A stretch of DNA of 64,000 nucleotides from Streptomyces sp. 6-11-2 (lineage in GTDB: Bacteria > Actinomycetota > Actinomycetes > Streptomycetales > Streptomycetaceae), in NCBI RefSeq assembly GCF_006540305.1, contig NZ_BJOR01000001.1:7130001-7194000 (forward strand), written 5' to 3'. The notes below the pieces were generated by a model. The model was not told the DNA's origin. It did no database searches and was given only the letters and a program-made list of their open reading frames with translations. Within the stretch, counting starts at the first letter, position 1. Each line of letters opens with the position of its first letter. Positions 1-64,000 of the stretch are shown here, piece after piece. The translations under genes and the position numbers were made by a program.

Positions 1-521
1 GCCGGCGGTTCCATGGAGCGGGCGGTCAGTTCCGCCACGGGGGAGGCGGGCACGGCGGCGGTGGGCGCGGCGGGCAACTCCGGTGGGGGCGTGGTGTCCC
101 GTACCGCGGCCGGCAGTTCGGGTACCGGGCCCGCCGGGCCCGCGGTCAGCTCCGGCAGAGACGCCCTGCCCGCCTCGAGGCCCAGGCTCTCGCGGACATC
201 CGCCGGACGCCTGCTCGGCGCGGCGGCAGGGGAGTTGGCCGGGTTGGGCATACGGTCCGGCGGCAGGACCGCTGGCATGGTCGGACCCAACTGGGCGCGC
301 CCCACGTCGAACCACTTCCTGGCCACCCGGTCGAGCGCCGGATCGGATCCCCCGGAACCGCTCCAGCCGGCCGAACCGCGCCGCGTACGTGCGCTCTTGC
401 TCATCGCACGGGTGGCGTTGAAATTCCCCGTGGCGTTCTCCGCCTGGTCGTAGAGGCTGCTGATCCGCTGCTGGACCTCGGCGCGGCTGGGCCTGTCGTC
501 GCTCGGTCGTTCCCGCGTCAA
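1..521 (-). CDS. NlpC/P60-type cell-wall hydrolase, N-terminal part (cut by window edge)
   Basis: Reading leftwards from a TTG at 521-519, preceded by a GGGAGGAG ribosome site about 10 bases upstream, an open frame runs off the left edge. It begins LTRERPSDDRPSRAEVQQRI and continues with a helical stretch (QAENATGNFNATRAMSK) and then a long Ala/Pro-rich linker. This N-terminus is one I recognise from Streptomyces C40 (NlpC/P60) peptidases, which cut peptide stems of peptidoglycan outside the cell. The catalytic Cys-His domain would lie outside the window, so the enzyme assignment rests on the N-terminal signature alone. Confidence 0.75.
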   Translation of the reverse strand, partial: MTRERPSDDRPSRAEVQQRISSLYDQAENATGNFNATRAMSKSARTRRGSAGWSGSGGSDPALDRVARKWFDVGRAQLGPTMPAVLPPDRMPNPANSPAAAPSRRPADVRESLGLEAGRASLPELTAGPAGPVPELPAAVRDTTPPPELPAAPTAAVPASPVAELTARSMEPP

Positions 522-930
522 GAAGGACGCACTCCTCCCATGGGCCGCCTACCGGTTCTGCTCTCGGCGTCGGGCGGACGTTCTGTGGAAGGCGTGCCCT
601 ACGGCCCCTGTCCGGAGGGACAGTTGAGCCGCTTCACCCCGAGGTTGGTCGGTTCCCCGGCTCCGGCCGCTGTGGGTGCCTACCGGACTCGGCGGAGGTC
701 GCACGATCCGACGCGACTCGCCGGAGGCAATCGTGCGGCCTGGTCGTCAACTTAGCGAACATGTGTGCCTGGCGTGAAGATTGAAGCGTGGAATGTCCGA
801 TACGTATTCGTGACCTTCCCGTGAGGTGCCTCACTCCCGTCCGGCCCGGACTCCTTACGGAATGCGGACGTCCGAGGGTGGGGAGCGCTCGGGGGCGGCA
901 TGGGGGTGGGGGCGGTGTCACGCTGGAGGT
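522..930. other. Intergenic region between divergent genes
   Basis: About 400 bases separate the left-pointing hydrolase gene from the right-pointing two-component system. I see no convincing open frame with a ribosome site. The stretch presumably holds promoters for both directions; no clear operator palindrome was found. Confidence 0.5.
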
Positions 931-1677
931 ATGCAGGAGTCGTACGAGTCCACGGGTGCCGGGTCCGGCGAGCGGCGGCCGGCCGGGGCGGCGCGGGTGC
1001 TGGTCGTCGAGGACGACGCCACGGTCGCCGAGATCGTCTCCGGCTACCTGGACCGCGCGGGCCATGTCGTCGACCGTGCCGCGGACGGGCCGACCGCGCT
1101 CGCCCTGGCCGCCGCCCACTGGCCGGACCTGGTCGTGCTCGACCTGATGCTGCCGGGCATGGACGGACTGGAGGTGTGCCGCCGGATGCGCGGGCGCGGC
1201 CCGGTGCCGGTCATCATGCTCACCGCCCGCGGCGACGAGGACGACCGCATCCTGGGCCTGGAGGTCGGCGCCGACGACTACGTCACCAAGCCGTTCAGCC
1301 CCCGCGAGCTCGTCCTGCGGGTGGAGTCGGTGCTGCGCCGTACCCGGCCCGCCACCGCGCCGCGGCCGCTCGCCGCGGCCGGACTCGCCGTGGACCCGGC
1401 CGGCCGCCGTGCCACCAGGGATGGCGCCGAACTCGCGCTCACCCTGCGCGAGTTCGACCTGCTCACCTTCTTCCTGCGCCACCCCGGCCGGGTCTTCAGC
1501 CGCGAGGACCTGATGCGCGAGGTGTGGGGATGGGACTTCGGCGACCTCTCCACGGTCACCGTCCACGTCCGGCGGCTGCGCGGCAAGGTCGAGGACGACC
1601 CGGCCCGGCCCCGTCTCATCCAGACCGTGTGGGGCGTCGGCTACCGGTTCGACCCCACCGGACACGACGGGAGTTGA
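931..1677 (+). CDS. OmpR/PhoB-family response regulator
   Basis: A 248-residue regulator. The receiver domain starts at VLVVEDDATVAE and carries the phospho-acceptor Asp in VVLDLMLPG, the conserved Thr in IMLTARGD and the Lys in DDYVTKPFSP. The C-terminal half is a winged-helix DNA-binding domain ending IQTVWGVGYRF, typical of OmpR/PhoB. The chosen ATG is the first in-frame start close to the receiver domain; the GGAGG just before it is unusually close (1-2 bases), so an upstream start is possible. The histidine kinase gene begins 2 bases after the stop, so the two form one operon and a cognate pair. Confidence 0.9.
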   Translation: MQESYESTGAGSGERRPAGAARVLVVEDDATVAEIVSGYLDRAGHVVDRAADGPTALALAAAHWPDLVVLDLMLPGMDGLEVCRRMRGRGPVPVIMLTARGDEDDRILGLEVGADDYVTKPFSPRELVLRVESVLRRTRPATAPRPLAAAGLAVDPAGRRATRDGAELALTLREFDLLTFFLRHPGRVFSREDLMREVWGWDFGDLSTVTVHVRRLRGKVEDDPARPRLIQTVWGVGYRFDPTGHDGS

Positions 1678-1679
1678 CG

Positions 1680-2792
1680 GTGCGCGACACCCTGTTCATC
1701 GCCCTGTACGCCTTCCTCGGCGCCGCCGTGGCGGGTCTGGCCGGCGCGGGCGCGCTGCGGCTGATCCGGCGGCGCTCGCTGACGGCCTCGCTCGCCGTGG
1801 TCGCCGCCGTGGCGGTGGGCGCGATGCTGACCGGCACCCTGGCCGTGGCCCAGGCGATGTTCCTGTCCGCGCACGACCTGTCCGTCGTCACCACCGTCGT
1901 GGCGATGGCGGCGGTGGTGTCCCTGGCCACCGCGCTGCTCCTGGGCCGCTGGGTCGTGGCCCGCAGCCGCGAGCTCGCCCGCGCGGCCCGCTCGCTCGGC
2001 GACGGCGGCGACTTCGCCGCGCCCCACCGTCCGGCGACCGCCGAACTCGAGTCGGTGAGCCGCGAGTTGGCGGCCACCAGTGCCCGGCTCGCCGAGTCCC
2101 GGGAGCGTGAGCGTGCCCTGGAGTCCTCCCGCCGGGAACTCGTCGCCTGGATCTCCCACGACCTGCGCACCCCGCTCGCCGGACTGCGCGCCATGTCCGA
2201 GGCGCTGGAGGACGGGGTGGCCGCCGATCCGGACCGCTACCTCCGGCAGATCCGCACCGAGGTGGAGCGCCTCAACGACATGGTGGGCGACCTCTTCGAG
2301 CTGTCCCGCATCCACGCCGGCTCCCTGGCCCTCACCCGCTCCCGGATCTCCGTGTACGACCTGGTCGGCGACGCGCTCGCCGGGGCGGACCCGCTGGCGA
2401 GGGAACTCGGCGTCCACCTCGTGGCCGACCACGTCGAGCCGGTGCCGGTCGAGGTGGACGGCAAGGAGATGAGCCGCGTACTGGGCAACCTGCTGGTGAA
2501 CGCGATCCGCCGCACACCCGCCGACGGCACGGTCGCGGTAGCCGCCGCACGTTCCCCCGCCGGGGTCGTCCTGTCCGTCACGGACGGCTGCGGCGGCATC
2601 CCCGAGGAGGACCTTCCGCGCGTCTTCGACACCGGCTGGCGCGGCACCCACGCCCGCACACCCCCCGCGGGAGCGGGCCTGGGCCTGGCCATCGTCCGCG
2701 GCATCGTCGAGGCCCACCAGGGCCGGGCCGCCGTACGCAACATCCCGGGCGGCTGCCGCTTCGAGGTGACCCTGCCGACACCGGAGGCGTGA
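1680..2792 (+). CDS. Two-component sensor histidine kinase
   Basis: A 370-residue membrane kinase starting at a GTG 2 bases after the regulator stop. Three hydrophobic N-terminal segments (residues about 1-90) form the membrane part with almost no extracytoplasmic loop. A HAMP-like linker follows, then the dimerisation H-box with the phospho-acceptor His in WISHDLRTPLAG, and an HATPase domain with N-box (NLLVNAIRR), G1 (DGCGGIP) and G2 (GAGLGLAIV) motifs. It should phosphorylate the upstream regulator. The minimal sensor suggests sensing within or at the membrane; the signal is unknown. Confidence 0.9.
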   Translation: MRDTLFIALYAFLGAAVAGLAGAGALRLIRRRSLTASLAVVAAVAVGAMLTGTLAVAQAMFLSAHDLSVVTTVVAMAAVVSLATALLLGRWVVARSRELARAARSLGDGGDFAAPHRPATAELESVSRELAATSARLAESRERERALESSRRELVAWISHDLRTPLAGLRAMSEALEDGVAADPDRYLRQIRTEVERLNDMVGDLFELSRIHAGSLALTRSRISVYDLVGDALAGADPLARELGVHLVADHVEPVPVEVDGKEMSRVLGNLLVNAIRRTPADGTVAVAAARSPAGVVLSVTDGCGGIPEEDLPRVFDTGWRGTHARTPPAGAGLGLAIVRGIVEAHQGRAAVRNIPGGCRFEVTLPTPEA

Positions 2793-2982
2793 GGCCCACC
2801 AGACCCCGTCAGAGCCCACCAGCTCCATCAGTCCCATCAGATCAGTCCCCATCAGTCGGACCCCAACACAGTCCCCATCAGTCGGCCCCCCCAACAGAAC
2901 GGGGGGGGGAGAGCCCCCCGCCGCATCCCCGCCCCGTGAGGCGCTCCCGACCGCGGCCGTGCCGCCGTGGCACCCTGGCCCC

Positions 2983-3726
2983 ATGTGCGGTCGCTACGTC
3001 TCCACCCGCGGTCCGGAGGACCTGGTCCGGCACTTCCGGGTCACCGAATGGCGCCCGGCGGAGGCGCTGGCGCCGAGCTGGAACGTCGCCCCGACCGACG
3101 AGGTGTGGGCCGTTCTCGAACGCGCCCCGCGCGAGGACCGCACCGCGGCCGCCGTACGCAGGGAGCTGCGGCCGCTGCGCTGGGGACTGGTCCCGTCCTG
3201 GGCGAAGGACGTGAGGGCCGGCGCCCGGATGATCAACGCCCGGGTGGAGACCGTGCACGAGAAGCCGGCCTTCCGCCGCGCCTTCGTGCGGAATCGCTGC
3301 CTGCTGCCCGCCGACGGCTTCTACGAATGGCAGCAGATCAAGTCCGCCGACACCGGCAGGACCCGCAAGCAGCCGTACTACATCAGCCCCGAGGACGGCG
3401 CGCTGATGGCGCTCGCCGGCCTGTACGCGTACTGGCGCGACCCGCACGTGGCGCGGGACGACGACCCCGCCGCCTGGCTGACCACGTGCACCATCATCAC
3501 CACCGAGGCCACCGACGAGGCCGGCCGTGTCCACCCCCGGATGCCGCTGGCCCTCAGCCCGGAGCATTACGACGCCTGGCTCGACCCCCGCCATCAGGAC
3601 CCCGGCGAACTGCGGGCGCTGCTGAGCCCGCCTGCGGACGGCAGGCTCGGCGCCCGGCCCGTCTCCCCGGCCGTCAACAGCGTCCGCAACAACGGCCCCG
3701 AACTGCTGGAGGAGACACCGCCGTGA
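2983..3726 (+). CDS. SRAP-domain protein (HMCES/YedK family)
   Basis: A 247-residue protein beginning MCGRY. In this family the Met is removed and Cys2 forms a covalent cross-link with abasic sites in single-stranded DNA. The conserved PSWNVAPT, RWGLVPSWAKD, INARVET and CLLPADGFYEWQ blocks are all visible, as is PRMPLALSP containing the late catalytic region. The start is fixed by the need for Cys at position 2. It stands alone between a short repeat-rich spacer and a 268-base gap before the permease gene. Confidence 0.93.
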   Translation: MCGRYVSTRGPEDLVRHFRVTEWRPAEALAPSWNVAPTDEVWAVLERAPREDRTAAAVRRELRPLRWGLVPSWAKDVRAGARMINARVETVHEKPAFRRAFVRNRCLLPADGFYEWQQIKSADTGRTRKQPYYISPEDGALMALAGLYAYWRDPHVARDDDPAAWLTTCTIITTEATDEAGRVHPRMPLALSPEHYDAWLDPRHQDPGELRALLSPPADGRLGARPVSPAVNSVRNNGPELLEETPP

Positions 3727-3994
3727 CGGGCCGGACCGCCCCGGCCCACCCGCACCACGCCGTGCGCCGGACGGGCGCCCGTTCCCCCTGATGCCCCCGA
3801 TGACCGCCCACCCGGGCGAACTGCACCCCTGCCCTCGCCCGACCAGCCCTTACGGTGCTCAAGACGGCTCAAGAGGGCTCAAGACGCCTCACGGGTGCTC
3901 ACCAGCGCTCGACAGGCGATGTCGAAGGCGGCGCGGTCCGGCGGTTCGGGTGTGACGGCCCGGACGGGACGGCCGGTCCGGAAGGGGAGGCGCG

Positions 3995-5167
3995 GTGGCT
4001 GGTGCGGGCGCTCCGGCGGGAGGGCCGGGCCGAGGGCGCCGGGCCGCGCGCCGGGTGCCCGGCAGCCGCGCGGCGCACTCCGTACGCCTCCCGCCGCGCG
4101 CCCGCACCGTTCCCTTGGTCCCGAAGGCCGAGAGCACCGTGCCCTGGCTGCGGGTCGCCGCCGCCTACGCCTGGCGCCTCATCCTCGTCGGCGTCGTCGT
4201 CTACGGCGTCTTCACCGTCCTCGGCCGCTTCCAGCTCATCGCCGTGGCCCTGTTCCTGGGCCTGGTCATCACCTCGGTCCTGCGCCCCCTCACCGACCTG
4301 CTGAACCGCTTCCTGCCCCGAGCGCTGTGCGTCGCCGTCGCCCTGGTCGGCAGCCTGCTGCTCCTGCTCGCCCTGCTGGCGCTCGTGGGCAACGCGGTGG
4401 CGGGGGAGTCGGCGAAGCTCGCGGGCGAGTTCGGCGGCGGCATCCACCGGATCGAGCAGTGGCTCCAGCGCCCGCCGTTCCGGCTCAGCCAGGGCAAACT
4501 GGCCGACCTGCAGAAGCAGGTCCTGGCCTACCTGTCCGCCCACCGCGCCGGGCTCCTCAGCAGCGCGCTCAGCGGCTTCGGCAGGCTCGTCGAACTGGTC
4601 ACCGGGGTCGCCCTCGCGGTCTTCTCCTCCGTCTTCTTCATCCACTCCGGCGAGAATCTCTGGCGGTGGGCGCGCGACCAGCTGCTGCCCAGCGAGGCCC
4701 GGCCGGTGTGGGACCGGGCCGGGCAGGCCGCCTGGCGGACGTTCGCCGGGTACACGCGCGGCATCATCATCGTGGCGGCCACCAACGCCGTACTCGTCGG
4801 TGTCGTCCTGCTGGTGCTGCGCGTACCGCTCGCGCTGCCGCTGACGCTCCTGGAGTTCTTCGCCACGTTCGTGCCGCTGATCGGCTCACCGGTCGCGCTC
4901 GGCGTGGCCACGGTGGTCGCCCTCGCGGGGCGTGGCCCGCTCACCGCGGTGGCCGTGCTCGCCCTGATCGTCGTCATCGGCCAGCTCGAAGGACATGTGC
5001 TGCACCCGGTGGTGATGAGCTGGGCGGTGCGCCTGCACCCGCTCGTCGTCGCCGTCTCCGTCATCGCGGGCGGCATCGTCGCGGGCGTGATCGGCGCCGT
5101 GGTCGCCGTCCCGTTCGTCTCCGTCACCTGGGCGGTGCTGCGCGCACTGCGGCGCGCCCCGCCCTGA
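3995..5167 (+). CDS. AI-2E family transporter (putative permease)
   Basis: A 390-residue integral membrane protein with about seven to eight hydrophobic segments in the AI-2E/PerM arrangement: paired helices at the N-terminus, an amphipathic central region (LQRPPFRLSQGKLADLQKQ), then helices around GIIIVAATNAVLVGVVLLV and FVPLIGSPVALG. The PLIGSP motif is typical of the family. The GTG at 3995 follows AAGGGGAGG by about 5 bases. The first 45 residues are Arg/Ala-rich and may be a cytoplasmic tail. Substrates of actinobacterial members are mostly unknown; autoinducer-2 transport should not be assumed. Confidence 0.85.
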   Translation: MAGAGAPAGGPGRGRRAARRVPGSRAAHSVRLPPRARTVPLVPKAESTVPWLRVAAAYAWRLILVGVVVYGVFTVLGRFQLIAVALFLGLVITSVLRPLTDLLNRFLPRALCVAVALVGSLLLLLALLALVGNAVAGESAKLAGEFGGGIHRIEQWLQRPPFRLSQGKLADLQKQVLAYLSAHRAGLLSSALSGFGRLVELVTGVALAVFSSVFFIHSGENLWRWARDQLLPSEARPVWDRAGQAAWRTFAGYTRGIIIVAATNAVLVGVVLLVLRVPLALPLTLLEFFATFVPLIGSPVALGVATVVALAGRGPLTAVAVLALIVVIGQLEGHVLHPVVMSWAVRLHPLVVAVSVIAGGIVAGVIGAVVAVPFVSVTWAVLRALRRAPP

Positions 5168-5267
5168 CGTCCCGCCCACGAGCCGTTTCCGGCGCCCGCG
5201 CTTTTCGGCCGCGGCAGAAGGGGCACGCGTTCGTCGTACGACCCCCGAGCGGAGGAACGGTGCCGTC

Positions 5268-5681
5268 ATGGCCGAGTACGAACGTTCACGCACGATGTCC
5301 GCTCAGCCCGAGCGCGTCTTCGACGAGGCCGCCGACGTCGGCCGGTTCGAGGCCTGGCTGCCCGGCGAACTGCACGTGCACGCGGAGGAGCCCCCGGCCG
5401 TCACGGTGCACGAGGACCACGCGGACCGGGACACCGCCGCTCAGCTGCGCGCCGAACGCGACCAGATGCGGATCGAGTGGGGCACCCGCGAGCAGGGCGG
5501 CTACGCGGGCTGGCTCCAGGTCGCGGGCATCGGCAGCGGCGCCAGCGAGGTGACGGTCCACCTGTCGTTCTTCGACGACCGCCACGATCCGGGCGAGCGC
5601 GCCGCCTGCGACGCCCTCGACAGCAGCCTGCGCCGTCTGGAGGAGCAGGTACGGCTCCGCACCGACCACACCGGCGGCTGA
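5268..5681 (+). CDS. SRPBCC-fold (polyketide cyclase/START-like) protein
   Basis: A 137-residue soluble protein with a GGAGGAAC ribosome site before ATG 5268. The opening YERSRTMSAQPERVFDEAADVGRFEAWLP is the typical first strand and helix of START/SRPBCC ligand-binding proteins, and the C-terminus ends in the long helix (ALDSSLRRLEEQVRL) that closes the cavity. Function is not predictable; the fold binds hydrophobic ligands. It is probably monocistronic, since about 500 bases without a gene follow. Confidence 0.75.
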   Translation: MAEYERSRTMSAQPERVFDEAADVGRFEAWLPGELHVHAEEPPAVTVHEDHADRDTAAQLRAERDQMRIEWGTREQGGYAGWLQVAGIGSGASEVTVHLSFFDDRHDPGERAACDALDSSLRRLEEQVRLRTDHTGG

Positions 5682-6175
5682 GCGCCCCGACCGGGCCGCA
5701 CCCCACGGCTGCCTTCCCGGCTGTCTTCCCGGGGGATTGACGTGCCGTCACCCATCGCCTGCCGTGGGTGGTTCGCCCCGCGCCCCGAGATCACGCCCTG
5801 TTACGGCTTCCCGTGGTAGACGCTGGACGCCGGTTCGCGGGTCGGCGTCCCGAGAGGCCGCGTGGACGGACGGCGGTGACGCGAAGGCAGGCCGGGACGC
5901 GTCGTCCGGTCCCGGCCGGGTACCCGAGCGGCTGCCCGGGGGAGCGGCCGGACAGCGGGTGCGCGGAAGCCTGACCTCTCGTACGGCGTGTCGTGCGGAC
6001 GGCCGCGGGCACTGGGAGACCATGGGCGGGCGTTGACACCCCCGCGAGGTCGGTCTGTGGACGGAGAGGCCAGGTGGAGCAACAGGTCACGGGGCGGCGA
6101 GCGGGCCAGGAGACCGGTGCGGACGCCCCCGGTTCCGGCCCGACCGGTCACGGCCGGACCGGCCATGACCGTGCG
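5682..6175. other. Intergenic region upstream of selA
   Basis: Nearly 500 bases with no convincing gene. The nearest plausible upstream start for selA is a GTG at 6074 after GGAGAG; using it would shorten this gap and add 34 low-complexity residues to SelA. The selA-selB promoter should lie here. Confidence 0.5.
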
Positions 6176-7474
6176 GTGAGCGATGCCCGCCGGCGGATCC
6201 CCCGTACCGACGCCGTCCTGCGGGACGCGCGCCTGGTGGACGCGGCGGCGCGGCTCGGGCCGGGCCCGGTGAAGGCCGCGGTCCGGCAGGCGCAGGAGCG
6301 GGCACGCCAGGGCGCCGTCACCCCCGAGCAGGTGGCGGACACCGCCGTGGCGCTGCTGCCGCGGGTGGTCGGCGGGCTGCGTCCGGTGATCAACGCGACC
6401 GGGGTCCTGCTGCACACCAACCTCGGCCGCGCCTCCCTGTCCGCCGCGGCCCGGCAGGCGGTGCAGGACGCCGCCGGGCCCACGGACGTCGAACTCGATC
6501 TGCGCACCGGTGTTCGCGCCGGCCGGGGCCGTACGGCCCTGGACGCGCTGCGCGGCCGGGTGCCGTCCGCCGCCGCGGCCCATGTCGTCAACAACGGCGC
6601 CGCCGCGCTCGTCCTCGCCGCCACCGCGCTCGCCGCGGGCAGGGAGATCGTCATCAGCCGCGGTGAGATGGTGGAGATCGGGGACGGCTTCCGGCTGCCG
6701 GACCTGCTGGTCTCCACCGGGGCCCGGCTCCGCGAGGTCGGCACCACGAACCGTACGACCGTCCAGGACTACGCCGACGTGATCGGCCCCGGCACGGCGT
6801 TCGTCCTGAAGATCCATCCCTCCAACTTCCGCATCACCGGCTTCACTCGGGCCGCCGGTGTCGGCGATCTGTCGGCGTTGGGCGTTCCGGTGGTGGCCGA
6901 CATCGGCTCCGGACTGCTCGCGCCCCATGCGCTGCTGCCCGACGAGCCCGACGCCGAGACCCAGTTGAGGTCCGGCGCGGCCCTGGTGACGGCGAGCGGC
7001 GACAAACTGCTCGGCGGCCCCCAGTGCGGACTGCTCCTCGGCGACGCGGAACTCCTGCGCACCCTCACCCGGCACCCCCTGGCCCGTGCCCTGCGCGTGG
7101 ACAAGCTCACCCTGGCCGCCCTGGAGGCGACCCTGACGGGCCCCCGGACCCCGACGGCCGCTTTCCTGACCGCCGACGCCGCAGGGCTCATGCGGCGGGC
7201 CGAACACCTCGCCGCCGCACTGGGCGCCGCCGGGATCGAGGACGTCCGGGCCGTCGCCGGGACCGCCACCGTCGGCGGCGGCGGGGCGCCGGGAGTGACG
7301 CTGCCCAGCGCCGCGCTGTCCCTGCCGGAGCCCTACGCCGCCGTACTGCGCACCGGTGAGGTGCCCGTGGTGGGGCGCCTGGAGGGCGGGCGGTGCCTGC
7401 TGGACCTGCGTGCGGTGCCGCCGGGGGACGACGAACGCCTCGCCGAGTCCGTGCGGTCGGCGGCGGAGAGGTAG
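6176..7474 (+). CDS. selA: L-seryl-tRNA(Sec) selenium transferase
   Basis: SelA converts Ser-tRNA(Sec) to Sec-tRNA(Sec) with selenophosphate, using PLP. The 432-residue product has the N-terminal helical domain (RRIPRTDAVLRDARLV), the family block RPVINATGVLLHTNLGRA, the PLP-binding SGDKLLGGPQCG with the Schiff-base Lys, and GTTNRT. The GTG at 6176 gives an N-terminus of normal length but has a poor ribosome site; GTG 6074 has a better one and is the alternative. selB starts 5 bases downstream, so the two are cotranscribed. The partner tRNA, selD and the Sec-dependent formate dehydrogenase lie about 51 kb to the right, beyond the inserted island. Confidence 0.95.
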   Translation: MSDARRRIPRTDAVLRDARLVDAAARLGPGPVKAAVRQAQERARQGAVTPEQVADTAVALLPRVVGGLRPVINATGVLLHTNLGRASLSAAARQAVQDAAGPTDVELDLRTGVRAGRGRTALDALRGRVPSAAAAHVVNNGAAALVLAATALAAGREIVISRGEMVEIGDGFRLPDLLVSTGARLREVGTTNRTTVQDYADVIGPGTAFVLKIHPSNFRITGFTRAAGVGDLSALGVPVVADIGSGLLAPHALLPDEPDAETQLRSGAALVTASGDKLLGGPQCGLLLGDAELLRTLTRHPLARALRVDKLTLAALEATLTGPRTPTAAFLTADAAGLMRRAEHLAAALGAAGIEDVRAVAGTATVGGGGAPGVTLPSAALSLPEPYAAVLRTGEVPVVGRLEGGRCLLDLRAVPPGDDERLAESVRSAAER

Positions 7475-7479
7475 GGACC

Positions 7480-9339
7480 ATGCGAGTGCTGGCCACCGCG
7501 GGGCACGTCGACCACGGCAAGTCCGCCCTGGTACGAGCCCTGACCGGGATGGAACCCGACCGCTACGAGGAGGAGCGGCGCCGGGGACTCACGCTCGACC
7601 TCGGCTTCGTGTGGACGCCGCCGGACGCCGAGGGCGAACGCCTCGCCTTCGTCGACGTACCCGGCCACGAGCGGTTCGTGGCCACGATGCTGGCCGGAGT
7701 CGGCCCGGTGCCCGCCGTGCTGTTCGTGGTCGCCGCCGACCAGGGCTGGCAGCCGCAGTCCGAGGAACACCTCGCGATCCTCGACGCACTCGGTGTACGG
7801 CACGCGGTGCTCGCCGTGACCCGCAGCGACCTGGCCGACCCCGAGCCGGTGCGCGCCGAGGCCGTCAAGCGACTGTCCCGGACCTCGCTCGGGACCGTGC
7901 CGTCCGTCGCGGTGAGCGCGGTGACCGGCGCCGGACTGGACGAACTGCGCGCCGAACTGGCCCGGACGGCCCGCGCACTGCCCGTGCCGCCCGCCGACGC
8001 GGACGTACGGCTGTGGCTGGACCGCGCCTTCACCGCGCGTGGGCACGGCACCGTCGTGACCGGCACGCTCGGCGCGGGCACCCTGCGCGTCGGCGACCGG
8101 CTGGTGAACGGGGCCGGCGCGCACACGCTGAGGGTGCGCGGGCTCCAGTGCCTGCAACAGGACCGGAGTGCCGTCAGCGGCGTGGCGCGGGTCGCGGTCA
8201 ACGTGCACGGCCCCCTCGCCGGGCAACTGCGGCGGGGGAAGGTGCTGCTGGCGCCGGACCGCTGGCTGTTCACCGACCGGATCGACGTGCGCGTCACCGG
8301 TGAGCCGGTCGGCGAGCTGCCCCGGAGCGTCACCCTGCACATCGGCACGGCGGCCGTCGCGGTGACCGCCCGCCCCCTCGGCGAGGACACCGCCCGGCTG
8401 ACCCTGCGCACCGCACTGCCCCTGCGTGTGGGGGACCGGGCCGTCCTGCGTGAACCCGGCGGCGGGCGGAGACCCTGCGGTGTGACCGTGCTCGACGTGT
8501 GCCCGCCGGACCTGACCCGGCGGGGCGCCGGACGGGCCAGGGCCGCCGTACTGGCCGCGATGACGGACCGCCCCGACGGAGCGGCCGAGCTGCGGCGCCG
8601 CGGACTCGTCCGCCGCTCCCGGCTGCTGGCCATGGGCATCCCGCCGCCCACCGGGCCGCTCACCGGGGACTGGCTGGCCGACAAGGCCCACTGGGCCCGG
8701 CTGCGCGAGAGGCTGGCCGCCGAGGTCGCGGAGCACGCACGCCTGCACCCCATGGAGCCGGGACTGCCCGCCGAGGCGGCCCGGCACCTGCTGGATCTGC
8801 CCGACCGGGCGCTGGTGGACGCCCTCGCCGCGGCGCCGGGCGAGCCCCGTCTGCTGCGACGGGAAGGGCGCCTGTACCGGCCCGACAGCATCGGTCCCAC
8901 CCTGCCGCCGCCGGTCCGGGCGGCCGTCGATTCGGTGCGGCGCGAGCTGGAGACGGCACCGTTCCGTGCCCCCGAGGCCGATCGTCTCACCGCCCTGGGA
9001 CTCGACCGCAAAGCCGTGGCCGCGGCGGTCTCGGCGGGCGCACTGCTGCGGGTCGGCGACGGGATCGTGCTGCTGCCGGGAGCCGACGCCGAGGCCGCCG
9101 CGGTGCTCCGCCGCCTGCCCCAGCCCTTCACACTCAGCGAGGCCCGCAAGGCTCTCGACACCACCCGCAGGGTCGCCGTGCCGCTCCTGGAGTTCCTCGA
9201 CGCCCACGGACACACGGAACGAGTGGACGACCAGCACAGACGCTGCCGTCCGGACACAGGGACTGCCGTAGTGCCTGCACGACCTCCGACCGCGGCCGGC
9301 CGGAAGCGGCCTGAGCGGCCGCCACAGCCTCCTTGGTGA
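7480..9339 (+). CDS. selB: Selenocysteine-specific translation elongation factor
   Basis: SelB delivers Sec-tRNA(Sec) to UGA codons that carry a SECIS hairpin. The GTPase domain shows GHVDHGKSALV (G1), RGLTLDLGF (switch), DVPGHERFV (G3) and TRSD (G4), followed by EF-Tu-like barrels and C-terminal winged-helix repeats for SECIS binding. The last winged helix ends near DAHGHTERVDDQHRRCR; the final ~28 residues are Pro/Arg-rich and unlike SelB. They coincide with the border of the foreign DNA, so the native stop may have been lost and replaced. Length is 619 residues. Confidence 0.93.
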   Translation: MRVLATAGHVDHGKSALVRALTGMEPDRYEEERRRGLTLDLGFVWTPPDAEGERLAFVDVPGHERFVATMLAGVGPVPAVLFVVAADQGWQPQSEEHLAILDALGVRHAVLAVTRSDLADPEPVRAEAVKRLSRTSLGTVPSVAVSAVTGAGLDELRAELARTARALPVPPADADVRLWLDRAFTARGHGTVVTGTLGAGTLRVGDRLVNGAGAHTLRVRGLQCLQQDRSAVSGVARVAVNVHGPLAGQLRRGKVLLAPDRWLFTDRIDVRVTGEPVGELPRSVTLHIGTAAVAVTARPLGEDTARLTLRTALPLRVGDRAVLREPGGGRRPCGVTVLDVCPPDLTRRGAGRARAAVLAAMTDRPDGAAELRRRGLVRRSRLLAMGIPPPTGPLTGDWLADKAHWARLRERLAAEVAEHARLHPMEPGLPAEAARHLLDLPDRALVDALAAAPGEPRLLRREGRLYRPDSIGPTLPPPVRAAVDSVRRELETAPFRAPEADRLTALGLDRKAVAAAVSAGALLRVGDGIVLLPGADAEAAAVLRRLPQPFTLSEARKALDTTRRVAVPLLEFLDAHGHTERVDDQHRRCRPDTGTAVVPARPPTAAGRKRPERPPQPPW

Positions 9340-9363
9340 TCGTGAACGCCCAATCCAAGGCGG

Positions 9364-9560
9364 TTACTTCCGGAGTCCGTTGGCGGCGGCCTCGTACTCC
9401 GCGGCCTGCTTCGGCGTCAGGTAGTGCGACACCCGCACCAGGATGCTGCCATGCACGTAGTCGCACTCGGCGAGCGTGGGCATCGACTTCGTGACCGACT
9501 CGATGTACTGGGCACGGGCCTGAGCGTCTTCCGGGCTGGTGAACGCCTCGATGGCGCCGC
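9364..9560 (-). pseudogene. C-terminal fragment of a secreted/lipoprotein-like gene
   Basis: The left-pointing frame ending at 9364 encodes a plausible protein tail (GGAIEAFTSPEDAQARAQYI and YLTPKQAAEYEAAA) but its N-terminal part is out of frame and incoherent, so it is a decayed gene. Immediately beyond its stop, 9362-9250 in another frame reads as a second protein-like fragment (LDWAFTITKEAVAAAQAASG) antisense to the odd 3' end of selB. Together they mark the edge of foreign DNA abutting selB. I recognise the tail only as an accessory-element hypothetical. Confidence 0.5.
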
Positions 9561-9658
9561 CGCGTTCGACAGCACACCCTTGTCCGCCGTGCTCAAGGGC
9601 CTGATCTGGCTGGTGTGGTGGGAACTCGTCCTCCGCGTAAGCGGGCTCACCAGCATGG

Positions 9659-10357
9659 TCAGGGCACGATTCCGGCATGGCGTGCCGCGACAAGCCAGTC
9701 GGGGAACTCGCCCATCAACCGGTCGTACAACTCCGCGTTTGACATCCGCTTCGGGGCGTCGCCGGCGGGGAAGAAGCCAGCGTTGTCGATGACCCGCTTC
9801 TTCGGCACCTCGAGGTCGTCGAGCCTGCGCAGGAAGTCGAAACGGTCGGGGCCGAAGCCGATGAACTGCCAGAACATGGGCAGTTTCGCCGCCTTGCACA
9901 GCGTCTGTTCCGCGGCCCGCCGGGAGTCCGGCCCGCCGTCGGTCTGGAAGATGACGAAAGCGGGGTCGGTGCTGTCGGAGTCGAGGTAGTGGTCGATGAC
10001 TTCGTCCATGGCGGCCGCGTAGTTGGTGGAGCCCATGCGGCCGAGCGCTTTGTGGTGGCGGTCGATGCTGCCCTGGTAGTTGTCGACGCTGATGTCGGCC
10101 GCGGGGTGGGCATCGCTGTCGAAGAAGATCGTGGGGACGATGCCGTCGTCGTCGAGATTGGCGGACAGGCCCAAGGCCTGCTCTGCGAGGTGCTGCACGC
10201 TGCCATCGCGGTAGTAGCGGCTCATGCTGCGGGACCGGTCGAGGACCAGGTAGACGGCCGCCCGCTGCCCCGTCAGGTTGTTCTTCTCCAGGGAGACCGC
10301 GGCGGTCTTGGTGAGGTTGACCAGGCCGGCGGGGAGCTTGTCGAAGTTGATCGGCAT
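9659..10357 (-). CDS. VWA-domain protein, TerF-like (tellurium-resistance/stress family)
   Basis: A 232-residue protein starting MPINFDKLPAG. It has a von Willebrand A fold with the metal-ion-dependent adhesion motif DRSRSMS (DxSxS), the Thr of MGSTNYAAAMD and the Asp of FQTDGGPDS. This matches the VWA part of TerF-type proteins found with TerD calcium-binding proteins in actinobacterial stress clusters. No ter cluster is adjacent; a TerD-like gene lies far away at 51.8 kb in the same island. The role is inferred as protein assembly under stress. The start is chosen at the family N-terminus, not the longer frame. Confidence 0.8.
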   Translation of the reverse strand: MPINFDKLPAGLVNLTKTAAVSLEKNNLTGQRAAVYLVLDRSRSMSRYYRDGSVQHLAEQALGLSANLDDDGIVPTIFFDSDAHPAADISVDNYQGSIDRHHKALGRMGSTNYAAAMDEVIDHYLDSDSTDPAFVIFQTDGGPDSRRAAEQTLCKAAKLPMFWQFIGFGPDRFDFLRRLDDLEVPKKRVIDNAGFFPAGDAPKRMSNAELYDRLMGEFPDWLVAARHAGIVP

Positions 10358-10503
10358 CAGGGGTTCCTTGGCGGCGAGGGCGAGGTGAATGGCGACAGCC
10401 TGGAAGGAGGCGGTATCCGCACCCCAACCGGCCGTCGAACAGTCAGCCGAGTGGTGGCCCCGCCACGACGGGCGTGGCAGGGCCCTGCCTGTAGCGGCGG
10501 GGG

Positions 10504-10935
10504 TCACACCGTGCAGAAGCCGGAGGTCTTGAGAGCGTCGTTGATGGCCTTGCCCTCGGCTTCGGTGGTGGTGACGTCCTTGTAGCTGAAGCGCTGAGAG
10601 GCGGCCCAGTCGAGTGTGGAACCCCCGCCGTTGATGGAGCTGCACTGATTACGGGCGGCGTCGATGGCCTTGTCCTCGTAACGGACGACGTCCGGGGCGG
10701 CCTTGGCGAGCGCGTCGAGGAGCTGCTGGCGCTTCTGGCCGGTCGGCTTGGGCGGGATGTCGGCGGCCTTGTGGTTCTCGTCCTTCTGCTTCTGGGCCGG
10801 CTCCTTCTCGGCAGTGGCCGAGGGCTTGGGGCTGGCCGGCTTGCCGCTGTCGCTGCTGGTGCTGTCGTCGCACGCGGTCAGAGCGGCAGCGGCGGTCAGC
10901 AGGATGGCGGCATACGTGGTGGTGCGGGTCTTCAA
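10504..10935 (-). CDS. Small lipoprotein, unknown function
   Basis: A 143-residue exported lipoprotein. The TTG start at 10935 follows AGGGGAG by 3 bases and gives a signal peptide ending in the lipobox LTAC. A Lys/Glu/Pro-rich linker (residues about 30-60) leads to a small helical domain with two Cys residues (NQCSSIN and GFCTV end) that could form a disulphide. It occupies the same relative position in the left remnant as the DUF4190 membrane protein at 39975-40670 does in the main island, since the DNA just upstream is homologous in both places. Confidence 0.6.
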   Translation of the reverse strand: MKTRTTTYAAILLTAAAALTACDDSTSSDSGKPASPKPSATAEKEPAQKQKDENHKAADIPPKPTGQKRQQLLDALAKAAPDVVRYEDKAIDAARNQCSSINGGGSTLDWAASQRFSYKDVTTTEAEGKAINDALKTSGFCTV

Positions 10936-10953
10936 GATCTCCCCTGAGGCGTG

Positions 10954-11212
10954 ATGCATGGCTTGCGTGTGTATGACTCGTGAAGGAGCCGTGTGGTTGC
11001 AGGGGCGGGATGATTCATCCGGCCGTGTCCGATGAGTCCGAGCCACCGGGCGACGCCGTCCGGCGCAACGCCGGTCAACTGGCTGACGCGGATCAGCAAT
11101 ACGAACACGTGGGGCGAGGACGCCACGGGTGTGGCCGCCGTACAGCCAGAGCTTGTCCTCGACCGTGATGCCGAGTTCGAGGAAGGCTGTGCGAGCGCCC
11201 TGCCGCGAGGCC
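10954..11212 (-). pseudogene. Decayed duplicate of the 40.7-41.6 kb Spd-region genes
   Basis: Read leftwards, this stretch encodes a tail (ELGITVEDKLWLYGGHTRGV) that nearly matches the end of the product of 41457-42662, fused after a shift to a tail (LTGVAPDGVARWLGLI) that nearly matches the product of 41194-41457. Further left, 10960-11010 matches 40690-40735 at the DNA level (GACTCGTGAAGGAG). Gene order and strand are the same as in the intact region, with the middle deleted. This is the clearest evidence that 9.3-12.6 kb derives from an element related to the main one. Confidence 0.75.
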
Positions 11213-11338
11213 TGCCCGAGTCACCTCGTTGTCAGCCCAACTCCCAGGATCACGCGTCAGGTTGGGCACAGGCTCACCGCCGGTGTCCAGTGGACTCGTC
11301 CTTTTGCTGTTCAGTCGCCAACCTGTTGTACTGCGCGG

Positions 11339-11728
11339 ATGGTTATGGGGATCTGTGTTGTGCTCGGCGTGCTACTCGGCGAGGCGATCCGCCGTTGGCG
11401 ATCGCGGCGGGCCATGGAACGGGCCAAGGCGGGGCAGGCAGCCCTCTTCCTGATCGGGGCCAAGCGGCCGAACAGGGGCCGCTGGAGTTCGGGTCGGGTG
11501 CGAGCTGATGCTGAAGAGTTTCGATGGGAGCCTCGCTGGCCGTGGACTCGGCTCCGTGAGGTCCCGGCAGATCTGCGTTTTGTCCGAGTGCGGCAGCAGG
11601 AGGGCCTCGAATGGTTGTGGCTCCCGGCCGGCGTCTTGGTGATCGAGTGCGAATCGTCTGATGGACCGGTGTGGCTATGGGTCATGCACACGCAGCTGGA
11701 GCACGTAGTAGCGATGATCCGCTCCTGA
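11339..11728 (+). CDS. Membrane-anchored PH-like (DUF2550-like) protein
   Basis: A 129-residue protein with one N-terminal membrane helix (VMGICVVLGVLLGEAI) followed by a basic stretch and a compact beta-rich domain containing GRWSSGRVRADAEEFRW and WLPAGVLVIECESSDGPVW. The layout resembles DUF2550-type proteins with a membrane helix and a pleckstrin-like fold; the assignment is tentative. No partner is obvious. It lies between the decayed Spd remnant and another small membrane protein gene on the same strand. Confidence 0.5.
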   Translation: MVMGICVVLGVLLGEAIRRWRSRRAMERAKAGQAALFLIGAKRPNRGRWSSGRVRADAEEFRWEPRWPWTRLREVPADLRFVRVRQQEGLEWLWLPAGVLVIECESSDGPVWLWVMHTQLEHVVAMIRS

Positions 11729-11824
11729 TCACGGGTGCGGAATCGGCTTTAGTGGTGCTCATGATGTCGAGCGGACCGTCGAATGTAGGCTGCGCCGGCA
11801 GATGCTGATCACGCGAGGAACCTC

Positions 11825-12232
11825 ATGGAGCAATCGACATCCACGCTGAACCGTTTGGCCAACAGCAGCCTCGGAGTCGTTCCAGCTGTTGCCTGCACTG
11901 CGTACGCGACGCAAGCCGATACCGCCGTTGCGCGGCTTGCGGCTGGTCTGGCCCTGATCGGGTTTGCTGTCCTGGCAGTGCGGGGATATCGCCTCGGCGT
12001 GACATGTGAACACTCACGGTTGGTGATCCGTGGCTACCTTCGCACGCGGGTAATCGACCGAGAGCGCATCACGGAGATCACGGACTTCCCCGCGGTGAGG
12101 TGGACGGCGCGCAACGGACGTAAGCGATGGACCCCCCTCACGGCTTTCATGACGAGCCCAGGCGAAATCTCGGCTACCCGTCTCCACAAGGATCGTGTCA
12201 TCGGGAAGCTGCGAAGGTGGGCACGACACTAG
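11825..12232 (+). CDS. Small membrane protein with bacterial PH-like domain
   Basis: A 135-residue protein with a GAGGAACC ribosome site 2 bases before ATG 11825. Two hydrophobic segments (about residues 15-57) are followed by a beta-rich tail (HSRLVIRGYLRTRVIDRERITEI) of the kind found in small bPH2 membrane proteins. Function unknown. It is on the same strand as the preceding gene but separated by 96 bases. Confidence 0.55.
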   Translation: MEQSTSTLNRLANSSLGVVPAVACTAYATQADTAVARLAAGLALIGFAVLAVRGYRLGVTCEHSRLVIRGYLRTRVIDRERITEITDFPAVRWTARNGRKRWTPLTAFMTSPGEISATRLHKDRVIGKLRRWARH

Positions 12233-12324
12233 ACAAGCGTGGCGGCGAACGCCGATCTTCCTGCGACGGTGCTCCGTTCGGGTGCATTGCGGTTACGTTC
12301 GGCGCGCCGGGGCGTTGGGCCGGT

Positions 12325-12522
12325 ATGAGCAGGAGTCGTAGGTTGCGGGAGCTGTCAGGGCCGGCAGCGTTCGATCAGCTGCGAGCGCAGTTGGCTCGAG
12401 CTGCTGCTGGGGTGGCGAAGGCGGAGAGGTCGCCGCGGCGGAAGTCGTCCGAGGAGGCGCCGCGTCCGGCATCCGCGGAGCCGGACGACGACGGGGAGTT
12501 GGTGCCGCCGGGGTCGGACTGA
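12325..12522 (+). CDS. Hypothetical 65-residue basic/acidic protein
   Basis: A short frame starting MSRSRRLRELSG with an Ala/Arg-rich helix and an acidic Pro-rich tail. There is no strong ribosome site and no family match that I recognise. It is the last possible gene before the left att repeat. Confidence 0.35.
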   Translation: MSRSRRLRELSGPAAFDQLRAQLARAAAGVAKAERSPRRKSSEEAPRPASAEPDDDGELVPPGSD

Positions 12523-12591
12523 AGTCACTCCCCGTCTTCTCGCCGCCCTGGTGCGCGCGGTCGTCGGTGGAGCGGTCCCGACGTCCTGGAA

Positions 12592-12617
12592 GCGGAGGCG
12601 GACGGGAATCGAACCCG
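12592..12617. repeat. attL: 26-bp direct repeat of the tRNA-Sec 3' end
   Basis: The sequence starting GCGGAGGCGGACGGGAATCG is identical over 26 bases to 60246-60271, which covers the 3' acceptor strand, T arm and loop of tRNA-Sec. The match ends abruptly on the right (ATTTTTG here, CCTGCCC in the tRNA). This is the expected core site left by site-specific integration into a tRNA gene. Confidence 0.88.
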
Positions 12618-12798
12618 ATTTTTGACCCACCTGTGACCTGCAAAGACGTCGAGAATCTGGACAAATAGCCGCAGTTCGATGTCGTTGGATCACGCTCGGG
12701 GCCGCTCGGTCGCCCTCGGTTTGGCCCGGGCCAAGCGGCCCGTCGGCCAGCTCCAGTGATCAGCGCAGCGGTGAGTGTAGATCACCCCAAACGACAGA

Positions 12799-12825
12799 AC
12801 CCCCCAGCGGTGTCGGCTGGGGGGT
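12799..12825. terminator. Strong hairpin, probable terminator
   Basis: ACCCCCCAGC and its exact inverted copy GCTGGGGGGT are separated by a 7-base loop. No gene ends immediately upstream, so it may shield the element boundary from readthrough. The surrounding 12618-13041 contains no other supported gene. Confidence 0.6.
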
Positions 12826-12990
12826 CTGCGGTCGAACCGCCGGCGCCTGGGGAGCGGATGGCGGTTCGACCGGCCTGGGGTGGAGCTCCTTGTCTGGTGC
12901 TCCGCGGTGCGGGCTTCAATCGCACCGCCACTCGAACGTGTGTTTCCTGCGTGAAGCGCTTGCGTAGCGGCGCAAATGCACCCTCGGAAA

Positions 12991-13008
12991 TGTACCAACA
13001 AGGGTACA
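12991..13008. promoter_or_regulatory. Inverted repeat upstream of the XRE gene, putative operator
   Basis: TGTACC and GGTACA arms flank a 6-base centre, about 33 bases before the chosen start of the XRE regulator gene. The position suits autoregulation. Confidence 0.4.
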
Positions 13009-13041
13009 GACAATGATCACCGCGCCCACCAGCGTGTATGC

Positions 13042-13272
13042 GTGCCATCTGATCCCCTGCCCGACTGGGTCATCACCCGCCGCCGGGCCATCGGGGACAA
13101 CATCCGCACCGCCCGGAAAGACCGCAAGCTCAGCCAAGAGAAACTCGGCGAACTGACCGGCCTCGACCGGAAAACAATCAACCGGATCGAGCAAGGCCAC
13201 GGCACACTCCTCGACCACCTACTCCTCGTCGCGCACGCCCTCGAGATCCCGCTGGCGGACCTTGTGCGCTGA
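13042..13272 (+). CDS. XRE-family (Cro/CI-type) transcriptional regulator
   Basis: A 76-residue protein that is almost entirely a helix-turn-helix domain: IGDNIRTARKDRKLSQEKLG, GLDRKTINRIEQG and ALEIPLADLVR follow the XRE pattern. GTG 13042 was chosen because the sequence between an upstream ATG (12976) and this point looks noncoding and contains an inverted repeat; no strong ribosome site is visible for either. It converges on the ASCH gene, with a hairpin terminator between them. Confidence 0.8.
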   Translation: MPSDPLPDWVITRRRAIGDNIRTARKDRKLSQEKLGELTGLDRKTINRIEQGHGTLLDHLLLVAHALEIPLADLVR

Positions 13273-13287
13273 CCGGGGACGTGGAGA

Positions 13288-13329
13288 GGCCCCGCCCATC
13301 CGCCACGGGGGAAGCGGACGAGCGGGGCC
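13288..13329. terminator. Bidirectional terminator between convergent genes
   Basis: GGCCCCGC and GCGGGGCC form a stem enclosing a smaller CGC/GCG pairing. It lies between the stop of the XRE gene (plus) and the stop of the ASCH gene (minus). Confidence 0.6.
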
Positions 13330-13345
13330 AGCTTGAGGTGATGCG

Positions 13346-13705
13346 CTACGAACCGAGCAGCTCCATCTCGATCGCGAGGGCGCCGAGCGCCTCCTTCTCC
13401 GGCGGGTAGATGCCGCGGATGTTCGCGAGTTGCTGCTCGCGACTGCTGTTCGGATTCACGTTCGCCGGGCCTTCGCCGTCGAGGAGCTCCTCGAAGTCGT
13501 TGTAGGCGGTGACCCGCTTCACGAGCACGTCGCATGTCTCGTCGGTGCCCTTGATACGGAAGCGGATTGTGTCGCCCGCGGCCATGTCGGCGAGGTGCGG
13601 GTAGCGCACCCGGACCTCGATGCTTTTGCGGCCGGCGGCGACGAGCTCGAAGTAACGGCGGTACAGGTTGAGCTCGTGCCTGCGGGCGGTGGTGGCGTCG
13701 GTCAT
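13346..13705 (-). CDS. ASCH-domain protein
   Basis: A 119-residue protein with the ASCH (PUA-like) fold: HELNLYRRYFELVAAGRKSI, VRVRYPHLADMAAGDTIRF and VLVKRVTAYNDFEELL. The Gly-Lys-Ser-hydrophobic-Glu-hydrophobic-Arg pattern (GRKSIEVRV) is characteristic. ASCH proteins bind or process RNA or modified nucleosides (YqfB is an amidohydrolase of acetylcytidine). The start ATG overlaps the stop of the upstream synthetase-like gene by 4 bases, so translation is coupled. That pairing suggests an RNA- or tRNA-directed role for both. Confidence 0.85.
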   Translation of the reverse strand: MTDATTARRHELNLYRRYFELVAAGRKSIEVRVRYPHLADMAAGDTIRFRIKGTDETCDVLVKRVTAYNDFEELLDGEGPANVNPNSSREQQLANIRGIYPPEKEALGALAIEMELLGS

Positions 13706-14808
13706 GGGGCGGTAACGCTCCTCGTCGGTGCGGACATCAGCCGGCCAAGCTCTCCGGCCGAGTACGAGCGGAAGAAATGCCGCGGGTCGGCGAGCAGCAC
13801 CTCGGCCATATCGAGCAGCCGGTCGGCGTACTCAGCGAGAGAGCCGGGCCACAGCCGAGTATCGAGCATCCACGGTGCCGACCGGTCCGGCAATGGCGCC
13901 TTGCCGTCACGGATGAGGCTCTTCGAGAGTTTCGCCCCGGTGTCCGTGACGACCTGCGGGCAGAACAGCCGGGTTGGTAGCTGCCCGCCGGTGAGCCCGA
14001 TCGCGGTCATGGCGTTGTCGACGAGGGTCGAGCCGAACACCCAGTCGCCGCCCTTGACCATGACGGACAGCCGGTCGCGGTCGGCGGCGGCGAGCTCTTT
14101 GACGAGGTTCCGGTACAGCGTTGCGAGGTCGAGGTACCCGCCGCCGCCCGGCCCGACGACGACCTCGTACAGTCCGTGATGCAGACACACCGCCTGCACC
14201 TCGGCGTGCTCGGCATCGAGCAGGATGCGGGTCCGTTCGGCTGACTTCTCGGCCCACCCGCAGCCCGGTTCCGGGCAAGGCACGCGGACGTGCGGCACAC
14301 CGTGTGCCGGGTCGAGCCACCAGCGGGCGGCATCGATGCGGCGGTGTGCGCGCAGCCATGTGCGCCGGTACTGCTCGGTCCGTTGCTGCTGCGAGTACAT
14401 CTCGACCTGGTACGGGATCGACAGGCGCTCGGACAGGGCGTCGAATAACGGCCGGTACAGTTCGTCGACCTGCTCGGCGAGGACGTCCTCGCCGAGCGCG
14501 TGCGCGTAGGCGCGCTGGTACCGGTGCCCCGTCGCCGGGTCGACGACGACCTCGTGCGGGGCGTTGTCGAGGGCGCCGAATGCAACCTCGACGTGGATGC
14601 CGAAGCGCCGCCGGACCCGAGCCGCGGCGGCGAATGCGAGGGAGTGCACGAGGGACGTGCCCAAGTGGGGCACGCCGTTGATCTGCGTGCCGACCACGAA
14701 CGTGATGCGCTGGGGCGGTGCGGTGCGTATACGGGGTGCGAGGACGTCCTCGGCGGCGCTGAGGGCGTTGGCGAGCACTGTGTTCGGCGAGACGACTGAG
14801 ACGGTCAT
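13702..14808 (-). CDS. Class I aminoacyl-tRNA synthetase-like protein without anticodon domain
   Basis: A 368-residue protein with a HIGH-like motif in the nucleotide-binding loop (GVPHLGTS, residues 46-53) and a KMSKS-like motif (AKLSKSLIRDG, Lys 293 onward), the two ATP-binding signatures of class I synthetases. An insertion with paired Cys/His (CPEPGCGW, CLHHG) could bind zinc. GGDWVFGSTLVDNAM resembles the substrate region of class I LysRS. Only about 70 residues follow KMSKS, so there is no room for a normal anticodon-binding domain. It may activate an amino acid or charge something other than a full tRNA. Ribosome site GGGAG lies 4 bases before the ATG. Coupled to the ASCH gene. Confidence 0.75.
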   Translation of the reverse strand: MTVSVVSPNTVLANALSAAEDVLAPRIRTAPPQRITFVVGTQINGVPHLGTSLVHSLAFAAAARVRRRFGIHVEVAFGALDNAPHEVVVDPATGHRYQRAYAHALGEDVLAEQVDELYRPLFDALSERLSIPYQVEMYSQQQRTEQYRRTWLRAHRRIDAARWWLDPAHGVPHVRVPCPEPGCGWAEKSAERTRILLDAEHAEVQAVCLHHGLYEVVVGPGGGGYLDLATLYRNLVKELAAADRDRLSVMVKGGDWVFGSTLVDNAMTAIGLTGGQLPTRLFCPQVVTDTGAKLSKSLIRDGKAPLPDRSAPWMLDTRLWPGSLAEYADRLLDMAEVLLADPRHFFRSYSAGELGRLMSAPTRSVTAP

Positions 14809-14894
14809 TTCACTCCCTTGGTGAACGGGACCGTGGTGGTGTGGGTGTTGGGCGCTGAGGCCTGCTCTGCGGGCAGACGCCGTGGGTGTGACGG

Positions 14895-14978
14895 TCAGTG
14901 CGGGGCCTGTGCCAGCACAACGGAGAGGGCCGGGCTGGTCACGGCCACCACGTACACGAGGAGTCCGAGGACCTTCAC
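14895..14978 (-). CDS. 27-residue hydrophobic peptide, coupled to the upstream gene
   Basis: A GTG at 14978 overlaps the stop of the upstream gene in a GTGA arrangement, the same coupling used by real gene pairs in this window. The 27 residues (VKVLGLLVYVVAVTSPALSV, then a short polar tail) form one membrane helix. It could be a small membrane effector or regulator. It is too short for confident calling and no homologue search was possible. Confidence 0.45.
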   Translation of the reverse strand: MKVLGLLVYVVAVTSPALSVVLAQAPH

Positions 14979-15577
14979 GGCTCGACGATCCTGGGCTTGC
15001 CCGGCTCGGCTCCTTCGGCCAGCAGCTGGTACGCGCCGGCGGCGATCAGTCTCGCGACCGTGAGCGGCCGGCACAGCATCGCGGGTGACGGCATGGGCAC
15101 CGACCAGTACGAGTCGGCCTCGTGTCTCGCCTTCGAAGGGTTCAGCGGGGGGACGCCCAGGTAGCAGCCGCGGCCGAGGCAGTCGACGTCCTGGACGCGC
15201 CAGTCGTCCGCGGCCTGACGCCAGGTCAAGGGCATGCTGCCCGGGACCAGGGCGTAGTACCGGAGGTGGCGGGCGTTGCAGATGACGGGGCCGTCGGCGA
15301 GAGCTTCCTTAAGGAAAGCGTCCACTTCATCAGCGTCCGTGGTGTCGGCGACGGCCTGGATCAGAGCGCCAGGGATCCGCACGGCGGAGAACAGAGTCCC
15401 CAGGGGCAGTAGCGCTACGCCGTGCTGGTCCCAGTCTGCCCGAGCCTGCCTGGGCCTGGGGTGAGTGGAGAGCAGCCAGTGCTCGGCCGCCAGCTGCCGG
15501 TCGGCGGTGGGATGAACGAGCACGCCGGGCGCCGACTCGATAGGCCGACGGGCCCTCTGGCTGTTGTCACTGGTCAT
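14975..15577 (-). CDS. Hypothetical protein resembling primase-polymerase-like accessory proteins
   Basis: A 200-residue soluble protein. The blocks GVALLPLGTLFSAVRIPG, GPVICNARHLRYYALVPGS and CLGRGCYLGVP recall Streptomyces proteins often annotated as the N-terminal domain of bifunctional DNA primase/polymerase, but I see no acidic DxD pair, so catalysis is not claimed. Upstream by 86 bases is an XRE-TPR regulator; downstream are the coupled hydrophobic peptide, the synthetase-like gene and the ASCH gene, all on one strand. Confidence 0.5.
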   Translation of the reverse strand: MTSDNSQRARRPIESAPGVLVHPTADRQLAAEHWLLSTHPRPRQARADWDQHGVALLPLGTLFSAVRIPGALIQAVADTTDADEVDAFLKEALADGPVICNARHLRYYALVPGSMPLTWRQAADDWRVQDVDCLGRGCYLGVPPLNPSKARHEADSYWSVPMPSPAMLCRPLTVARLIAAGAYQLLAEGAEPGKPRIVEP

Positions 15578-15663
15578 CCTCGCGCCTCCACGGCCACAGT
15601 GATCCGGCTCACATCTGTGACCGTAGGGGCACGCAGGGTTAACCGAGGACCGGAATCCGGTCC

Positions 15664-16914
15664 CTACGCGGCGAGGATGCCGATCTGCACCGCCAACTCC
15701 GAGGCCCGACGCCGACGCGCGGCCTGCTTCGACTCCGTCTCCTCGAGGACGATGCGCCGCGCGTAGCCGTTGTAACGGATCGTCTCCGGCGCAGCCTCGA
15801 ACGCCTTCTGCAGCGTGGCGATCGCGACATCGGGCTGCCCATCGAGCTGGTAGCCACGGGCCTCCTCGATCCGGTGCCGCGCCCGACGCGGCCGAGACTT
15901 GATCACGGCCTTGTCCGCCTTGGCCGCCTGACGTACGGACTCACCGCCCTGGTGCAGTTCGACAGCGACGGTCACAGCGTGGGCGCCCATGATGGCCCTC
16001 GAGAACGACGTGACTGGGTGGTAGTAGTCGGCAGACAGCCGTGCGGCCATGGCGTTTGCCTTGTCCCAGTGATGCCAGGCGGTGCCGGTCTCACGGCGGC
16101 ACGCTGCGGTATAGCCGAGTTCGAATTGCAGGGCGCCGGCGATGGCCAGGACGTCATCGGGTGCGTCGGGCAGGAGCGGGTCAAGGAAGCGCACGGCTTC
16201 GAGATTGATGGCGTCGGCGGCGTCGAAGTGCCGCGGTCCGGAGTCCCGGTGGGCCTGGGCAAGAAGCCAGGCCGCGACGCCAATAGCGTGCGGGTCTCCC
16301 GAGTCCTGGGCCGCGACCATGCCGCGCTCGGCGACGCGCCACAGCAGGCTTGCGTCGGGCTGGTAGGCGATGAAGAACTGCGACAGGGAGTATGTCTGCG
16401 CCAGCAGGGCCTGCGCGGCGCGCCGGTCTCTGGCGGAGTCGGCGTGGCGAGCCAGAGCTTGCGTGTCCCTGATCAGGTCGGGCAGCAACTTGCCGATGGC
16501 CTCGCGGTGGTTCTTCGCCCCGTGCCGCGCCTTCCACGCCGCGTCCAGCCGGGCCTCGAGGTGGGCCACCGGGGGCGGCTCCACGGTCGCGGCCAGGGAG
16601 AAGTTGTCGACGGCGGCCTTGACCGCGGCGAGGCGGGGGTGGCCGGGGCCGGTGAAGAGGGGAACGTGCATGTCGGGGTGGCCTGTCAGGTCGGAGAGGT
16701 TGCTGACCCGGAGGGCCTCGGCGATCCGCATCACCATGTCGAGCCCGGGTGGCTGCTGTTGCCCGTTCTCGATCTTCTTGAGGGTGTGCGGTGAGATGTC
16801 GATGAAGTCGGCTAGTTGTGCGCGGGTCATTCCCCGGCGTTCGCGCAAGACTTGCACCCGCTGGCCGAACTTCAGCGGATCGGCGTACGGGTCCGGGGTA
16901 GCATCAGATGGCAC
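15664..16914 (-). CDS. XRE helix-turn-helix regulator with TPR-like C-terminal domain
   Basis: A 416-residue regulator. Residues about 16-75 form an XRE domain (FGQRVQVLRERRGMTRAQLA, SPHTLKKIENGQQQP). The rest is alpha-helical with alternating small/large residue pairs typical of tetratricopeptide repeats (AQALLAQTYSLSQFFIAYQP, AWLLAQAHRDSGPRHFDAAD). Such proteins in Streptomyces sense peptides or interaction partners. It is the first gene of the left-pointing run 16.9-13.3 kb and is the likely regulator of that block. Confidence 0.82.
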   Translation of the reverse strand: MPSDATPDPYADPLKFGQRVQVLRERRGMTRAQLADFIDISPHTLKKIENGQQQPPGLDMVMRIAEALRVSNLSDLTGHPDMHVPLFTGPGHPRLAAVKAAVDNFSLAATVEPPPVAHLEARLDAAWKARHGAKNHREAIGKLLPDLIRDTQALARHADSARDRRAAQALLAQTYSLSQFFIAYQPDASLLWRVAERGMVAAQDSGDPHAIGVAAWLLAQAHRDSGPRHFDAADAINLEAVRFLDPLLPDAPDDVLAIAGALQFELGYTAACRRETGTAWHHWDKANAMAARLSADYYHPVTSFSRAIMGAHAVTVAVELHQGGESVRQAAKADKAVIKSRPRRARHRIEEARGYQLDGQPDVAIATLQKAFEAAPETIRYNGYARRIVLEETESKQAARRRRASELAVQIGILAA

Positions 16915-17037
16915 GGTCTCGCCCCTCTCTGAACAGCTTCGTCACTGTCAGGGTAGGGGCGGGACCTTTCTCGCGTGAGGACTCCGGGCACAGGCCACCG
17001 GGGTGTCCTTGTCAGAGCCACCTCGTAGGCTTCTGGT

Positions 17038-17232
17038 ATGTCCCCCGACGTCCACGTCCCTGGTTCCGCGCGGCCGTCCGAGGTCGTGAACCAGGAGATT
17101 CGCGCCCTGGTCCGGGCATCCGGTGGCTGGCTGTACGGGGAGACGCGGGCCCGGTACGAGCTGCTTGTCGAGGAGTGGACCGTTGCCGTCGGGCGCGAGC
17201 GGATGCTCGGGGACGTCGTGAGAGCGGCGTAG
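17038..17232 (+). CDS. Small conserved-type hypothetical protein
   Basis: A 64-residue mostly helical protein (EVVNQEIRALVRASGGWLYG, RARYELLVEEWTVAV) with a mix of acidic and basic residues. It is the kind of small protein frequent in Streptomyces genomes and mobile elements. Six bases separate its stop from the next ATG, so the two are cotranscribed. Function unknown. Confidence 0.6.
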   Translation: MSPDVHVPGSARPSEVVNQEIRALVRASGGWLYGETRARYELLVEEWTVAVGRERMLGDVVRAA

Positions 17233-17237
17233 GATCG

Positions 17238-17447
17238 ATGCCCGTGGCAACCATCGACTTCCCCGCCGACCTAGTGGAGCTGGAACGCTCCGCCTGGGCT
17301 GCGCAGCAGGCCGGAACCCTCACCACCAAGCAGGCCGCCGCCGTGCACGAAGCCATCGGCACCTTCGCCGAGCAGGTCCAGCTGCCGCGACTCGACGTCG
17401 AGATGGGACTGAAGAAGGCCGTCCGACACCCGGCCGACAGCGCCTGA
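17238..17447 (+). CDS. Small helical hypothetical protein
   Basis: A 69-residue protein (MPVATIDFPADLVELERSAW, TLTTKQAAAVHEAIGTFAEQ) that looks entirely helical. It follows the 64-residue gene by 6 bases and is closed by a strong terminator, so the two form a compact operon divergent from the XRE-TPR gene. Function unknown. Confidence 0.6.
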   Translation: MPVATIDFPADLVELERSAWAAQQAGTLTTKQAAAVHEAIGTFAEQVQLPRLDVEMGLKKAVRHPADSA

Positions 17448-17520
17448 CCTGCGGCGGGGCGGCAGCCACCACGTCGTCGGCGTCCGTGCCCACGGACAGT
17501 AGACGCCTCAGGACATACCA

Positions 17521-17558
17521 CGGAGCGGACCGGCTCCTTCGGGCACCGGTCCGCTCCG
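17521..17558. terminator. Strong bidirectional hairpin terminator
   Basis: CGGAGCGGACCGG and CCGGTCCGCTCCG pair over 13 bases around a 12-base loop. It sits between convergent genes (17447 stop on plus, 17582 stop on minus). Confidence 0.75.
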
Positions 17559-17581
17559 CTACGTCTCGCTGTTAGTAGCGT

Positions 17582-17812
17582 CTAGCGGCCGCCGCGTCCG
17601 CCGCCGCCGCCGCGTCCGCCGCCGCCGCCTCCGCCGCCGTAGCCGACGCTGCGTCCGTAGCCGCCGCCGCGTCCGCCGCGTCCGCCGCCACCGCCGCGTC
17701 CGCCGCCACCGCCGCGTCCGCCGCGTCCGCCGCGTCCGCCGCGTCCGCCGCCACCGCCGCGTTCACCGTAGTCCCGGTTCAGCGTGGGGAAGAGTGCGTT
17801 GAAGATCGCCAT
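17582..17812 (-). CDS. Arg-Gly-rich low-complexity protein (RGG/GGR repeats)
   Basis: A 76-residue protein beginning MAIFNALFPTLNRDYGERGG and continuing almost only with Gly and Arg, plus a central GYGRSVGYGG. A textbook ribosome site (GGAGGAATT) directly precedes the ATG, which argues that it is really translated despite its repetitive DNA (CCGCCGCGTCCG units). RGG boxes bind RNA or drive phase separation in other systems; that role here is inference. The short ordered N-terminal segment followed by a repetitive tail could also be a precursor-peptide layout. Confidence 0.65.
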   Translation of the reverse strand: MAIFNALFPTLNRDYGERGGGGGRGGRGGRGGRGGGGGRGGGGGRGGRGGGYGRSVGYGGGGGGGGRGGGGGRGGR

Positions 17813-17837
17813 AATTCCTCCTGCTGGAACTTGTCTC

Positions 17838-18191
17838 TCAGTGGTTACGTCCAGGAGCGGGAATTGGATGGCGATTTAGGTCAAAACGCGGCAAACATCC
17901 TCGCGGGCGGCGGACCTGGGCCTCGGTGCCGTCGATCCGCGGCACGACGCCCTTGGTAGCGGCGTACGCGAACACGTCCGCAAGCGTGCGAAGCCGCAGG
18001 TCGGGCTGGCCGGGAACGGCGAAGCCCCGTGCGGCAAGCAGTGGGCGGATCTCGTGAACGACGCGGGTGATTGGGGAGCGGTCCACGCCGTAGAACAGGG
18101 CCAGGGCGGCATATGGGAGTTGAAAGCGCAGCCCCGAATTCACCGTGGACGACACGACGCTAGCGGTTCTGGAACGCTTCCGTCTCATCAC
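17838..18191 (-). pseudogene. IS5-family transposase N-terminal fragment
   Basis: The frame contains the helix-turn-helix region of an IS5/DDE_Tnp_4-type transposase (PYAALALFYGVDRSPITRVV, VFAYAATKGVVPRIDGTEAQ) but ends before any DDE catalytic region. About 115 residues remain of a normal ~260-300. No terminal repeats were identified, so it is a relic. Confidence 0.6.
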
Positions 18192-18221
18192 CGACCTTCG
18201 CCTCGCCGATTAACCATCCGC

Positions 18222-18419
18222 CTATCGCTCACCATTTCGTTGGCTCGGGCTGCTCACAAGGCCGGGGCGGCGAGTGGACAGGCGGTACTCCCCGGGCTCC
18301 GGCTGCGCGCTGCGGGCGTCGGGCAGCAGGCCGAGCGGGATCTCGTTCCGGTGGCGGCGCATGATCTGCCGCAGCGCACGAGTGCGGACCGGGTTCGGGC
18401 GGTGGGTCATGGCCTGCAT
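18222..18419 (-). CDS. Small basic hypothetical protein
   Basis: A 65-residue Arg-rich frame (MQAMTHRPNPVRTRALRQIM, RRHRNEIPLGLLPDARSAQP). Its start lies 13 bases after the stop of the gene split by two transposons, so it was probably its operon partner and may now lack a promoter. Function unknown. Confidence 0.4.
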   Translation of the reverse strand: MQAMTHRPNPVRTRALRQIMRRHRNEIPLGLLPDARSAQPEPGEYRLSTRRPGLVSSPSQRNGER

Positions 18420-18431
18420 CTTGGCAGACGG

Positions 18432-18622
18432 TCACGGCTCGTCTGGCCAGGTCGTCAACGTGGCGCCGGTGTCCTCGTCGGTGAGGGTGATGCGGGCGCC
18501 GCGCGTACTGCCGTACTCGGCGATCCAGTCGCGGAACTTCCCGCGCGTGGTTGTCTCGCTGCCCCACCAGCCGTGCATGGCCGGGCGGCCAGCGGCGGTG
18601 AGAGTGAGGTGGTAGCGATCAG
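18432..18622 (-). pseudogene. C-terminal part of a small gene split by two transposons
   Basis: This frame (RYHLTLTAAGRPAMHGWWGS, ITLTDEDTGATLTTWPDEP) has no start of its own because the Tn7-like element begins at 18623. Its 5' part, with a GTG start, is at 24953-24929 on the same strand. Joining 24953-24929, 24376-24369 and 18617-18432, keeping one copy of each target duplication, gives a continuous 72-codon frame. It was head to head with the DUF6233 gene. The product is a small WGS-containing accessory protein of unknown role. Confidence 0.8.
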
Positions 18623-18692
18623 TGTCCTTTGACAGTCAAGTTAGTCCGGTGCAGTGTCCTGGCCTGGGGCGACTAGGTTGGATGTCAAACGA
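18623..18692. repeat. Left end of the Tn7-like transposon with TnsB-type sites
   Basis: After the terminal TGTCC there is a site at 18628-18646 (TTTGACAGTCAAGTTAGTC) and an oppositely oriented one at 18671-18689 (GACTAGGTTGGATGTCAAA). The shared core GACTA-GTT-TGTCAA recurs at the right end. Confidence 0.75.
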
Positions 18693-18770
18693 TCAGACCT
18701 GTCTGTGTGCCGGGACCGTAGGTGTCGCCTGCCCATGAGCGTTGTCACCGGTGGCCTGTAGCTTCCTCGC

Positions 18771-19283
18771 ATGACCAGGTATGCAGATCCAGGTGCAGTC
18801 GAGTGGGTGGAGTCCGAAGGCGGGCCGTTGATCGTTGTGCCGGAAGTAGTCCTGTCTTCGTGGTCCGGTGCAGACAGCGACGAGTCTGAAACCGACTACG
18901 ACAGAGCCTGCGGCGTCGACGGGTATGCCGGACTGGTGGCGGTCGGGCAGTCCCAGGCCCTGGTCCTCGGTGATGACCCCGCCTCGACGTCCTTCCTTCC
19001 GGAACGTGGCCTGTTCGTGCGGTGGTGCGCCGCCGAATCGGAGGAGGAGCTTCTCGGCAGCGTTGATGCCGCGCTCGCTGATGCCGCCTGGGAGCCTGAG
19101 CAACTTTGGGACGTGCCGGGGCCAGTGGTCTTGTTCGACTCGGCTTGGCCTGGTGACGAGTTGGAGCCAGAGAACCATCTGCGGGTGGATCTGGAGCCAG
19201 GGCGCTATTCGGTTCGTGCCACGTATGTGGAACCGAATCCGGAGACCTGGCTCAACCTGGTTCAGCTTCGACGTCTTCCGTAG
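18771..19283 (+). CDS. Imm21-family immunity protein (transposon cargo)
   Basis: A 170-residue protein recognisable as Imm21 by WVESEGGPLIVVPEVVL, YDRACGVDGYAGLVAVGQSQ, ALVLGDDPASTSFLP and LEPGRYSVRATYVEP. Imm21 proteins neutralise polymorphic toxins, usually next to the toxin gene; none is present here. It points away from the transposition genes and is the only non-transposition gene in the element, so it is passenger DNA. It may protect the host against toxins of neighbouring strains or serve another defensive role. Confidence 0.82.
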   Translation: MTRYADPGAVEWVESEGGPLIVVPEVVLSSWSGADSDESETDYDRACGVDGYAGLVAVGQSQALVLGDDPASTSFLPERGLFVRWCAAESEEELLGSVDAALADAAWEPEQLWDVPGPVVLFDSAWPGDELEPENHLRVDLEPGRYSVRATYVEPNPETWLNLVQLRRLP

Positions 19284-19386
19284 CGATCGGCCAAGGCTGT
19301 CCGGCACCCGGTCTCCGAATCTGGTGACAACAAGCCTGTCTCGCCGACTACAAACGGGTAGGTCCGTTGTGGTGGATCAGTGATTC

Positions 19387-20586
19387 CTAACGCGTCTCGC
19401 CAAGGTCCGCTGCTTCTGCGAGGTGGTACCAGTCCTGGGTGGTCGCCCAGGACTGGTAGTCCCGGAAGATTCGGGCGAGGCCGTCCGGCTGTTCTCGTGT
19501 GGTGAAGAACTCCCCGATGAGCCGGTGGAGTGTGGTCACTGCCGCAATGTCGGCGGGCGCGGAGAGCGGGTAAACCCAGCCACCGGGGGCGAGGTGGCGG
19601 ACGAGAACGGGCCAGGTCAGGTCGTGTCCCTTGCCGAGTCGGACGACGAGCCATTCCTGAAATCCGGTGAGCATGCTCCACGAGCTGCCGGCGTCGAGGC
19701 CAAGCAGGAAGGCTGTCGTAGTGGCGTAGGAGCCGTCAAGTCCGTGTCGTGCGGGGTCCCGGCGGATTGCGGTCAGCAGCGCCCGGTAGTGCTTGATCAC
19801 GTTGCCGTAGAAAGGTAGTTGAGCGGCTGCAAGGAAGTCTCCTGAAGGCTGGCCGGGCTGCCGGGCCAGGGTGTCCGTGCTCCAGTGCGGATGGCTGGCG
19901 AGGTAGCGGTGGACGGTGGCGTAGGCGGCGGTGACACCGTGTTCGTCCAGCAGCTTTTCCCAGATCACCCTCATGGTGGGGAAGCGGCCGGCGTGGGCGG
20001 CGGCGTATTCGTCGAGGATGGCGTCGATTGTCGGGCCGATGCGTCCCTTGGCCGGGCCCAGGGTGGGAGGACGCTTCTTTCGGGGTGGAGGCGTGGGCGA
20101 GTTCAGGGCCTGGCGGACGGTGGCGGGGCTGACGTGGTGTCGTCTCGCCAGCTGCGAGACGGGGAGTCGTTCGGCCTCAGCGTCGCGGCGGATCGCCGCG
20201 AAGAGCGCTGGTTTGTCTGCGGCCTTCGTGAAGCTGCGCTTGGGCTTCTTGGGATCCGCAGGTTTCTGGCGCACCAGATCGGACAGGGCTCGTTCCAGAA
20301 CGCCTTGCTGTCGTCCGGTGAGAGCGGCGAGCCGGTCAGGTCGTGGGCGTTTCCCGGGCCCGTAGTCAGGCGGTCCGGCAAGGTAACTGCGCAGGTAGCT
20401 GGGTTTGAGATGGTTCGCGAGGGCCAAGCGGCGGACGTAGGAGTCAACGGATTCTGCAGGCTGCGGGCGAACACGAACGGGAAGCGGAACCAGATGTTCG
20501 GCGAGGTGGGGGCGGACGGACGGATCGGTGTCTTCACCGAGTCCCGGTGAAGGCTGGATGGGAAGCCGTGCGGGTGCGCCGGTCAC
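19387..20586 (-). CDS. TniQ-family target-selection protein
   Basis: A 399-residue protein. The N-terminal TniQ domain shows LPVRVRPQPAESVDSYVRRL and ANHLKPSYLRSYLAG, a pattern of short motifs used to choose target sites and contact TnsC. A middle region has a helix-turn-helix (LPVSQLARRHHVSPATVRQA) that could recognise DNA. It lacks the clustered Cys zinc finger of many TniQ/TnsD proteins. The GTG start overlaps the TnsC stop by 4 bases. It is the only candidate for target choice in this transposon. Confidence 0.8.
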   Translation of the reverse strand: MTGAPARLPIQPSPGLGEDTDPSVRPHLAEHLVPLPVRVRPQPAESVDSYVRRLALANHLKPSYLRSYLAGPPDYGPGKRPRPDRLAALTGRQQGVLERALSDLVRQKPADPKKPKRSFTKAADKPALFAAIRRDAEAERLPVSQLARRHHVSPATVRQALNSPTPPPRKKRPPTLGPAKGRIGPTIDAILDEYAAAHAGRFPTMRVIWEKLLDEHGVTAAYATVHRYLASHPHWSTDTLARQPGQPSGDFLAAAQLPFYGNVIKHYRALLTAIRRDPARHGLDGSYATTTAFLLGLDAGSSWSMLTGFQEWLVVRLGKGHDLTWPVLVRHLAPGGWVYPLSAPADIAAVTTLHRLIGEFFTTREQPDGLARIFRDYQSWATTQDWYHLAEAADLGETR

Positions 20587-21629
20587 CTGGGGGCCTTCCT
20601 GGCCGGCTTCTTCTGGGTCTCCGCCGCGTGGTCCAGCGGGATCGCGGCGAGTCCTTCCTTGGTGACGCGCTCGGTGCCGCTCAGGATCGCGTCGATCGCG
20701 GCGCCCCGGATGGCGTGGGAGAGAGCTCCGATCATCCCGGCGGTCCGATCGTGGAGGTAGCGGTCCAGCTTGACCAAGGTGCCCGGCGGGTGGTCGTGCA
20801 GGAGCAAGGTCTCCTCCATGGTCGCCACCAGGCCCTTCCACTCGGCGCCGTAGGGGAACGGTCGGGTCGGGACGAGGGTGAACCGGCCCGAGATCTGAGC
20901 ACCGCGGGTGCCGGCCAGGAGTTCGCTGGTCTCCAGTCCGATGCCCGCGTAGACGAACGTCGCGGGTATGCGTTCGGAGAAGTACTTCAAGGTGTCGGAT
21001 ACCTCCCCGCCGGCCCGGGTGACCTGCGAAACGTTGTGGATTTCATCGACGAGCACGAGGCCGGTGCGGGCATCGGTGCAGACGCCGACTACGGCTTCGA
21101 TGATGTCCGTCATGTTCGACCGGGGCCGGACCGGAAGACCCAGGAAGCGGGCGAACTCGGCTGCGACCATGCGGGCAGTCGCCGCGGGCGGGACCGTGAT
21201 GTAGAGGACGGGAATGCGGTCGGCGACGTTCGGATGGCGGGCCCGGTCGAGGAGTTCGTGGGCGCGTCCGAGCTGGGTGATGGCGCTGGTCTTGCCCGTG
21301 CCTGGCAGGCCGGAGACCATCAGGCCGCGGCGGGCGCTGATCGCGTGGCGGTTGAGCAGGACCAGGCGGCGGCCGCAGACCACGGTCTTCTCGACGAACG
21401 AGGTCGCGACCACGAGCATCCGGGCGTGATGGTCGAGACGGTCGTCGTCGTAGAGGTCCCGTTCGCTCGTTGACAACTGCTTCAGATCGCCAGGGGGCAG
21501 AAGATCCGGGGGCACCGGCGGGCCTTCGATCGACTTCCGCCATCCGTCCAGGGTGGTCAGCTGCCGGTTGGCCTCGGCATCCGCCTCGCCCAGCGCGGGG
21601 TGCCGGGCTGTCGGCTCCGAGATGGTCAT
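20583..21629 (-). CDS. TnsC/TniB-type AAA+ ATPase
   Basis: A 348-residue ATPase with Walker A GLPGTGKTS (residues 107-115), Walker B LVLVDEIHN near residue 190 and the sensor region FVYAGIGLETS. TnsC/TniB polymerises on target DNA with ATP and links the target selector to the transposase. Its ATG overlaps the TnsB stop by 4 bases and its stop overlaps the TniQ start, which fits stoichiometric expression of the transpososome. Confidence 0.9.
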   Translation of the reverse strand: MTISEPTARHPALGEADAEANRQLTTLDGWRKSIEGPPVPPDLLPPGDLKQLSTSERDLYDDDRLDHHARMLVVATSFVEKTVVCGRRLVLLNRHAISARRGLMVSGLPGTGKTSAITQLGRAHELLDRARHPNVADRIPVLYITVPPAATARMVAAEFARFLGLPVRPRSNMTDIIEAVVGVCTDARTGLVLVDEIHNVSQVTRAGGEVSDTLKYFSERIPATFVYAGIGLETSELLAGTRGAQISGRFTLVPTRPFPYGAEWKGLVATMEETLLLHDHPPGTLVKLDRYLHDRTAGMIGALSHAIRGAAIDAILSGTERVTKEGLAAIPLDHAAETQKKPARKAPR

Positions 21630-23515
21630 GTGCGCCTCCAGGGGTTGGCGAGCGGGTTGAACAGGCCCAGAGGGATGACCTTGGCCACGTCGGTGTCCGC
21701 CTCCTCGTCGTGTGCGGGCTCGGAGGCGGGCAGGTCAGGGACTGGCCGGTCGGTGGCGGTGGCCCGGGTGCGGGCAGCGACCCGCCGGTCACGCCGTGAG
21801 GGTTTGGCCGAGCGGCCCTTCTCCTCAGATGGGCCGCTGTGGGCGCGCAGCAGCAGGGCCGCGGCAGCATCGGCGATCTGTTCCTCGGTCCCGTCCGGGA
21901 CTTGCGCGCGGGCGTGGTCCCAGGCCATCTCACCGAAGGGGACGCCGACGCGGTGCAAGTGCTTCCAGAACACCGTGACCCACTGATCTGTCTCTCCGCG
22001 GCGGTCGCGTACCCAGACTCGGGAGAGGTCGTAGGGGTCGTAGTGGATCTCCCACATCCCCTTCTTTTCCACCACCCCGGAGTGCTGGCGGCGCAACGGG
22101 GCCAGTTCGCGGCCGTCGTAGGTGCGGTGGTTGATCCGGATGCCGTAGGAGTTGACCGCCTGCCAGCGTTCGGGCAGCAACTCAACGTAGTCCTCGCCGC
22201 TGAGAGGGGCCGGCACGTAGCCGCATGATTCCAGCAGGGTCGCGTACTTCTCGTTCGGCGAGAACGCGCGCTTCGGTGAGTCCGGGTCGCGCAGTGCATC
22301 GTGCGGCCGGTTCTGCCAGACGGCGACGATCCACTCGTCCAGCAGGCTCTGCAGCTCGGGCAATGACCACAGAGGGCCGTTCTCCAGGCCCCGCCCGCGG
22401 CGATCCACTGACCGGCCGGTGTAGCCCGCGACGAACTGTGCGAACAGCGTGGCCACTGAGCCCAGTGTTTTCTCGATCGTGCCCTTCTCGAAGGGAGACG
22501 CCTTGTGAGTCGGCTGAAGGCTGATGCCCAAGTAGCGGCAGGACGCCCGGAAGTTGTTCGAGATGAAGACCTTGCCGTGGTCACAGACGATCGTGTCCGG
22601 CACGATCACCGGCCTTGCGGCCGCGTGCTCCAGCCGCTCGTCCAAGCCCAGCAGCCGCCGGTGCGGCAGTGCCGACCTCGACATCCGAAGCGCTTCTGAC
22701 CAGCCAGGACGCATCAGCTCAGGAGTGACGCTCCGGGCCAGGAGAGCAGAAGCATCAGCCGCTTTCGTCGTTGGCCGTAGCACCGCAGCGGGAAGGGACC
22801 TGGTCGCCAGGTCGACCATTCCTGTCAGTTCGACCTTCTCGGCGATCCCCTCGTCCAACCGCACCAGGACGTCCAGCGGCGTGGAGTCGATCTGCATCCA
22901 CTCGCCCGGCGCGCAAGCGGGCACTTCCCCGAACGGTCCGGCCGGCCGCGCGGTCACCGAACGGCGGGTGGTCGCCGAGCCCGTCGCATGGGTGCCGATG
23001 GCCATCTTGTCGAACAGCCGGTAGAGCGTGCGCTGTGAGGGAACCTCGATGTCCGCCGCGTCCTCACGGGCTGCCAGAATCTGCGTCGCCCGCCAGACCA
23101 CGAAGCCGATCGTCTTCGACGATGCCTCGGCCGTCTCGGCGATTGCCTGCTGCATTGCCTCGGTCACTGCCGGGGCGACCCTGCCGAAGGCCGGCATCCG
23201 CTTGGCGGACCGGCCGTCGGCCAGTCCGACCAGGCCGTCGCGCTGGTAACGCTGGCGCCGCTGCTTGATGCCGCTGGCCGACATCGCATGGCCGGCCGCC
23301 GTCAGCTCGGCAGCCTTGGCCCGCTCGCGCTGGGCAAGCGAGTTCACTCTCGGGTCGAACTCCGGCCTTGGGGAAGTCCCCTCGGGCGCATCACGAGGCA
23401 GCCCGTCCAGGACCTCGAGAATGTGGTTCTCCCACCAGAGAGCCTGGCCAGCAGCCGTCTCGGGGAACTCCGCGATCCTGGCCGTCGGAGGAACCCGCCG
23501 CCCTTTCCCCGTCAC
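21626..23515 (-). CDS. TnsB/TniA-type DDE transposase
   Basis: A 629-residue transposase. It has N-terminal helix-turn-helix domains (GHAMSASGIKQRRQRYQRDG), an RNase H/integrase core with acidic residues in WMQIDSTPLD, IVCDHGKVFISNNF and SPFEKGTIEKTLG, then a beta-barrel Mu-C-like domain (SYGIRINHRTYDG, KGMWEIHYDPYDLSRVWVRD). It cuts the 3' strands and joins them to the target. The GTG at 23515 overlaps the TnsA stop; the longer frame upstream is antisense-like noise within tnsA. Confidence 0.9.
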   Translation of the reverse strand: MTGKGRRVPPTARIAEFPETAAGQALWWENHILEVLDGLPRDAPEGTSPRPEFDPRVNSLAQRERAKAAELTAAGHAMSASGIKQRRQRYQRDGLVGLADGRSAKRMPAFGRVAPAVTEAMQQAIAETAEASSKTIGFVVWRATQILAAREDAADIEVPSQRTLYRLFDKMAIGTHATGSATTRRSVTARPAGPFGEVPACAPGEWMQIDSTPLDVLVRLDEGIAEKVELTGMVDLATRSLPAAVLRPTTKAADASALLARSVTPELMRPGWSEALRMSRSALPHRRLLGLDERLEHAAARPVIVPDTIVCDHGKVFISNNFRASCRYLGISLQPTHKASPFEKGTIEKTLGSVATLFAQFVAGYTGRSVDRRGRGLENGPLWSLPELQSLLDEWIVAVWQNRPHDALRDPDSPKRAFSPNEKYATLLESCGYVPAPLSGEDYVELLPERWQAVNSYGIRINHRTYDGRELAPLRRQHSGVVEKKGMWEIHYDPYDLSRVWVRDRRGETDQWVTVFWKHLHRVGVPFGEMAWDHARAQVPDGTEEQIADAAAALLLRAHSGPSEEKGRSAKPSRRDRRVAARTRATATDRPVPDLPASEPAHDEEADTDVAKVIPLGLFNPLANPWRRT

Positions 23516-24264
23516 CGGACACCTCCACTCGTCAGGCGCACGATCGTGGACGGGCCAAGCAACTCCACCGTCATCTCCTCGGCGGTCAGCTCCTGGAGCC
23601 AAAGCAGATGGAAGAGTGCGGGCAGCGTCGCGAGGCGGTCTCCGGCTGCCTCCGCGCCGGCCATCAACGGAGACGGGGCCGCGAAGACCTCCCGGAGCCG
23701 GTCCGCAATCGGGCTGTTCAAGCACCTGGGGTGCCGGTAGCGCGACAGCCACCGGACATTCGCCAACAGCACTCTCTCCGGCACTCCGACCCGATCGAAG
23801 CCCCAGCCGGCCTGATCACAGGCCAGACGGGTCACCTCGAACGCCTCAGCGTCCTTCGACTCGATCCGGTCGTCCGCGCGAACATCGACCACCACCGCCG
23901 AGCCGTCTACCCGGCGCACGAAGTAGTCCGGAGCGTGGCGACGCTCCCGCTTGCCGTCGTACCAGTGCAGCCAGAACGGCTGCGAGGCGATACCCGCCAC
24001 CGTGGAATCGAAGTCCATCAGCAGGAGCCGGTCCCGTTCCAGCCACGATTCGAACCCCACATGCTGCCCGGTCGTCGCCGCCCAGTACCAGCCAGGGAAA
24101 TGACGCTCGCCTCGCGACCAGCGAAAGCGCCGCACCGGAGCGATGTCCTCGAAGCGGGCCGTCACACAGTCCAGCAGCGGACGCCTCAACCGCTCGCGTG
24201 CAGCCCCCACGTACGACAGCTCGACACGCGCTTCTACCGACTCCACCCCAACCGGCACAGCCAC
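23512..24264 (-). CDS. TnsA-like transposase endonuclease subunit
   Basis: A 250-residue protein with a restriction-endonuclease-like core: FESWLERDRLLLMDFD (catalytic Glu), RHAPDYFV (catalytic Asp) and SAVVVDVRADDR, where the usual E-x-K/Q-x-K lysine region reads VDVR as in other actinobacterial TnsA-like proteins I recall. TnsA cuts the 5' strands so the element moves by cut-and-paste. GTG 24264 follows a GGGGGGTG stretch; the longer frame starts outside the transposon end and is rejected. It is the first gene of the four-gene operon. Confidence 0.85.
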   Translation of the reverse strand: MAVPVGVESVEARVELSYVGAARERLRRPLLDCVTARFEDIAPVRRFRWSRGERHFPGWYWAATTGQHVGFESWLERDRLLLMDFDSTVAGIASQPFWLHWYDGKRERRHAPDYFVRRVDGSAVVVDVRADDRIESKDAEAFEVTRLACDQAGWGFDRVGVPERVLLANVRWLSRYRHPRCLNSPIADRLREVFAAPSPLMAGAEAAGDRLATLPALFHLLWLQELTAEEMTVELLGPSTIVRLTSGGVR

Positions 24265-24293
24265 CCAGCACCCCCCAGCCCGTCGCCCCGGTG

Positions 24294-24368
24294 CGACTAG
24301 GTTCGCTGTCAAGGAAGCCGAAACGACTGGGTTCGCTGTCAAACGCCTCGATTGGATGACAACGGACA
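24294..24368. repeat. Right end of the Tn7-like transposon with TnsB-type sites
   Basis: Two direct sites, GACTAGGTTCGCTGTCAA at 24295-24312 and GACTGGGTTCGCTGTCAAA at 24325-24343, are followed by a weaker one and the terminal GGACA ending at 24368. The ATCAG duplication follows directly. Confidence 0.78.
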
Positions 24369-24381
24369 ATCAGGTGCGGGT

Positions 24382-24928
24382 TGTCCGGTGCCACTGAACC
24401 TTGACCGTTTGCCACCGAACTTTGACGAGCGGTTGTTTCCTGCCACTGAAGTTTGACCGGCTGGGACTCGGGGCGACTTGTAGGGGCAGTGGGGGCGCCG
24501 GCAGAGGTCGACGACGGCCTGCTGCTACGTTTTCGGCCCCTGCCGAGTTGAGGCTGTCAGCCGCCTGTACCCGATCACCGCGCGAACCAAGATCGCCGAT
24601 AGGGCGGCGCCGACCGCAGCAAGACAGCCTCGTTCCCACCAAGTCACTCCGGGGCCTGGGCCAGTGAACGCAATAATCAGCATGAACGGCCCCGAGAGGA
24701 GCAGCGTGAATATCCGCCAGTTCGTCCACTCGGACCACGACTCTCGTTGCCGACCGTCGATGTCCACGGGAAAGATCCAGGCGGCAAGCCGCATGGACCG
24801 CCATGGCTTGGAATCGTCTTGTCTGGCACCAGGCATGGAAACGAGTGTCCCAGACAGCGGGTGCCGCGCGCATCGTGGTGCCGGTCAAACTTCAGTGGCA
24901 AGCGGCCAAGGTTCAGTGGCACCGGACA
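24382..24928. mobile_element. 547-bp mini-transposon with 22-bp perfect terminal inverted repeats
   Basis: The left terminus TGTCCGGTGCCACTGAACC is repeated exactly in inverse at 24907-24928 over 22 bases. The direct duplication CGGGT flanks it (24377-24381 and 24929-24933). Left-end repeats of the form GCCAC-GAA-TTTGAC occur three times (24390, 24411, 24444) and two inverted copies lie at the right end. It encodes no transposase, only one small membrane protein. Ends and 5-base duplication match the Tn7/Tn5053 superfamily, but the internal repeats differ from those of the neighbouring transposon, so a different transposase probably moved it. Confidence 0.9.
24525..24836 (-). CDS. Small membrane protein carried by the mini-transposon
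   Basis: A 103-residue protein with two hydrophobic segments (IFTLLLSGPFMLIIAFTGPG and CLAAVGAALSAILVRAVIG) and a polar N-terminal half (SWSEWTNWRI). It fills more than half of the 547-bp element, so the element is a minimal cargo carrier. No family recognised. Confidence 0.5.
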   Translation of the reverse strand: MPGARQDDSKPWRSMRLAAWIFPVDIDGRQRESWSEWTNWRIFTLLLSGPFMLIIAFTGPGPGVTWWERGCLAAVGAALSAILVRAVIGYRRLTASTRQGPKT

Positions 24929-24953
24929 CGGGTCCGGTGGTTTGCGGTGTCAC
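24929..24953 (-). pseudogene. 5' end of the small gene split by two transposons
   Basis: GTG 24953 starts the frame VTPQTTGPAP, which continues after removal of the two transposons into the fragment at 18432-18617. The start lies head to head with the DUF6233 gene, 23 bases apart, so they probably share a promoter region. Confidence 0.72.
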
Positions 24954-24976
24954 CCCCCGATCATAGAATCGAACGT

Positions 24977-25312
24977 GTGAACGACTTGCCGCCGGACTTG
25001 CCGCGCCTCCGCACCCTGGAGATGTGGCTCGCACTGTCCCTGGACCGAGTCCGGGGGGAGATCGCGGCGGCCGAGCGGCGGGAAGCTGAGCGGCAGCGCG
25101 GCGAGCAGGTCCGGCCCCCGACGCCGGACTGGATCCTCGAGCGCGGCCTGAACCGCGACAGCCCGCCCGTCGCCGTCCACGTCGGCGGCTGCCACATGGC
25201 AGGCAAGCGCTGGAACGGCGTACCAAGGGACCTCGCGCTCCGGGCGCTCGCCGAAGGGGTTGAGGCATGCGGGCACTGCCGGCCGGACGCCGAACTCGGA
25301 TACCTCGACTGA
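24977..25312 (+). CDS. DUF6233 family protein
   Basis: A 111-residue protein with the DUF6233 pattern: LPPDLPRLRTLEMWLALSLD at the start, RPPTPDWILERGL in the middle, then HVGGCHMAGKR and the closing CGHCRPDAELG with paired Cys that could bind zinc. These proteins are very common in Streptomyces, usually beside small XRE or mobile-element genes, and have no known function. GTG 24977 is the start nearest the conserved N-terminus. Confidence 0.82.
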   Translation: MNDLPPDLPRLRTLEMWLALSLDRVRGEIAAAERREAERQRGEQVRPPTPDWILERGLNRDSPPVAVHVGGCHMAGKRWNGVPRDLALRALAEGVEACGHCRPDAELGYLD

Positions 25313-25358
25313 CCCACGCCGTGATGCCGCTCCCACGGTCCGACCGCAGGATGGTGGC

Positions 25359-25574
25359 ATGGCTGCTCGCGTGATCGTGGAACCGCCCGGAGAGGGGGGC
25401 GGCCGACGGGTGCGTGCCGACGGGACCGTCCTCGGCATGGCGTACAGCCTGCATGACCTGTCGGTCTTCATGGAGAGGGCCGGCCTGGAGGGCCTGGACG
25501 AACTCGACGTGGCGATGACGCCCCTGGTGGAGTGGCACGGCGGCGGGCCCGAAGAGTGGCCAGCGACGGATTGA
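25359..25574 (+). CDS. Small hypothetical protein downstream of DUF6233
   Basis: A 71-residue acidic protein (MAARVIVEPPGEGGGRRVRA, LEGLDELDVAMTPLVEWHGG). It lies 46 bases after the DUF6233 gene on the same strand, and such short proteins commonly accompany DUF6233 in Streptomyces. Function unknown. Confidence 0.55.
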   Translation: MAARVIVEPPGEGGGRRVRADGTVLGMAYSLHDLSVFMERAGLEGLDELDVAMTPLVEWHGGGPEEWPATD

Positions 25575-25940
25575 CGCAGAACCAGGCCGGGGCTGAGACG
25601 GCACAGCCGAGGTCAGAACAGTGCCTCCGGCGGGGGATCGGCCGGCACCGGGATGGAGGGGGCGCCTTTCCCGGCCGCAGGCACATCGTGGCGAGCGTGG
25701 GGAGCTCCCATCCCGTCCACCGTCGACCCAGGCAGAGCCGAGCAGACGCGGCCCAGGGCGTCAAGGTCGTTCGTACAGTGGCGCGCTCCACCTTGACGCC
25801 CCTGAACCACGCCCGCTCCACGGTGTGTGGGTCGACGGCGGACGGGATGGGAGCGAGTGAGTGGTGGGTGCAGGAAGTGGGAAGGCCCATGCCACACTCA
25901 GGAGGCCCGGTTCACGGGCGTACCTGACTCGGGAGTGCGC
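25575..25940. other. Gene-free stretch
   Basis: Open frames here lack ribosome sites and protein-like composition. I see no hairpin or repeat worth naming. Confidence 0.4.
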
Positions 25941-26153
25941 ATGGACCCGCGCTTTAAGAGACTTGGCAACGGCCTGATGACCTGCATCGCCATGGCCTGG
26001 TTCGGCTACCAGGCCCTATATGGCGACGGGCTGCTACGGATCGGTTCCACCGTCATGTTGGTGATATGCGTGATCGGGACTGCAAGCGCGGTCCTCAACG
26101 ACATCCGCCCTCGACCGAAGCGACGCCGATCCCGTGAGCGGGAAGCTGGTTGA
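25941..26153 (+). CDS. Small membrane protein
   Basis: A 70-residue protein with one or two hydrophobic segments (LMTCIAMAWFGYQALYGDGL and IGSTVMLVICVIGTASAV) and a strongly basic C-terminus (RPKRRRSRERE), implying a cytoplasmic tail. Ribosome site GGGAG precedes the ATG by about 6 bases. Function unknown. Confidence 0.55.
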   Translation: MDPRFKRLGNGLMTCIAMAWFGYQALYGDGLLRIGSTVMLVICVIGTASAVLNDIRPRPKRRRSREREAG

Positions 26154-26362
26154 AATGCCCGTGCCGCCACTTGCCAGTGGCCGGGCCGTCTGTGGGCCGT
26201 GCGAGGCGAACCGGCGTTGACAGATGATGACAACTAGTCGCTGGATCTTCGCTGGTCAGAAGGTAGGAGACACGAAAGCGGCGCACGTGGAAGACTTGGC
26301 GCATCACTTCCAGAAGAACTGACGAGGCATGATGCGCAGGTCGGCGAACGTACACACGGGAG

Positions 26363-26809
26363 TTGGGTAGGTTGGCTCGCCGTCGGCTGAGCACTCAGAC
26401 TGGGACCACACCCCGCAAGCCTCGTCGTAGCCAGTCGTTTCAGCAGTTCCTCGCATCGATGGAACCAGCTGATCCGCCCGAACAGTGGATGTCCGTTGTC
26501 GAGACTGGTGTGATCGACGAGCACGCCGGAGCTTGGTGGCAGTTGAAGCGTGGTCCTCTGGACGTTCGAGTGGCTCGGCGATTGGCCGACTCAGCATCGT
26601 TGATGGTCGTTGGGCACGCGGCAAGTGCGAGGTTCCAGGATGTCCCCGTTGACCAGCGCGCCGAGACCTGGACGCGCGCAGAGGAGCGCTACGAAGGTCC
26701 GGGAGGGGCTATCAAAGGCCCGGATTGGCCGATCGAGCCGGTGTATAACGCGTACGAGTTTGAGTCGGACGACGGCCGTTCGATGTTGCTCCTGGATGAG
26801 ACTTGCTAA
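26363..26809 (+). CDS. Hypothetical protein, 148 residues
   Basis: A soluble, Trp-rich protein (SMEPADPPEQWMSVVETGVI, GAWWQLKRGPLDVRVARRLA) with an acidic C-terminal end (FESDDGRSMLLLDETC). Initiation is uncertain: TTG 26363 and TTG 26372 are both possible. It stands alone between small gene-free gaps. Not recognised. Confidence 0.45.
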   Translation: MGRLARRRLSTQTGTTPRKPRRSQSFQQFLASMEPADPPEQWMSVVETGVIDEHAGAWWQLKRGPLDVRVARRLADSASLMVVGHAASARFQDVPVDQRAETWTRAEERYEGPGGAIKGPDWPIEPVYNAYEFESDDGRSMLLLDETC

Positions 26810-27163
26810 ACCTGTACAGCAGCGAGGTACGGCAACCGCTGCGAGCGCAGAGGATCAGCAGTAGCCCTACCTGGCTGTCCGACCAGCGCAACGACGGTCA
26901 GCGACCGTCGCGTCCGTAGTTTGGGGCGAGGAGGCTCTGTGCCCTTCACGTGGCCGATCACACGGGATGCGGCAGGGACTCACGGGGAACGACAGCCACA
27001 CCGACGCCCCGGCCCAGGTCAGAAGCCTCCCAGGTCAGCACCCACCCACGTACGCGATCTTCCAAGCTGGTGCTCCAATAGCAGTGACCGCGGCCCACTT
27101 GATTGAGCCCTGAGGCCCCACCGGTAGTGCACTGTTGGGGTGCGGTAACGGCTCGCCGACTGC
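26810..27163. other. Gene-free stretch
   Basis: No supported gene. A left-pointing frame here has protein-like patches but continues only out of frame with the XRE gene and lacks a start, so it is not called. Confidence 0.35.
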
Positions 27164-27391
27164 TCAGTGCGGGCGGTAACCGAGGAGATCGCCCGGCTGG
27201 CACTCCAGCACCTCGCAGAGGCGACTCAGGGTGCTGAACCGCACGGCCCTTGCCCTGCCGTTCTTGAGGATCGACAGATTCACGTGGGTGACTCCGACCC
27301 GGTTGGCGAGTTCCGTCAAGGTCATCCCCCGCTCCGCGAGCAGCCGGTCGAGATGGACCTCGATCGCGTGCTCCTGCTTTTCCTCGGACAT
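27164..27391 (-). CDS. XRE-family regulator paired with DUF2975 protein
   Basis: A 75-residue helix-turn-helix protein (HLDRLLAERGMTLTELANRV, LCEVLECQPGDLL) of the YozG type. Its ATG shares one base with the stop of the DUF2975 gene, so the two are cotranslated. XRE-DUF2975 pairs are common in Gram-positive bacteria. The regulator is expected to bind the TATCG repeats upstream of the pair. Confidence 0.85.
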   Translation of the reverse strand: MSEEKQEHAIEVHLDRLLAERGMTLTELANRVGVTHVNLSILKNGRARAVRFSTLSRLCEVLECQPGDLLGYRPH

Positions 27392-28035
27392 CAGACTGTC
27401 CCGTCGAGGTCTTCGCGCATGGTGATGCCGACGCGCATGATCCGGGCGAAGGAGAGGACGCCGAGGCCGGCGAGGATCGCCATGAAGGGGACGTCCCACG
27501 ACCACAGTCCGGAGAGAGCGCTGATGTCACTGTTGAGACTCAGGGAGGCGATGAGAGCCTTCTCGACCATGGAGGTGGCAATCGCGGTGAGCACACTGCC
27601 TGCCAGTGTCCACCAGCCCAGCCTGCGCAGCCGCTCTGCGGTCTGTGTGGTGTAGAGGCCGTCGCGCGCTGCACTTCGGATCACCCAGAGGGCAAGCAGG
27701 AGCGCTCCAACGACGAAGATGAAGGGCGCCAGTTGGGTTGCGGTGTTGAGCAGGCTCTGCACCGTACTCGGGGCTTCAGTGCAGTACTCCGGGTGGGCGT
27801 TCACGTTGAACGTGGCTCCCGGTGCCGGTGCGAAGCGCGGGATCGGCTGCTCATCGACGTTGATCACCGTGGCGGCATCCGTGGCACAAATGTACTTCTG
27901 GCCGATGCCGAGAACAGACCCGCCGTCGGCGAACAGCGAGGCGAACAGTCCCATGCCCATCAGCGTCGCGAGCAGCATCAGGACGCTCGTAACCCCCGTC
28001 GATATCGGCTCCAGAGGATTGCGGACCTTCGACAT
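27391..28035 (-). CDS. DUF2975 membrane protein
   Basis: A 214-residue protein with four hydrophobic segments (SVLMLLATLMGMGLFASLFA; APFIFVVGALLLALWVI; LAGSVLTAIATSMVEKAL; VPFMAILAGLGVLSFARIM), the DUF2975 layout, with an extracytoplasmic loop between segments 1 and 2. Its role is unknown; in paired systems it probably controls the XRE partner or senses a membrane signal. ATG 28035 is chosen over a nearby GTG. Confidence 0.82.
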   Translation of the reverse strand: MSKVRNPLEPISTGVTSVLMLLATLMGMGLFASLFADGGSVLGIGQKYICATDAATVINVDEQPIPRFAPAPGATFNVNAHPEYCTEAPSTVQSLLNTATQLAPFIFVVGALLLALWVIRSAARDGLYTTQTAERLRRLGWWTLAGSVLTAIATSMVEKALIASLSLNSDISALSGLWSWDVPFMAILAGLGVLSFARIMRVGITMREDLDGTV

Positions 28036-28050
28036 GACGACACCCACCCC

Positions 28051-28082
28051 TATCGATTATCGATGTTATCGAAAGACGATAC
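28051..28082. promoter_or_regulatory. TATCG-repeat operator upstream of DUF2975-XRE
   Basis: TATCGATTATCGATGTTATC followed by GAAAGACGATA contains four ATCGA-type half sites in both orientations, within 50 bases of the DUF2975 start. The AT-rich patch stands out in this high-GC DNA and is a likely autoregulatory site. Confidence 0.6.
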
Positions 28083-28123
28083 AGAGGTCTGCGTGGACTC
28101 GGCAACCCCGTGGTCACACGCCA

Positions 28124-28294
28124 TTAGCTCTCCGGCGGCTCCCCCTTGTGGTGCGTGCGGTCACCGCTGTGGTGCTGCGCACGTTCGGCGCGTACGAGGT
28201 CGTCGAGCCCGGCGGCGACTTCGCGTTGCCTGCTCTCGCCGGAGTGCCGATAGGTCAGCTCCGCCTTCTTGGAGGAGCGTCGGCTGCGGCGTGA
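28124..28294 (-). pseudogene. Tyrosine integrase C-terminal fragment
   Basis: The frame ending at 28124 reads KKAELTYRHSGESRQREVAA GLDDLVRAERAQ in two adjoining stretches, like the end of Streptomyces tyrosine integrases in which the Tyr nucleophile (YRHS) precedes a REVAAGLDDLVR-type helix. A stop lies just upstream, so nothing else of the gene remains. It lies 139 bases from a tRNA-Arg 3' fragment, the normal spacing of an int gene and its att site. Confidence 0.6.
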
Positions 28295-28432
28295 GGCTCA
28301 TGCCCAGAACGCGGCCGCGAAGCGAGCTGTACAGCAAGGAAGTACAGCAACCACAGCAACCAGCCTCGACCAGTAGTGCCTCCGAGGGCCATGAAGTGGC
28401 CTGTACGACCGACACCGACCGATCCACATAGA

Positions 28433-28477
28433 GCTACGGATCGGGGGGTTGCAGGTCCGAATCCTGCCGGGTGCGCA
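28433..28477 (+). repeat. tRNA-Arg(ACG) 3' fragment, remnant att site
   Basis: CTACGGATCGGGGGGTTGCA followed by GGTCCGAATCCTGCCGGGTG matches the anticodon arm, variable loop and T arm of actinobacterial tRNA-Arg(ACG), as I recall it. The 5' half is absent, so this is not a functional tRNA. Such 3' fragments are created when an integrative element recombines at the tRNA gene. An integrase tail lies alongside. Confidence 0.65.
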
Positions 28478-28481
28478 CAGA

Positions 28482-28513
28482 CCGGAGGCCCTGGAGAGAT
28501 CCGGGGCCTCCGG
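28482..28513. terminator. Hairpin after the tRNA fragment
   Basis: CCGGAGGCCC and GGGCCTCCGG pair around a 12-base loop directly after the tRNA-like fragment, as tRNA terminators do. It was probably carried with the att region. Confidence 0.6.
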
Positions 28514-28608
28514 CGTTTCAGAGGTAAGAGGCTCCCGGCCGAAGTCGCAGCGCCGGCCGCTCTGTAGGGTGCGGCACACACTGGGGCGGGGTAGCTACTG
28601 GGGGAGTC

Positions 28609-29037
28609 ATGAGCGGCATGAAGGCTCATCAGCACATCGATGTGCGACCGTGGCACGTCTTTGCGTTCGGCTCGGCGCTGGGGTTGGCCGCGCTCTACGA
28701 GCGGGTGCAGGGCTTTCGGTCGGGCCGCCAATACGTGCTGTGCCACCAGTCACCAGCTCTGAACCACATCACGCTCGTGGCTCTCGCACTGGTCGCAGGA
28801 GCCTTCCTGATAGCCGTGGTCGGCGCGGGGACAGCGACCGTGAGGAGCAGGCCTTCGCGCTCTCCGTTTCTCATTGCTTGCATGGTGGCCGCCCTAGCCC
28901 TCGTGGTGGCAGCCGACAGGGTGGACGCCGGCGGCGAGCAGTGGGCAGCGAAGATGGCGGCCGAGCCCTTCAGAGGGAACATCTGCGACTACACGCCGCA
29001 GGTCTACTCGGCCACTCCCGGTTGGTTCTCTTGGTGA
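28609..29037 (+). CDS. Membrane protein of unknown function
   Basis: A 142-residue protein with three hydrophobic segments (HVFAFGSALGLAALYE; ITLVALALVAGAFLIAVVGA; FLIACMVAALALVVAADRV) and two Cys (YVLCHQSP, GNICDYT) that could be paired outside. GGGGGAG precedes ATG 28609. Not recognised. Confidence 0.55.
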   Translation: MSGMKAHQHIDVRPWHVFAFGSALGLAALYERVQGFRSGRQYVLCHQSPALNHITLVALALVAGAFLIAVVGAGTATVRSRPSRSPFLIACMVAALALVVAADRVDAGGEQWAAKMAAEPFRGNICDYTPQVYSATPGWFSW

Positions 29038-29197
29038 TCAGCCACAGGCGGTGATGAGAGGGATGGGTCTGTACTCGACGCCTTGGATCATCTGCACGGC
29101 TTGGCACGCGGCGATCGCTGCGCCTCACCATGAGCTCGGCAGACAGCCCGACGCCACCGAGCACCCCCCCCAGGACTCCGATCAGCATGACCGACGG

Positions 29198-30112
29198 CTA
29201 GGCGCTGCGCGGTTTGCGGGCTGGCTTCTTCGCAGCGCTCTTCTCCCCACCCGCCTTCTTGGCCGGCTGCTTCTTCGCGGCCTTCTTCTTCGGCGCCGGC
29301 ATATCGTGCACGTCGGCCTCCCTCTCACCGCGCGCGGCCTTCGCTTTCTCCACGGATGCGTTCAGGGCGGCCATCAGGTCGAGCACCTGCCCCGGCTCGG
29401 CCTCCGGCTCCGGCACCGCGGGCGGCTCCCGGTGCTCGCGCTTGGCCTCGATGATCTGCTCCAGGGCCTCGGTGTACGTATCGCGGAACTCATCGCCGGA
29501 GAGGTCGTCGCGCGCCATCGTCTCCATGAGCGCCAGAGCGCCGTCGATCTCGTCGTCGCTGACCTGGACCGCGGGCGGGGCGACCTCGGCAGAGTCGCGG
29601 ATCTCGTCCGGCCAGCGCATCAGGTGCAGGACCAGGACGTTGTCGCGAACCCGCAGGATGCCGAGGCGCTCCCTCCCATGCCACGCCCACTTCGCAACCG
29701 CCACCCGGGACGAGCGGCCGAGGGCCTCCCGCAGGAGCTTGTACGGCTTGGCCGCGACCTGCCCGTCCGGGGCCAGGTAGTAGCCCTCGCCGATCCGGAT
29801 TGGGTCGATGGATTCCAGTGGGAGGAATGCCTCGATCTCCACGGCCTTAGCGGTGGGGAGCGGCAGGTTGCTGAGTTCGGCGTCGCTGATGGGGATGACC
29901 TGGTCTTTCGACCACTCGTAGCCTTTGCCGATCTCGTCCTGCGTGACCTCGCGGTTCTCCAGCTCGCACACCTTGCGCACGCGCACCCTGCCCATGTCCT
30001 CTAGGTGGTACTGGTGGAAACGGACGCTGTGGTCTTCGGTGGCGGACTGGAGGTGGATCGGCACCGTGACCAGGCCGAAGCTGATCGCACCGCTCCAGAT
30101 GGTTCGGGGCAT
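29198..30112 (-). CDS. ku: Ku-family DNA end-binding protein (NHEJ)
   Basis: A 304-residue bacterial Ku. It opens MPRTIWSGAISFGLVTVPIH, contains the core HQYHLEDMGRVRVRKVC and DPIRIGEGYYLAPDG, and ends with a Lys/Ala-rich tail (APKKKAAKKQPAKKAGGEKS) that binds DNA and helps recruit LigD. Ku threads onto double-strand ends. No ligD is adjacent, so it would have to work with a chromosomal ligase. Being on a mobile island, it may be an accessory copy that helps the element circularise, repair or survive entry as linear DNA. Confidence 0.93.
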   Translation of the reverse strand: MPRTIWSGAISFGLVTVPIHLQSATEDHSVRFHQYHLEDMGRVRVRKVCELENREVTQDEIGKGYEWSKDQVIPISDAELSNLPLPTAKAVEIEAFLPLESIDPIRIGEGYYLAPDGQVAAKPYKLLREALGRSSRVAVAKWAWHGRERLGILRVRDNVLVLHLMRWPDEIRDSAEVAPPAVQVSDDEIDGALALMETMARDDLSGDEFRDTYTEALEQIIEAKREHREPPAVPEPEAEPGQVLDLMAALNASVEKAKAARGEREADVHDMPAPKKKAAKKQPAKKAGGEKSAAKKPARKPRSA

Positions 30113-30545
30113 GGCAGACCTAATCCTCTTCTAAGGGCAGCGTGGAAGAGGCCGGTGTCTTCGACGATTCGAATCAGGACTACGACACGCTGTCGCCACC
30201 AGAGTTGGTAAGTGTTGGCTGTCGATGGCGTCGAGTGGACTCCATGCGGAGATCGCGCCCTTGAGGCCTTATGGCAGACCGAGGAGCACTCGGCGCTACC
30301 GATGGTCAACACCTACGCCTTGATCACTCGTTTGAGTTTGTGGTGCGAGCCCGCCGCACGGTGACTTCTTCATAGACCCGAGTCACCAGAGCTCCCTGCC
30401 AGACCGAGGCCCGTGCGACGAGCTGGTGCCACGAACGGCTGCTGAGGTGGCGGACCAGCCATCGCGCTGAGTCCTGGGATTAGGTCGACGCGTGGCCCGC
30501 ATGTGCTCGTGACCAGGCTAAACCGTGAGCTACAAGGAGGGCATC
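30113..30545 (+). ncRNA. Noncoding left flank of IS110, candidate bridge RNA region
   Basis: IS110-group elements encode a structured bridge RNA in the noncoding end upstream of the transposase; about 180-430 bases are free of convincing genes here. A weak 50-codon frame (30212-30364) occupies part, so 30365-30545 is the best RNA region. I could not fold it or define the element's left end, so this is inferred from family knowledge. Confidence 0.3.
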
Positions 30546-31784
30546 TTGATCTACTGCGGCATCGACTGGGCCGAGCGTACACACGACGTCGCCCTGGTCG
30601 ACGACAGCGGCCAGTTACTGGCCAAGCGGCACATCACCGACGATGCCGCGGGTTACAAGATGCTTCTGGACCTGTTGGTCGAGTACGGCGACAGCCAGGA
30701 GAACCCGATCCCGGTCGCGATCGAAACTTCCCGAGGCCTGCTAGTCGCCGTGCTGCGGACCGGCAAGCGGCAGGTGTTCGCGATCAATCCGATGGCGGCC
30801 GCCCGTTACCGTGACCGGCATTCGGTTTCACGGAAGAAGTCCGACCCCGGCGACGCCCTGGTGCTCGCGAACATCCTCCGGACCGACATGCACGCCCACC
30901 GGCCACTGCCCAACGACAGCGACCTCGGCCGGGCTGTCACCGTCCTCGCCCGTGCTCAGCAGGATGCACTCTGGAACCGCCAGCAGTTGTCCAACCAGCT
31001 CCGTTCGCTGCTGCGTGAGTACTACCCAGCCGCCCTGGCGGCCTTCGAGCCCTGGCGCAACGGCCTGTGTCGGCCGGAGGCCCGGGAGCTTCTGAAGGTG
31101 GCCCCGACGCCGGCTCGGGCGGCGCGGCTGACCCGCACGCAGCTGGAAGCCGCGCTCAAGCGGGCCGGCCGCAAGCGCAGCATCACGGTCGAAGCTGAGC
31201 GACTCCGTGCCGTCTTCCGCGACGACTACGCGCACCAGCCGCCGCTGGTCGAGGACGCACTGGGCAAGCAAATGCTCGCCCTCCTGGTCCAGCTGGAGGC
31301 CGCCTGCACCGCCGCCGACGACCTCGCCGAGGCGGTCGAAGAGGCCTTCCCCCAACACCCGGACGCTGAGATCATCCTCAGCTTCCCCGGCCTCGGCGTC
31401 CAGCTCGGAGCCCGGATGCTCGCCGAGATCGGAGACGACAAGACCCGCTTCACGGACGCCCGCGGTCTGAAGTCATACGCCGGCGCCTCTCCCATCACCA
31501 GGGCCTCCGGCAAGAAGTCAACTGTCACCCGCAGGTGGGTGAAGAACAACCGCCTCAACCACGCCGGCTACCTCTGGGCCTTCGCCTCCCTCACCGCCTC
31601 ACCCGGCGCCAAGGCCCACTACCGCAGGCGCCGAGACGAGCACGGGGACTGGCACGCAGCCGCCCAAAGGAACCTCTTCAATCGCATGCTCGGCCAGCTC
31701 TACCACTGTCTCCAGCACGGCCGCCGCTTCGACGAAGCCGTGGCCTTCCCCGCCCCAGCTTCTGCGGTCGCACGGGTGGCCTGA
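30546..31784 (+). CDS. IS110-family transposase
   Basis: A 412-residue transposase. The RuvC-like N-terminal domain starts CGIDWAERTHDVALVDDSGQ with the first catalytic Asp, then VAIETSRGLL and SDPGDALVLANILR (DEDD set). The C-terminal transposase_20 domain is visible in ILSFPGLGVQLGARMLAEIG, carrying the conserved Ser region. TTG 30546 follows AAGGAGG by 5 bases and gives the family N-terminus. IS110 enzymes make no terminal inverted repeats and use an RNA guide. Confidence 0.9.
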   Translation: MIYCGIDWAERTHDVALVDDSGQLLAKRHITDDAAGYKMLLDLLVEYGDSQENPIPVAIETSRGLLVAVLRTGKRQVFAINPMAAARYRDRHSVSRKKSDPGDALVLANILRTDMHAHRPLPNDSDLGRAVTVLARAQQDALWNRQQLSNQLRSLLREYYPAALAAFEPWRNGLCRPEARELLKVAPTPARAARLTRTQLEAALKRAGRKRSITVEAERLRAVFRDDYAHQPPLVEDALGKQMLALLVQLEAACTAADDLAEAVEEAFPQHPDAEIILSFPGLGVQLGARMLAEIGDDKTRFTDARGLKSYAGASPITRASGKKSTVTRRWVKNNRLNHAGYLWAFASLTASPGAKAHYRRRRDEHGDWHAAAQRNLFNRMLGQLYHCLQHGRRFDEAVAFPAPASAVARVA

Positions 31785-31795
31785 ACGCGGGAATC

Positions 31796-32323
31796 TCACA
31801 GAAGTCCGGCGGCCCGCCGAAGCTTCTTCCGGCTGTCCGGGTTGATCAGGCCCTCTGGCAGCATCGCCACCACACTCGCGTGTTGCGCGAACACGGCCCT
31901 GCACCGCTCGCGCTCGGGATGATCGCTGTCGCTGCCGAACCACAGGGCCATGGCCTCGTTGCCAGAATCGATCGGCTCGGAGTAGTCGGCGACTGTGACC
32001 AGACGATCCAGCAGTCCGGACCGCTCGGGAACCTGCGGGTCGCCTGCGAGACGAAGCAGAAACGGTAGGACCTCCGGCATGGCCGGGTTCATCTCGGCGA
32101 TGCTGAACATGGTGTTGGTGAGCACACGCTGGGCCTCGGCCGCAGCGGCCTGATCGAGAAGGCCGTACAGCAGGACCGGGAGCGCGGCAGGACACCCGGG
32201 AAACTCCGACCAGCGGACCTCTTCACACCCGTGGAGGGCAGGATGCTCACGGCTGGCATCAGCTGCCTGCGGATACTCGTAGAGGAACCGAGCGATCGCC
32301 GCATCCTTGGCGGCCACATCCAT
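31796..32323 (-). CDS. Hypothetical helical-repeat protein
   Basis: A 175-residue protein that looks fully helical with HEAT-like amphipathic pairs (YGLLDQAAAAEAQRVLTNTM, MPEVLPFLLRLAGDPQVPER). It begins MDVAAKDAAIARFLYEYPQA. Many immunity and scaffold proteins in Streptomyces have this form; a toxin partner is not visible. It converges on the IS110 gene, 12 bases away. Confidence 0.55.
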   Translation of the reverse strand: MDVAAKDAAIARFLYEYPQAADASREHPALHGCEEVRWSEFPGCPAALPVLLYGLLDQAAAAEAQRVLTNTMFSIAEMNPAMPEVLPFLLRLAGDPQVPERSGLLDRLVTVADYSEPIDSGNEAMALWFGSDSDHPERERCRAVFAQHASVVAMLPEGLINPDSRKKLRRAAGLL

Positions 32324-32577
32324 CCTGCACACCTGTCTGGTCCCCCGTCCCGTCGCCATGAGCCCCGAGCTCCGCGTCAACCGCACTCTTGCGCGACCGG
32401 AGATACGCACGCAAGCCAAGACAACGAGCCGACAGTGTTCGATTCCCCAGACGCCCACAGCCGCTCGGCTTGACGAGTTAGGCGCCTGAGGTGTCTCCGC
32501 AGCAGACCCCGAGCAGCATCAGCGTACGCCGCGGCGCGGAGCGGGGCGTTGTCAGTGCCACCCGCCATGATGTTGGC

Positions 32578-32754
32578 ATGATGCAGAACTACGCGCTCAC
32601 CTGGACCACCCCCGACGGCAAGCCGCGGGCCTCCGCCGTCGCCTACGACGAGGCCAGCGCCGGGCACCGCAAGACCGATCTCGAGGTCGCCGGCTGCACC
32701 AGCGTGGAAATCGTGCCCGTAAAGCCCGGCCACCTCCCCTATGTCCAGGCCTGA
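32578..32754 (+). CDS. Small hypothetical protein, 58 residues
   Basis: A short protein (MMQNYALTWTTPDGKPRASA, TSVEIVPVKPGHLPYVQ) with a beta-strand pattern, a type seen often in Streptomyces accessory DNA. Two adjacent ATGs are possible starts. Function unknown. Confidence 0.5.
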   Translation: MMQNYALTWTTPDGKPRASAVAYDEASAGHRKTDLEVAGCTSVEIVPVKPGHLPYVQA

Positions 32755-32835
32755 CGGTCGAGCAGCCGGAACCCGCCCCGCGGCACTCCCTCAACCGCTA
32801 CCTTGGCGGCCACCGTGCACACCTCTGGGGGGATC

Positions 32836-33042
32836 GTGAAGTACGTCTGGCTCGCGTTGGCCATCCTTCTCGCCTGTCTCACGCTCGGGGCAGTCAGCAG
32901 CCTCGTGCGGCGTGGCGACCCGTTCGACCTTCTCATGGCCTTCATCCTCGGCGCGGGCACAGTCGCCAGCGGGCGACGCGCGTCAGTGCAGCGCGACCCG
33001 CGACTCGACGACAGCCAGCCGGACCGACCCTGGCATCGGTGA
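32836..33042 (+). CDS. Small membrane protein, 68 residues
   Basis: GTG 32836 follows TGGGGGGATC. The product has a hydrophobic N-terminal helix (YVWLALAILLACLTLGAVSS) and a second weaker one (LLMAFILGAGTVA), then a basic polar tail. A terminator follows 8 bases after the stop. Function unknown. Confidence 0.5.
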   Translation: MKYVWLALAILLACLTLGAVSSLVRRGDPFDLLMAFILGAGTVASGRRASVQRDPRLDDSQPDRPWHR

Positions 33043-33050
33043 CACGACAG

Positions 33051-33082
33051 CGCCCACCTCGACGGGGGATGCGAGGTGGGCG
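33051..33082. terminator. Hairpin terminator
   Basis: CGCCCACCTCG and CGAGGTGGGCG pair over 11 bases around a 10-base loop directly after the small membrane protein gene. Confidence 0.7.
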
Positions 33083-33245
33083 TAGGGCACAGTGTGCCAC
33101 AGGCAGGACCGCCGTGTCCCGCGTAGCGTGTCCGCACCCGAGCCGAGGGAGGGACCATGAACGACGACACCACCTGGGGATAGACCCACGAAAGAACGCC
33201 CCCGCCTCCACGCCCGCAGGCAGAGAAACGGGGGCGCAACGAGTC

Positions 33246-33398
33246 TCACTCAGGCTCGTCGTCCGGCGGCCAGTCCGGCTCCCGGAACAGGCCCTCCCAC
33301 TGCGGCCGCTCCAGAGACGGCCGAGCGGACCTACCAGCAGCAGCCGTCGCCTCCTTCACGGTCCTCGCTGGCCGCGGAGGCCGCTCAACTGCACGCAT
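33246..33398 (-). CDS. Small basic protein, 50 residues, in the phage-like cassette
   Basis: A short frame starting MRAVERPPRPARTVKEATAA and ending acidic (LFREPDWPPDDEPE), with a clear GGGAG ribosome site 5 bases before the ATG. It follows the membrane protein gene at 33426 on the same strand and is probably the last gene of the lysis-region operon. A hairpin at about 33194-33235 (CGCCCCCG/CGGGGGCG) lies just beyond its stop. Confidence 0.5.
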   Translation of the reverse strand: MRAVERPPRPARTVKEATAAAGRSARPSLERPQWEGLFREPDWPPDDEPE

Positions 33399-33425
33399 CC
33401 GAACTCCCTTCACACGGGCAGGCGC

Positions 33426-33764
33426 CTACTCGGCATCCTCCGGCGGTGGCGGCGGAGCGATCGGCCGCTGCGCCCGGCGCACCGTCCGCGTCGCCAACAC
33501 CAGCAGACCGCTGATCACCAGCAACAGGATCACCCGCGCCACACGCAGGAACGGAGCGGCAGGCGAGTGGATCCCCACCAGAGTGATCGTCACCGTGTAC
33601 GCGCCCAGACCGAGGATCGTGGCCACGAAACAGATCAGATACCAGCCCATCGCAGTCGTCCGCCACGGGCGGATCCGTGCGTACGTCACCAGGAAAACAC
33701 CCGCGACGACCACGATCAGCCCCGACGCCCCCGCATTCACGATCATCGACCACGTCAGCGTCAC
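33426..33764 (-). CDS. Phage-type membrane protein (holin-like)
   Basis: A 112-residue protein with three hydrophobic segments (SMIVNAGASGLIVVVAGVFL; WYLICFVATILGLGAYTVTI; VARVILLLVISGLLVLATRT) and a Pro/Glu tail. It overlaps the upstream 76-residue gene by 4 bases and lies in a cassette with a GH25 lysozyme. Small multi-span proteins in that position are often holins, but membrane topology alone does not prove it. Confidence 0.55.
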   Translation of the reverse strand: MTLTWSMIVNAGASGLIVVVAGVFLVTYARIRPWRTTAMGWYLICFVATILGLGAYTVTITLVGIHSPAAPFLRVARVILLLVISGLLVLATRTVRRAQRPIAPPPPPEDAE

Positions 33765-33991
33765 AACGGGCGCCTCCCCTCATACGTCGCGCGGATCAAC
33801 TCCCCGAGGTGATTGCGCTGCTGCACCCCCCGCAGGAGATCTGCCGCCGCCTGCACGGCCGGCCCCCGCGCCTCCCCCCACAGCCGATCGTGCTGCGCCC
33901 GCTCCAGAGCCGACGCCGCGGCCTGCTGCCCGCGGGTCGGCTTCCGCTTACGAGACACCGCCTGGCGTAGACGCCCCATCCACCTCCGCAC
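33761..33991 (-). CDS. Small phage-type cytoplasmic protein
   Basis: A 76-residue basic helical protein (MRRWMGRLRQAVSRKRKPTR, LERAQHDRLWGEARGPAVQA). It overlaps genes on both sides, as is usual in phage operons. I associate this pattern with Streptomyces phages but cannot give a function. Confidence 0.55.
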   Translation of the reverse strand: MRRWMGRLRQAVSRKRKPTRGQQAAASALERAQHDRLWGEARGPAVQAAADLLRGVQQRNHLGELIRATYEGRRPL

Positions 33992-34283
33992 CCGAGCTCA
34001 CCCCCTGACCGTCCGGCCGGGGAAGTGACGTCAGGATGTGGCCCGCAGTGCGTGAGAGCTCCAGCAGCTCACCAACCTGCTGCTGGGCCACCTGCCGGGC
34101 CTTCTCGGATTCCGTGTGAGCCTGGCGCCAGGTGTCACGCTCCTGCCTCATGTCGAGGTAGAGCCGCCGCGGGACGAGCTTGCCCGTGAGCACGAGCAGG
34201 ACGGCCAGCCCGAGGAGGCCGGTGGTGCCCACCGTTGCCCAACCGGCCCCGATCAGCTCGCCCACGCGCGCCTTCCTTTCCAC
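33948..34283 (-). CDS. Phage-type membrane protein with coiled coil
   Basis: A 111-residue protein: one membrane helix (GTTGLLGLAVLLVLTGKLVP) followed by a long charged coiled coil (QERDTWRQAHTESEKARQVA). This layout is frequent next to endolysins in actinophages, possibly as an accessory lysis protein. Its 3' end overlaps the next gene by 44 bases. Confidence 0.6.
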   Translation of the reverse strand: MERKARVGELIGAGWATVGTTGLLGLAVLLVLTGKLVPRRLYLDMRQERDTWRQAHTESEKARQVAQQQVGELLELSRTAGHILTSLPRPDGQGVSSGAEVDGASTPGGVS

Positions 34284-34289
34284 TCGGGG

Positions 34290-34613
34290 TTACGCGCCGG
34301 GCTCGACCGCCGCGTGCCTGCCGCCACCCGTTGAGGTGGCCCGCTCGATCCCGGGCGCGATCCCGGACGGCCGCCACACGGTGTGGTAGGCGATGCCGAT
34401 CGCGATCGCAGCGGCGAGCATGCAGGTGACGATCGGCTTGCCGGAGAAGTCGCCGTTGAAGTAGGCGGTGCCCAGACCGACAGCGACCGCGACGGCAAGC
34501 ATGAGCAGGCCCTTGACCGCACCGGTCCACCGCGGCTGCGCCACGATCGCGATCACGGGCGGCAGGACGTAGCCGAGGGCCGCAGCCCACAGCTCGGCAT
34601 TCGTGAGAGGCAT
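34290..34613 (-). CDS. Putative holin
   Basis: A 107-residue protein beginning MPLTNAELWAAALGYVLPPV with three to four hydrophobic segments (VIAIVAQ; VKGLLMLAVAVAVGLGTAYF; IVTCMLAAAIAIGIAYHTVW). It lies 32 bases after the lysozyme gene, the standard place for a holin, which forms membrane holes that let the lysozyme reach the wall. Confidence 0.65.
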   Translation of the reverse strand: MPLTNAELWAAALGYVLPPVIAIVAQPRWTGAVKGLLMLAVAVAVGLGTAYFNGDFSGKPIVTCMLAAAIAIGIAYHTVWRPSGIAPGIERATSTGGGRHAAVEPGA

Positions 34614-34645
34614 GAAGAACTCCGGGTTGAGTCGATGGGACAGGG

Positions 34646-35551
34646 CTACTTGCGGCGGAGGCCGTTGGCGACCTCGTAGGCGTACTGCCAGGTCTTGGGG
34701 CCGGTCAGGCCGTCGGCGGGCCCGAGTGCGGACAGGTAGTGCCGCTGCAGCGCGGCGACCTTCTGCAGGTCGAGGGCGGTCATGGTCCGGGACGGGCCGA
34801 CCTTGTAGGCGGGCCCCCAGTTGCCCTTGTCGAGCCACTTCTGCAGCTGGAGCGCGAAGTCGTTGTGCGCGCCGAGGACGAACTTGTCCCGGCCGGGGAA
34901 CGGCGGAGTGGAGGTCGTCGCGGTGCCCTGCGCCCACGCGCGCAGGTCGGCGGCGGACATGTAGCAGATGGACCGGTCGAGCGGGGTCGACGTGAACTGC
35001 CAGAACAGCGGCGAGCGTCCGCTGGGCGCCGGCCGGGTCGCCGCCTCGGCCTTCGTGTACGCGGCCGCACCCCACGGATACGCCGGGTACCAGAGCGGCA
35101 CATCCGCCGGCACGTGACCGTAGGAGATGTCGTCCGCGCTGGTGTAGACGCCGACGCGCTGCCCGGGGAATGCTTTCTGCACCGCAGCGATCCACGCGGC
35201 CGCGTACGCCTTGATCTGCGCCGCAGTGCGCCCACGATAGTTGCGGCCGTCGCTGTAGCGCTCGAGGTCGAGCCAGTGCAGGAAGCCGGGCCCGGCGTAG
35301 GGCTTGACGGCGGCGATGTAGTTCGCGGCCTCCACTGCGGCGTCCTGGTTCGGCCACCCGAAGTGGTACGCGCCCGGGACGAGCCCGGCCGCTTGGATGC
35401 CCTTGATGTGGGTCGCGAACTTGCCGTCGTGAGACTTCTGTCCCTCCGACGCCTTGGCGAACGCGAAGACGACGCCATCCTTCGCGTGCTTGGTCCAGTC
35501 CTGTCCGGCCTGGTAGGCGGAGACGTCGACGCCTCGGCAAGTGCTGGTCAT
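34646..35551 (-). CDS. GH25 endolysin (lysozyme) with C-terminal wall-binding repeat
   Basis: A 301-residue phage-type muramidase. The GH25 domain has RGVDVSAYQAGQDW with the first Asp, FAFAKASEGQ, AYHFGWPN and the catalytic FLHWLDLERYSD. The C-terminal ~90 residues resemble a peptidoglycan-binding domain (ALQLQKWLDKGNWG, LQRHYLSALGPADGLTGPKT). No signal peptide, which agrees with release through a holin. ATG 35551 follows GGAGGCACC. The ISAzo13 insertion lies 55 bases upstream and separates it from any phage genes to its right. Confidence 0.9.
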   Translation of the reverse strand: MTSTCRGVDVSAYQAGQDWTKHAKDGVVFAFAKASEGQKSHDGKFATHIKGIQAAGLVPGAYHFGWPNQDAAVEAANYIAAVKPYAGPGFLHWLDLERYSDGRNYRGRTAAQIKAYAAAWIAAVQKAFPGQRVGVYTSADDISYGHVPADVPLWYPAYPWGAAAYTKAEAATRPAPSGRSPLFWQFTSTPLDRSICYMSAADLRAWAQGTATTSTPPFPGRDKFVLGAHNDFALQLQKWLDKGNWGPAYKVGPSRTMTALDLQKVAALQRHYLSALGPADGLTGPKTWQYAYEVANGLRRK

Positions 35552-35574
35552 GAGGTGCCTCCAGGGCATAGAGA

Positions 35575-35598
35575 AAGCCCCTCGGAGGGGAGGGGCTT
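35575..35598. terminator. Hairpin terminator upstream of the endolysin gene
   Basis: AAGCCCCTC and GAGGGGCTT pair over 9 bases with a 6-base loop, between the endolysin start and the ISAzo13 end. It would stop transcription coming from the right. Confidence 0.55.
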
Positions 35599-35606
35599 GG
35601 GAGACA

Positions 35607-37360
35607 GGGAGTCGCCGAAAAATAACTTCGGTGTCTTGTAGGGCTGTTGGGGCCTTAGGGTGCTGCTGTGGTGGAGGGGATCGAGGCGGTGCTGGCGGAG
35701 AAGTTCGCCCGGTTGTTGCCGCATCTGGACGAACGACGGCGCCGGCTGGTGCTGGGAGCGGACGCGCGGGCTCTGGGGTATGGCGGTGTCCGATTGGTCG
35801 CTCGTGCTGCCCGGGTGTCGGAGGAGACGGTCTCGCGCGGGGTGGCGGAACTGGTCGGCGGGCCGGGGCCCTCGGGCCGGGTGAGGCGGGAGGGCGGGGG
35901 CCGGAGACGTCTGCGCGAGAAGCACCCCGGTCTGTTGCCGGCCCTGCTGGCGCTGGTGGAACCCGACCAGCGGGGTGATCCGGAGTCGCCGCTGCTGTGG
36001 ACGACGAAGTCGACACGGAAGCTGGCGGGTGAGTTGACCGCCCAGGGATTCCGGGTGGGGTCCGACACGGTTGCGGCCCTGCTGAAGGAGGAGGGCTTCT
36101 CCCTGCAGGGCACCAGCCGGACGACCGAGGGAGCCCGTCATCCGGACCGGGACGCCCAGTTCCATTACATCAACGGCCAGGTCCAGGAGTTCACCGGAGC
36201 CGGTGAGCCGGTGATCAGCGTGGACGCCAAGAAGAAGGAAGTACTGGGCGACTACGCGGTTATCGGGCGGGAGTGGCATCGCAGCGGTGAGCCGGTGAGG
36301 GTGCGGGCCCACGACTACCCCGAGAAGAACGCGCAGAAGGCAGTCCCGTACGGAATCTACGACCTGTCCGCGGACACCGGCTGGGTGTCGGTGGGCTGCG
36401 ACGGCGACACCTCCGCGTTCGCGGTGGCCACGCTCCGACGCTGGTGGGACGGCGAAGGCCGGCACCGATACCCGCACGCGACCCGTCTGCTGATCACCGC
36501 CGACGCCGGCGGCTCGAACGGCTACCGGGTGAAAGCGTGGAAGAAGGAACTCGCGGACTTCGCCCTCTCGGCGGGCCTGACCGTAACGGTCTGCCACTTC
36601 CCTCCGGGCACGTCGAAGTGGAACAAAATAGAGCACCGGCTCTTCTCACGCATCAGCACGAACTGGCGCGGACGCCCGCTGACCAGCCATGAGGTCGTCG
36701 TCAACACCATCGGCGCGGTCACCACGAGCACGGGCCTCACTGTCCACGCCGAGCTCGACCCCGGCCAGTACCCCACCGGCGTCACCGTCCCCGACGAGGT
36801 CATGGAGCGCCTCCCGCTCACCCCCCACGAGTGGCACGGCACCTGGAACTACACGCTGCGTCCCGAACCCCTCGCCCCACCGGCTCCGCCGCCGCCCCGC
36901 GACCCGTCCTTCGGCCGGTTCCCACCTGGGGACAAGACCCCTGCCTGGCTCCGGCACCCCAGCCTCACCGGCCTGGAAACCCCGGCTTTCGACGACCTCG
37001 TCACCCGCTACCGCGGCTACCTCGCCGAACACCCCCCGATCCTGCTTCCCGGCAAACGCCCCGACGGCGGTCCCGGCGCAGGCGGCCGACGCCTGTCCGC
37101 CGCCGACCACATCGTCGTCCTCCTCCTCAAAAAGCGCTGGTCCATGACCCACGCACTACTCGCCGAAACGACCGGCCTGACCAAGACAAGGATCGGCTCC
37201 ACCATCCGGGACGCCGCCTCAGTCCTTACCGCGCTGGGGGAAACCGTGCCCACCGGCCCTCTCACCGTGACCACGGCCGAACAACTCGCCGCCATCGCCG
37301 GACACGACCTCACACCCCCGTAACCCATCAAGATCGAGAAGTTATTTTTCGGCGACTCCC
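35607..37360. mobile_element. ISAzo13-family insertion sequence
   Basis: Terminal inverted repeats GGGAGTCGCCGAAAAATAAC (35607 onward and, inverted, ending 37360) agree over 23 bases and enclose one long transposase gene. The AT-rich AAAAATAA core is unusual for this genome. No clear target duplication could be assigned. Confidence 0.85.
35668..37323 (+). CDS. ISAzo13-family transposase
   Basis: A 551-residue DDE transposase of the ISAzo13 type. Recognisable blocks are LLWTTKSTRKLAGELTAQG, VISVDAKKKEVLGDY (first Asp), LLITADAGGSNGYRVKAWK (second Asp) and FPPGTSKWNKIEHRLFS (Glu). The N-terminus has a short helix-turn-helix. The frame appears intact and lies fully between the terminal repeats. 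Confidence 0.9.
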   Translation: MVEGIEAVLAEKFARLLPHLDERRRRLVLGADARALGYGGVRLVARAARVSEETVSRGVAELVGGPGPSGRVRREGGGRRRLREKHPGLLPALLALVEPDQRGDPESPLLWTTKSTRKLAGELTAQGFRVGSDTVAALLKEEGFSLQGTSRTTEGARHPDRDAQFHYINGQVQEFTGAGEPVISVDAKKKEVLGDYAVIGREWHRSGEPVRVRAHDYPEKNAQKAVPYGIYDLSADTGWVSVGCDGDTSAFAVATLRRWWDGEGRHRYPHATRLLITADAGGSNGYRVKAWKKELADFALSAGLTVTVCHFPPGTSKWNKIEHRLFSRISTNWRGRPLTSHEVVVNTIGAVTTSTGLTVHAELDPGQYPTGVTVPDEVMERLPLTPHEWHGTWNYTLRPEPLAPPAPPPPRDPSFGRFPPGDKTPAWLRHPSLTGLETPAFDDLVTRYRGYLAEHPPILLPGKRPDGGPGAGGRRLSAADHIVVLLLKKRWSMTHALLAETTGLTKTRIGSTIRDAASVLTALGETVPTGPLTVTTAEQLAAIAGHDLTPP

Positions 37361-37375
37361 AGGGTCATTGCATGA

Positions 37376-38849
37376 GGGAGTGTCATGAATCAGGTGTGAT
37401 CTTCCCCGAAGGAGTCACCTGATGAGTACGACGACGGATCACCGGATCGAGACCCTGGGCAGCGTGTCGCTTGCCGTGGCCGACGGCAGTGTCCAGGGTG
37501 CCGACGTGAAGTCGATGCCGGTGTCGCCGAACGGTCTGTCCAGCGAACTGCTGGAGGAGCTGGCCGCGCTCGCGGCCGAGAAGGTCCGCGGGGAGGGGCT
37601 GAGACTGATGGGCGAGGGCGGGCTGCTGCCCGAACTGGCCCAGCATCTGATGCAGGCCGCCCTGGAGGCCGAGATGGACGAGCACCTGGCCGCCGAGGCC
37701 GGCCGGGTCGGCGGGCGCGGATCTCGCTCGGGCGGCAACATGCGCAACGGCTACCGGGCCAAGAAGGTGATGACGGAGGTCGGCGCCGTGACGGTGCAGG
37801 TCCCCAGGGACCGGCTGGGTACCTTCCGGCCCCGGATGCTGCCCGTGTACGCCCGCCGCACCGGCGCGCTGGACGACCTGGTGATCTCGCTGACCGCGAA
37901 AGGCCTGACCTCGGGCGAGATTGTCTCCCACCTCGCCCAGACGTACGGAATGACGACCACGAAGGAGACCATCTCCACGATCACCGACAAGGCCCTGGAA
38001 TCGATGGCGGAATGGCGCACCCGCCCCCTCGATCCGGTCTACCCGGTCGTCTTCATCGACGCCGTGCACGTCAAGATCAGGGACGGTCACGTCGCCAACC
38101 GGCCCATCTACGTGGCCATCGCGGTCACCACCGACGGCTACCGCGAGATCCTCGGCCTATGGGCCGGGAACGGAGGGGAAGGCGCCAAGTACTGGCAGAC
38201 CGTCCTGACCGAAATCAAGAACAGAGGCGTCCGGGACGTGCTCATGCTGGTCTGCGACGGACTGAGCGCCCTGCCCGACGCGGTGAACACCGTCTGGCCC
38301 CAGACCGTCGTGCAGACCTGCGTGGTCCACCTCATCCGCGCCAGCCTGCGCTATGCCTCCCGCCGCGACTGGGCCGACGTCGCCCGCGACCTCAAGCCCG
38401 TCTACACCGCCGTCAACGAGGAAGAGGCCCGTGCACGGCTGGCCGACTTCGACGCCACCTGGGGCAAGCGCTACCCGTCGATCGCGGGAACCTGGGAACG
38501 GGCCTGGAGCGAGTTCGTGCCCTTCCTCGGCCTGCCCGACGCGATCCGGCAGGTCGTCTACACCACCAACGCGATCGAGTCCCTCAATGCCCGCTACCGG
38601 CGGGCGGCCCAGGCCTGCGGGCACTTCCCCAACGAGCAGGCCGCCCTCAAACGCCTCTACCTTGCCACCATCGCCCTCGACCCCACCGGCCGCGGCCGCC
38701 AGCGCTGGAACAACCGCTGGAAGTCCGCTCTCAACGAGTTCGACGTCCTCTTCGACGGCCGGCTCACCGCCGGAAGAGTGTAGGCCGAACAGCCCACCGA
38801 ACAACTCGTAGGCCAAACAGACGAATCACACCTAATTCCTGATAGACCC
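37376..38849. mobile_element. IS256-family insertion sequence, copy 1 (1474 bp)
   Basis: The element runs from GGGAGTGTCATGAATC to the inverted form of GGGTCTATCAGGAATTAG. It is flanked by a perfect 8-bp duplication TTGCATGA (37368-37375 and 38850-38857), the length expected for IS256. An apparently identical copy in opposite orientation lies at 48388-49861. Confidence 0.95.
37422..38783 (+). CDS. IS256-family (Mutator) transposase, copy 1
   Basis: A 453-residue transposase. The Mutator signatures are FIDAVHVKIRDGHVANRPIY (first Asp), VLMLVCDGLSALPDAVNTVW (second Asp) and QVVYTTNAIESLNARYRR (Glu). The N-terminal region has the usual helical DNA-binding segment. The translation is identical to that of copy 2, so one duplicated recently. 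Confidence 0.95.
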   Translation: MSTTTDHRIETLGSVSLAVADGSVQGADVKSMPVSPNGLSSELLEELAALAAEKVRGEGLRLMGEGGLLPELAQHLMQAALEAEMDEHLAAEAGRVGGRGSRSGGNMRNGYRAKKVMTEVGAVTVQVPRDRLGTFRPRMLPVYARRTGALDDLVISLTAKGLTSGEIVSHLAQTYGMTTTKETISTITDKALESMAEWRTRPLDPVYPVVFIDAVHVKIRDGHVANRPIYVAIAVTTDGYREILGLWAGNGGEGAKYWQTVLTEIKNRGVRDVLMLVCDGLSALPDAVNTVWPQTVVQTCVVHLIRASLRYASRRDWADVARDLKPVYTAVNEEEARARLADFDATWGKRYPSIAGTWERAWSEFVPFLGLPDAIRQVVYTTNAIESLNARYRRAAQACGHFPNEQAALKRLYLATIALDPTGRGRQRWNNRWKSALNEFDVLFDGRLTAGRV

Positions 38850-38873
38850 TTGCATGAAGCCGATTGATCCTTT

Positions 38874-39974
38874 TCATCCGGTGAGGCCGAGCGCGGTCAG
38901 GGGGCGTCCGTAGTCGCGGGCGGCGTGGCGGAGGGCGGCGGCGATGTTGGTGTGGCCGTCCTGGCGGTGGAGACCGATGGCGAGGTTGCGTAGGCTGGCC
39001 ATGGTGCGGGGCAGTTGGGCGGTGCGGACCTTGGAGTCGTCCTCGCGGAAGGTCCGGTCACGAACATGGTGCAGAAGGTTCTCGATGCCCCAGTGCCCCC
39101 TGATCCAGGAGGCCAGTTGCTCCCCGGTGGCCGCGCCCGGCGGCAGGCTGGTGATCAGGTAGACACGCTCAATGGTGAGCTTGCCGCTGCCCAGCTCACG
39201 GCGCCAGCGCACGACTTGCAGGGCCTGGCGGGCGTCTGGATAGTCCAGGTGCGCGAATGCGGCTGTCTTCAACCGTCGGATCTCCATGCGGGCGCGGGCG
39301 CGGGCGCGGGCGCGGTCGTAGTGGTCGAGCGTGATCTCACGCCAGGGCAGGCGGCGCAGTCGGTCATAGAGGCCGGGGTGGTTCTTCTTGACGATCGCCA
39401 CGTAGTGGGCGTCGCGTGCGCGCAGGTAGGTTCCGTGGTCGTGCTGGGTGTGCAGGGCGTCGGCGGTGATCACGCTGCCGGTCAGGTCCACGGTGTCGAG
39501 CAGTGGGGCGAAGGCGGGGATCTCGTTGCTCTTGTCGGCGACCTGCCGCTGGGCGAGCACGCTGCCGGCGTGCTCCATCGCCGCCAGCAGCACCACCGCC
39601 GCCTGGGCTGCGTGGCGTGAGCCGCGCAGCGTCTTGCCGTCCACTGCGATCGCCCGCAGCACTGGGCGCTTGCCGACAGTGTCCTCCGGCCGCCTGGCGC
39701 GGGCCGCAAGGAAGGCGCCGATCGTCTCATCCAGCACATCGCCATCGAGCCGGGCGAGCAGGCGCCGAACGGTGGCTGGGTGCGGCACCGGCACAGCGCC
39801 GGTCAGCGGATCGGGCGCGAAGCCGCAGGCGCGCAGTGCCCACCGCGGAGCATCAGCGATCCACTCGCCGACCGCGGCCAGGGAGCGGGCGCCGGCAATG
39901 CGGCGGCCCCGCTGCGACGGGGGATTGCGCGGCGGGGCCTGGGGGTGGTCGTCAGCGTCGCACGACGTCAGCAA
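38874..39974 (-). CDS. ISAs1-family transposase, N-terminally altered
   Basis: A 366-residue ISAs1/H-repeat-type DDE transposase with [15 protein letters not shown] (first Asp), [20 protein letters not shown] (second Asp) and [20 protein letters not shown] (Glu). The normal N-terminal start (proteins of this family usually begin further upstream, with a PRD-type DUF4372-like lead) is missing; the frame begins [20 protein letters not shown], which looks like readthrough from flanking DNA. Probably truncated at the 5' end next to the DUF4190 gene. Confidence 0.75.
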
Positions 39975-40670
39975 TCAGAAGGCGGTTCGGGACGCCTTGA
40001 TGGCTTTACACTCGAGCTTCTTGGCGTCCTTGATCTCGTCCGCGTTCACCAGCGCACCAGCGTTCTTGTCGGTGAACTTCTGGCCCGGGGCGAGGTTCTC
40101 GGCGGTTGACATGAAGTCGTCGACCTTCTTGCCGTCGGCCAGGACCTCGCCCTCAACGAAGTACGAGTATCGGCGGTCGCCGTTGTTCGCGTAGTCGACG
40201 TGGATGGCCATCTCCTTGATGTCGAAGTCGCCGGTGACCACGTCGCACTTAGTGACCTTGAAGTCCTTCATGACCTCGGACTCCTTGGCGCCGCCGGTCT
40301 TGGACTTACCGTCGCCGACGGTGGCGGAGTCATACGACTTGTCCAGCTCCTCACTGGCCTTGTCGACAGCGGAGAAGAACAGGGCGTTCATGGCGAAGAA
40401 CATGATGATCGCTACGGCCGACGTGACGAGGCCGGTGATGCCAGCACCCTTCCCCTTGTGGACCTTGCCCGCCTTGGACAGGCCGATGGCGCCGAAGATG
40501 ATGCCAAGGATCGCGAGCGGCCAGACGACGACGTTGAGGACGGGGACGAAGCTGACTACGACGGCGATGATGCCGAGGACGAGTGCGGTGGTGGCCAGGC
40601 CGTTGCTGCCGGGCTGCTGGGGCTCGCCGTAGCCGGGCTGCTGGGGCTGGGGCGGGTACTGCTGGTTCAT
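39975..40670 (-). CDS. DUF4190-type membrane protein
   Basis: A 231-residue protein with a Pro/Gln-rich cytoplasmic N-terminus (MNQQYPPQPQQPGYGEPQQ), two helices of the DUF4190 type (TALVLGIIAVVVSFVPVLN, VWPLAILGIIFGAIGLSKAG), a third helix (SAVAIIMFFAMNALFFSAVD) and an exported domain of ~150 residues with two Cys (VTKCDVVTGD, KKLECKAIKA). The domain looks like a MPM/DUF4352-style beta sandwich. The GGGGGGA ribosome site and flanking 17 bases are identical to those of the gene at 54314-54892. Confidence 0.7.
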   Translation of the reverse strand: MNQQYPPQPQQPGYGEPQQPGSNGLATTALVLGIIAVVVSFVPVLNVVVWPLAILGIIFGAIGLSKAGKVHKGKGAGITGLVTSAVAIIMFFAMNALFFSAVDKASEELDKSYDSATVGDGKSKTGGAKESEVMKDFKVTKCDVVTGDFDIKEMAIHVDYANNGDRRYSYFVEGEVLADGKKVDDFMSTAENLAPGQKFTDKNAGALVNADEIKDAKKLECKAIKASRTAF

Positions 40671-40981
40671 GGTCCCCCCTGGGACTTGCGTTGTGGCTTG
40701 CTGGTGTGTGACTCGTGAAGGAGATGTGTGGTTGCGTTCATCCGGTGTTATTCACCTGATCGTGATCAACTGCCCGGGGGCTGCGGGGCCGGGTCGCTTC
40801 TTCGGCGTGCCGGGAATGGGCTTCTTCTCCCGCCGGCCCCAGCCGCCGCGCGACGCCTGGCAGCCCGTCTTGCCCCTACAGCCGTGCGGCGTCGGCTGGG
40901 ATGGGACCGGGGCAGCCGGGATCACCTGGGAACAGTCGGCCGCCCAACTGGGCTTCTCTCATCACGAACTCCTGCATCGGT

Positions 40982-41170
40982 TCAGCAGGCGGTTGCGGCG
41001 GGTGGTTCGGTGACCGACCCGTCGCCGAGCCAGACGCGCACGTTCGGCTCAACCCCGTGATCAGCGCGACAGTCCTCGGCGAGCGCCTCCGCGAACTCCT
41101 GGGCGGAGCCAGCGAAGTTCGTGGTGCGGATCCGCAGGCCAGGTGCGGACTGGTACGTGTACTTGGGCAT
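40982..41170 (-). CDS. Small hypothetical protein, 62 residues
   Basis: A short protein (MPKYTYQSAPGLRIRTTNFA, DHGVEPNVRVWLGDGSV) with GGAG before the ATG. It sits just downstream of the zinc-ribbon gene in the same direction and looks like other small Spd-cluster proteins. Between it and the DUF4190 gene (40671-40981) there are only weak left-pointing frames, one ending in a Lys/Pro-rich stretch. Confidence 0.5.
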   Translation of the reverse strand: MPKYTYQSAPGLRIRTTNFAGSAQEFAEALAEDCRADHGVEPNVRVWLGDGSVTEPPAATAC

Positions 41171-41193
41171 GGGAGGACTCCTTCGGCAGTGGG

Positions 41194-41457
41194 TCAGATG
41201 AGTCCGAGCCAGCGGGCGACGTCGTCCGGCGCCACACCGGTCAGCTGGCGGACGAGGATCAGCAGCATGAACACGCCGATCACGATCAGCGGGCCTCGAC
41301 TGGACGGCGGGGCGTACCCGATGCGGTCTCCGGACGGGGGTGACATGCCGCCGTGCACGGTCTTGCGGTGGTCCTTCTGGTCCTTCTCGGCGCCGCGGCG
41401 GCTGGCGTGGACGGCGCCGGCGGCGTTGCAGTCGGGGCAGGTGTAGCGGTGCGGCAT
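41194..41457 (-). CDS. Zinc-ribbon membrane protein of the Spd cluster
   Basis: An 87-residue protein: N-terminal CPDCNAAGAVHASRRGAEKD with two Cys of a half zinc ribbon and His residues nearby, then a membrane helix (PLIVIGVFMLLILVRQL) and the closing VAPDDVARWLGLI. A decayed copy of that ending is at 11.03 kb. It overlaps the upstream gene by one base. Its place among the Spd-like genes suggests a part in plasmid spread. Confidence 0.6.
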   Translation of the reverse strand: MPHRYTCPDCNAAGAVHASRRGAEKDQKDHRKTVHGGMSPPSGDRIGYAPPSSRGPLIVIGVFMLLILVRQLTGVAPDDVARWLGLI

Positions 41458-42662
41458 CAGGACGTCTCCTGGTCGAGGGCGGGGAGGGGCGGGAGGCTGG
41501 TGGCGAGGACGCCGCGGGTGTTGCCGCCGTTCAGCCAGAGCTTGTCCTCGACCTGGACCCCGAGTTCGTCGAGGGCGCGGCGGAGGCGGGTGACGCTCCA
41601 GTCGGGGTAGTCGCCGGCGGCCTGGGCGACGGCGGGGATGTCGCGGAGGTGCGCGCCGCGGGCGGTCCCGATGGCGGTGCGGGTGTGCTCGAGGAGGCGG
41701 AGCTGCTCGGCGGTGTAGGAGAGCGGTGGCTCCTCCCCCGGGGGGTCGTCTTGGTCGAGATCTTGGCCCGAGATTTCTAGGCCACTATCGCTGGCCTGCG
41801 GTTTTGTGTCGCCTAGGGGATCGGTCTCGTCCGGGCTCTCGGCGTGGGGGAGGGCCCCCTCACGCGTGGGGGTGGCGGGGGGCTCCTCGCGTGGGGGCTC
41901 GGCCGGGGTGGTGGTGGGGTGGTGGCGGACGTGCCAGACCCGCCAGTCGCCGGCGTGGATGCCGGGCCGGTTGGTGCCGTCGATGACGAGCTGGTCGCGG
42001 ATGGGTACGCCGAGGGGTTCGAGGAGGGCGCGGAGGCTGGCGACGGTGCAGTCGAGGGGCCGGCCGTGGGCTTTGGAGCGGGCGGTGATCTGGTCGGCGA
42101 GGTCGGCCAGGTGCAGGCCCGACCGGTCGTGGAGCATGCGGTGGACGGCGCCCACGAAGGCCCGGACAGCTGCGTGCTGGGCGCGGATGGCGGCGCGTTG
42201 GCGGGCCTTCTCCCGGCGCGTCACCGGCCGTTTGGCGGGCTCCGAACCGGCCGCGTAGGCGACGACGAGCCCAGCCCCCGTAGCCGCCCACAGCACGGGC
42301 CTGAGCGGAACACCCGCCTCGGTAGCCCAAGACCACCCCCACCAGCCCAGAAACCCGCCGGCCCCGACCCGGGTGCCGATCGTCTTCCACTGCGCCTTCC
42401 TGGCCGCATGCCACAGCCGCTTGAGGCCCGCTACGAGCCGCCGCGGCGCGGTACGAGCCCGCACCTCCACTACCTCGGCGCCGCGGCCCGCAACATCCCG
42501 TACGACCGCCCCAGCACGATGTGCGGCACGCCAGTGCCAGGTCGGCGCGGCCGGTTTCCGGATCGACGTTGCCAGCGCAGCAACGGCCGCGGCATAGGCA
42601 CGGCCGACCAGCACCCCGGCCTGCTCGGCCGGATGCGGCTGTGTCATCTCCTCGGTGCTCAT
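41457..42662 (-). CDS. Spd-cluster protein with duplicated winged-helix-like domain
   Basis: A 401-residue protein with an N-terminal helical part, a short membrane segment (LWAATGAGLVVAYAAG) and two similar C-terminal domains about 70 residues long separated by a Pro/Glu-rich linker. The repeats share a pattern (LHLADLADQITARSKAHGRP with VRDQLVIDGTNR-like ends; HLRDIPAVAQAAGDYPDWSV with VQVEDKLWLNGGNTRGV) and look like winged helices. This type occurs in Streptomyces conjugative elements; a role in intramycelial spread or transfer regulation is inferred. Confidence 0.6.
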   Translation of the reverse strand: MSTEEMTQPHPAEQAGVLVGRAYAAAVAALATSIRKPAAPTWHWRAAHRAGAVVRDVAGRGAEVVEVRARTAPRRLVAGLKRLWHAARKAQWKTIGTRVGAGGFLGWWGWSWATEAGVPLRPVLWAATGAGLVVAYAAGSEPAKRPVTRREKARQRAAIRAQHAAVRAFVGAVHRMLHDRSGLHLADLADQITARSKAHGRPLDCTVASLRALLEPLGVPIRDQLVIDGTNRPGIHAGDWRVWHVRHHPTTTPAEPPREEPPATPTREGALPHAESPDETDPLGDTKPQASDSGLEISGQDLDQDDPPGEEPPLSYTAEQLRLLEHTRTAIGTARGAHLRDIPAVAQAAGDYPDWSVTRLRRALDELGVQVEDKLWLNGGNTRGVLATSLPPLPALDQETS

Positions 42663-43048
42663 CAGCCCGCCACGACCTGCACGAGCGAGCCGATCATCGA
42701 AGTCACCTGGGTCAGCAAGCCGTTCGCGGCCAGTGCAGCGCTGGTCATCAAGAAGCCCTGCAGCACCGACCCCTTGGCGCCCGGCCGGGTGTAGTGCCAC
42801 CAGCCGGCGAGCCCCAGCGCTACGGCGGCGGGAACGGCACCGAAGTGGTCTCCGATGCGGCCGGTCATGTCGTGGGCTTTCACGGACAGGATCGACCACG
42901 GCTGGCCCGCTCGGGCGTACACGTAGGCGAGGACGATGCCGACCGCGAAGGCCAGGGGGCTCGGGAACGACTTCCCGCCCTTCTTCAGCGCGGCGATCGT
43001 GATCAGGGTGAGGGCGAATGCGAGGCCTTGGAGGCCGATCTCCAGCAT
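42662..43048 (-). CDS. Spd-type small membrane protein
   Basis: A 128-residue protein with three to four hydrophobic segments (LQGLAFALTLITIAALKKG; LAFAVGIVLAYVYARAG; VPAAVALGLAGWWHYTRPGA; FLMTSAALAANGLLTQV). It overlaps the downstream gene and belongs to the run of transfer-cluster genes. Spd proteins form a membrane complex that moves DNA across hyphal septa; the assignment is by context. Confidence 0.6.
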   Translation of the reverse strand: MLEIGLQGLAFALTLITIAALKKGGKSFPSPLAFAVGIVLAYVYARAGQPWSILSVKAHDMTGRIGDHFGAVPAAVALGLAGWWHYTRPGAKGSVLQGFLMTSAALAANGLLTQVTSMIGSLVQVVAG

Positions 43049-43065
43049 GGTGAGGGTGGTCCTAT

Positions 43066-43698
43066 TCAGGGGTGGAGCACGAGGTTGATCACGGTCGCGG
43101 TGTAGACGGCCCGGCTGATCCAGGAGATGAGCAGGGGCCCGGCGTCGCAGCGCCGGTTGACCAGCCAGCCGACCCCGAGGATCAGGACGGGGATGCCGAT
43201 CGGGGCGTCAGCGGTGTGCTGCAGCAGCCACGGCGTGAGCCCGACACGCCAGGCCGCCCACACCCCGGACCCGGTGAACACCAGCTGCCCGAGACGGGCC
43301 TTCGACTTCCAGGCGACATCCGCGGCGTCCCGGAGCCGGACAGTGGCGGGCCGTTCGCGGTAGCCGCGGACGATCCGGTCGGCGACCGCTACCGGATCCC
43401 AGGCGGGGGGCTGGCCATCGGCTGGAGTATCCGGCTCCCCCTCCTCTGGCTTCTCCTCCGTCTCCGAGTCGGGCTTTCTCTCCTCGCTCTCCCCCTTCGG
43501 CCCGGCCAGCGCGCGCTGCTTCTTGGCCGGCTTCTTCGACGCGGGCGCGGTGCCGCTGTCGAGGATGTCGTCGAGCCAGTCCCGCGGACGCACGGTCGGC
43601 TTCGGTGGGAGGACCGGCGCAGCGAGTGCGTCGGGGCCGACGCCGAGCTTGAGGAGCTCGTGCCGGACACGACGCTCGTCGGCCTCGGGCGCGGTCAC
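43066..43698 (-). CDS. Spd-type membrane protein with charged N-terminal region
   Basis: A 210-residue protein. The first ~110 residues are charged and low in complexity (KPAKKQRALAGPKGESEERK, PDSETEEKPEEGEPDTPA); the C-terminal third has two to three membrane helices (LLQHTADAPIGIPVLILGVG). It overlaps the downstream end of the DUF2637-like gene by 4 bases. The context indicates a spread-cluster component. Confidence 0.6.
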   Translation of the reverse strand: MTAPEADERRVRHELLKLGVGPDALAAPVLPPKPTVRPRDWLDDILDSGTAPASKKPAKKQRALAGPKGESEERKPDSETEEKPEEGEPDTPADGQPPAWDPVAVADRIVRGYRERPATVRLRDAADVAWKSKARLGQLVFTGSGVWAAWRVGLTPWLLQHTADAPIGIPVLILGVGWLVNRRCDAGPLLISWISRAVYTATVINLVLHP

Positions 43699-44648
43699 GA
43701 TGCCCGCTCCTCGATCCGGTCACGTGTCCGTCGGACGGTGTCGGCGGACACCTGCTGTCCGTGGACGTCCCGGACGTAGGACAGGACGGCCTGCTTGTCG
43801 GTGATCCCGGAGGCGAGGGCCGTCCGGATGGTGTCCGCGATGGTCTGTCCGGGCGGCGCGATCGGCCGGACGCGGCGACCACGTGGACGCTGTGACCTGC
43901 TGTCCTTCGCGTCCGGACGTATGTCCGTGTCCTCGTCCAGGATGGCCCGGACGGTGTCCGTGTCCGTCTCGATGTGGGTGGCGGACAGGTGGTCGGCGAT
44001 CTCCTCGGCGGTCATGTCCGGGAAGGTGGAAGCGGCGGCGCGGACAGCGGAACGGACAGTTGCGGCGTGGCGGCTGTCCGGGCTCGTGTCCGTGTCCGGC
44101 CCGGTGATGGGTTGTCCGGTCTGGACGGGGTCGAGGAGGTCGAGGCGGACACCGACCGCGCGGCGCAGCGTGGCCCAGGAGCGGCTCGGGTACATGATCC
44201 AGCCGAGGAACGGGATGTGGGGCAGTCGCTCGGCGATCAGGCCGCGGGCTGCGCGCTGCTCGTCGCGGACGTCGCGGCGGTGCAGTTCGAAGAGGAGCTC
44301 GACGCCGGCGGAGAGGGAGGCGAATCCGGCGGCCGCGGGTGTGCCGCCGAGGTCGTTCCCAGGGTTCCAGTTGAGGATGCCGGAGACGCCGACGAAGGCG
44401 ACGAGTGCGAGACGGGCGAGTCCGGCGGGGGTGCCGCGTTCGACGGCGCGGCGGGCGTACGTGGCGCAGATGAGTCCGGCCGCGTCGAACATCACGCTGA
44501 GGGCAATGGCGAGGCCCTTGTTCATGCCCCAGCGCATGAGCTGGCCGGAGAGGGACCAGGCGGCCGCGATGAGGAGCATGCCGAGGACGAGGCCCCAGGC
44601 GAGGCGGATGGGCTGGGAGAGACGCCGCCCGTTGGGGGTGGCGGTCAT
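43695..44648 (-). CDS. DUF2637/SpdA-like membrane protein
   Basis: A 317-residue protein with four N-terminal hydrophobic segments (LAWGLVLGMLLIAAAWSLSG; GLAIALSVMFDAAGLICATY; LALVAFVGVSGILNWNPG; AAGFASLSAGVELLFELHRR), the DUF2637 layout found in Streptomyces Spd proteins, and a C-terminal region with two helix-turn-helix-like repeats (FPDMTAEEIADHLSATHIET; SGITDKQAVLSYVRDVHGQQ). It overlaps both neighbours. Likely a spread protein that also contacts DNA. Confidence 0.7.
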   Translation of the reverse strand: MTATPNGRRLSQPIRLAWGLVLGMLLIAAAWSLSGQLMRWGMNKGLAIALSVMFDAAGLICATYARRAVERGTPAGLARLALVAFVGVSGILNWNPGNDLGGTPAAAGFASLSAGVELLFELHRRDVRDEQRAARGLIAERLPHIPFLGWIMYPSRSWATLRRAVGVRLDLLDPVQTGQPITGPDTDTSPDSRHAATVRSAVRAAASTFPDMTAEEIADHLSATHIETDTDTVRAILDEDTDIRPDAKDSRSQRPRGRRVRPIAPPGQTIADTIRTALASGITDKQAVLSYVRDVHGQQVSADTVRRTRDRIEERAS

Positions 44649-44806
44649 CGGTTCCTCCAGGCGTAGATGGCGATGGCGGTGCAGGCGAGGCAGGGCAGTT
44701 GGAGGCCGTTGGCGAGCGCGAGGACGGCGAGGACGGTGAACCCCCACCGGCCGAGCCAGCTGCCGAGGTCGAGTCGGTGGGCGGTCCGGGGCCGGCGGCG
44801 GGTCAC
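44645..44806 (-). CDS. Small Spd-cluster membrane protein, 53 residues
   Basis: GTG 44806 follows GGAG by 7 bases and the stop overlaps the next ATG by 4 bases. The product has a basic N-terminus (VTRRRPRTAHRLDLGSWLGR) and one helix (WGFTVLAVLALANGLQLPCL). SpdA/SpdB-sized small membrane peptides occur at this position in Streptomyces plasmids. Confidence 0.6.
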   Translation of the reverse strand: MTRRRPRTAHRLDLGSWLGRWGFTVLAVLALANGLQLPCLACTAIAIYAWRNR

Positions 44807-44817
44807 GAGCTGGCTCC

Positions 44818-45477
44818 TCAGCGGCCGTGCAGCGTGGTCTCGGCATCGGGGGCCGCGGTGGAGTTCATACGCGGACGTCGCCGCGGGGGCCGTTCCCTGT
44901 CGCAGACGCGGCAAGTGCGACCCCCGTCGGGGCGGACGTGCACGTTCTCGGGCGTGCGTGGGTGCCCTTTGGCGCAGGTCTCGCGGAGCTGTGGGCGCCG
45001 ATTTGCCGCCTGTTCCTTGTAGGTGCGCCATGCCACGTTGCCGGGCTCGTAGCCACGGTCGTTGTCGATGCGATCGAGAGTGTGGCTCTTCGAAGGGCGT
45101 GGCCCCATGTCGGCGAGGAAGGCCTCGAATGAGGTCTGCCAGCGCGGGCACACGGTGATGCCGCGGCCTCCGTACTCCTTGTAGTGCCGGTGTGCAGAGT
45201 TAAGGCAGCGCTGTTTCATGCTGGTCCAGATCGTGTATTCGCCGCTGTTCCGCATTCCGTGCGTACGCGATCTGGTTGATGCGGCTTCGCTGTTGAGGCA
45301 TCCACAGGACTTGGCCGAGGTACCAAGGGTGCTGATCCGGATGGTCTTCTCTGTGCCGCAGTCGCAGCGGACTGCCAGGCGGAGGCTGGTTGTTTTGCCT
45401 GTGCCGTGGGTCAGTTCACCGATGACCGTGAGCCTGCTGAACCGTGCGCCGATGTATGCCTCGGCTTTGCGCGCCAT
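44818..45477 (-). CDS. HNH-type homing endonuclease-like protein
   Basis: A 219-residue protein of the phage type: N-terminal zinc-binding region (RCDCGTEKTIRISTLGTSAK with SCGCLN), central WTSMKQRCLNSAHRHYKEYG, GRGITVCPRWQTSFEAFLAD and TLDRIDNDRGYEPGNVAWRT, which are AP2/HNH-like homing endonuclease features. The C-terminus adds a second Cys cluster (CAKGHPRTPENVHVRPDG, CRVCDRERP). Such genes insert into other genes or operons; here it interrupts the Spd-cluster order without breaking a visible frame. Confidence 0.8.
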   Translation of the reverse strand: MARKAEAYIGARFSRLTVIGELTHGTGKTTSLRLAVRCDCGTEKTIRISTLGTSAKSCGCLNSEAASTRSRTHGMRNSGEYTIWTSMKQRCLNSAHRHYKEYGGRGITVCPRWQTSFEAFLADMGPRPSKSHTLDRIDNDRGYEPGNVAWRTYKEQAANRRPQLRETCAKGHPRTPENVHVRPDGGRTCRVCDRERPPRRRPRMNSTAAPDAETTLHGR

Positions 45478-45547
45478 GGGGGTTCCTGTCTTGATCAGAG
45501 CGGGGTGTCCGGCCCCGCAGGGGTTCGGGGCCGGACAGGTCGGGTGG

Positions 45548-45724
45548 CTACCAGGGCCAGCGGGGGCGCCAGTTGGTGCGCAACTCGGTCTGGTGTCCGG
45601 TGCGTCGGCTCGCGGCCTGCCGGTCGGCCTTCTCCTGGCGGCGGGCCTGCTTGTCGCGGTCGCTGGTGGACGGGTTGGAGGCGTACGGGTTGGCCTTGGC
45701 GGCGCGGCGTTCGAGGCGGCCCAT
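45548..45724 (-). CDS. Small basic protein of the Spd cluster
   Basis: A 58-residue Arg/Lys-rich protein (MGRLERRAAKANPYASNPST, RQEKADRQAASRRTGHQTE). It shares one base with the stop of the upstream gene, so it is translated from the same message. Function unknown. Confidence 0.55.
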   Translation of the reverse strand: MGRLERRAAKANPYASNPSTSDRDKQARRQEKADRQAASRRTGHQTELRTNWRPRWPW

Positions 45725-45912
45725 CAGCGTCCCCAGGTCTTGACGGCCGCGGCGTCCGAGGCGGCCATGCGCGCTCCGGCGGACTGGTTGTTCGCGGCCC
45801 CGTTCGCGACGGCCCGCTCGGCGGGGGTGCGCCGGTCGCTGGCGCAGGCCTGCACGGTCGCCGGGGCGGATGCAATCTCGTTCGGCTGCTGCGCGCTGAT
45901 CTCGCGGGCCAT
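45724..45912 (-). CDS. Small hypothetical protein of the Spd cluster
   Basis: A 62-residue Ala-rich helical protein (MAREISAQQPNEIASAPATV). One-base overlaps on both sides tie it to its neighbours in a single operon. Function unknown. Confidence 0.55.
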   Translation of the reverse strand: MAREISAQQPNEIASAPATVQACASDRRTPAERAVANGAANNQSAGARMAASDAAAVKTWGR

Positions 45913-46136
45913 CACACGGCCTCAGTGAGTTCACGCAGGCGGCTGGTGCACTCGCTGCGGAGCAGGGTGGCGGCCGGGTCGGGCAGCAGGCCTGCGACCT
46001 TCGCGGACACCTCGTCGGCGACCGGGGTCGGCAGCTGGTGCAGCTTGGCGGCCACGGCGACTGTGTAGGCGCGGCGGAGGGCGATGTGGGTGATGAGGTC
46101 GCGCCGGTTGCCGGCGCGTTCGACCTCGTCGGCCAT
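45912..46136 (-). CDS. Small helical protein opening the left-pointing transfer operon
   Basis: The protein (MADEVERAGNRRDLITHIAL, RRAYTVAVAAKLHQLPTPVA) is helical. ATG 46136 has no good ribosome site, but 28 codons upstream an ATA codon at 46220 is preceded by AAAGAGG at ideal spacing with a protein-like frame between them. The true N-terminus is therefore unclear. It is the first gene of the operon that runs left to about 41 kb and faces the operator palindrome at 46325. Confidence 0.5.
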   Translation of the reverse strand: MADEVERAGNRRDLITHIALRRAYTVAVAAKLHQLPTPVADEVSAKVAGLLPDPAATLLRSECTSRLRELTEAV

Positions 46137-46324
46137 GACGTCGAGGACCCGGCGGGCGTATGAGGGTTCGGGGAGTGCCGGGGTGTGCTGCGGTAAGGGC
46201 TGATCGGTACGGTTGGGTATGCCTGCCTCTTTGTCGCGATTGAAGGTGGGCGCCCCTGACCCGTATGGCGTTCCAGCGCCGGGCCAGGGGCTTATTCGTT
46301 GGGCAGCGCGGGCTGCTTGCCCCG

Positions 46325-46345
46325 ACTGTAGGGGTCCCCTACAGT
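46325..46345. promoter_or_regulatory. Perfect 21-bp palindromic operator between divergent operons
   Basis: ACTGTAGGGG and its exact inverse CCCCTACAGT meet at a single central T. It lies 36 bases before the start of the right-pointing helix-turn-helix gene and upstream of the left-pointing transfer operon. TGTAGGGG-type sites serve GntR-family repressors in Streptomyces plasmids; no such repressor is in this window. Confidence 0.75.
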
Positions 46346-46380
46346 CCATGGCAAGCGGCCCACCGGAGGAAAGGGCCGGG

Positions 46381-46680
46381 ATGAGCGACGAGGAGGTGCG
46401 CCGCGTGACGGACGCCTTGAACGCGGTGGAACAGATCGCGGATCGTGAAGAGCGAATCAAAGCTCAGAGCAAGATCATGGCTGAGCAGGCCAACCGCAAT
46501 AAGGACTGGTCGCAGGACCGCGATGAGCTGATCCGGGAACTGTGGGACGGCGGGACAGGTCTGTCATACCGGCAGATCGCGGCGCGCCTTGAGATCAAAC
46601 CGAGTACGGTCCAGGCGGTGTTTCGCGGTAAAGGGTCCGGCACGACACGACCGAAGGCCGAGAAGAAGCCGGAGGAATAA
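46381..46680 (+). CDS. Helix-turn-helix protein, sigma-70 region 4-like
   Basis: A 99-residue protein: N-terminal coiled coil (ALNAVEQIADREERIKAQSK) and a helix-turn-helix (GTGLSYRQIAARLEIKPSTV QAVFRGKG in sequence). GGAGGAAAGG lies upstream of ATG 46381. It is controlled from the adjacent palindrome and is probably the regulator for this divergent region. The DUF6221 gene starts 2 bases after its stop. Confidence 0.7.
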   Translation: MSDEEVRRVTDALNAVEQIADREERIKAQSKIMAEQANRNKDWSQDRDELIRELWDGGTGLSYRQIAARLEIKPSTVQAVFRGKGSGTTRPKAEKKPEE

Positions 46681-46682
46681 CG

Positions 46683-47063
46683 ATGGATGACCTGGCGGAG
46701 TGGCTGCGCGTCCAGCTCGACGAGGACGAGCGGATCGCGCGGGCTACGCACCCCGTGTTCCTGGCATGGGAGTACGACCACTGCGTCCGGGAGATCCGGG
46801 ACCTTGGCAATGGGAATGAGATCGCGTCAGTCATCCTGCCGCGCTATGGCGAGCACATGGCGGAGTGGGATCCGGAGCGTGCGCTGCGCGAGATCGACGC
46901 CAAGCGGCAGCTGCTCGCCATCCACCGCCGCTACGTCGACGAGCCTGATCAGGCGTGCCTCGGATGCGCAGGCGGGATTGAGTGGGTGAGCTGCCCCGTC
47001 GTGCGGACGGTCGCTGCGGTGTACGCAGACCGGCCCGGCTACAAGGAGTCGTGGCGGCCGTAG
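46683..47063 (+). CDS. DUF6221 family protein
   Basis: A 126-residue protein with the DUF6221 pattern: MDDLAEWLRVQLDEDERIAR, HMAEWDPERALREIDAKRQL and the closing CLGCAGGIEWVSCPVVRTVA with Cys residues that may bind zinc. It is common in Streptomyces mobile elements, beside small regulators, and of unknown function. Second gene of a two-gene operon closed by a terminator. Confidence 0.85.
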   Translation: MDDLAEWLRVQLDEDERIARATHPVFLAWEYDHCVREIRDLGNGNEIASVILPRYGEHMAEWDPERALREIDAKRQLLAIHRRYVDEPDQACLGCAGGIEWVSCPVVRTVAAVYADRPGYKESWRP

Positions 47064-47075
47064 CTCATGCGCGCT

Positions 47076-47107
47076 GATGCCCCCGTCTCCGTCGAGGCGG
47101 GGGCATC
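47076..47107. terminator. Strong terminator after DUF6221
   Basis: GATGCCCCCG and CGGGGGCATC pair over 10 bases around a 12-base loop, 13 bases after the stop. Confidence 0.8.
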
Positions 47108-47182
47108 GTCGTCTTCCCATCCCACAGGCTCGCGGCGTACGGTCGGGTTGCCCCTCGCGGGGCGCACACCTTGGGGGTACAA

Positions 47183-47219
47183 CGGCCCGCCGATTCCAGG
47201 GATAGGGATCGGCGGGCCG
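47183..47219. terminator. Second hairpin before IS630
   Basis: CGGCCCGCCGAT and ATCGGCGGGCCG pair over about 12 bases. It is immediately left of the IS630 end and may be a terminator of a gene displaced by the insertions. Confidence 0.6.
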
Positions 47220-47224
47220 ACTGC

Positions 47225-48375
47225 TACTGACTTTGGAAGCGTGATGTCGTTGGGGGCTGACGGGGTGTGATCGTCGCGGTATGCCGTTTGTATGAGGTAT
47301 CCGCAGGGTGGTGGGCTGACGCCTGAACGGCAGGCGTTTCGTGAGCGGATCCGGATGGAGGCCGCCGAACGGTTCGGCGCCGGGGCCTCCAACGCGGAGG
47401 TCGCCAAGGACTTACGGGTGAGCGTGCGTTCGGTTCAGCGGTGGCGCCGGGCCTGGCAGAACACCGGCACGGACGGTCTTCGGTCGGTGGGACCAGTGTC
47501 GCTGCCCAGGCTGAGCGAGAAGCTGTTCGCCGTACTGGAGCAGGAGTTGGCCAAGGGCCCGGTCGCGCAAGGCTGGCCGGACCAGACCTGGACGCTGGCC
47601 CGGATCAAGACCTTGATCGGGCGGCGGTTGCACAAGTCGTTCACACTCTCGGGCATCTCGCAGATGCTGCGTCGCCACGGCTGGAGCCACCAGGTCCCGG
47701 CCCGACGAGCACTCGAGCGGGACGACGTGGCCGTAGCCGGGTGGGTGAAGGAGACCTTCCCGCACGTGGAAGCACCGCGGCGGCGCTCGACGCCTACCTC
47801 GTCTTCGAGGACGAGGCCGGCTTCTCGATGACGCCGCCGACCGCCCGCACCTGGTCCCGTCGTGGCGTCACCCCGGTCGTCACGGTGAGGGGACGCTCCC
47901 AGCGGCGGATCTCGATCGCGGCCCTGGCCTGCTACAAACCCGGCGAGCGCTCACGGCTCATCTACCGGCCCATGGTCCACCCGGACCACAAGGCGGGCGG
48001 GCGACGCAGCTTCGCGTGGACCGACTACCGCAACCTGCTCATCAGGGCCCACCAGCAGCTCGGCAAGCCGATCGTCCTGGTCTGGGACAATCTCAACGTC
48101 CACCGCGACCGCCGCTTACGCGCGTTCATCGACGCCCAGGACTGGGTCACCGTCCACTTCCTGCCTCCGTACGCGCCGCACCTCAATCCGGTCGAGGGCA
48201 TCTGGTCCCTGCTCCGCAGGCGCTGCCAGGCCAATACCGCCTTCACCGACCCCGCCCATCTCATGCGCGCCCTCCGGCGGGGACTGCGCCAGGCCCAGTA
48301 CCAGCCCGACCTCATCGACGGATGCCTTGCCGGCACCGGACTCACCCTGACGACACCACACCTACAACGTCAGTA
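47225..48375. mobile_element. IS630-family insertion sequence
   Basis: Imperfect inverted ends (left TACTGACTTTGGAAGCGTGA, right read inward TACTGACGTTGTAGGTGTGG) start and finish with TA, the target used by IS630/Tc1 elements. The transposase lies between them. IS256 copy 2 begins 13 bases beyond its right end. Confidence 0.8.
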
Positions 48376-48376
48376 A
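47292..48376 (+). CDS. IS630-family transposase in two frames (frameshift)
   Basis: The first frame (47292-47831) has helix-turn-helix domains (SNAEVAKDLRVSVRSVQRWR, SFTLSGISQMLRRHGWSHQ). Catalytic residues are in the next frame, which ends at 48376: YLVFEDEAGFSM (Asp/Glu), IVLVWDNLNVHRDRRLR (Asp) and LPPYAPHLNPVEGIWSLL (Glu). The switch is -1 near 47775-47785, where both frames read through a repetitive GCGGCGG stretch. Several IS630 members use programmed slippage, so this may be functional; a simple mutation is the alternative. Confidence 0.8.
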
Positions 48377-48387
48377 CCGTCGGCGGG

Positions 48388-49861
48388 GGGTCTATCAGGA
48401 ATTAGGTGTGATTCGTCTGTTTGGCCTACGAGTTGTTCGGTGGGCTGTTCGGCCTACACTCTTCCGGCGGTGAGCCGGCCGTCGAAGAGGACGTCGAACT
48501 CGTTGAGAGCGGACTTCCAGCGGTTGTTCCAGCGCTGGCGGCCGCGGCCGGTGGGGTCGAGGGCGATGGTGGCAAGGTAGAGGCGTTTGAGGGCGGCCTG
48601 CTCGTTGGGGAAGTGCCCGCAGGCCTGGGCCGCCCGCCGGTAGCGGGCATTGAGGGACTCGATCGCGTTGGTGGTGTAGACGACCTGCCGGATCGCGTCG
48701 GGCAGGCCGAGGAAGGGCACGAACTCGCTCCAGGCCCGTTCCCAGGTTCCCGCGATCGACGGGTAGCGCTTGCCCCAGGTGGCGTCGAAGTCGGCCAGCC
48801 GTGCACGGGCCTCTTCCTCGTTGACGGCGGTGTAGACGGGCTTGAGGTCGCGGGCGACGTCGGCCCAGTCGCGGCGGGAGGCATAGCGCAGGCTGGCGCG
48901 GATGAGGTGGACCACGCAGGTCTGCACGACGGTCTGGGGCCAGACGGTGTTCACCGCGTCGGGCAGGGCGCTCAGTCCGTCGCAGACCAGCATGAGCACG
49001 TCCCGGACGCCTCTGTTCTTGATTTCGGTCAGGACGGTCTGCCAGTACTTGGCGCCTTCCCCTCCGTTCCCGGCCCATAGGCCGAGGATCTCGCGGTAGC
49101 CGTCGGTGGTGACCGCGATGGCCACGTAGATGGGCCGGTTGGCGACGTGACCGTCCCTGATCTTGACGTGCACGGCGTCGATGAAGACGACCGGGTAGAC
49201 CGGATCGAGGGGGCGGGTGCGCCATTCCGCCATCGATTCCAGGGCCTTGTCGGTGATCGTGGAGATGGTCTCCTTCGTGGTCGTCATTCCGTACGTCTGG
49301 GCGAGGTGGGAGACAATCTCGCCCGAGGTCAGGCCTTTCGCGGTCAGCGAGATCACCAGGTCGTCCAGCGCGCCGGTGCGGCGGGCGTACACGGGCAGCA
49401 TCCGGGGCCGGAAGGTACCCAGCCGGTCCCTGGGGACCTGCACCGTCACGGCGCCGACCTCCGTCATCACCTTCTTGGCCCGGTAGCCGTTGCGCATGTT
49501 GCCGCCCGAGCGAGATCCGCGCCCGCCGACCCGGCCGGCCTCGGCGGCCAGGTGCTCGTCCATCTCGGCCTCCAGGGCGGCCTGCATCAGATGCTGGGCC
49601 AGTTCGGGCAGCAGCCCGCCCTCGCCCATCAGTCTCAGCCCCTCCCCGCGGACCTTCTCGGCCGCGAGCGCGGCCAGCTCCTCCAGCAGTTCGCTGGACA
49701 GACCGTTCGGCGACACCGGCATCGACTTCACGTCGGCACCCTGGACACTGCCGTCGGCCACGGCAAGCGACACGCTGCCCAGGGTCTCGATCCGGTGATC
49801 CGTCGTCGTACTCATCAGGTGACTCCTTCGGGGAAGATCACACCTGATTCATGACACTCCC
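48388..49861. mobile_element. IS256-family insertion sequence, copy 2 (1474 bp, inverted)
   Basis: Same length, ends and transposase as copy 1, opposite orientation. The flanking 8-mers differ (TCGGCGGG on the left, CGGGATGA on the right), so the target duplication is missing. This indicates a deletion or rearrangement beside this copy after insertion. It truncates the gene at 49862-50353. Confidence 0.93.
48454..49815 (-). CDS. IS256-family (Mutator) transposase, copy 2
   Basis: A 453-residue product identical to that of copy 1, with the same FIDAVHVKIRDGHVANRPIY, VCDGLSALPDAV and YTTNAIESLNARYR catalytic regions. The frame is intact. Two inverted identical copies 9.5 kb apart can drive inversion or deletion of the segment between them. 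Confidence 0.95.
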   Translation of the reverse strand: MSTTTDHRIETLGSVSLAVADGSVQGADVKSMPVSPNGLSSELLEELAALAAEKVRGEGLRLMGEGGLLPELAQHLMQAALEAEMDEHLAAEAGRVGGRGSRSGGNMRNGYRAKKVMTEVGAVTVQVPRDRLGTFRPRMLPVYARRTGALDDLVISLTAKGLTSGEIVSHLAQTYGMTTTKETISTITDKALESMAEWRTRPLDPVYPVVFIDAVHVKIRDGHVANRPIYVAIAVTTDGYREILGLWAGNGGEGAKYWQTVLTEIKNRGVRDVLMLVCDGLSALPDAVNTVWPQTVVQTCVVHLIRASLRYASRRDWADVARDLKPVYTAVNEEEARARLADFDATWGKRYPSIAGTWERAWSEFVPFLGLPDAIRQVVYTTNAIESLNARYRRAAQACGHFPNEQAALKRLYLATIALDPTGRGRQRWNNRWKSALNEFDVLFDGRLTAGRV

Positions 49862-50353
49862 CGGGATGAGTCCCATGCCGGGCTGCTTGCCGGCTCCCGC
49901 GTTCCAGCCCACGCGGAACAGGTCACTGCGCAGCACTGTGACCTCGTCGGCCAGGGCCTCCATCTCCTCAACGGTGATGGGTTTGGCGTTGTACCCGAGG
50001 GATTTCCTGACGGGCTTCAAGGCTTCCATGCCCTCGCCGGACTCGGCCTTCATGTAGATGGAGTGGACGATGGCGTTACGCCGGATCCGGATATTGTCCG
50101 CGCCTTTGAGGCACGCCTCAATCTCGGTGGCATCCTCAGGGGCGACGATGCCCACGGTCAAGGTCAAGCGGCAGAGCTGGAGGAGCCTATCTGTGCTGGC
50201 CCCGTTCGCGTCCATGAGCAGCGTCGGTTCGTGGGCGATGGCGCCGAGGAGATGGTGGAGGCTCGCGTCGAGCTGAGCGCCTGCGACGGTGACACGGCCG
50301 ACTGCTTCGAGGAAGGGGTCACGTTCCCGTGCGGGGCTGTCTTTGAGGGTCAT
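49862..50353 (-). pseudogene. Hypothetical gene truncated at its 3' end by IS256
   Basis: The frame starts MTLKDSPARERDPFLEAVGR and encodes a helical protein (AQLDASLHHLLGAIAHEPTL, GADNIRIRRNAIVHSIYM) of at least 160 residues. Its last eight codons (ending SVMNQV) are IS256 sequence, so the native C-terminus is lost. RNAIVHS recalls abortive-phage/HEPN-like RxxxxH motifs in small actinobacterial proteins, but RNAIVH matches RX4H only loosely and no claim is made. Confidence 0.65.
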
Positions 50354-50494
50354 GCATGGGGATGGTACGGAGTGGGTGGCATTGGTGGCGGCGGATTTTG
50401 ACGCACCGTCGTCCGCCCCGGTGTGGGGCGGGCGCTCGGGTCTCCGGGGGCCTCTGCCCCGCTGCAGCTTTGGTCCCGACGGGCGCGGCGTAGC

Positions 50495-51217
50495 TCAGTA
50501 GCAGGGGTGGAATGCGTCGGTGGTGCCGGCGGTGGTGACGAGGCCCGTGCCCTGGTCAAGGACCACGATGGTGGCGGGATACGGTCCGCTGCCGCAATGG
50601 AGGGCCGCAACCTTCTGCCATCCCTGCAGGGTGCCGGTGGCATCGGCTGTCAGTCGGCCCAGCGAGACCGGCCCGCTGGTCCCGGCACTGTAGAACCGCA
50701 CCATGCCATAGGGCGTGAGCCCGCTGCCAGTGGCGAACAGGCCACCGCCGGTCGGGGACAACTCGGTGGTGACGGACACCCCACCGCGCGGCGTCGCACC
50801 CGGATCAGCCAGCCGCAGAACGGCGTTGGCGTTGTCGCTGCTGGCCTGGTCGCGACTGTCCGGCGGCACGCACACGTGGTCCGAGGGCCGCGTTGCACGC
50901 CAGACGAAGCCCGGCCTGCAGGTGTCCGGGCCGTAAATGCCGCCGTTCGGCTCCCGGCGCAGGGGGCCCAGGGAGTTTTCCGTCGCGGTCTGGGTGCGGA
51001 TCGCCGGCGTCACGCAGACTTGGTCGCCCGCGTACGCATCCCGCCACGTGTAGCCCGCGGCGCAGGTGTACGGCCCGTATGGCAGGTCGGTTGCCATGGC
51101 GGATGAGGTTGTCGCCATCAGGCCGGCCAGCAGCGCCACCGCCACTATCAGCCATGTCAGCACACGCCGCGGGTAGCGGGAGTCCGCTGTGTCCGTGGCC
51201 TTTCCTTTGCCTCGCAT
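50495..51217 (-). CDS. Secreted protein with Cys-Trp repeat
   Basis: A 240-residue exported protein. GAGGAGG precedes ATG 51217; the signal peptide (VLTWLIVAVALLAGLMATTS) is followed by two tandem units, YGPYTCAAGYTWRDAYAGDQ with VCVTP and YGPDTCRPGFVWRATRPSDH with VCVPP, each with two Cys. A beta-rich C-terminal half contains GWQKVAALHCGSG and a final Cys. This Cys-Trp repeat occurs in actinobacterial surface proteins and may bind carbohydrate or cell wall; function unproven. Confidence 0.7.
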   Translation of the reverse strand: MRGKGKATDTADSRYPRRVLTWLIVAVALLAGLMATTSSAMATDLPYGPYTCAAGYTWRDAYAGDQVCVTPAIRTQTATENSLGPLRREPNGGIYGPDTCRPGFVWRATRPSDHVCVPPDSRDQASSDNANAVLRLADPGATPRGGVSVTTELSPTGGGLFATGSGLTPYGMVRFYSAGTSGPVSLGRLTADATGTLQGWQKVAALHCGSGPYPATIVVLDQGTGLVTTAGTTDAFHPCY

Positions 51218-51407
51218 ACGTCCTCCTCGGTCAGTCCGGTTGAAGCGGTCGCTGAGGCCGGCCCGTGGGGCGCCGGGGCGGGGCAAAGTCGCCGGGGTAT
51301 CTCGGTGATTCTCCGGTGTCTGTGCATCTGTGCGCCCGGCCTCCGCGGTGGGGTGTCGATCCGGTCCGGGCAGCATCTGCTCGACTTTCTGCTGACTGTG
51401 AGGGGCC

Positions 51408-51526
51408 GTTATGCGTTCTGTCTACCCTGCTGCGCCATTTGCGGTGCTCGTCTGTCTTGTGCTGGCAAGTGTGACGCCTGCGGCGAGTCCGGTTCCGAGG
51501 CGCTGTGGACCAGTAGCGCAGGTTGA
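51408..51526 (+). CDS. Possible short Cys-rich peptide
   Basis: A right-pointing frame ending at 51526 carries CLPCCAICGARLSCAGKCDA CGESG, two CxxC-type pairs like a zinc ribbon, and is followed 13 bases later by a strong terminator. The start is unclear (GTG 51397 region or within). An overlapping frame from ATG 51411 reads through the terminator and is less likely. Confidence 0.3.
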
Positions 51527-51538
51527 CGCCCGCACAGT

Positions 51539-51573
51539 GAAGCCCCGCCGCAGTCGAGTGGCGGCGGGGCTTC
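51539..51573. terminator. Strong hairpin terminator
   Basis: GAAGCCCCGCCGC and GCGGCGGGGCTTC pair over 13 bases around a 9-base loop. Confidence 0.78.
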
Positions 51574-51753
51574 GTGCTGCCCGCAGGCGGCTGCCGGCCG
51601 CGCAGTAGCGGGAACGGCGGGCAGTGGTCGGTCGGCTGCCGCCCGGCCCGCTGCGAGCCGGTAGCGTTAAGGCGGCATCAAAGTGCAGGTCACGGGACAT
51701 GCTTGAGGGCGTGTGGAGATTCCGCACGGGCAGCATGTGGGAGGGGACGACCG

Positions 51754-52290
51754 GTGGGGTCTGTCAGCAGCGGGCTGGGGAAGGTCGAAGTACGGCTGAA
51801 ATGGGACCCGAGTCCGTGGGGGGAGTCGCCCCGCCACCTCGACATCGTCGCCGCGACCTATGCCGTAGACGATCCGTTCGGCGGGCCGGTGTACGTGGTG
51901 CACTACGACAGCCGCTCGCCAGACGGCACGATCAACATGAACCGGCACAGCCAGACCGGCATGGGCTTCGGGTTCGTCGAGGTGATGTCCCTTGAGTTCG
52001 ACCGCTTGTCCAGCGCCTACTCACGGGTGGTGGTGGGCGTGATCATCCACCAGGAGCCGGATCCCCGCACCTTCGGCGACATGTCCAATGCTGGAGTGGT
52101 GGTCGTCGAGGGCTACCAGGAACTGCTCGCCGATGATTTCTCGGGCGTGGCAGCAGCGCGAGCGACAACGGTCGCTGAATTCCTCAGGAACGACTCCGGC
52201 GCCTGGGAAATGCACGAGATGATCCGCGGGTCCGACAGCGAACCAGCAGGTTTCATGGGCGAGATGGGTACTGTCCGCCCCCACATCTGA
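51754..52290 (+). CDS. TerD-family protein (calcium-binding stress family)
   Basis: A 178-residue TerD-domain protein: VEVRLKWDPSPWGESPRHLD, IVAATYAVDD, VYVVHYDSRSPDGTINM and VVVGVIIHQEPD follow the family beta-sandwich pattern. TerD proteins bind calcium and act with VWA/TerF-type proteins in tellurite, phage and stress responses. GTG 51754 follows GGGAGGGG. A TerF-like VWA gene is in the same island at 9.7 kb, but no ter operon surrounds this one. Confidence 0.75.
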   Translation: MGSVSSGLGKVEVRLKWDPSPWGESPRHLDIVAATYAVDDPFGGPVYVVHYDSRSPDGTINMNRHSQTGMGFGFVEVMSLEFDRLSSAYSRVVVGVIIHQEPDPRTFGDMSNAGVVVVEGYQELLADDFSGVAAARATTVAEFLRNDSGAWEMHEMIRGSDSEPAGFMGEMGTVRPHI

Positions 52291-52459
52291 CCTGTTGCCC
52301 CGGGGCTCCGGTGACTCTCGTTTGTCGCTGGTGGAGTTGCGTGGAAGTGCGAGCGCCGCCCCGGGATGGTGGGGCGGGCGCTGCGGATCTGCCGCGTGCA
52401 CCGTGCGCCGCTGCGGGTGCCGGTTGTGTCCCGTGGGTGCCGGAGGTTTGCCGATGCCG

Positions 52460-52647
52460 GTCACCTGGAGGGCGGTGGTCCAGTTGGTCTTGATGGCGTT
52501 GCGCGCTGACGCGAGGGTGATCGTTCCCTTGCAGACGGCGTTCTTCAGCTTGGTCTCGACGCCGTCCTTGGTGGTCGCCGTCGGGGAGCCGTAGTAGGGC
52601 TTGGGCCAGAGGTTGGCCGGGTTGGTCGGGTGGCCGCCGAGCTCCAG
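52460..52647 (-). pseudogene. Fragment of a secreted HNH-like C-terminal domain
   Basis: Read leftwards from 52647: LELGGHPTNPANLWPKPYYG, then KDGVETKLKNAVCKGTITLA and SARNAIKTNWTTAL. This is the conserved end domain (LELGG-NLWPEP-KD-E-L-VC-G-L-AQ-AI-W) of many actinobacterial secreted proteins. No start or signal peptide remains and the frame then runs on antisense to the TerD gene. The rest of 52291-52883 holds nothing else I can support. Confidence 0.55.
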
Positions 52648-52883
52648 CGCGCCACGGTTGATGTCAGCCGCTGATGTCAGACGGCTGCTGTCTGGCGGGG
52701 CCCCTTACAGCCACGCGGGACGGAAACCGCGCAGACTCGCACAACCCTTTAACGAGGCGAGTGGTCATGAATGCATCACATTGATCACTGATGCCACAGG
52801 GGTAAACATGCAGCTCCAGCGTTCATCGTGGGCCGCTTTGGAGATGTTCACGGTCTGCTCCCGCGTGCGGCTGAGGGCCTGGC

Positions 52884-53603
52884 ATGCCGCACCAGCCCGA
52901 TGACCGACGTACTTCCCCGTCTGCTCTGCGGCGGTGGACCCTCTGGCACTTCTGCTGGGGAGCCGTCGCCCTACTGTTCGGCGTCGTTGTGCTCCTCTCC
53001 GCCGGCGTCGCTCTGACTGCGGTGCCCGACGGCATGGCCGAGGAGCGCGCCTACCAGGCTGCCCGTCCCTGTGGCGCGGCTGTCACCGAGGACTGCCTGC
53101 GCTCCGTCCAGGCCACCGTGCGCGGCACGCAGGTCCGGAGAGAGTCCAAGAGCACGCGGCGCGAACTCCTCCTCACCGGACCCGGTGTGCCTCGGGAGGT
53201 GAGCATGGAGCATTACGAGCCGCTGTTCGAGCGCCTGCGCGCCGGAGACGTGGTCACCGTCACCATGTGGCGGGACTACGCGATCGCCGTGCACAAGGAC
53301 GGCGTGACGCAGTATTCCAACGACAGCCCCGAAGGAGGGGCCGTGTTCTTGACGGCCACCGTCCTGTTCGTGATCCCCATCGGCCTTTACGCCGTCTACA
53401 CCGGAGGACACGCAGTCGCGCGCGCTCCCCACTACGCCGCGACGGGGCTGCCCGCACGCCTCGGGCGCACGCTACAGCCAGGCCTTGCCGTGCTCTGCGC
53501 TGTTCCGGCCGGATTGTTCGGGATATGGACCGGCCCTGTCGGAGTGATCGTCCTTTGGTTGGTCCTCGTCGGAGTGACGCTTGTAGCGACCCGGTCGGAG
53601 TGA
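52884..53603 (+). CDS. Membrane protein of unknown function
   Basis: A 239-residue protein with an N-terminal helix (WGAVALLFGVVVLLSAGVAL), an exported domain of about 110 residues with two Cys (RPCGAAVTEDCLRSVQATVR) and three C-terminal helices (VFLTATVLFVIPIGLYAVYT; GLAVLCAVPAGLFGIWTGPV; IVLWLVLVGVTLVATRSE). The layout resembles actinobacterial DUF3592-type membrane proteins. Not further recognised. Confidence 0.6.
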   Translation: MPHQPDDRRTSPSALRRWTLWHFCWGAVALLFGVVVLLSAGVALTAVPDGMAEERAYQAARPCGAAVTEDCLRSVQATVRGTQVRRESKSTRRELLLTGPGVPREVSMEHYEPLFERLRAGDVVTVTMWRDYAIAVHKDGVTQYSNDSPEGGAVFLTATVLFVIPIGLYAVYTGGHAVARAPHYAATGLPARLGRTLQPGLAVLCAVPAGLFGIWTGPVGVIVLWLVLVGVTLVATRSE

Positions 53604-53729
53604 TGCTCGTGGCAACCCGGGGGCCCGGCGATGCGATACGCCGGCCTGGAAGGACACGCGGGCACGCACTCGAAGTGACACCACAGGGCGATGACGGTCT
53701 GGTCTGAGGCTCAGTGGAGCTGCTCGGGG

Positions 53730-53863
53730 GTGAACAATCTGAAGGTTCCGGTGGAGACGAAGCTGCACACCGCGGTCGTCAAGGGCGGGTGACCCTCGCG
53801 GCGGCGCAGCGGGCCATCGCGACGGATTGGACGACGGCGTTGGAGTCGCTCGGGCTGGGCTGA
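53730..53863 (+). pseudogene. Second fragment of the HNH-like C-terminal domain, frameshifted
   Basis: VNNLKVPVETKLHTAVVKGG in one frame continues, after a stop, as VTLAAAQRAIATDWTTALES in the next. The order and spacing match the fragment at 52460-52647, which lies on the other strand. It is a separate relic of the same domain family. Confidence 0.55.
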
Positions 53864-54014
53864 TGCTGGTTCCGGTCGTACGTTCGCCTGGCTCGAACGG
53901 CTGGTGACGTTCCGGCTACGGCTGTCACGGCCTGGTGACCGCCGGCCGGGCCTGCCTCCGGGATGGCGCCTGCCACGACATGCTCGCTGCTCCGAACCAG
54001 ATAAGGGGGAGCTC

Positions 54015-54260
54015 ATGCTGACCAGATTCCGGGGTGCGGTGGCCGCGGTCGTGTTGGCGGGTGCGCTCGTGGCGCCGATCGCGGTGGCGACCGATGCGGC
54101 GGCCGCCAGTTGCGCCCGGCACACGACCGGCGTCTGCAAGGCCAACGCCAAGCACCCGCGCGGGGCGACGGCGAAGTGCAAGGACGGCACGTACTCGTAC
54201 AGCAAGACGTTCCGGGGGACGTGCTCCCGGCACAAGGGCGTGAAGTACTGGTACCGGTAG
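54015..54260 (+). CDS. Secreted DUF3761-like protein
   Basis: An 81-residue exported protein. GGGGGAG lies 3 bases before ATG 54015. A signal peptide (MLTRFRGAVAAVVLAGALVA) ends near AAAAS; the mature part is small and Cys-rich with the DUF3761 pattern (KHPRGATAKCKDGTYSYSKT then RGTCSRHKGVKYWY). Three to four Cys suggest disulphides. Such proteins are common in phages and Gram-positive surface proteins. A terminator follows. Confidence 0.8.
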   Translation: MLTRFRGAVAAVVLAGALVAPIAVATDAAAASCARHTTGVCKANAKHPRGATAKCKDGTYSYSKTFRGTCSRHKGVKYWYR

Positions 54261-54276
54261 GCCGGCAGGCGCTGCG

Positions 54277-54305
54277 CCCCTGCCCGGAGACGATCCGGGC
54301 GGGGG
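54277..54305. terminator. Hairpin terminator between convergent genes
   Basis: CCCCTGCCCGGA and TCCGGGCGGGGG pair with one bulge around a 5-base loop, between the DUF3761 gene and the left-pointing gene ending at 54314. Confidence 0.65.
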
Positions 54306-54313
54306 CTTCGTCG

Positions 54314-54892
54314 TTATCCGAGGGCTTCGTCGACACGCTTGTTGACGGCGGTGAGGTGCTTGAGGCCGATCTCCATCTCGGACGCCATGAGGTCGAACGA
54401 CGCCTGGTCACTGCTGACGGCGCCGAGGGTGCAGGCGGTGGCTGAGTTGCCGAGGTGCTCGAGGGCGAGGCTCCAGCGGGTGTTGGTGGCGGTGTCGGGG
54501 AGGGGGTCGCCTTCTTGGGCGGTTTCGATGTCGGCGGTGAGGGTGGAGCAGCTGTCGCGGAGGTCGTCGAGGTCGACGGGGTCGGAGGCGTCGCTGACGG
54601 CTTTGAGGTCGTCGGTCAGCGTGGTGAGGGTGTCGAGGCCGCCGTTGTCTCTCCAGTCGGCGAACTGTTGGGCGACGTCCTTGGTGCTGGGCGTTGGGTC
54701 CGGCGCGTTGCTGGTGGTGGCGGCGGATGGTGTGGCCTTGTCGTCGCTCTTGTTGCTGGAGATCGCGAGGCCTACGCCGGCGACGGCGATGATGGCGGCG
54801 ACGGCCGATGCCATGGCGATCATGCGGGTGGGGCGCCTCTTCGTCGGCGGCTCGTTTTCGAGCGTGGGCGCGGGTGTGGTGTCGTCGCTCAT
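54314..54892 (-). CDS. Membrane-anchored exported protein, unknown function
   Basis: A 192-residue protein with a cytoplasmic start (MSDDTTPAPTLENEPPTKRR), one helix (IAMASAVAAIIAVAGVGLAI), a Ser/Thr/Pro linker and an exported helical domain (FADWRDNGGLDTLTTLTDDL, ALEHLGNSATACTLGAVSSD) with two Cys. Its leader TCCCAGGGGGGACCATG is identical to that of the DUF4190 gene at 40670. Confidence 0.6.
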   Translation of the reverse strand: MSDDTTPAPTLENEPPTKRRPTRMIAMASAVAAIIAVAGVGLAISSNKSDDKATPSAATTSNAPDPTPSTKDVAQQFADWRDNGGLDTLTTLTDDLKAVSDASDPVDLDDLRDSCSTLTADIETAQEGDPLPDTATNTRWSLALEHLGNSATACTLGAVSSDQASFDLMASEMEIGLKHLTAVNKRVDEALG

Positions 54893-55084
54893 GGTCCCCC
54901 CTGGGATGCTCCGGTCGAACGATGAAGCATGACCTACGCCGGACCGATTGTGGAGGTCTTGTGTTGAAATCGTGTCTGGGGGGGTTGGGGTTGGTCAGAG
55001 GGAGCTGCAACTGGCGCCGCTTCGACAGCGGGTTGGACTGCGCGCCGGTGCTGGCGCCGCTTGAGATGCTGCGCGCCTGACGAC

Positions 55085-55120
55085 GATGCCCCCGCTCCCT
55101 CGGACGAGGGGCGGGGCATC
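55085..55120. terminator. Hairpin terminator
   Basis: GATGCCCC and GGGGCATC pair at the ends of a larger GC-rich stem, just after the stop of the gene ending at 55127. Confidence 0.6.
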
Positions 55121-55126
55121 GTGCTG

Positions 55127-55945
55127 TCAGGTGTCGGTGTCGGTGGGTGCGGCTCGGTCGTCGATGACGATGCGGACTGCTTCGGCTCCGTCGCCGCGGT
55201 GGGGCCGGGTGACGATCTCCTGCACGGTCTCAACGAGCCGCTCATGCAGGTGTGCGGCGATAGCGCGCGTACCAGCATCGTCGGCGGTGTGGCTGACGCG
55301 ATGGAGACTGGTCAGGGCTGCGACGAGGCTGGGCCCGGACACTTTGGCCAGGATCGTCCCGGCAGCGTCCTGGACTTCGGCAGGCAGGTGGAAGTGCTGG
55401 TCTGTTCCAGCGTGCTTGACGATGAATTCCCAGGTGTCACGGTGGGCGTGGAGGGTGGCGGTCGAGATGCCGGCGGCGGCGCGGAGGGTTTCCGTGTCGG
55501 GTTCGTCCGACGGCTGTGGCGGTTCGGGCGCGGACTGGGGTTCGACGGTCGGAGCTGGCTCCGGGGGCGTTTCGGGCTCTGGTGCCGGTGTCGTCTCGGG
55601 TTCAGGAGGGTCGGCTGTGTCCGCCGGGGTCGGTGTGTTGGCGGTCTGTGTCCTGATCTGGTTGTCGAGTTGGGTGATGGCGCTGCGGATGGTGACAAGT
55701 TCACCGCCGATACTCGCGACGGGCCCGGTGACGATGTCGTTGGTGCGGGCGAGGGCGTCGCGGGCGACGGCCCGAATCTCGGCGAGACCATTGGTGATCG
55801 CGGCGGTGGTGTCCCGGCGAATCTGGTCGATGGTGTGCTGCTGGTCGGCGACCTGCTGCTTGACTGCGGCAAGGTCGGTGGCGAGATTCCCAAGCTGATC
55901 GATGATCCGTTGAACCTGGGCGCGGTCTCCACTACCGAATGGCAC
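55127..55945 (-). CDS. Coiled-coil protein with Pro/Glu-rich linker
   Basis: A 272-residue soluble protein. The N-terminal third is a coiled coil (VQRIIDQLGNLATDLAAVKQ, QVADQQHTIDQIRRDTTAAI); the middle is a Pro/Glu spacer (PEPETTPAPEPETPPEPAPT); the C-terminal domain is helical (TLRAAAGISTATLHAHRDTW, TSLHRVSHTADDAGTRAIAA). GTG 55945 follows AAGGGGGAAA. A palindromic operator lies 14 bases upstream. Not recognised; it looks like a self-associating scaffold. Confidence 0.6.
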   Translation of the reverse strand: MPFGSGDRAQVQRIIDQLGNLATDLAAVKQQVADQQHTIDQIRRDTTAAITNGLAEIRAVARDALARTNDIVTGPVASIGGELVTIRSAITQLDNQIRTQTANTPTPADTADPPEPETTPAPEPETPPEPAPTVEPQSAPEPPQPSDEPDTETLRAAAGISTATLHAHRDTWEFIVKHAGTDQHFHLPAEVQDAAGTILAKVSGPSLVAALTSLHRVSHTADDAGTRAIAAHLHERLVETVQEIVTRPHRGDGAEAVRIVIDDRAAPTDTDT

Positions 55946-55959
55946 GCTTTCCCCCTTGT

Positions 55960-55973
55960 GGTCACTAGTGACC
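55960..55973. promoter_or_regulatory. 14-bp perfect palindrome, putative operator
   Basis: GGTCACTAGTGACC lies just upstream of the ribosome site of the coiled-coil gene. The remaining 55974-56248 has no supported gene. Confidence 0.45.
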
Positions 55974-56248
55974 TTGAAAGGGTGGTGTGGGGTCGCCTTG
56001 TCGACAAGGTTGCGAATTGGCCAGCAGCCTGGCAGCGATGACGCAGACGCGAGCGTGCTGCTAGTCCTCGTTCGGGTTCGTGCGAGGGCTGTCCATTCGT
56101 CGCAGTGGAGTGCTCTCCGTCACCCTGTCGTTGGTAAATCTTCGACCATTCAGGGCATACCAATAGCGAGGCCTGCCCGAGTGGTTCACGCTGTCAGGCC
56201 TATGCGACACACTGACTACGCCACATGCCGTCTGGGGGGACAACAGCG

Positions 56249-56458
56249 ATGACTGTGATTGAGCAGTGGGCGACAGACCATGACGACGAGACCGTGATCA
56301 TCGTGTCTGCGGAAGAGTTCCGAGCAGCCGCACGCCACGCTCTTAACGATCTAGGTCTGACGTATGCGGAGCTGGAGCAGCAAGCCCGAGAGCGGGACTT
56401 CACGTCGGCTGCAGCGCACGCGCTATGGGTATCGATTGGCGGCACGGTTGATCTCTGA
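56249..56458 (+). CDS. Small acidic protein, first gene of an overlapping pair
   Basis: A 69-residue protein (MTVIEQWATDHDDETVIIVS AEEFRAAARHALNDLGLTYA in two runs) that is acidic and helical at its end. GGGGGGA lies upstream. The following gene overlaps its 3' end. A small acidic protein ahead of a larger basic one is the standard toxin-antitoxin order, so an antitoxin role is possible but unproven. Confidence 0.6.
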   Translation: MTVIEQWATDHDDETVIIVSAEEFRAAARHALNDLGLTYAELEQQARERDFTSAAAHALWVSIGGTVDL

Positions 56459-57107
56459 CCTGGAGCGGAAGGCTTTCGAATTCGCCCAGGAGCTACAGAG
56501 CACGCTGAACGGAACGGTCTGCCGCGATGTGCGGCTTCGGGCTGTCCAGCGCCCCTTTGACGCCACCCCGGTATTCACTGTGGGTAGCGGCCTGTCGCGT
56601 TCGAACCTGACGCAGCCGACGGGCTTTCCTGTGCGGATCGACAACAAGAGGCCACGGGTCTGGATGAACTTGAGCTACCAAGTTCATATGGATCATGAAG
56701 GTAGGTATCTGACGGTCTACAAGTCGTACTGCGGGATCTTCTCCGACGAGGAGCTGCAGACCTGCCTGTGCCACTTCGACTACGAACGGGAGAAGGACAG
56801 GTACACCAGCGCCCACTTGCAGGTGCACGGCATCTCACCGGCGCTAGAGGCGCTCAATCGGCAGGGGGACGAGAAACGCCCGCTGGAGAAGCTGCACTTC
56901 CCTGTGGGAGGGAAGCGGTTCCGGCCGAGCCTCGAAGACATCATCGAGTTCCTGGTGTGCGAGCGCCTGGTAGATGCGCGGGAAGGCTGGAAGCGGGTGG
57001 TCGAGGAGGGGCGCGACCGGTTCCACCGCCGGCAGCTTCGGGCGGCGATGCGCAGGAACACCGCGCTCGTTGAGGAGTTCATGCGGGAGCAGGAGAAGCA
57101 GGCCTGA
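56436..57107 (+). CDS. Hypothetical protein overlapping the small acidic gene
   Basis: A ~223-residue soluble protein starting at TTG 56436 or 56448 (LAARLISDLERKAFEFAQEL). The centre is beta-rich (GFPVRIDNKRPRVWMNLSYQ, GRYLTVYKSYCGIFSDEELQ) and the C-terminus has many charged helices (GWKRVVEEGRDRFHRRQLRA). The start is unusual, a TTG inside the previous gene with a 23-base overlap, which ties expression of the two. No family recognised. Confidence 0.6.
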   Translation: MAARLISDLERKAFEFAQELQSTLNGTVCRDVRLRAVQRPFDATPVFTVGSGLSRSNLTQPTGFPVRIDNKRPRVWMNLSYQVHMDHEGRYLTVYKSYCGIFSDEELQTCLCHFDYEREKDRYTSAHLQVHGISPALEALNRQGDEKRPLEKLHFPVGGKRFRPSLEDIIEFLVCERLVDAREGWKRVVEEGRDRFHRRQLRAAMRRNTALVEEFMREQEKQA

Positions 57108-57132
57108 TCAGACAATGGCGCCCCCGTGATGG

Positions 57133-57339
57133 TCACTGCTTCCTCCGTGCTGCGCGCTGGGCGGCGCGGCGGGTCTCGCGGTTGGGTCGGGGCGGCTCGG
57201 GCAGGTCGCGCCAGCCGAACGGGGACTCGTTGTCGTCGAGGTCGACGATGGTTTCGGCGAGGCTGATCAGGCGGGTGTTCCAGGTGACGCCGGGGGTGGG
57301 CGTGTGCTCGCCGCGGGGCGTGGACGACGGGCCGGTCAT
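57133..57339 (-). CDS. Small basic protein, last gene of a five-gene operon
   Basis: A 68-residue protein (MTGPSSTPRGEHTPTPGVTW, NRETRRAAQRAARRKQ at the end) with a 4-base overlap to the gene upstream. Function unknown. Confidence 0.55.
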   Translation of the reverse strand: MTGPSSTPRGEHTPTPGVTWNTRLISLAETIVDLDDNESPFGWRDLPEPPRPNRETRRAAQRAARRKQ

Positions 57340-57656
57340 GTGGCGCTCCCGTGTCCGCGATTGATGGTCTCGTCCTGGGGCACGACCACGCAGAAGCTGG
57401 GGTTGCCGCTTGCCCAGCCGGTGCCGGGCATGCCGCAGTTGGCATCGGTGAGGTGCCGGTCGACGTAGTCGTAAACCTCAGCCGCGGCCGCCATATGCCC
57501 TTCGCAAAGGTGGGTGAAGTGGCCGCGTGGGGCCAGCACCCACGCCACGTGCCAGGTGGCCGGCTTCCGGCATAGCGGATCCGTCGGTCGGGCGTGGCCC
57601 ATGCAGTGGAGCTTGCCGCCCGGGTCCACGTGGCCCTCGAACTGTGGGGTTCTCAT
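57336..57656 (-). CDS. Hypothetical protein with Cys/His pattern
   Basis: A 106-residue protein with paired Cys and His (KLHCMGHARPTDPLCRKPAT; FTHLCEGHMAAAAEVYDYVD; DANCGMPGTGW) that could bind a metal. It overlaps both neighbours by 4 bases. I recognise it only as a mobile-element protein of Streptomyces. Confidence 0.55.
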   Translation of the reverse strand: MRTPQFEGHVDPGGKLHCMGHARPTDPLCRKPATWHVAWVLAPRGHFTHLCEGHMAAAAEVYDYVDRHLTDANCGMPGTGWASGNPSFCVVVPQDETINRGHGSAT

Positions 57657-57997
57657 GCCGTGTTCCTGGGGTCGTTGGGGAGTTCGATGGCGAGGGCGAG
57701 CCGGTTGAAGGCGGCTTGCTCGTGGGCGGTGAGTGGACGGCCGTGGCCCGGCCGGGCGTCGCGTTCGGCCAGGGCAGCCAGTTGGTGGCGTTCGTCGGCG
57801 AGGACGGTCTCGCGGATCACGCCGATGATGGGGGCGAGGCTGGCTACGGCGAGGAGGGCCGCGGGCCAGAGTTGGCCGTAGTGGGCTTGCTGGAGGGTGC
57901 AGTAGCCCAGCCACAACGCGGTGGCGGTGTAGAGGGCGCACAGGGCCCGGCTGCCGCGGGTCACGGCTGGCTGCCGTTCAGTCGCGTGCGGATCCAT
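57653..57997 (-). CDS. Small membrane protein
   Basis: A 114-residue protein with two hydrophobic segments (ALCALYTATALWLGYCTLQQ; LWPAALLAVASLAPIIGVIR) and a charged helical C-terminus (TAHEQAAFNRLALAIELPND). It overlaps its upstream gene by 37 bases and its downstream gene by 4. Confidence 0.55.
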   Translation of the reverse strand: MDPHATERQPAVTRGSRALCALYTATALWLGYCTLQQAHYGQLWPAALLAVASLAPIIGVIRETVLADERHQLAALAERDARPGHGRPLTAHEQAAFNRLALAIELPNDPRNTA

Positions 57998-58398
57998 TCG
58001 GCGTCGGACTCGGCGACGTGGGCGCCACCGGTTCGCTGGACGTAGATGCGGATGGGCTGGCCGTTCTCGTAGCGCTCGGGCCCGATGTGGACGCCCCAGG
58101 GCTGGCCGTGGTCGGGCGAGGTGTGTCCGTCGGGGCAGTGCGGGCAGCCGTCGGCCATCGGGTAGTCATCGACGGTGGGTTCGGGGTCGGCCCAGACGAT
58201 GCGGGTGTGGCCGCCGTGTCCGTGGACGTGGTGGGCGTGGGCGAGGTCGTCCCAGTGGACGGTGGAGGGTCGGTCGCCGGTCCAGCGGATGGTCACGGTC
58301 CCGTCGGGCCAGAGGACGCCGTTGGCGACACGGCCGACGCCGGAGACGCCGGTGACGTCGTGGTCGCGCTGGAGGTGAAAGCGGCGGGGCTGGGTCAT
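57961..58398 (-). CDS. Hypothetical His-rich protein
   Basis: A 145-residue protein with many His residues (HWDDLAHAHHVHGHGGHTRI; GCPHCPDGHTSPDHGQPWGV) and CPHC; metal binding is likely. Beta-rich start (VANGVLWPDGTVTIRWTGDR). Function unknown; part of the operon 58.7-57.1 kb. Confidence 0.55.
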   Translation of the reverse strand: MTQPRRFHLQRDHDVTGVSGVGRVANGVLWPDGTVTIRWTGDRPSTVHWDDLAHAHHVHGHGGHTRIVWADPEPTVDDYPMADGCPHCPDGHTSPDHGQPWGVHIGPERYENGQPIRIYVQRTGGAHVAESDAEWIRTRLNGSQP

Positions 58399-58488
58399 CG
58401 AGTCCTCCGTGAGGGTTGGTGGCCGGCGACCGGGTGCGGGGCTGCCCTCTCAGTGGAGCAGGTCAGTGATCGGTCGCCGGGCCGTCGT

Positions 58489-58719
58489 TCAGGCTGCTTC
58501 GTCGTACTGGTAGGGCTCGGTGTGGGCCCAGGCGGGGATGGGGCGTACGCGGCGTGCTGCGGGCCGTTCGAGAGTAGGTGTGGCGTGGGAGCTGTGGGTG
58601 AGGTTGCGGGCCGTCAACGCGGCTGTGCGGCGGATCCAGTCGGCGAGGACGGGTGGGTGGCAGAGGATGCCTGCGGTGGTGGTGCAGACGGTGATCAGGT
58701 AGATGGCGACGTTGATCAT
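58489..58719 (-). CDS. Small membrane protein opening the operon
   Basis: A 76-residue protein with an N-terminal helix (MINVAIYLITVCTTTAGILC) and a basic tail. It lies 90 bases upstream of the His-rich gene and diverges from the right-pointing helical gene beginning near 58743. Confidence 0.5.
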   Translation of the reverse strand: MINVAIYLITVCTTTAGILCHPPVLADWIRRTAALTARNLTHSSHATPTLERPAARRVRPIPAWAHTEPYQYDEAA

Positions 58720-58742
58720 TGGGGCTTCCGGGTGCGCCGGGT

Positions 58743-59006
58743 ATGGCGGAAGAGCAGGGCTAGGACGAGGCGCGCGCGGCGGTGCGGGCCGCGCTGCGCG
58801 GTCTGGAGTCGATCCAAGACGCGGCCGTACGGGCGCAGGCGGCCGGCCTGGTGCTGCGCGAGTGGCCGGGCGAGGGGACGTTGCCGAAGGAAATCCGGCA
58901 GCAGACGGTAGACGCGCAGCACCAAGGCGGTATGGACTTCCCTGAGATTGGCCAGCTGATCGGGACGGACCGGTCACGGGCGTGGCGGATCTGGAAGGGG
59001 ATGTAG
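58743..59006 (+). pseudogene. Helical DNA-binding-type protein with an in-frame amber near its start
   Basis: From ATG 58743 the frame reads MAEEQG, then TAG at 58761, then DEARAAVRAALRGLESIQDA and a helical protein ending with a helix-turn-helix-like tail (GMDFPEIGQLIGTDRSRAWR). Residues directly after the TAG resemble the normal N-terminus of such regulators, so the stop may be a nonsense mutation. A GTG at 58782 could give a functional 74-residue product instead. The next gene starts 2 bases after the stop. Confidence 0.5.
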
Positions 59007-59008
59007 CT

Positions 59009-59425
59009 ATGGGGTGGGCGGACGCGCCCGGTTGGGTGGCGCTGGTGTTCTCGGCTGGCGCACTGTGGGTGAGCCTGAGAGTACAGAAGGACGGGAAGCG
59101 TGCGGCCGACGTTGCGGAGGCCACCCTTGCCCGGCAGGTCGCGGCGGACGAGGAGGCCGCACGGCCCCGGGTGGAGCTGCGTCTAGAGCACGAGGAGAAA
59201 GACGCCTACCGGTTGCGCAATGACGGGACAGCGTCGGCGCGCAACATCGTCTTCAAGGACGAGGAGTTGCCGTACGTCTTCGGGCTGAGGGGCGGCGAGG
59301 AGGTCTCGTTGGAGCGGGGGGAGGCGGTGGCCTTCCTGATGGCGGGGTCGATTCCTCCGCAGCTGTTCGCTCGGTGGGATGGCCAGGATGAGTGGGTGCC
59401 GGTTCGGATTCCGCCGAAGCGGTAG
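59009..59425 (+). CDS. Small membrane-anchored protein
   Basis: A 138-residue protein with an N-terminal helix (WADAPGWVALVFSAGALWVS) followed by a coiled segment and a beta-rich domain (LRNDGTASARNIVFKDEELP) similar to single-span hypothetical proteins of Streptomyces. A terminator follows 7 bases after the stop. Function unknown. Confidence 0.6.
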   Translation: MGWADAPGWVALVFSAGALWVSLRVQKDGKRAADVAEATLARQVAADEEAARPRVELRLEHEEKDAYRLRNDGTASARNIVFKDEELPYVFGLRGGEEVSLERGEAVAFLMAGSIPPQLFARWDGQDEWVPVRIPPKR

Positions 59426-59432
59426 ACGCGAC

Positions 59433-59476
59433 GACGCCCCGTCACCTGCCTTCGTCGGACGGGGTGACAGGGCGTC
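59433..59476. terminator. Hairpin terminator
   Basis: GACGCCC and GGGCGTC enclose a second pairing GTCAC/GTGAC; the hairpin separates the membrane-protein gene from integrase remnants. Confidence 0.65.
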
Positions 59477-59488
59477 TGGCCTGCGTCG

Positions 59489-59640
59489 TCAGCTCTTCGG
59501 CTGCTCGATGTTGCTGCCGTGGTAGACGAGGGCGTACGACTCGGCCAGCCGCTTAAGGATCACGAGGCGGTTGGCCTGGTGGTCCTTGGGGTCGATCTGC
59601 TTCACCTCGTTGGTGATGGCGTGCGATGCTCGCCGAGCTG
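59489..59640 (-). pseudogene. C-terminal gene fragment beside the integrase remnant
   Basis: The frame ending at 59489 reads ITNEVKQIDPKDHQANRLVI then LKRLAESYALVYHGSNIEQP, a helical protein tail with no start. It joins the integrase remnant at about 59640. I do not recognise it; it may be what was brought in by the deletion that removed the integrase catalytic domain. Confidence 0.45.
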
Positions 59641-59656
59641 CTGCGCAAGCCACACG

Positions 59657-60169
59657 TCAGGAGCGGGCGGGTCGTCTGAGCGCCTCGCAGGCCGCCCGCG
59701 AAGCACGCCTTGCGCAGCTCCTCGACACCATCCGCACCCACCGCTCGCCCTTCTCCTCGGCGCGTACCCAGTCCTGGATGTCGTCGGCTGCGACGTTTCC
59801 GATGGTGGCGTCCACGACCGTGCCGTCCGGGCGGGTGTGGCGGATGATGGAGAAGTGGTTGTCCACGTCGCGCCGGTAGTCCTGCCGGGTGCGTTCGTCG
59901 ATGCCGGTGAGGCGGTCGACGTAGCGGTGCGCCCATGCGAGGAGTGGCATGTCGCCGGGCGCGGTCGGCTCTTCGACGAAGCCCTTGCCCTTGACCCAGC
60001 CGGGCGGCCACTGCTGGCCGTGTGCGTCGACCAGCTTCTTGAACTGATTGGCCGCGGTTTCGTCGCCGAACTTCTCGGTCTCCCAGTTGCCGCCGCGGCC
60101 GCCTTGCAGCCACCGGACCTGGTAGATCGCGCTGCTGTCCTTGCGTTCGCGCTTGCGGATGCTCGCCAT
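59657..60169 (-). pseudogene. Tyrosine integrase, N-terminal half only
   Basis: The frame begins MASIRKRERKDSSAIYQVRW and has the arm-binding domain (beta strands SSAIYQVRWLQGGRGGNWET) and the SAM-like core-binding domain (AWAHRYVDRLTGIDERTRQD, YRRDVDNHFSII). It becomes incoherent after VRAEEKGER. None of the catalytic R, H-x-x-R or Tyr motifs is present. Only about 140 native residues remain of ~400. Its start is 77 bases from the att repeat at tRNA-Sec, the normal location of the element's integrase. Confidence 0.8.
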
Positions 60170-60245
60170 GAGGGCAGGGTAGAGGGATTACGGCAGGAGG
60201 GTTAGGCCCGTGTTTGGCCGGGATTTGTATCGGTACAGGTAGGAG

Positions 60246-60271
60246 GCGGAGGCGGACGGGAATCGAACCCG
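60246..60271. repeat. attR: 26-bp direct repeat within tRNA-Sec
   Basis: Identical to 12592-12617. It spans the acceptor 3' strand and T arm of tRNA-Sec, so integration preserved the tRNA sequence. Confidence 0.88.
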
Positions 60272-60339
60272 CCTGCCCGAGATCCTCGGGCACCTCGGTT
60301 TTGAAGACCGGGAGGGCCACCAGGCACCCACACGCCTCC
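60247..60339 (-). tRNA. selC: tRNA-Sec (anticodon TCA)
   Basis: Read leftwards, GGAGGCGTGTGGGTGCCTGG begins the acceptor and D arm; the anticodon loop CTTCAAA carries TCA (60304-60302), which reads UGA. A long variable arm (GTGCCCGAGGATCTCGGGCA) and the T arm GCGGGTTCGATTCCCGT follow, then CCGCCTCC pairs with GGAGGCG. The 93-base length and long variable arm are typical of bacterial tRNA-Sec. CCA is not encoded. This is the integration site of the island. Confidence 0.96.
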
Positions 60340-60480
60340 ACCGGGCGCCAGGCTACCGGAAGGCCGGCGGGGGACGGCGTGGGCGCGGCGGGTCCCGGAC
60401 ACGCCGTGCCGGAACACCGGGACTAGACCACCGGGAACACCGGGACCGCCACCGGGACCACCGAGACCAGGAGACCCAGC
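60340..60480. promoter_or_regulatory. Divergent spacer between tRNA-Sec and selD
   Basis: The 141 bases must contain the promoters for tRNA-Sec (left) and selD (right). The right part is a run of ACCGGGA/CCACCGGGAAC near-repeats (60423-60470) directly before the selD start, with AGGAGA as the ribosome site. Confidence 0.5.
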
Positions 60481-61503
60481 GTGACCGCCACCCATGGAAC
60501 CCCCGTACGGCTCACCCAGTTCGCCCACGGCGGCGGCTGCGCCTGCAAGATCCCACCGGGCGAGCTGGAGGACGTGCTCGGCGGACTGCCGACGGCGCCG
60601 CCGACCGCCGGGGACACCCCGCTGCTCGTCGGCCTGGCCACCGGCGACGACGCGGCCGTCGTGACGCTGCCCGATCGGGGCGGCGCCGCGCAGGCGGTGG
60701 TGTCCACTGCCGACTTCTTCACCCCCGTCGTCGACGACCCCTACGACTGGGGGCGCATCGCCGCGGCCAACGCCCTGTCGGACGTCTACGCGATGGGCGG
60801 CCGCCCCGTCCTGGCGGTCAACCTGCTGGCCTGGCCGCGTGACGTGCTGCCCTTCGAGCTGGCCCGCGAGGTGCTGCGCGGCGGTCTCGAGGTCGCCGCG
60901 GAGGCCGGCTGCCACGTGGGCGGCGGGCACAGCGTCGACGACCCCGAACCCAAGTACGGCATGGCCGTCACCGGCCTGGCCGACCCGGCCCGGCTGCTGC
61001 GCAACGACGCCGGCCGGCCCGGACTGCCCCTGACCCTGACCAAACCGCTCGGCCTGGGCGTGCTGAACAACCGTCACAAGGCCACCGGCGAGCGGTTCGA
61101 GCAGGCCGTGTCCACCATGGTGGCCCTCAACCGGGACGCCTGCGCCGCCGCCCTGACCGCCGGAGCCTCCTGCGCCACCGACGTGACCGGCTTCGGCCTC
61201 CTGGGCCACCTGCACAAACTCGCCCGCGCCTCGGACGTGACCGCGGTGATCGACACGGCGGCCGTGCCCTACCTGGACGGCGCCCGCGAGGCCGTACGCG
61301 ACGGCTACGTCAGCGGCGGCACCCGGCGCAACCTGGCCTGGGTGGAGCCGGTCACCGACTTCGGCGACACCGACGCCGACACCCGCCTCCTGCTGGCCGA
61401 CGCCCAGACCTCCGGCGGCCTCCTCGTCGCGGGGGAGATCCCCGGCCATCCGGTGATCGGCGAACTGGTCCCGCGCGGGGCCCACTCCGTCGTGCTGAGG
61501 TGA
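60481..61503 (+). CDS. selD: Selenide, water dikinase (selenophosphate synthetase)
   Basis: SelD makes selenophosphate from selenide and ATP, the donor used by SelA. The 340-residue protein has the catalytic HGGGCACKIPP with Cys and Lys (Cys, not Sec, at this position), GDDAAVVTLPD, and ATP-binding ANALSDVYAMGGRP and GGGHSVDDPEPKYGM. ATG-equivalent GTG 60481 follows AGGAGA. It diverges from tRNA-Sec and converges on the formate dehydrogenase gene, so the right half of the Sec locus is compact. Confidence 0.95.
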   Translation: MTATHGTPVRLTQFAHGGGCACKIPPGELEDVLGGLPTAPPTAGDTPLLVGLATGDDAAVVTLPDRGGAAQAVVSTADFFTPVVDDPYDWGRIAAANALSDVYAMGGRPVLAVNLLAWPRDVLPFELAREVLRGGLEVAAEAGCHVGGGHSVDDPEPKYGMAVTGLADPARLLRNDAGRPGLPLTLTKPLGLGVLNNRHKATGERFEQAVSTMVALNRDACAAALTAGASCATDVTGFGLLGHLHKLARASDVTAVIDTAAVPYLDGAREAVRDGYVSGGTRRNLAWVEPVTDFGDTDADTRLLLADAQTSGGLLVAGEIPGHPVIGELVPRGAHSVVLR

Positions 61504-61523
61504 GCCCCCGCGCCGGCCGCCGG

Positions 61524-64000
61524 TCAGAGCTGGGTTCCGGTGTGCTCGTCGATGCCCGCTCGCGCCTGGTAGGAGCGGACCAGCTCCACGGAGGCCGGGC
61601 CCCTGGGGCGGCGGCCCGGGCGGATGTCGACGCCGAACGCCTTGGCCTCCTGGATGTGGACGTTGGGGTCGAGGGAGAGGTGGAGCAGTTCGTTGGCCGC
61701 GTCGCCGGTGCTGTAGCCGTTCGGGCCCCAGTGGTAGGGCAGGCCCACTTGGTGCAGGGTGCGGCCGTGCACGGTCAGCGGCGGCACCCGGTCGGTGACC
61801 AGCACCCGTGCCTCGATGACGGCCCGGGCACTGACGATCGTCGCCCAGCCGGTGTGCTCCAGACCGCGCTCGGCGGCCAGTTCCGGCGACACCTCGCAGA
61901 AGAACTCCGGTTGCAGCTCCGCCAGATACGGCAGCCAGCGCGACATACCGCCCGCCGTGTGGTGCTCGGTGAGCCGGTAGGTGGTGGCCACGAACGGGAA
62001 CACCTCCGAACCCGGCTCGCCGGCACTGGGCCCGTAGCGGTTGTCCGGGAGCGACCGCGTCACGAACCGCACCGGATTGCGCTGCTGCCCGTACAGCAGG
62101 TTCGGGAACGGCGACTCCTGCGGCTCGTAGTGGGTGGGCAGCGGGCCGTCGGTGAGCCCGGCCGGCACGTACAGCCACGCCTTGCCGTCGGCCTGCATCA
62201 CGAACGGGTCGCCGCCCGACAGCGCCTGACCACCGGTGGCGTCCGGCGGCGCCTGGTAGGACGGGGCCTTGTCCCTGGCGAAGTCGGCGATGTCGTGGCC
62301 GGTCCACTGCCCCTCGTCCTCGTCCCACCACACCAGCGCCTTGCGCTCGCTCCACGGCCTGCCGTCGGGGTCGGCCGAGGCCCGGTTGTACAGGACCCGG
62401 CGGTTGGCGGGCCAGGCCCAGCCCCACCGGTTGGCGACCCAGTTCTGCTCCCGGCCCGGCTTGCGGCGGGCGGCCTGATTGACACCGTCGGCGTACACGC
62501 CGCAGTAGATCCAGCAGCCGCACGTGGTGGATCCGTCCGGTGCGAGCTGCTCGTAGGAGGCCAGCGGGTCGCCCTTGGCGTCGCGGCCGTTGATCTCGGC
62601 CAGGACGCTCTCCGCGTCCGGCTCGGCCTGCTCGCCCCTGGTGGGGTAGTCCCAGGTCAGGTCGAGGACCGGCCGGTCCATCGGGTCGGTGGACTCCGCG
62701 AGCCTCTGCCGGACGAGCCGACCGAGGTGGAAGGTGAACCACAGGTCGCTGCGCGCCTCGCCGGGCGGTTCGACGGCCTGGTGGTGCCACTGCAGCAGCC
62801 GCTGCGTGTTGGTGAAACTGCCGTCCTTCTCGGTGTGCGCGGCGGCCGGCAGGAAGAACACCTCGGTGCGGATGTCCTCCGTGCGCAGCTCCCCGGTCTC
62901 GATCTCCGGGCCGTCCTTCCACCAGGTGGCCGACTCGATGAGCGAGAAGTCGCGCACGACCAGCCAGTCCAGGTTGGCCATGCCCAGGCGCTGCATCTTG
63001 GCGTTGGCGGAGCCCACCGCGGGGTTCTCGCCCAGCAGGAAGTAGCCCTTGCAGACGCCTTCCATCTGGGCCGTGACCGTCTCGTAGGTGGAGTGGGAGC
63101 CCGTCAGCCGCGGCAGATAGTCGAAGCAGAAGTCGTTCTCGGACGTCGCCGCGTCACCCCAGTACGCCTTGAGCAGGCTCACCAGGTACGCGCGCATGTT
63201 GCCCCAGTAGCCCTTGGTCGCCGCCTCGCCCCGGACGAAGGAGTCCAGATCGTCGTCGTGGTGCGCGTGCGGCATCGGGATGTAGCCGGGCAGCAGGTCG
63301 AACAGGGTGGGGATGTCCGTCGACCCCTGGATGGAGGCGTGCCCGCGCAGGGCCATGATGCCGCCGCCCGGCCGGCCGATGTTGCCGAGCAGGGTCTGGA
63401 GCACGGCGGCGGCGCGGATGTACTGCACGCCCACGGTGTGCTGGGTCCAGCCCACCGCGTAGGCGAACGCGGTGGTCCGCTCGCGCCCGGAGTTCTCGGT
63501 GACCAGCTCGCACACCTGGCGGAACAGGTCCTGCGGCACCCCGCAGATCCGCTCGACCATCTCCGGGGTGTAGCGGGCGTAGTGCCGCTTGAGCGCCTGG
63601 AACACGCACCGCGGGTGGGTCATCGTCTCGTCGCGTTCGGGTTGGCCCGCGCCGATGCCGGGGCCGCCCGCCCCGTGGGCCTCGCCGCGCGCCGACTCGC
63701 TCACCCGGCGGCGGCCGGCGCGCCTCTCGTCGTCCTGGTCGCGCTGACCGGAGACGGCCCGCATCTCCATGCCCTCGTACTGCCAGCTGGTGATGTCGTA
63801 CCTGCGGCTGTCGGGGTCGAGGCCGGAGAACACGCCGTCGAGGTCCTCGGCGTCCTGGAAGTCCTCCCGCAGTACCACGGGCCCGTTGGTGTAGGCCACG
63901 ACGTACTCGCGGAAGTACTTGTCGTTGCTCAGGACGTAGTTGACGATCCCGCCGAGGAAGACGATGTCCGAGCCCGCGCGCAGCGGCACGTGCACGTCGG
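61524..64000 (-). CDS. Formate dehydrogenase alpha subunit, C-terminal ~825 residues (cut by window edge)
   Basis: A molybdopterin oxidoreductase of the FdnG/FdoG type. Visible features are AYAVGWTQHTVGVQYIRAAA, LLGNIGRPGGGIMALRGHAS IQGSTD in sequence, GYFLLGENPAVGSANAKMQR and the C-terminal cofactor-binding domain ending near GLPYHWGPNGYSTGDAANEL. The active-site Sec (or Cys), about 190 residues from the N-terminus, lies outside the window. Close linkage to selA, selB, selD and tRNA-Sec makes a UGA-encoded Sec likely. The frame stays open to the right edge, so it is a partial gene. Confidence 0.88.
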   Translation of the reverse strand, partial: DVHVPLRAGSDIVFLGGIVNYVLSNDKYFREYVVAYTNGPVVLREDFQDAEDLDGVFSGLDPDSRRYDITSWQYEGMEMRAVSGQRDQDDERRAGRRRVSESARGEAHGAGGPGIGAGQPERDETMTHPRCVFQALKRHYARYTPEMVERICGVPQDLFRQVCELVTENSGRERTTAFAYAVGWTQHTVGVQYIRAAAVLQTLLGNIGRPGGGIMALRGHASIQGSTDIPTLFDLLPGYIPMPHAHHDDDLDSFVRGEAATKGYWGNMRAYLVSLLKAYWGDAATSENDFCFDYLPRLTGSHSTYETVTAQMEGVCKGYFLLGENPAVGSANAKMQRLGMANLDWLVVRDFSLIESATWWKDGPEIETGELRTEDIRTEVFFLPAAAHTEKDGSFTNTQRLLQWHHQAVEPPGEARSDLWFTFHLGRLVRQRLAESTDPMDRPVLDLTWDYPTRGEQAEPDAESVLAEINGRDAKGDPLASYEQLAPDGSTTCGCWIYCGVYADGVNQAARRKPGREQNWVANRWGWAWPANRRVLYNRASADPDGRPWSERKALVWWDEDEGQWTGHDIADFARDKAPSYQAPPDATGGQALSGGDPFVMQADGKAWLYVPAGLTDGPLPTHYEPQESPFPNLLYGQQRNPVRFVTRSLPDNRYGPSAGEPGSEVFPFVATTYRLTEHHTAGGMSRWLPYLAELQPEFFCEVSPELAAERGLEHTGWATIVSARAVIEARVLVTDRVPPLTVHGRTLHQVGLPYHWGPNGYSTGDAANELLHLSLDPNVHIQEAKAFGVDIRPGRRPRGPASVELVRSYQARAGIDEHTGTQL

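Follow-up and report, generated by a model that had tools for sequence, protein, structure and literature searches.

The window analysed here is a stretch of 64,000 nt from Streptomyces sp. 6-11-2 (GCF_006540305.1, NZ_BJOR01000001.1:7,130,001-7,194,000, forward strand). In it, a small gene of 72 codons, divergent from a DUF6233 gene, is split by two inserts, a Tn7-like element and a mini-element, which are separated by 13 bp (ATCAG-GTG-CGGGT; Table 1). The boundaries of both inserts, their perfect 5-bp duplications (ATCAG and CGGGT) and the GTG-to-TGA frame that reappears once both are excised had been given in the original prediction, and we reproduced them, the boundaries and duplications to the base. 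The two insertions were also rightly called independent. However, because each element together with its duplication (5751 bp and 552 bp) is divisible by 3, restoration of the frame is weak evidence alone, and the case for a split gene is carried by homology and the duplications instead. Homologues of the rejoined protein, some of them weak, were found in 44 of 294 other genomes (E <= 0.001, the best 20 candidates scored per genome). An intact copy beside DUF6233, alignable across the joins, had been suggested as a check, and the homologue in L012 (G181) fits. It is 60% identical; fewer than 30 bp separate its start, at a codon that is not fixed, from a DUF6233 gene in divergent orientation, and its DNA aligns with the rejoined gene across both joins, gap-free there, in a region that is poorly conserved.

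Table 1. Features of the split gene, the two inserts and the adjoining DUF6233 gene (window coordinates)
Feature	Position	Strand	Remarks
Interrupted 72-codon gene, main 3' part	18432..18622	-	
ATCAG, distal copy of the large element's target duplication	18618..18622		
Tn7-like element, 5746 bp	18623..24368	-	termini TGTCCTTTGACAG / TGTCCGTTGTCATCC
Cargo gene, Imm21-family immunity protein, 170 aa	18771..19283	+	Pfam PF15589, E 5e-62
TniQ target selector	19387..20586	-	TniQ domain, residues 36-105; IS21-type helix-turn-helix, 134-231
TnsC/TniB-type AAA ATPase	20583..21629	-	PF05621
TnsB DDE transposase	21626..23515	-	start inferred; PF09299
TnsA-like endonuclease, actinobacterial type	23512..24270	-	start not fixed; NF033179
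ATCAG, second copy	24369..24373		
Small-gene remnant between the duplications, 3 bp	24374..24376		
CGGGT, mini-element duplication, first copy	24377..24381		
Mini-element, 547 bp	24382..24928		no transposase gene; end repeats: three left, two right
Second left end repeat of mini-element	24408..24436	+	CACCGAA at 24413; 44 bp from the large element's terminus
Cargo ORF of mini-element, 103 aa	24525..24836	-	no Pfam or NCBIfam match
CGGGT, second copy	24929..24933		
Interrupted 72-codon gene, 5' part	24934..24953	-	GTG start at 24953; remainder of gene = 24374-24381 + 18432-18622
LexA-type SOS box (candidate), TCGAACGTGTGAACGA	24969..24984		40 bp from mini-element; overlaps DUF6233 start
DUF6233 gene	24977..25312	+	divergent from small gene; PF19746, E 4e-21

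The two inserts

The large element has TnsA-like, TnsB, TnsC and TniQ genes and TGT..ACA ends with repeats and a 5-bp duplication, as expected of a Tn7-like element with the actinobacterial type of TnsA. The endonuclease scores 305 bits with NF033179 (cut-off 110) and falls below the cut-off of the Pfam TnsA N-terminal model; TnsB matches the Tn6677 TnsB of solved structures (E 1e-4), with rve below cut-off. TniQ reaches 30.1 bits with PF06527 (cut-off 27) and matches NF033546 partially, far under its cut-off; its best match among solved structures is an IS21-type transposase, a weak one (E 0.02), and a profile comparison of the helix-turn-helix regions of TnsB and TniQ gave no significant match. 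A search for TniQ relatives found none in phages and, on plasmids, only partial ones; Streptomyces sp. NBC_00212 has a homologue that is 93% identical. Neither Cas genes, which would mark a CRISPR-associated transposon, nor a resolvase were found among the five ORFs scanned (Imm21, TniQ, TnsC, TnsB and TnsA), and the window copy is bordered by the small gene and DUF6233, not by glmS as Tn7 proper is. A second copy, without a single difference in its 5746 bp, occupies G000:C1:6087271-6093016 and is bounded on either side by GCAGT; it independently proves the ends of the element, and the identity of the two copies suggests recent movement. One flank of copy 2 runs, as judged by eye, into the start of a padR-like gene.

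The mini-element is MITE-like in having a duplication and no transposase, and its only ORF scanned is without a family match. Relatives of 544 bp, 91% identical, occur on two Streptomyces plasmids with the duplication ATCCC, and their termini match those of the mini-element exactly at one end and with 1 mismatch in 18 at the other; the same kind of termini with a duplication supports the ends assigned here. In these relatives the frame of the cargo ORF stays open, the ATG being lost, and the differences fall at codon positions 1, 2 and 3 in the numbers 11, 5 and 11 (of 104), so the ORF seems to bear little sign of selection. The mini-element is grouped with other small cassettes that have Tn7-like ends; the four annotated members examined carry genes for a NUDIX hydrolase, a bacilliredoxin, an ankyrin protein and an alpha/beta hydrolase. 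Ends similar to those of the mini-element also flank TnsABC in L057 and L189, the duplications at the two ends being mismatched.

An SOS box near mini-type termini

The candidate box beside the mini-element matches the LexA SOS-box consensus tCGAAC-N4-GNNCGa, as taken from PMC9380542, at 10/10 fixed positions; it fits the definition by sequence, and binding of LexA is predicted. The motif was first spotted by eye in flanks and tested afterwards by a search of 167 genomes for GTTCGATT located 25-55 bp from TGTCCNNTGNCA, with 60-90 bp as the control spacing. Eleven hits were obtained, of which 10 (the window included) have real ends with spacers of 35-47 bp; one of these, L174 (score 13), was admitted by eye, and another, L176, was previously known. 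The control spacing gave five hits, none real by eye and one scoring 15, so that by a score of at least 14 there are nine against one. The second half-site in 18 motif-bearing loci peaks at N4, with 3.5/6 matches against 2.6 at zero spacing and about 1.5 elsewhere, and is weak in L195 and L194. Two such insertions (L189 and L193; the Pfam run covers L189) are situated 5' of recA, and TCGAACATCCATTC of L193 is identical to the recA SOS box of S. venezuelae (PMC9380542), while in the window, L096, L085, L110 and L191 the box is followed by DUF6233 (Pfam).

What recurs in the host DNA beside mini-type termini, with fairly constant spacing, is a LexA-type SOS box 35-47 bp away, and the small gene was probably hit because it divergently adjoins one. 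At most of the 43 mini-type termini covered by end-based searches, an SOS box was not seen: LexA-like matches of at least 8/10 number five at 25-60 bp (control mean 1.8, maximum 5 per 35-bp window), and those of at least 9/10 number four, two of them from one genome, versus nine in the rest of 0-1350 bp. The idea that palindromes serve as addresses in general was rejected after a test on 19 complete small elements with 38 flanks (near 5.5, control 5.3, p 0.63); among 29 big-type flanks, strong dyads are present in some only (means 6.0 near and 5.2 control). The titles and abstract openings of the literature matches listed, from a collection that takes in few subscription papers, mention neither a transposon targeting SOS boxes nor a survey of these small cassettes.

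Facing termini and the type of TniQ

Termini that face each other 2-13 bp apart are also present in loci other than the window. Among 67 termini, those of the window counted, nine have another terminus facing them at 3-13 bp; at 14-1400 bp there are five, one inner repeat dropped, and the reversed control gave none. Insertions of elements with a TniQ at least 86% alike lie, in three cases out of three (two of them in one genome), 13, 13 and 11 bp from the end of another element, with the TnsA side facing it. The same proximity is seen in 4/62 other termini (p 0.0008), in 4/58 without four doubtful rows (p 0.001) and in 2/12 when the comparison is confined to rows for which a TniQ was identified (p 0.02), several rows of the comparison being without Tns genes or perhaps not TnsA-side ends. 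The CACCGAA repeat of the neighbour is 44, 43 and 42 bp away in the three insertions, and for the large element we propose as address the second of the mini-element's left end repeats. The padR-type operator at copy 2 is faced by the end opposite to that in L124, L128 and L242. In contrast, the L260 element, with a TniQ 72% alike and other TnsABC, has no element end adjoining. The recurrent feature beside insertions of the large element is another element's end, with which the close TniQ type is associated (n=3).

Proposed course of the two insertions

In the best model, which we hold to be slightly likelier right than wrong, an SOS box addressed the mini-element, and the end of the mini-element in turn addressed the large element. 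Both inserts would belong to one Streptomyces group of Tn7-like elements, for which TniQ chooses sites at a more or less constant spacing to an address. A related TnsABC-TniQ element would have moved the transposase-less mini-element in trans and set it down 40 bp from the SOS box at the DUF6233 start, and thereby within the 5' part of the divergently oriented small gene. Guided by its own TniQ, which would read the mini-element's end repeats, the large element would then have landed 13 bp from the end of the mini-element, its TnsA side facing that end. The small gene would be a bystander. The first step is well supported and the second moderately so; in both we infer that TniQ itself reads the SOS-box or end sequences.

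The original prediction saw a preferred target, perhaps the small gene or its structure. The idea of a preferred target is sound in outline, and both the SOS-box spacing and the facing termini recur in the survey of insertion sites that it had called for. The gene itself is a scarcely credible target: it was hit twice and its family is common, yet a tblastn survey with the 72-aa query (E <= 0.01) found a relative of it, within the flanks available, in 0/32 loci with elements of this group, whereas DUF6233 relatives are present in 10/32, and SOS-box-spaced insertions occur 5' of recA too. That both inserts fell by chance into dispensable DNA and survived there is highly improbable. Such small elements also gather near plasmid ends, so some clustering needs no address, but the density of facing termini is about 0.0096 per base at 0-13 bp against 0.00005 at 14-1400 bp, and the adjacent pairs judged real number six at 0-13 bp, none at 14-30 bp and one (plus one doubtful) at 31-61 bp.

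A single address shared by both inserts is rather unlikely in our view. In that case the mini-element would be the later arrival, at 38 bp, having landed between the SOS box and a large element already in place 46 bp from AATCGAAC of that box; tandem pairs would then come from an address that is used again and again with a little play, as occurs at the att sites of Tn7-like elements. Without the mini-element the large one would indeed sit at 46 bp, and this counts against the second step of the preferred model, as both distances lie within the observed range of 35-47 bp. In L096 the newcomer is at 38 bp and its partner, by arithmetic, at 43 bp; L124 has two autonomous elements with a common duplication, GCGGC, before a padR-type operator; and L075, L095 and L105 each have one shared 5-mer at gap 5. 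On the other hand, TCGAAC occurs at 30-55 bp in 0/30 flanks of big-type termini, and, once the neighbour of copy 2 is removed, the 100 bp examined on that side contain no SOS box. Moreover, copy 2 and L202 face their neighbour by the TnsA-side end.

More generally, we tentatively picture in Streptomyces a whole clade, made up of Tn7-like transposons together with one-gene cassettes, for which host repressor operators (SOS boxes, a padR-type operator and other palindromes) may serve as addresses 30-50 bp away. At least one TniQ, joined to a DNA-binding domain of IS21 type, would have switched to the ends of other transposons, the cassettes then piling up in arrays. Transposon placement would thereby be linked to the DNA-damage regulon, and clustered cassettes would be explained without a special target gene. 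Elements addressed to SOS boxes or operators, and a TniQ addressed to element ends, could yield new site-specific insertion systems for Streptomyces.

Comparison with known systems

By its genes (TnsA-like, TnsB, TnsC and TniQ), its TGT..ACA ends with repeats of about 20 bp and its 5-bp duplications, the large element may be likened to an Actinobacteria-dominated TnsB clade (Benler et al. 2021, PMC8649781), no member of which, according to the part of that account consulted, had been characterised by experiment as of 2021; candidate addresses are offered here for such elements. The same part mentions insertion beside an existing element in general terms, but does not speak of spacing to SOS boxes, of operators as addresses or of TniQ placing insertions beside ends. 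The mini-element resembles MITEs and other non-autonomous cassettes in being short and transposase-less, with 5-bp duplications and ends like those of autonomous relatives, but the four annotated members examined carry a cargo gene, and the ends have several Tn7-like repeats. In the att-site targeting of Tn7 by TnsD/TniQ, as described in the portion of PMC10293859 seen, the address likewise lies tens of bp away, one end faces it and sites are used in tandem. The address of Tn7 is a conserved gene end (glmS), whereas here it would be a repressor-operator-like sequence or the end of another transposon. Tn5053/Tn402 hunt res sites and IS4321 hunts Tn21 ends. These also find their targets within another mobile element, as proposed for the large element, which differs from them in having TnsA, in having no resolvase among the five genes scanned and in landing 11-13 bp outside the end.

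Two insertions in one small gene

The original prediction for the window (G000:C1:7130001-7194000, within a genome of 8.7 Mb) placed a Tn7-like element (the big element) and a 547-bp mini-element 13 bp apart in one small gene, and the two inserts, their 5-bp duplications and the interval were all reproduced in the window sequence. The predicted 72-codon gene is also regained once both inserts are removed. Insert and duplication together have in both cases a length divisible by three, so that this open frame says little alone. Homologues say more for the rejoined gene: at least 44 of 294 other genomes carry one at E <= 0.001 (some matches weak; best 20 candidates scored per genome). In L012, a locus with the same layout of small gene and DUF6233 gene as the window (DUF6233 73% identical), the intact homologue aligns without gaps through both joins, in a stretch that is poorly conserved. 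Copy 2 of the big element, full length and without a difference in 5746 bp, is found at another place in the genome, flanked on both sides by GCAGT, which fixes the ends of the element and suggests that it moved recently.

Location and character of the elements and neighbouring features
Feature	Location	Strand	Duplication	Remark
Big element	window 18623..24368	-	ATCAG	
Mini-element	window 24382..24928		CGGGT	
Predicted SOS box	window 24969-24984			
DUF6233 gene	window 24977..25312	+		
Transposase remnant	window 17838-18191			helix-turn-helix of DDE transposase (PF13613, just under cut-off)
Copy 2	G000:C1:6087271-6093016		GCAGT	
Three-element array	L108 (G038) 7536-11177		GTTGG	single outer duplication
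Small element	L059, plasmid			NUDIX hydrolase cargo (annotated)
Small element	L062, plasmid			alpha/beta hydrolase cargo (annotated)
Small element	L061, plasmid		differ by one base	bacilliredoxin cargo (annotated)
Small element	L058, plasmid		putative	ankyrin protein cargo (annotated)

Composition of the elements

The big element contains TnsA-like, TnsB, TnsC and TniQ genes with an Imm21 cargo; the mini-element is without a transposase. Full-length relatives of the latter (544 bp, 91%, duplication ATCCC) occur on plasmids of two Streptomyces strains, and its 103-aa frame is open in them, with an ATG that is not conserved; the differences by codon position (11, 5 and 11 of 104) show little selection on this frame. 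Other elements with mini-type ends carry different genes or almost nothing as cargo, and the collection includes 19 complete small elements (246-2072 bp) with perfect duplications. Since similar ends also occur on both sides of TnsABC genes, in L057 and L189, although there the duplications of the two ends mismatch, the best reading of the mini-type is as a putative non-autonomous companion of such TnsABC elements. On linear Streptomyces plasmids, small cassettes with TGTCC ends are located some 3-6 kb from the plasmid ends (L055, L056, L058, L061, L062 and L063), near a terminal-protein gene in two loci (L062 and L063).

Facing termini and arrays

The pair in the window is real and not due to chance. 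Nine of the 67 distinct termini collected by end-based searches (30 of them big-type; window included) face another terminus at 3-13 bp, and the statistics were computed both with and without the window. Facing termini at 14-1400 bp occupy six rows, one of them due to an inner repeat in a neighbour that had been counted before, and the reversed-flank control for this collection gave none. A search for the arrangement in 291 genomes returned nine matches, six judged real at both ends (gaps 2, 4, 5, 8, 10 and 13) and three at gaps 1, 26 and 29; a spacing of 31-61 bp gave four, one real and one doubtful. Wider pairs are also present, at 29 and 32 bp (L196 and L198). Both partners share a single 5-mer in L075, L095, L105 and L124, and in L098 one element sits in the terminal 7 bp of another. 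In L108, three elements follow one another head to tail with gaps of 2 and 4 bp, between copies of one outer duplication, as if the array had moved as a unit.

An SOS box beside mini-type elements

An address is here a sequence at a roughly fixed distance from the insertion, proposed to be read by the TniQ target selector. The motif AATCGAAC, about 40 bp from the termini, was first noticed by eye in the flanks and then tested. In the flanks pooled at that time, TCGAAC occurred at 30-49 bp in eight forward and no reversed cases, one of the eight (L085), like a few further forward occurrences at 17, 22, 50 and 69 bp, being inside a neighbouring element end or a repetition of a site. A direct search of 167 genomes at 25-55 bp gave 11 matches, 10 of them with real ends (spacers 35-47, window included), and the control spacing of 60-90 bp gave five, none judged real and one scoring 15; at scores >= 14, the numbers were nine versus one. 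Among 18 motif-bearing loci, a second half-site peaks at a spacing of N4 (3.5/6 matches), against 2.6 at zero, the next best, and about 1.5 elsewhere. The LexA consensus published for Streptomyces venezuelae is tCGAAC-N4-GNNCGa (PMC9380542), and the predicted box in the window matches all of its fixed positions. Two of the sites with this spacing lie 5' of recA, one with the same SOS box as that given for S. venezuelae recA (PMC9380542); further sites precede DUF6233 genes or members of a small unnamed family. Relatives of the small gene were not found in the 32 element loci searched. The SOS box of DUF6233 is well supported as the predicted address of the mini-element. The enrichment was modest for the 43 termini that came out of end-based searches, which makes the SOS box one candidate address among several.

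Other host motifs

Elements of types other than the big element turn their TnsA-side end toward host motifs: a padR-type operator in L124, L128 and L242, TACTAGAGTTATCTCGACATCGAGATA in L125, L126, L127, L225, L245 and L255, and TGATTACGSCGTAATCA in L150, L151 and L152. Copy 2 is also at a padR-type site, but with its other end turned toward it. The padR-type operator (CGATATATCGTTGA) occurs about 29-40 bp from several element types (L123, L124, L095, L081, L128 and L242). Several big-type termini (L217, L221, L224, L246, L249 and similar) have in common a flank resembling GTTCGCCGGGGGCAGACAGGAAAG, which may be a further address or an orthologous site, and at L166 / L229 (G024) about 17 bp separate a big-type terminus from TCCTCCCCGCCGAAGCGGGGGTGTTCC, a putative CRISPR-like repeat.

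The end of another element as a possible address

In a rival reading, both the big element and the mini-element may have used the SOS box as their address. The reading preferred here for the big element, that its address would be the end of the mini-element, has moderate support. The comparison covered 64 distinct rows matching its TnsA-side end type (a few doubtful, such as the distal end of copy 2) plus the window copy. Seven of these face another terminus within 13 bp. All three insertions whose TniQ is 86% alike or more (window, copy 2 and L202) are adjacent to another end, as against 4/62 of the remaining rows (p 0.0008), 4/58 without four doubtful rows (p 0.001), and 2/12 of those in which TniQ was found (p 0.02), TniQ having been found inside in only 14 rows. 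In these three it is the TnsA-side end that is turned toward the neighbouring element, with gaps of 13, 13 and 11 bp, and the CACCGAA repeat of that element lies at 44, 43 and 42 bp, respectively. L146 (gap 5, degenerate end) may be a further adjacent case and was left out of the count. L260, with TniQ 72% alike and other TnsABC genes, has no element end alongside; its TnsB is only 57% alike, as against 72% for TniQ, and the selector thus appears to swap between transposase sets. A helix-turn-helix of the IS21-transposase type was matched in TniQ of 17 of 19 aligned members. In IS21, this domain probably binds the element ends, and its presence in TniQ is suggestive only.
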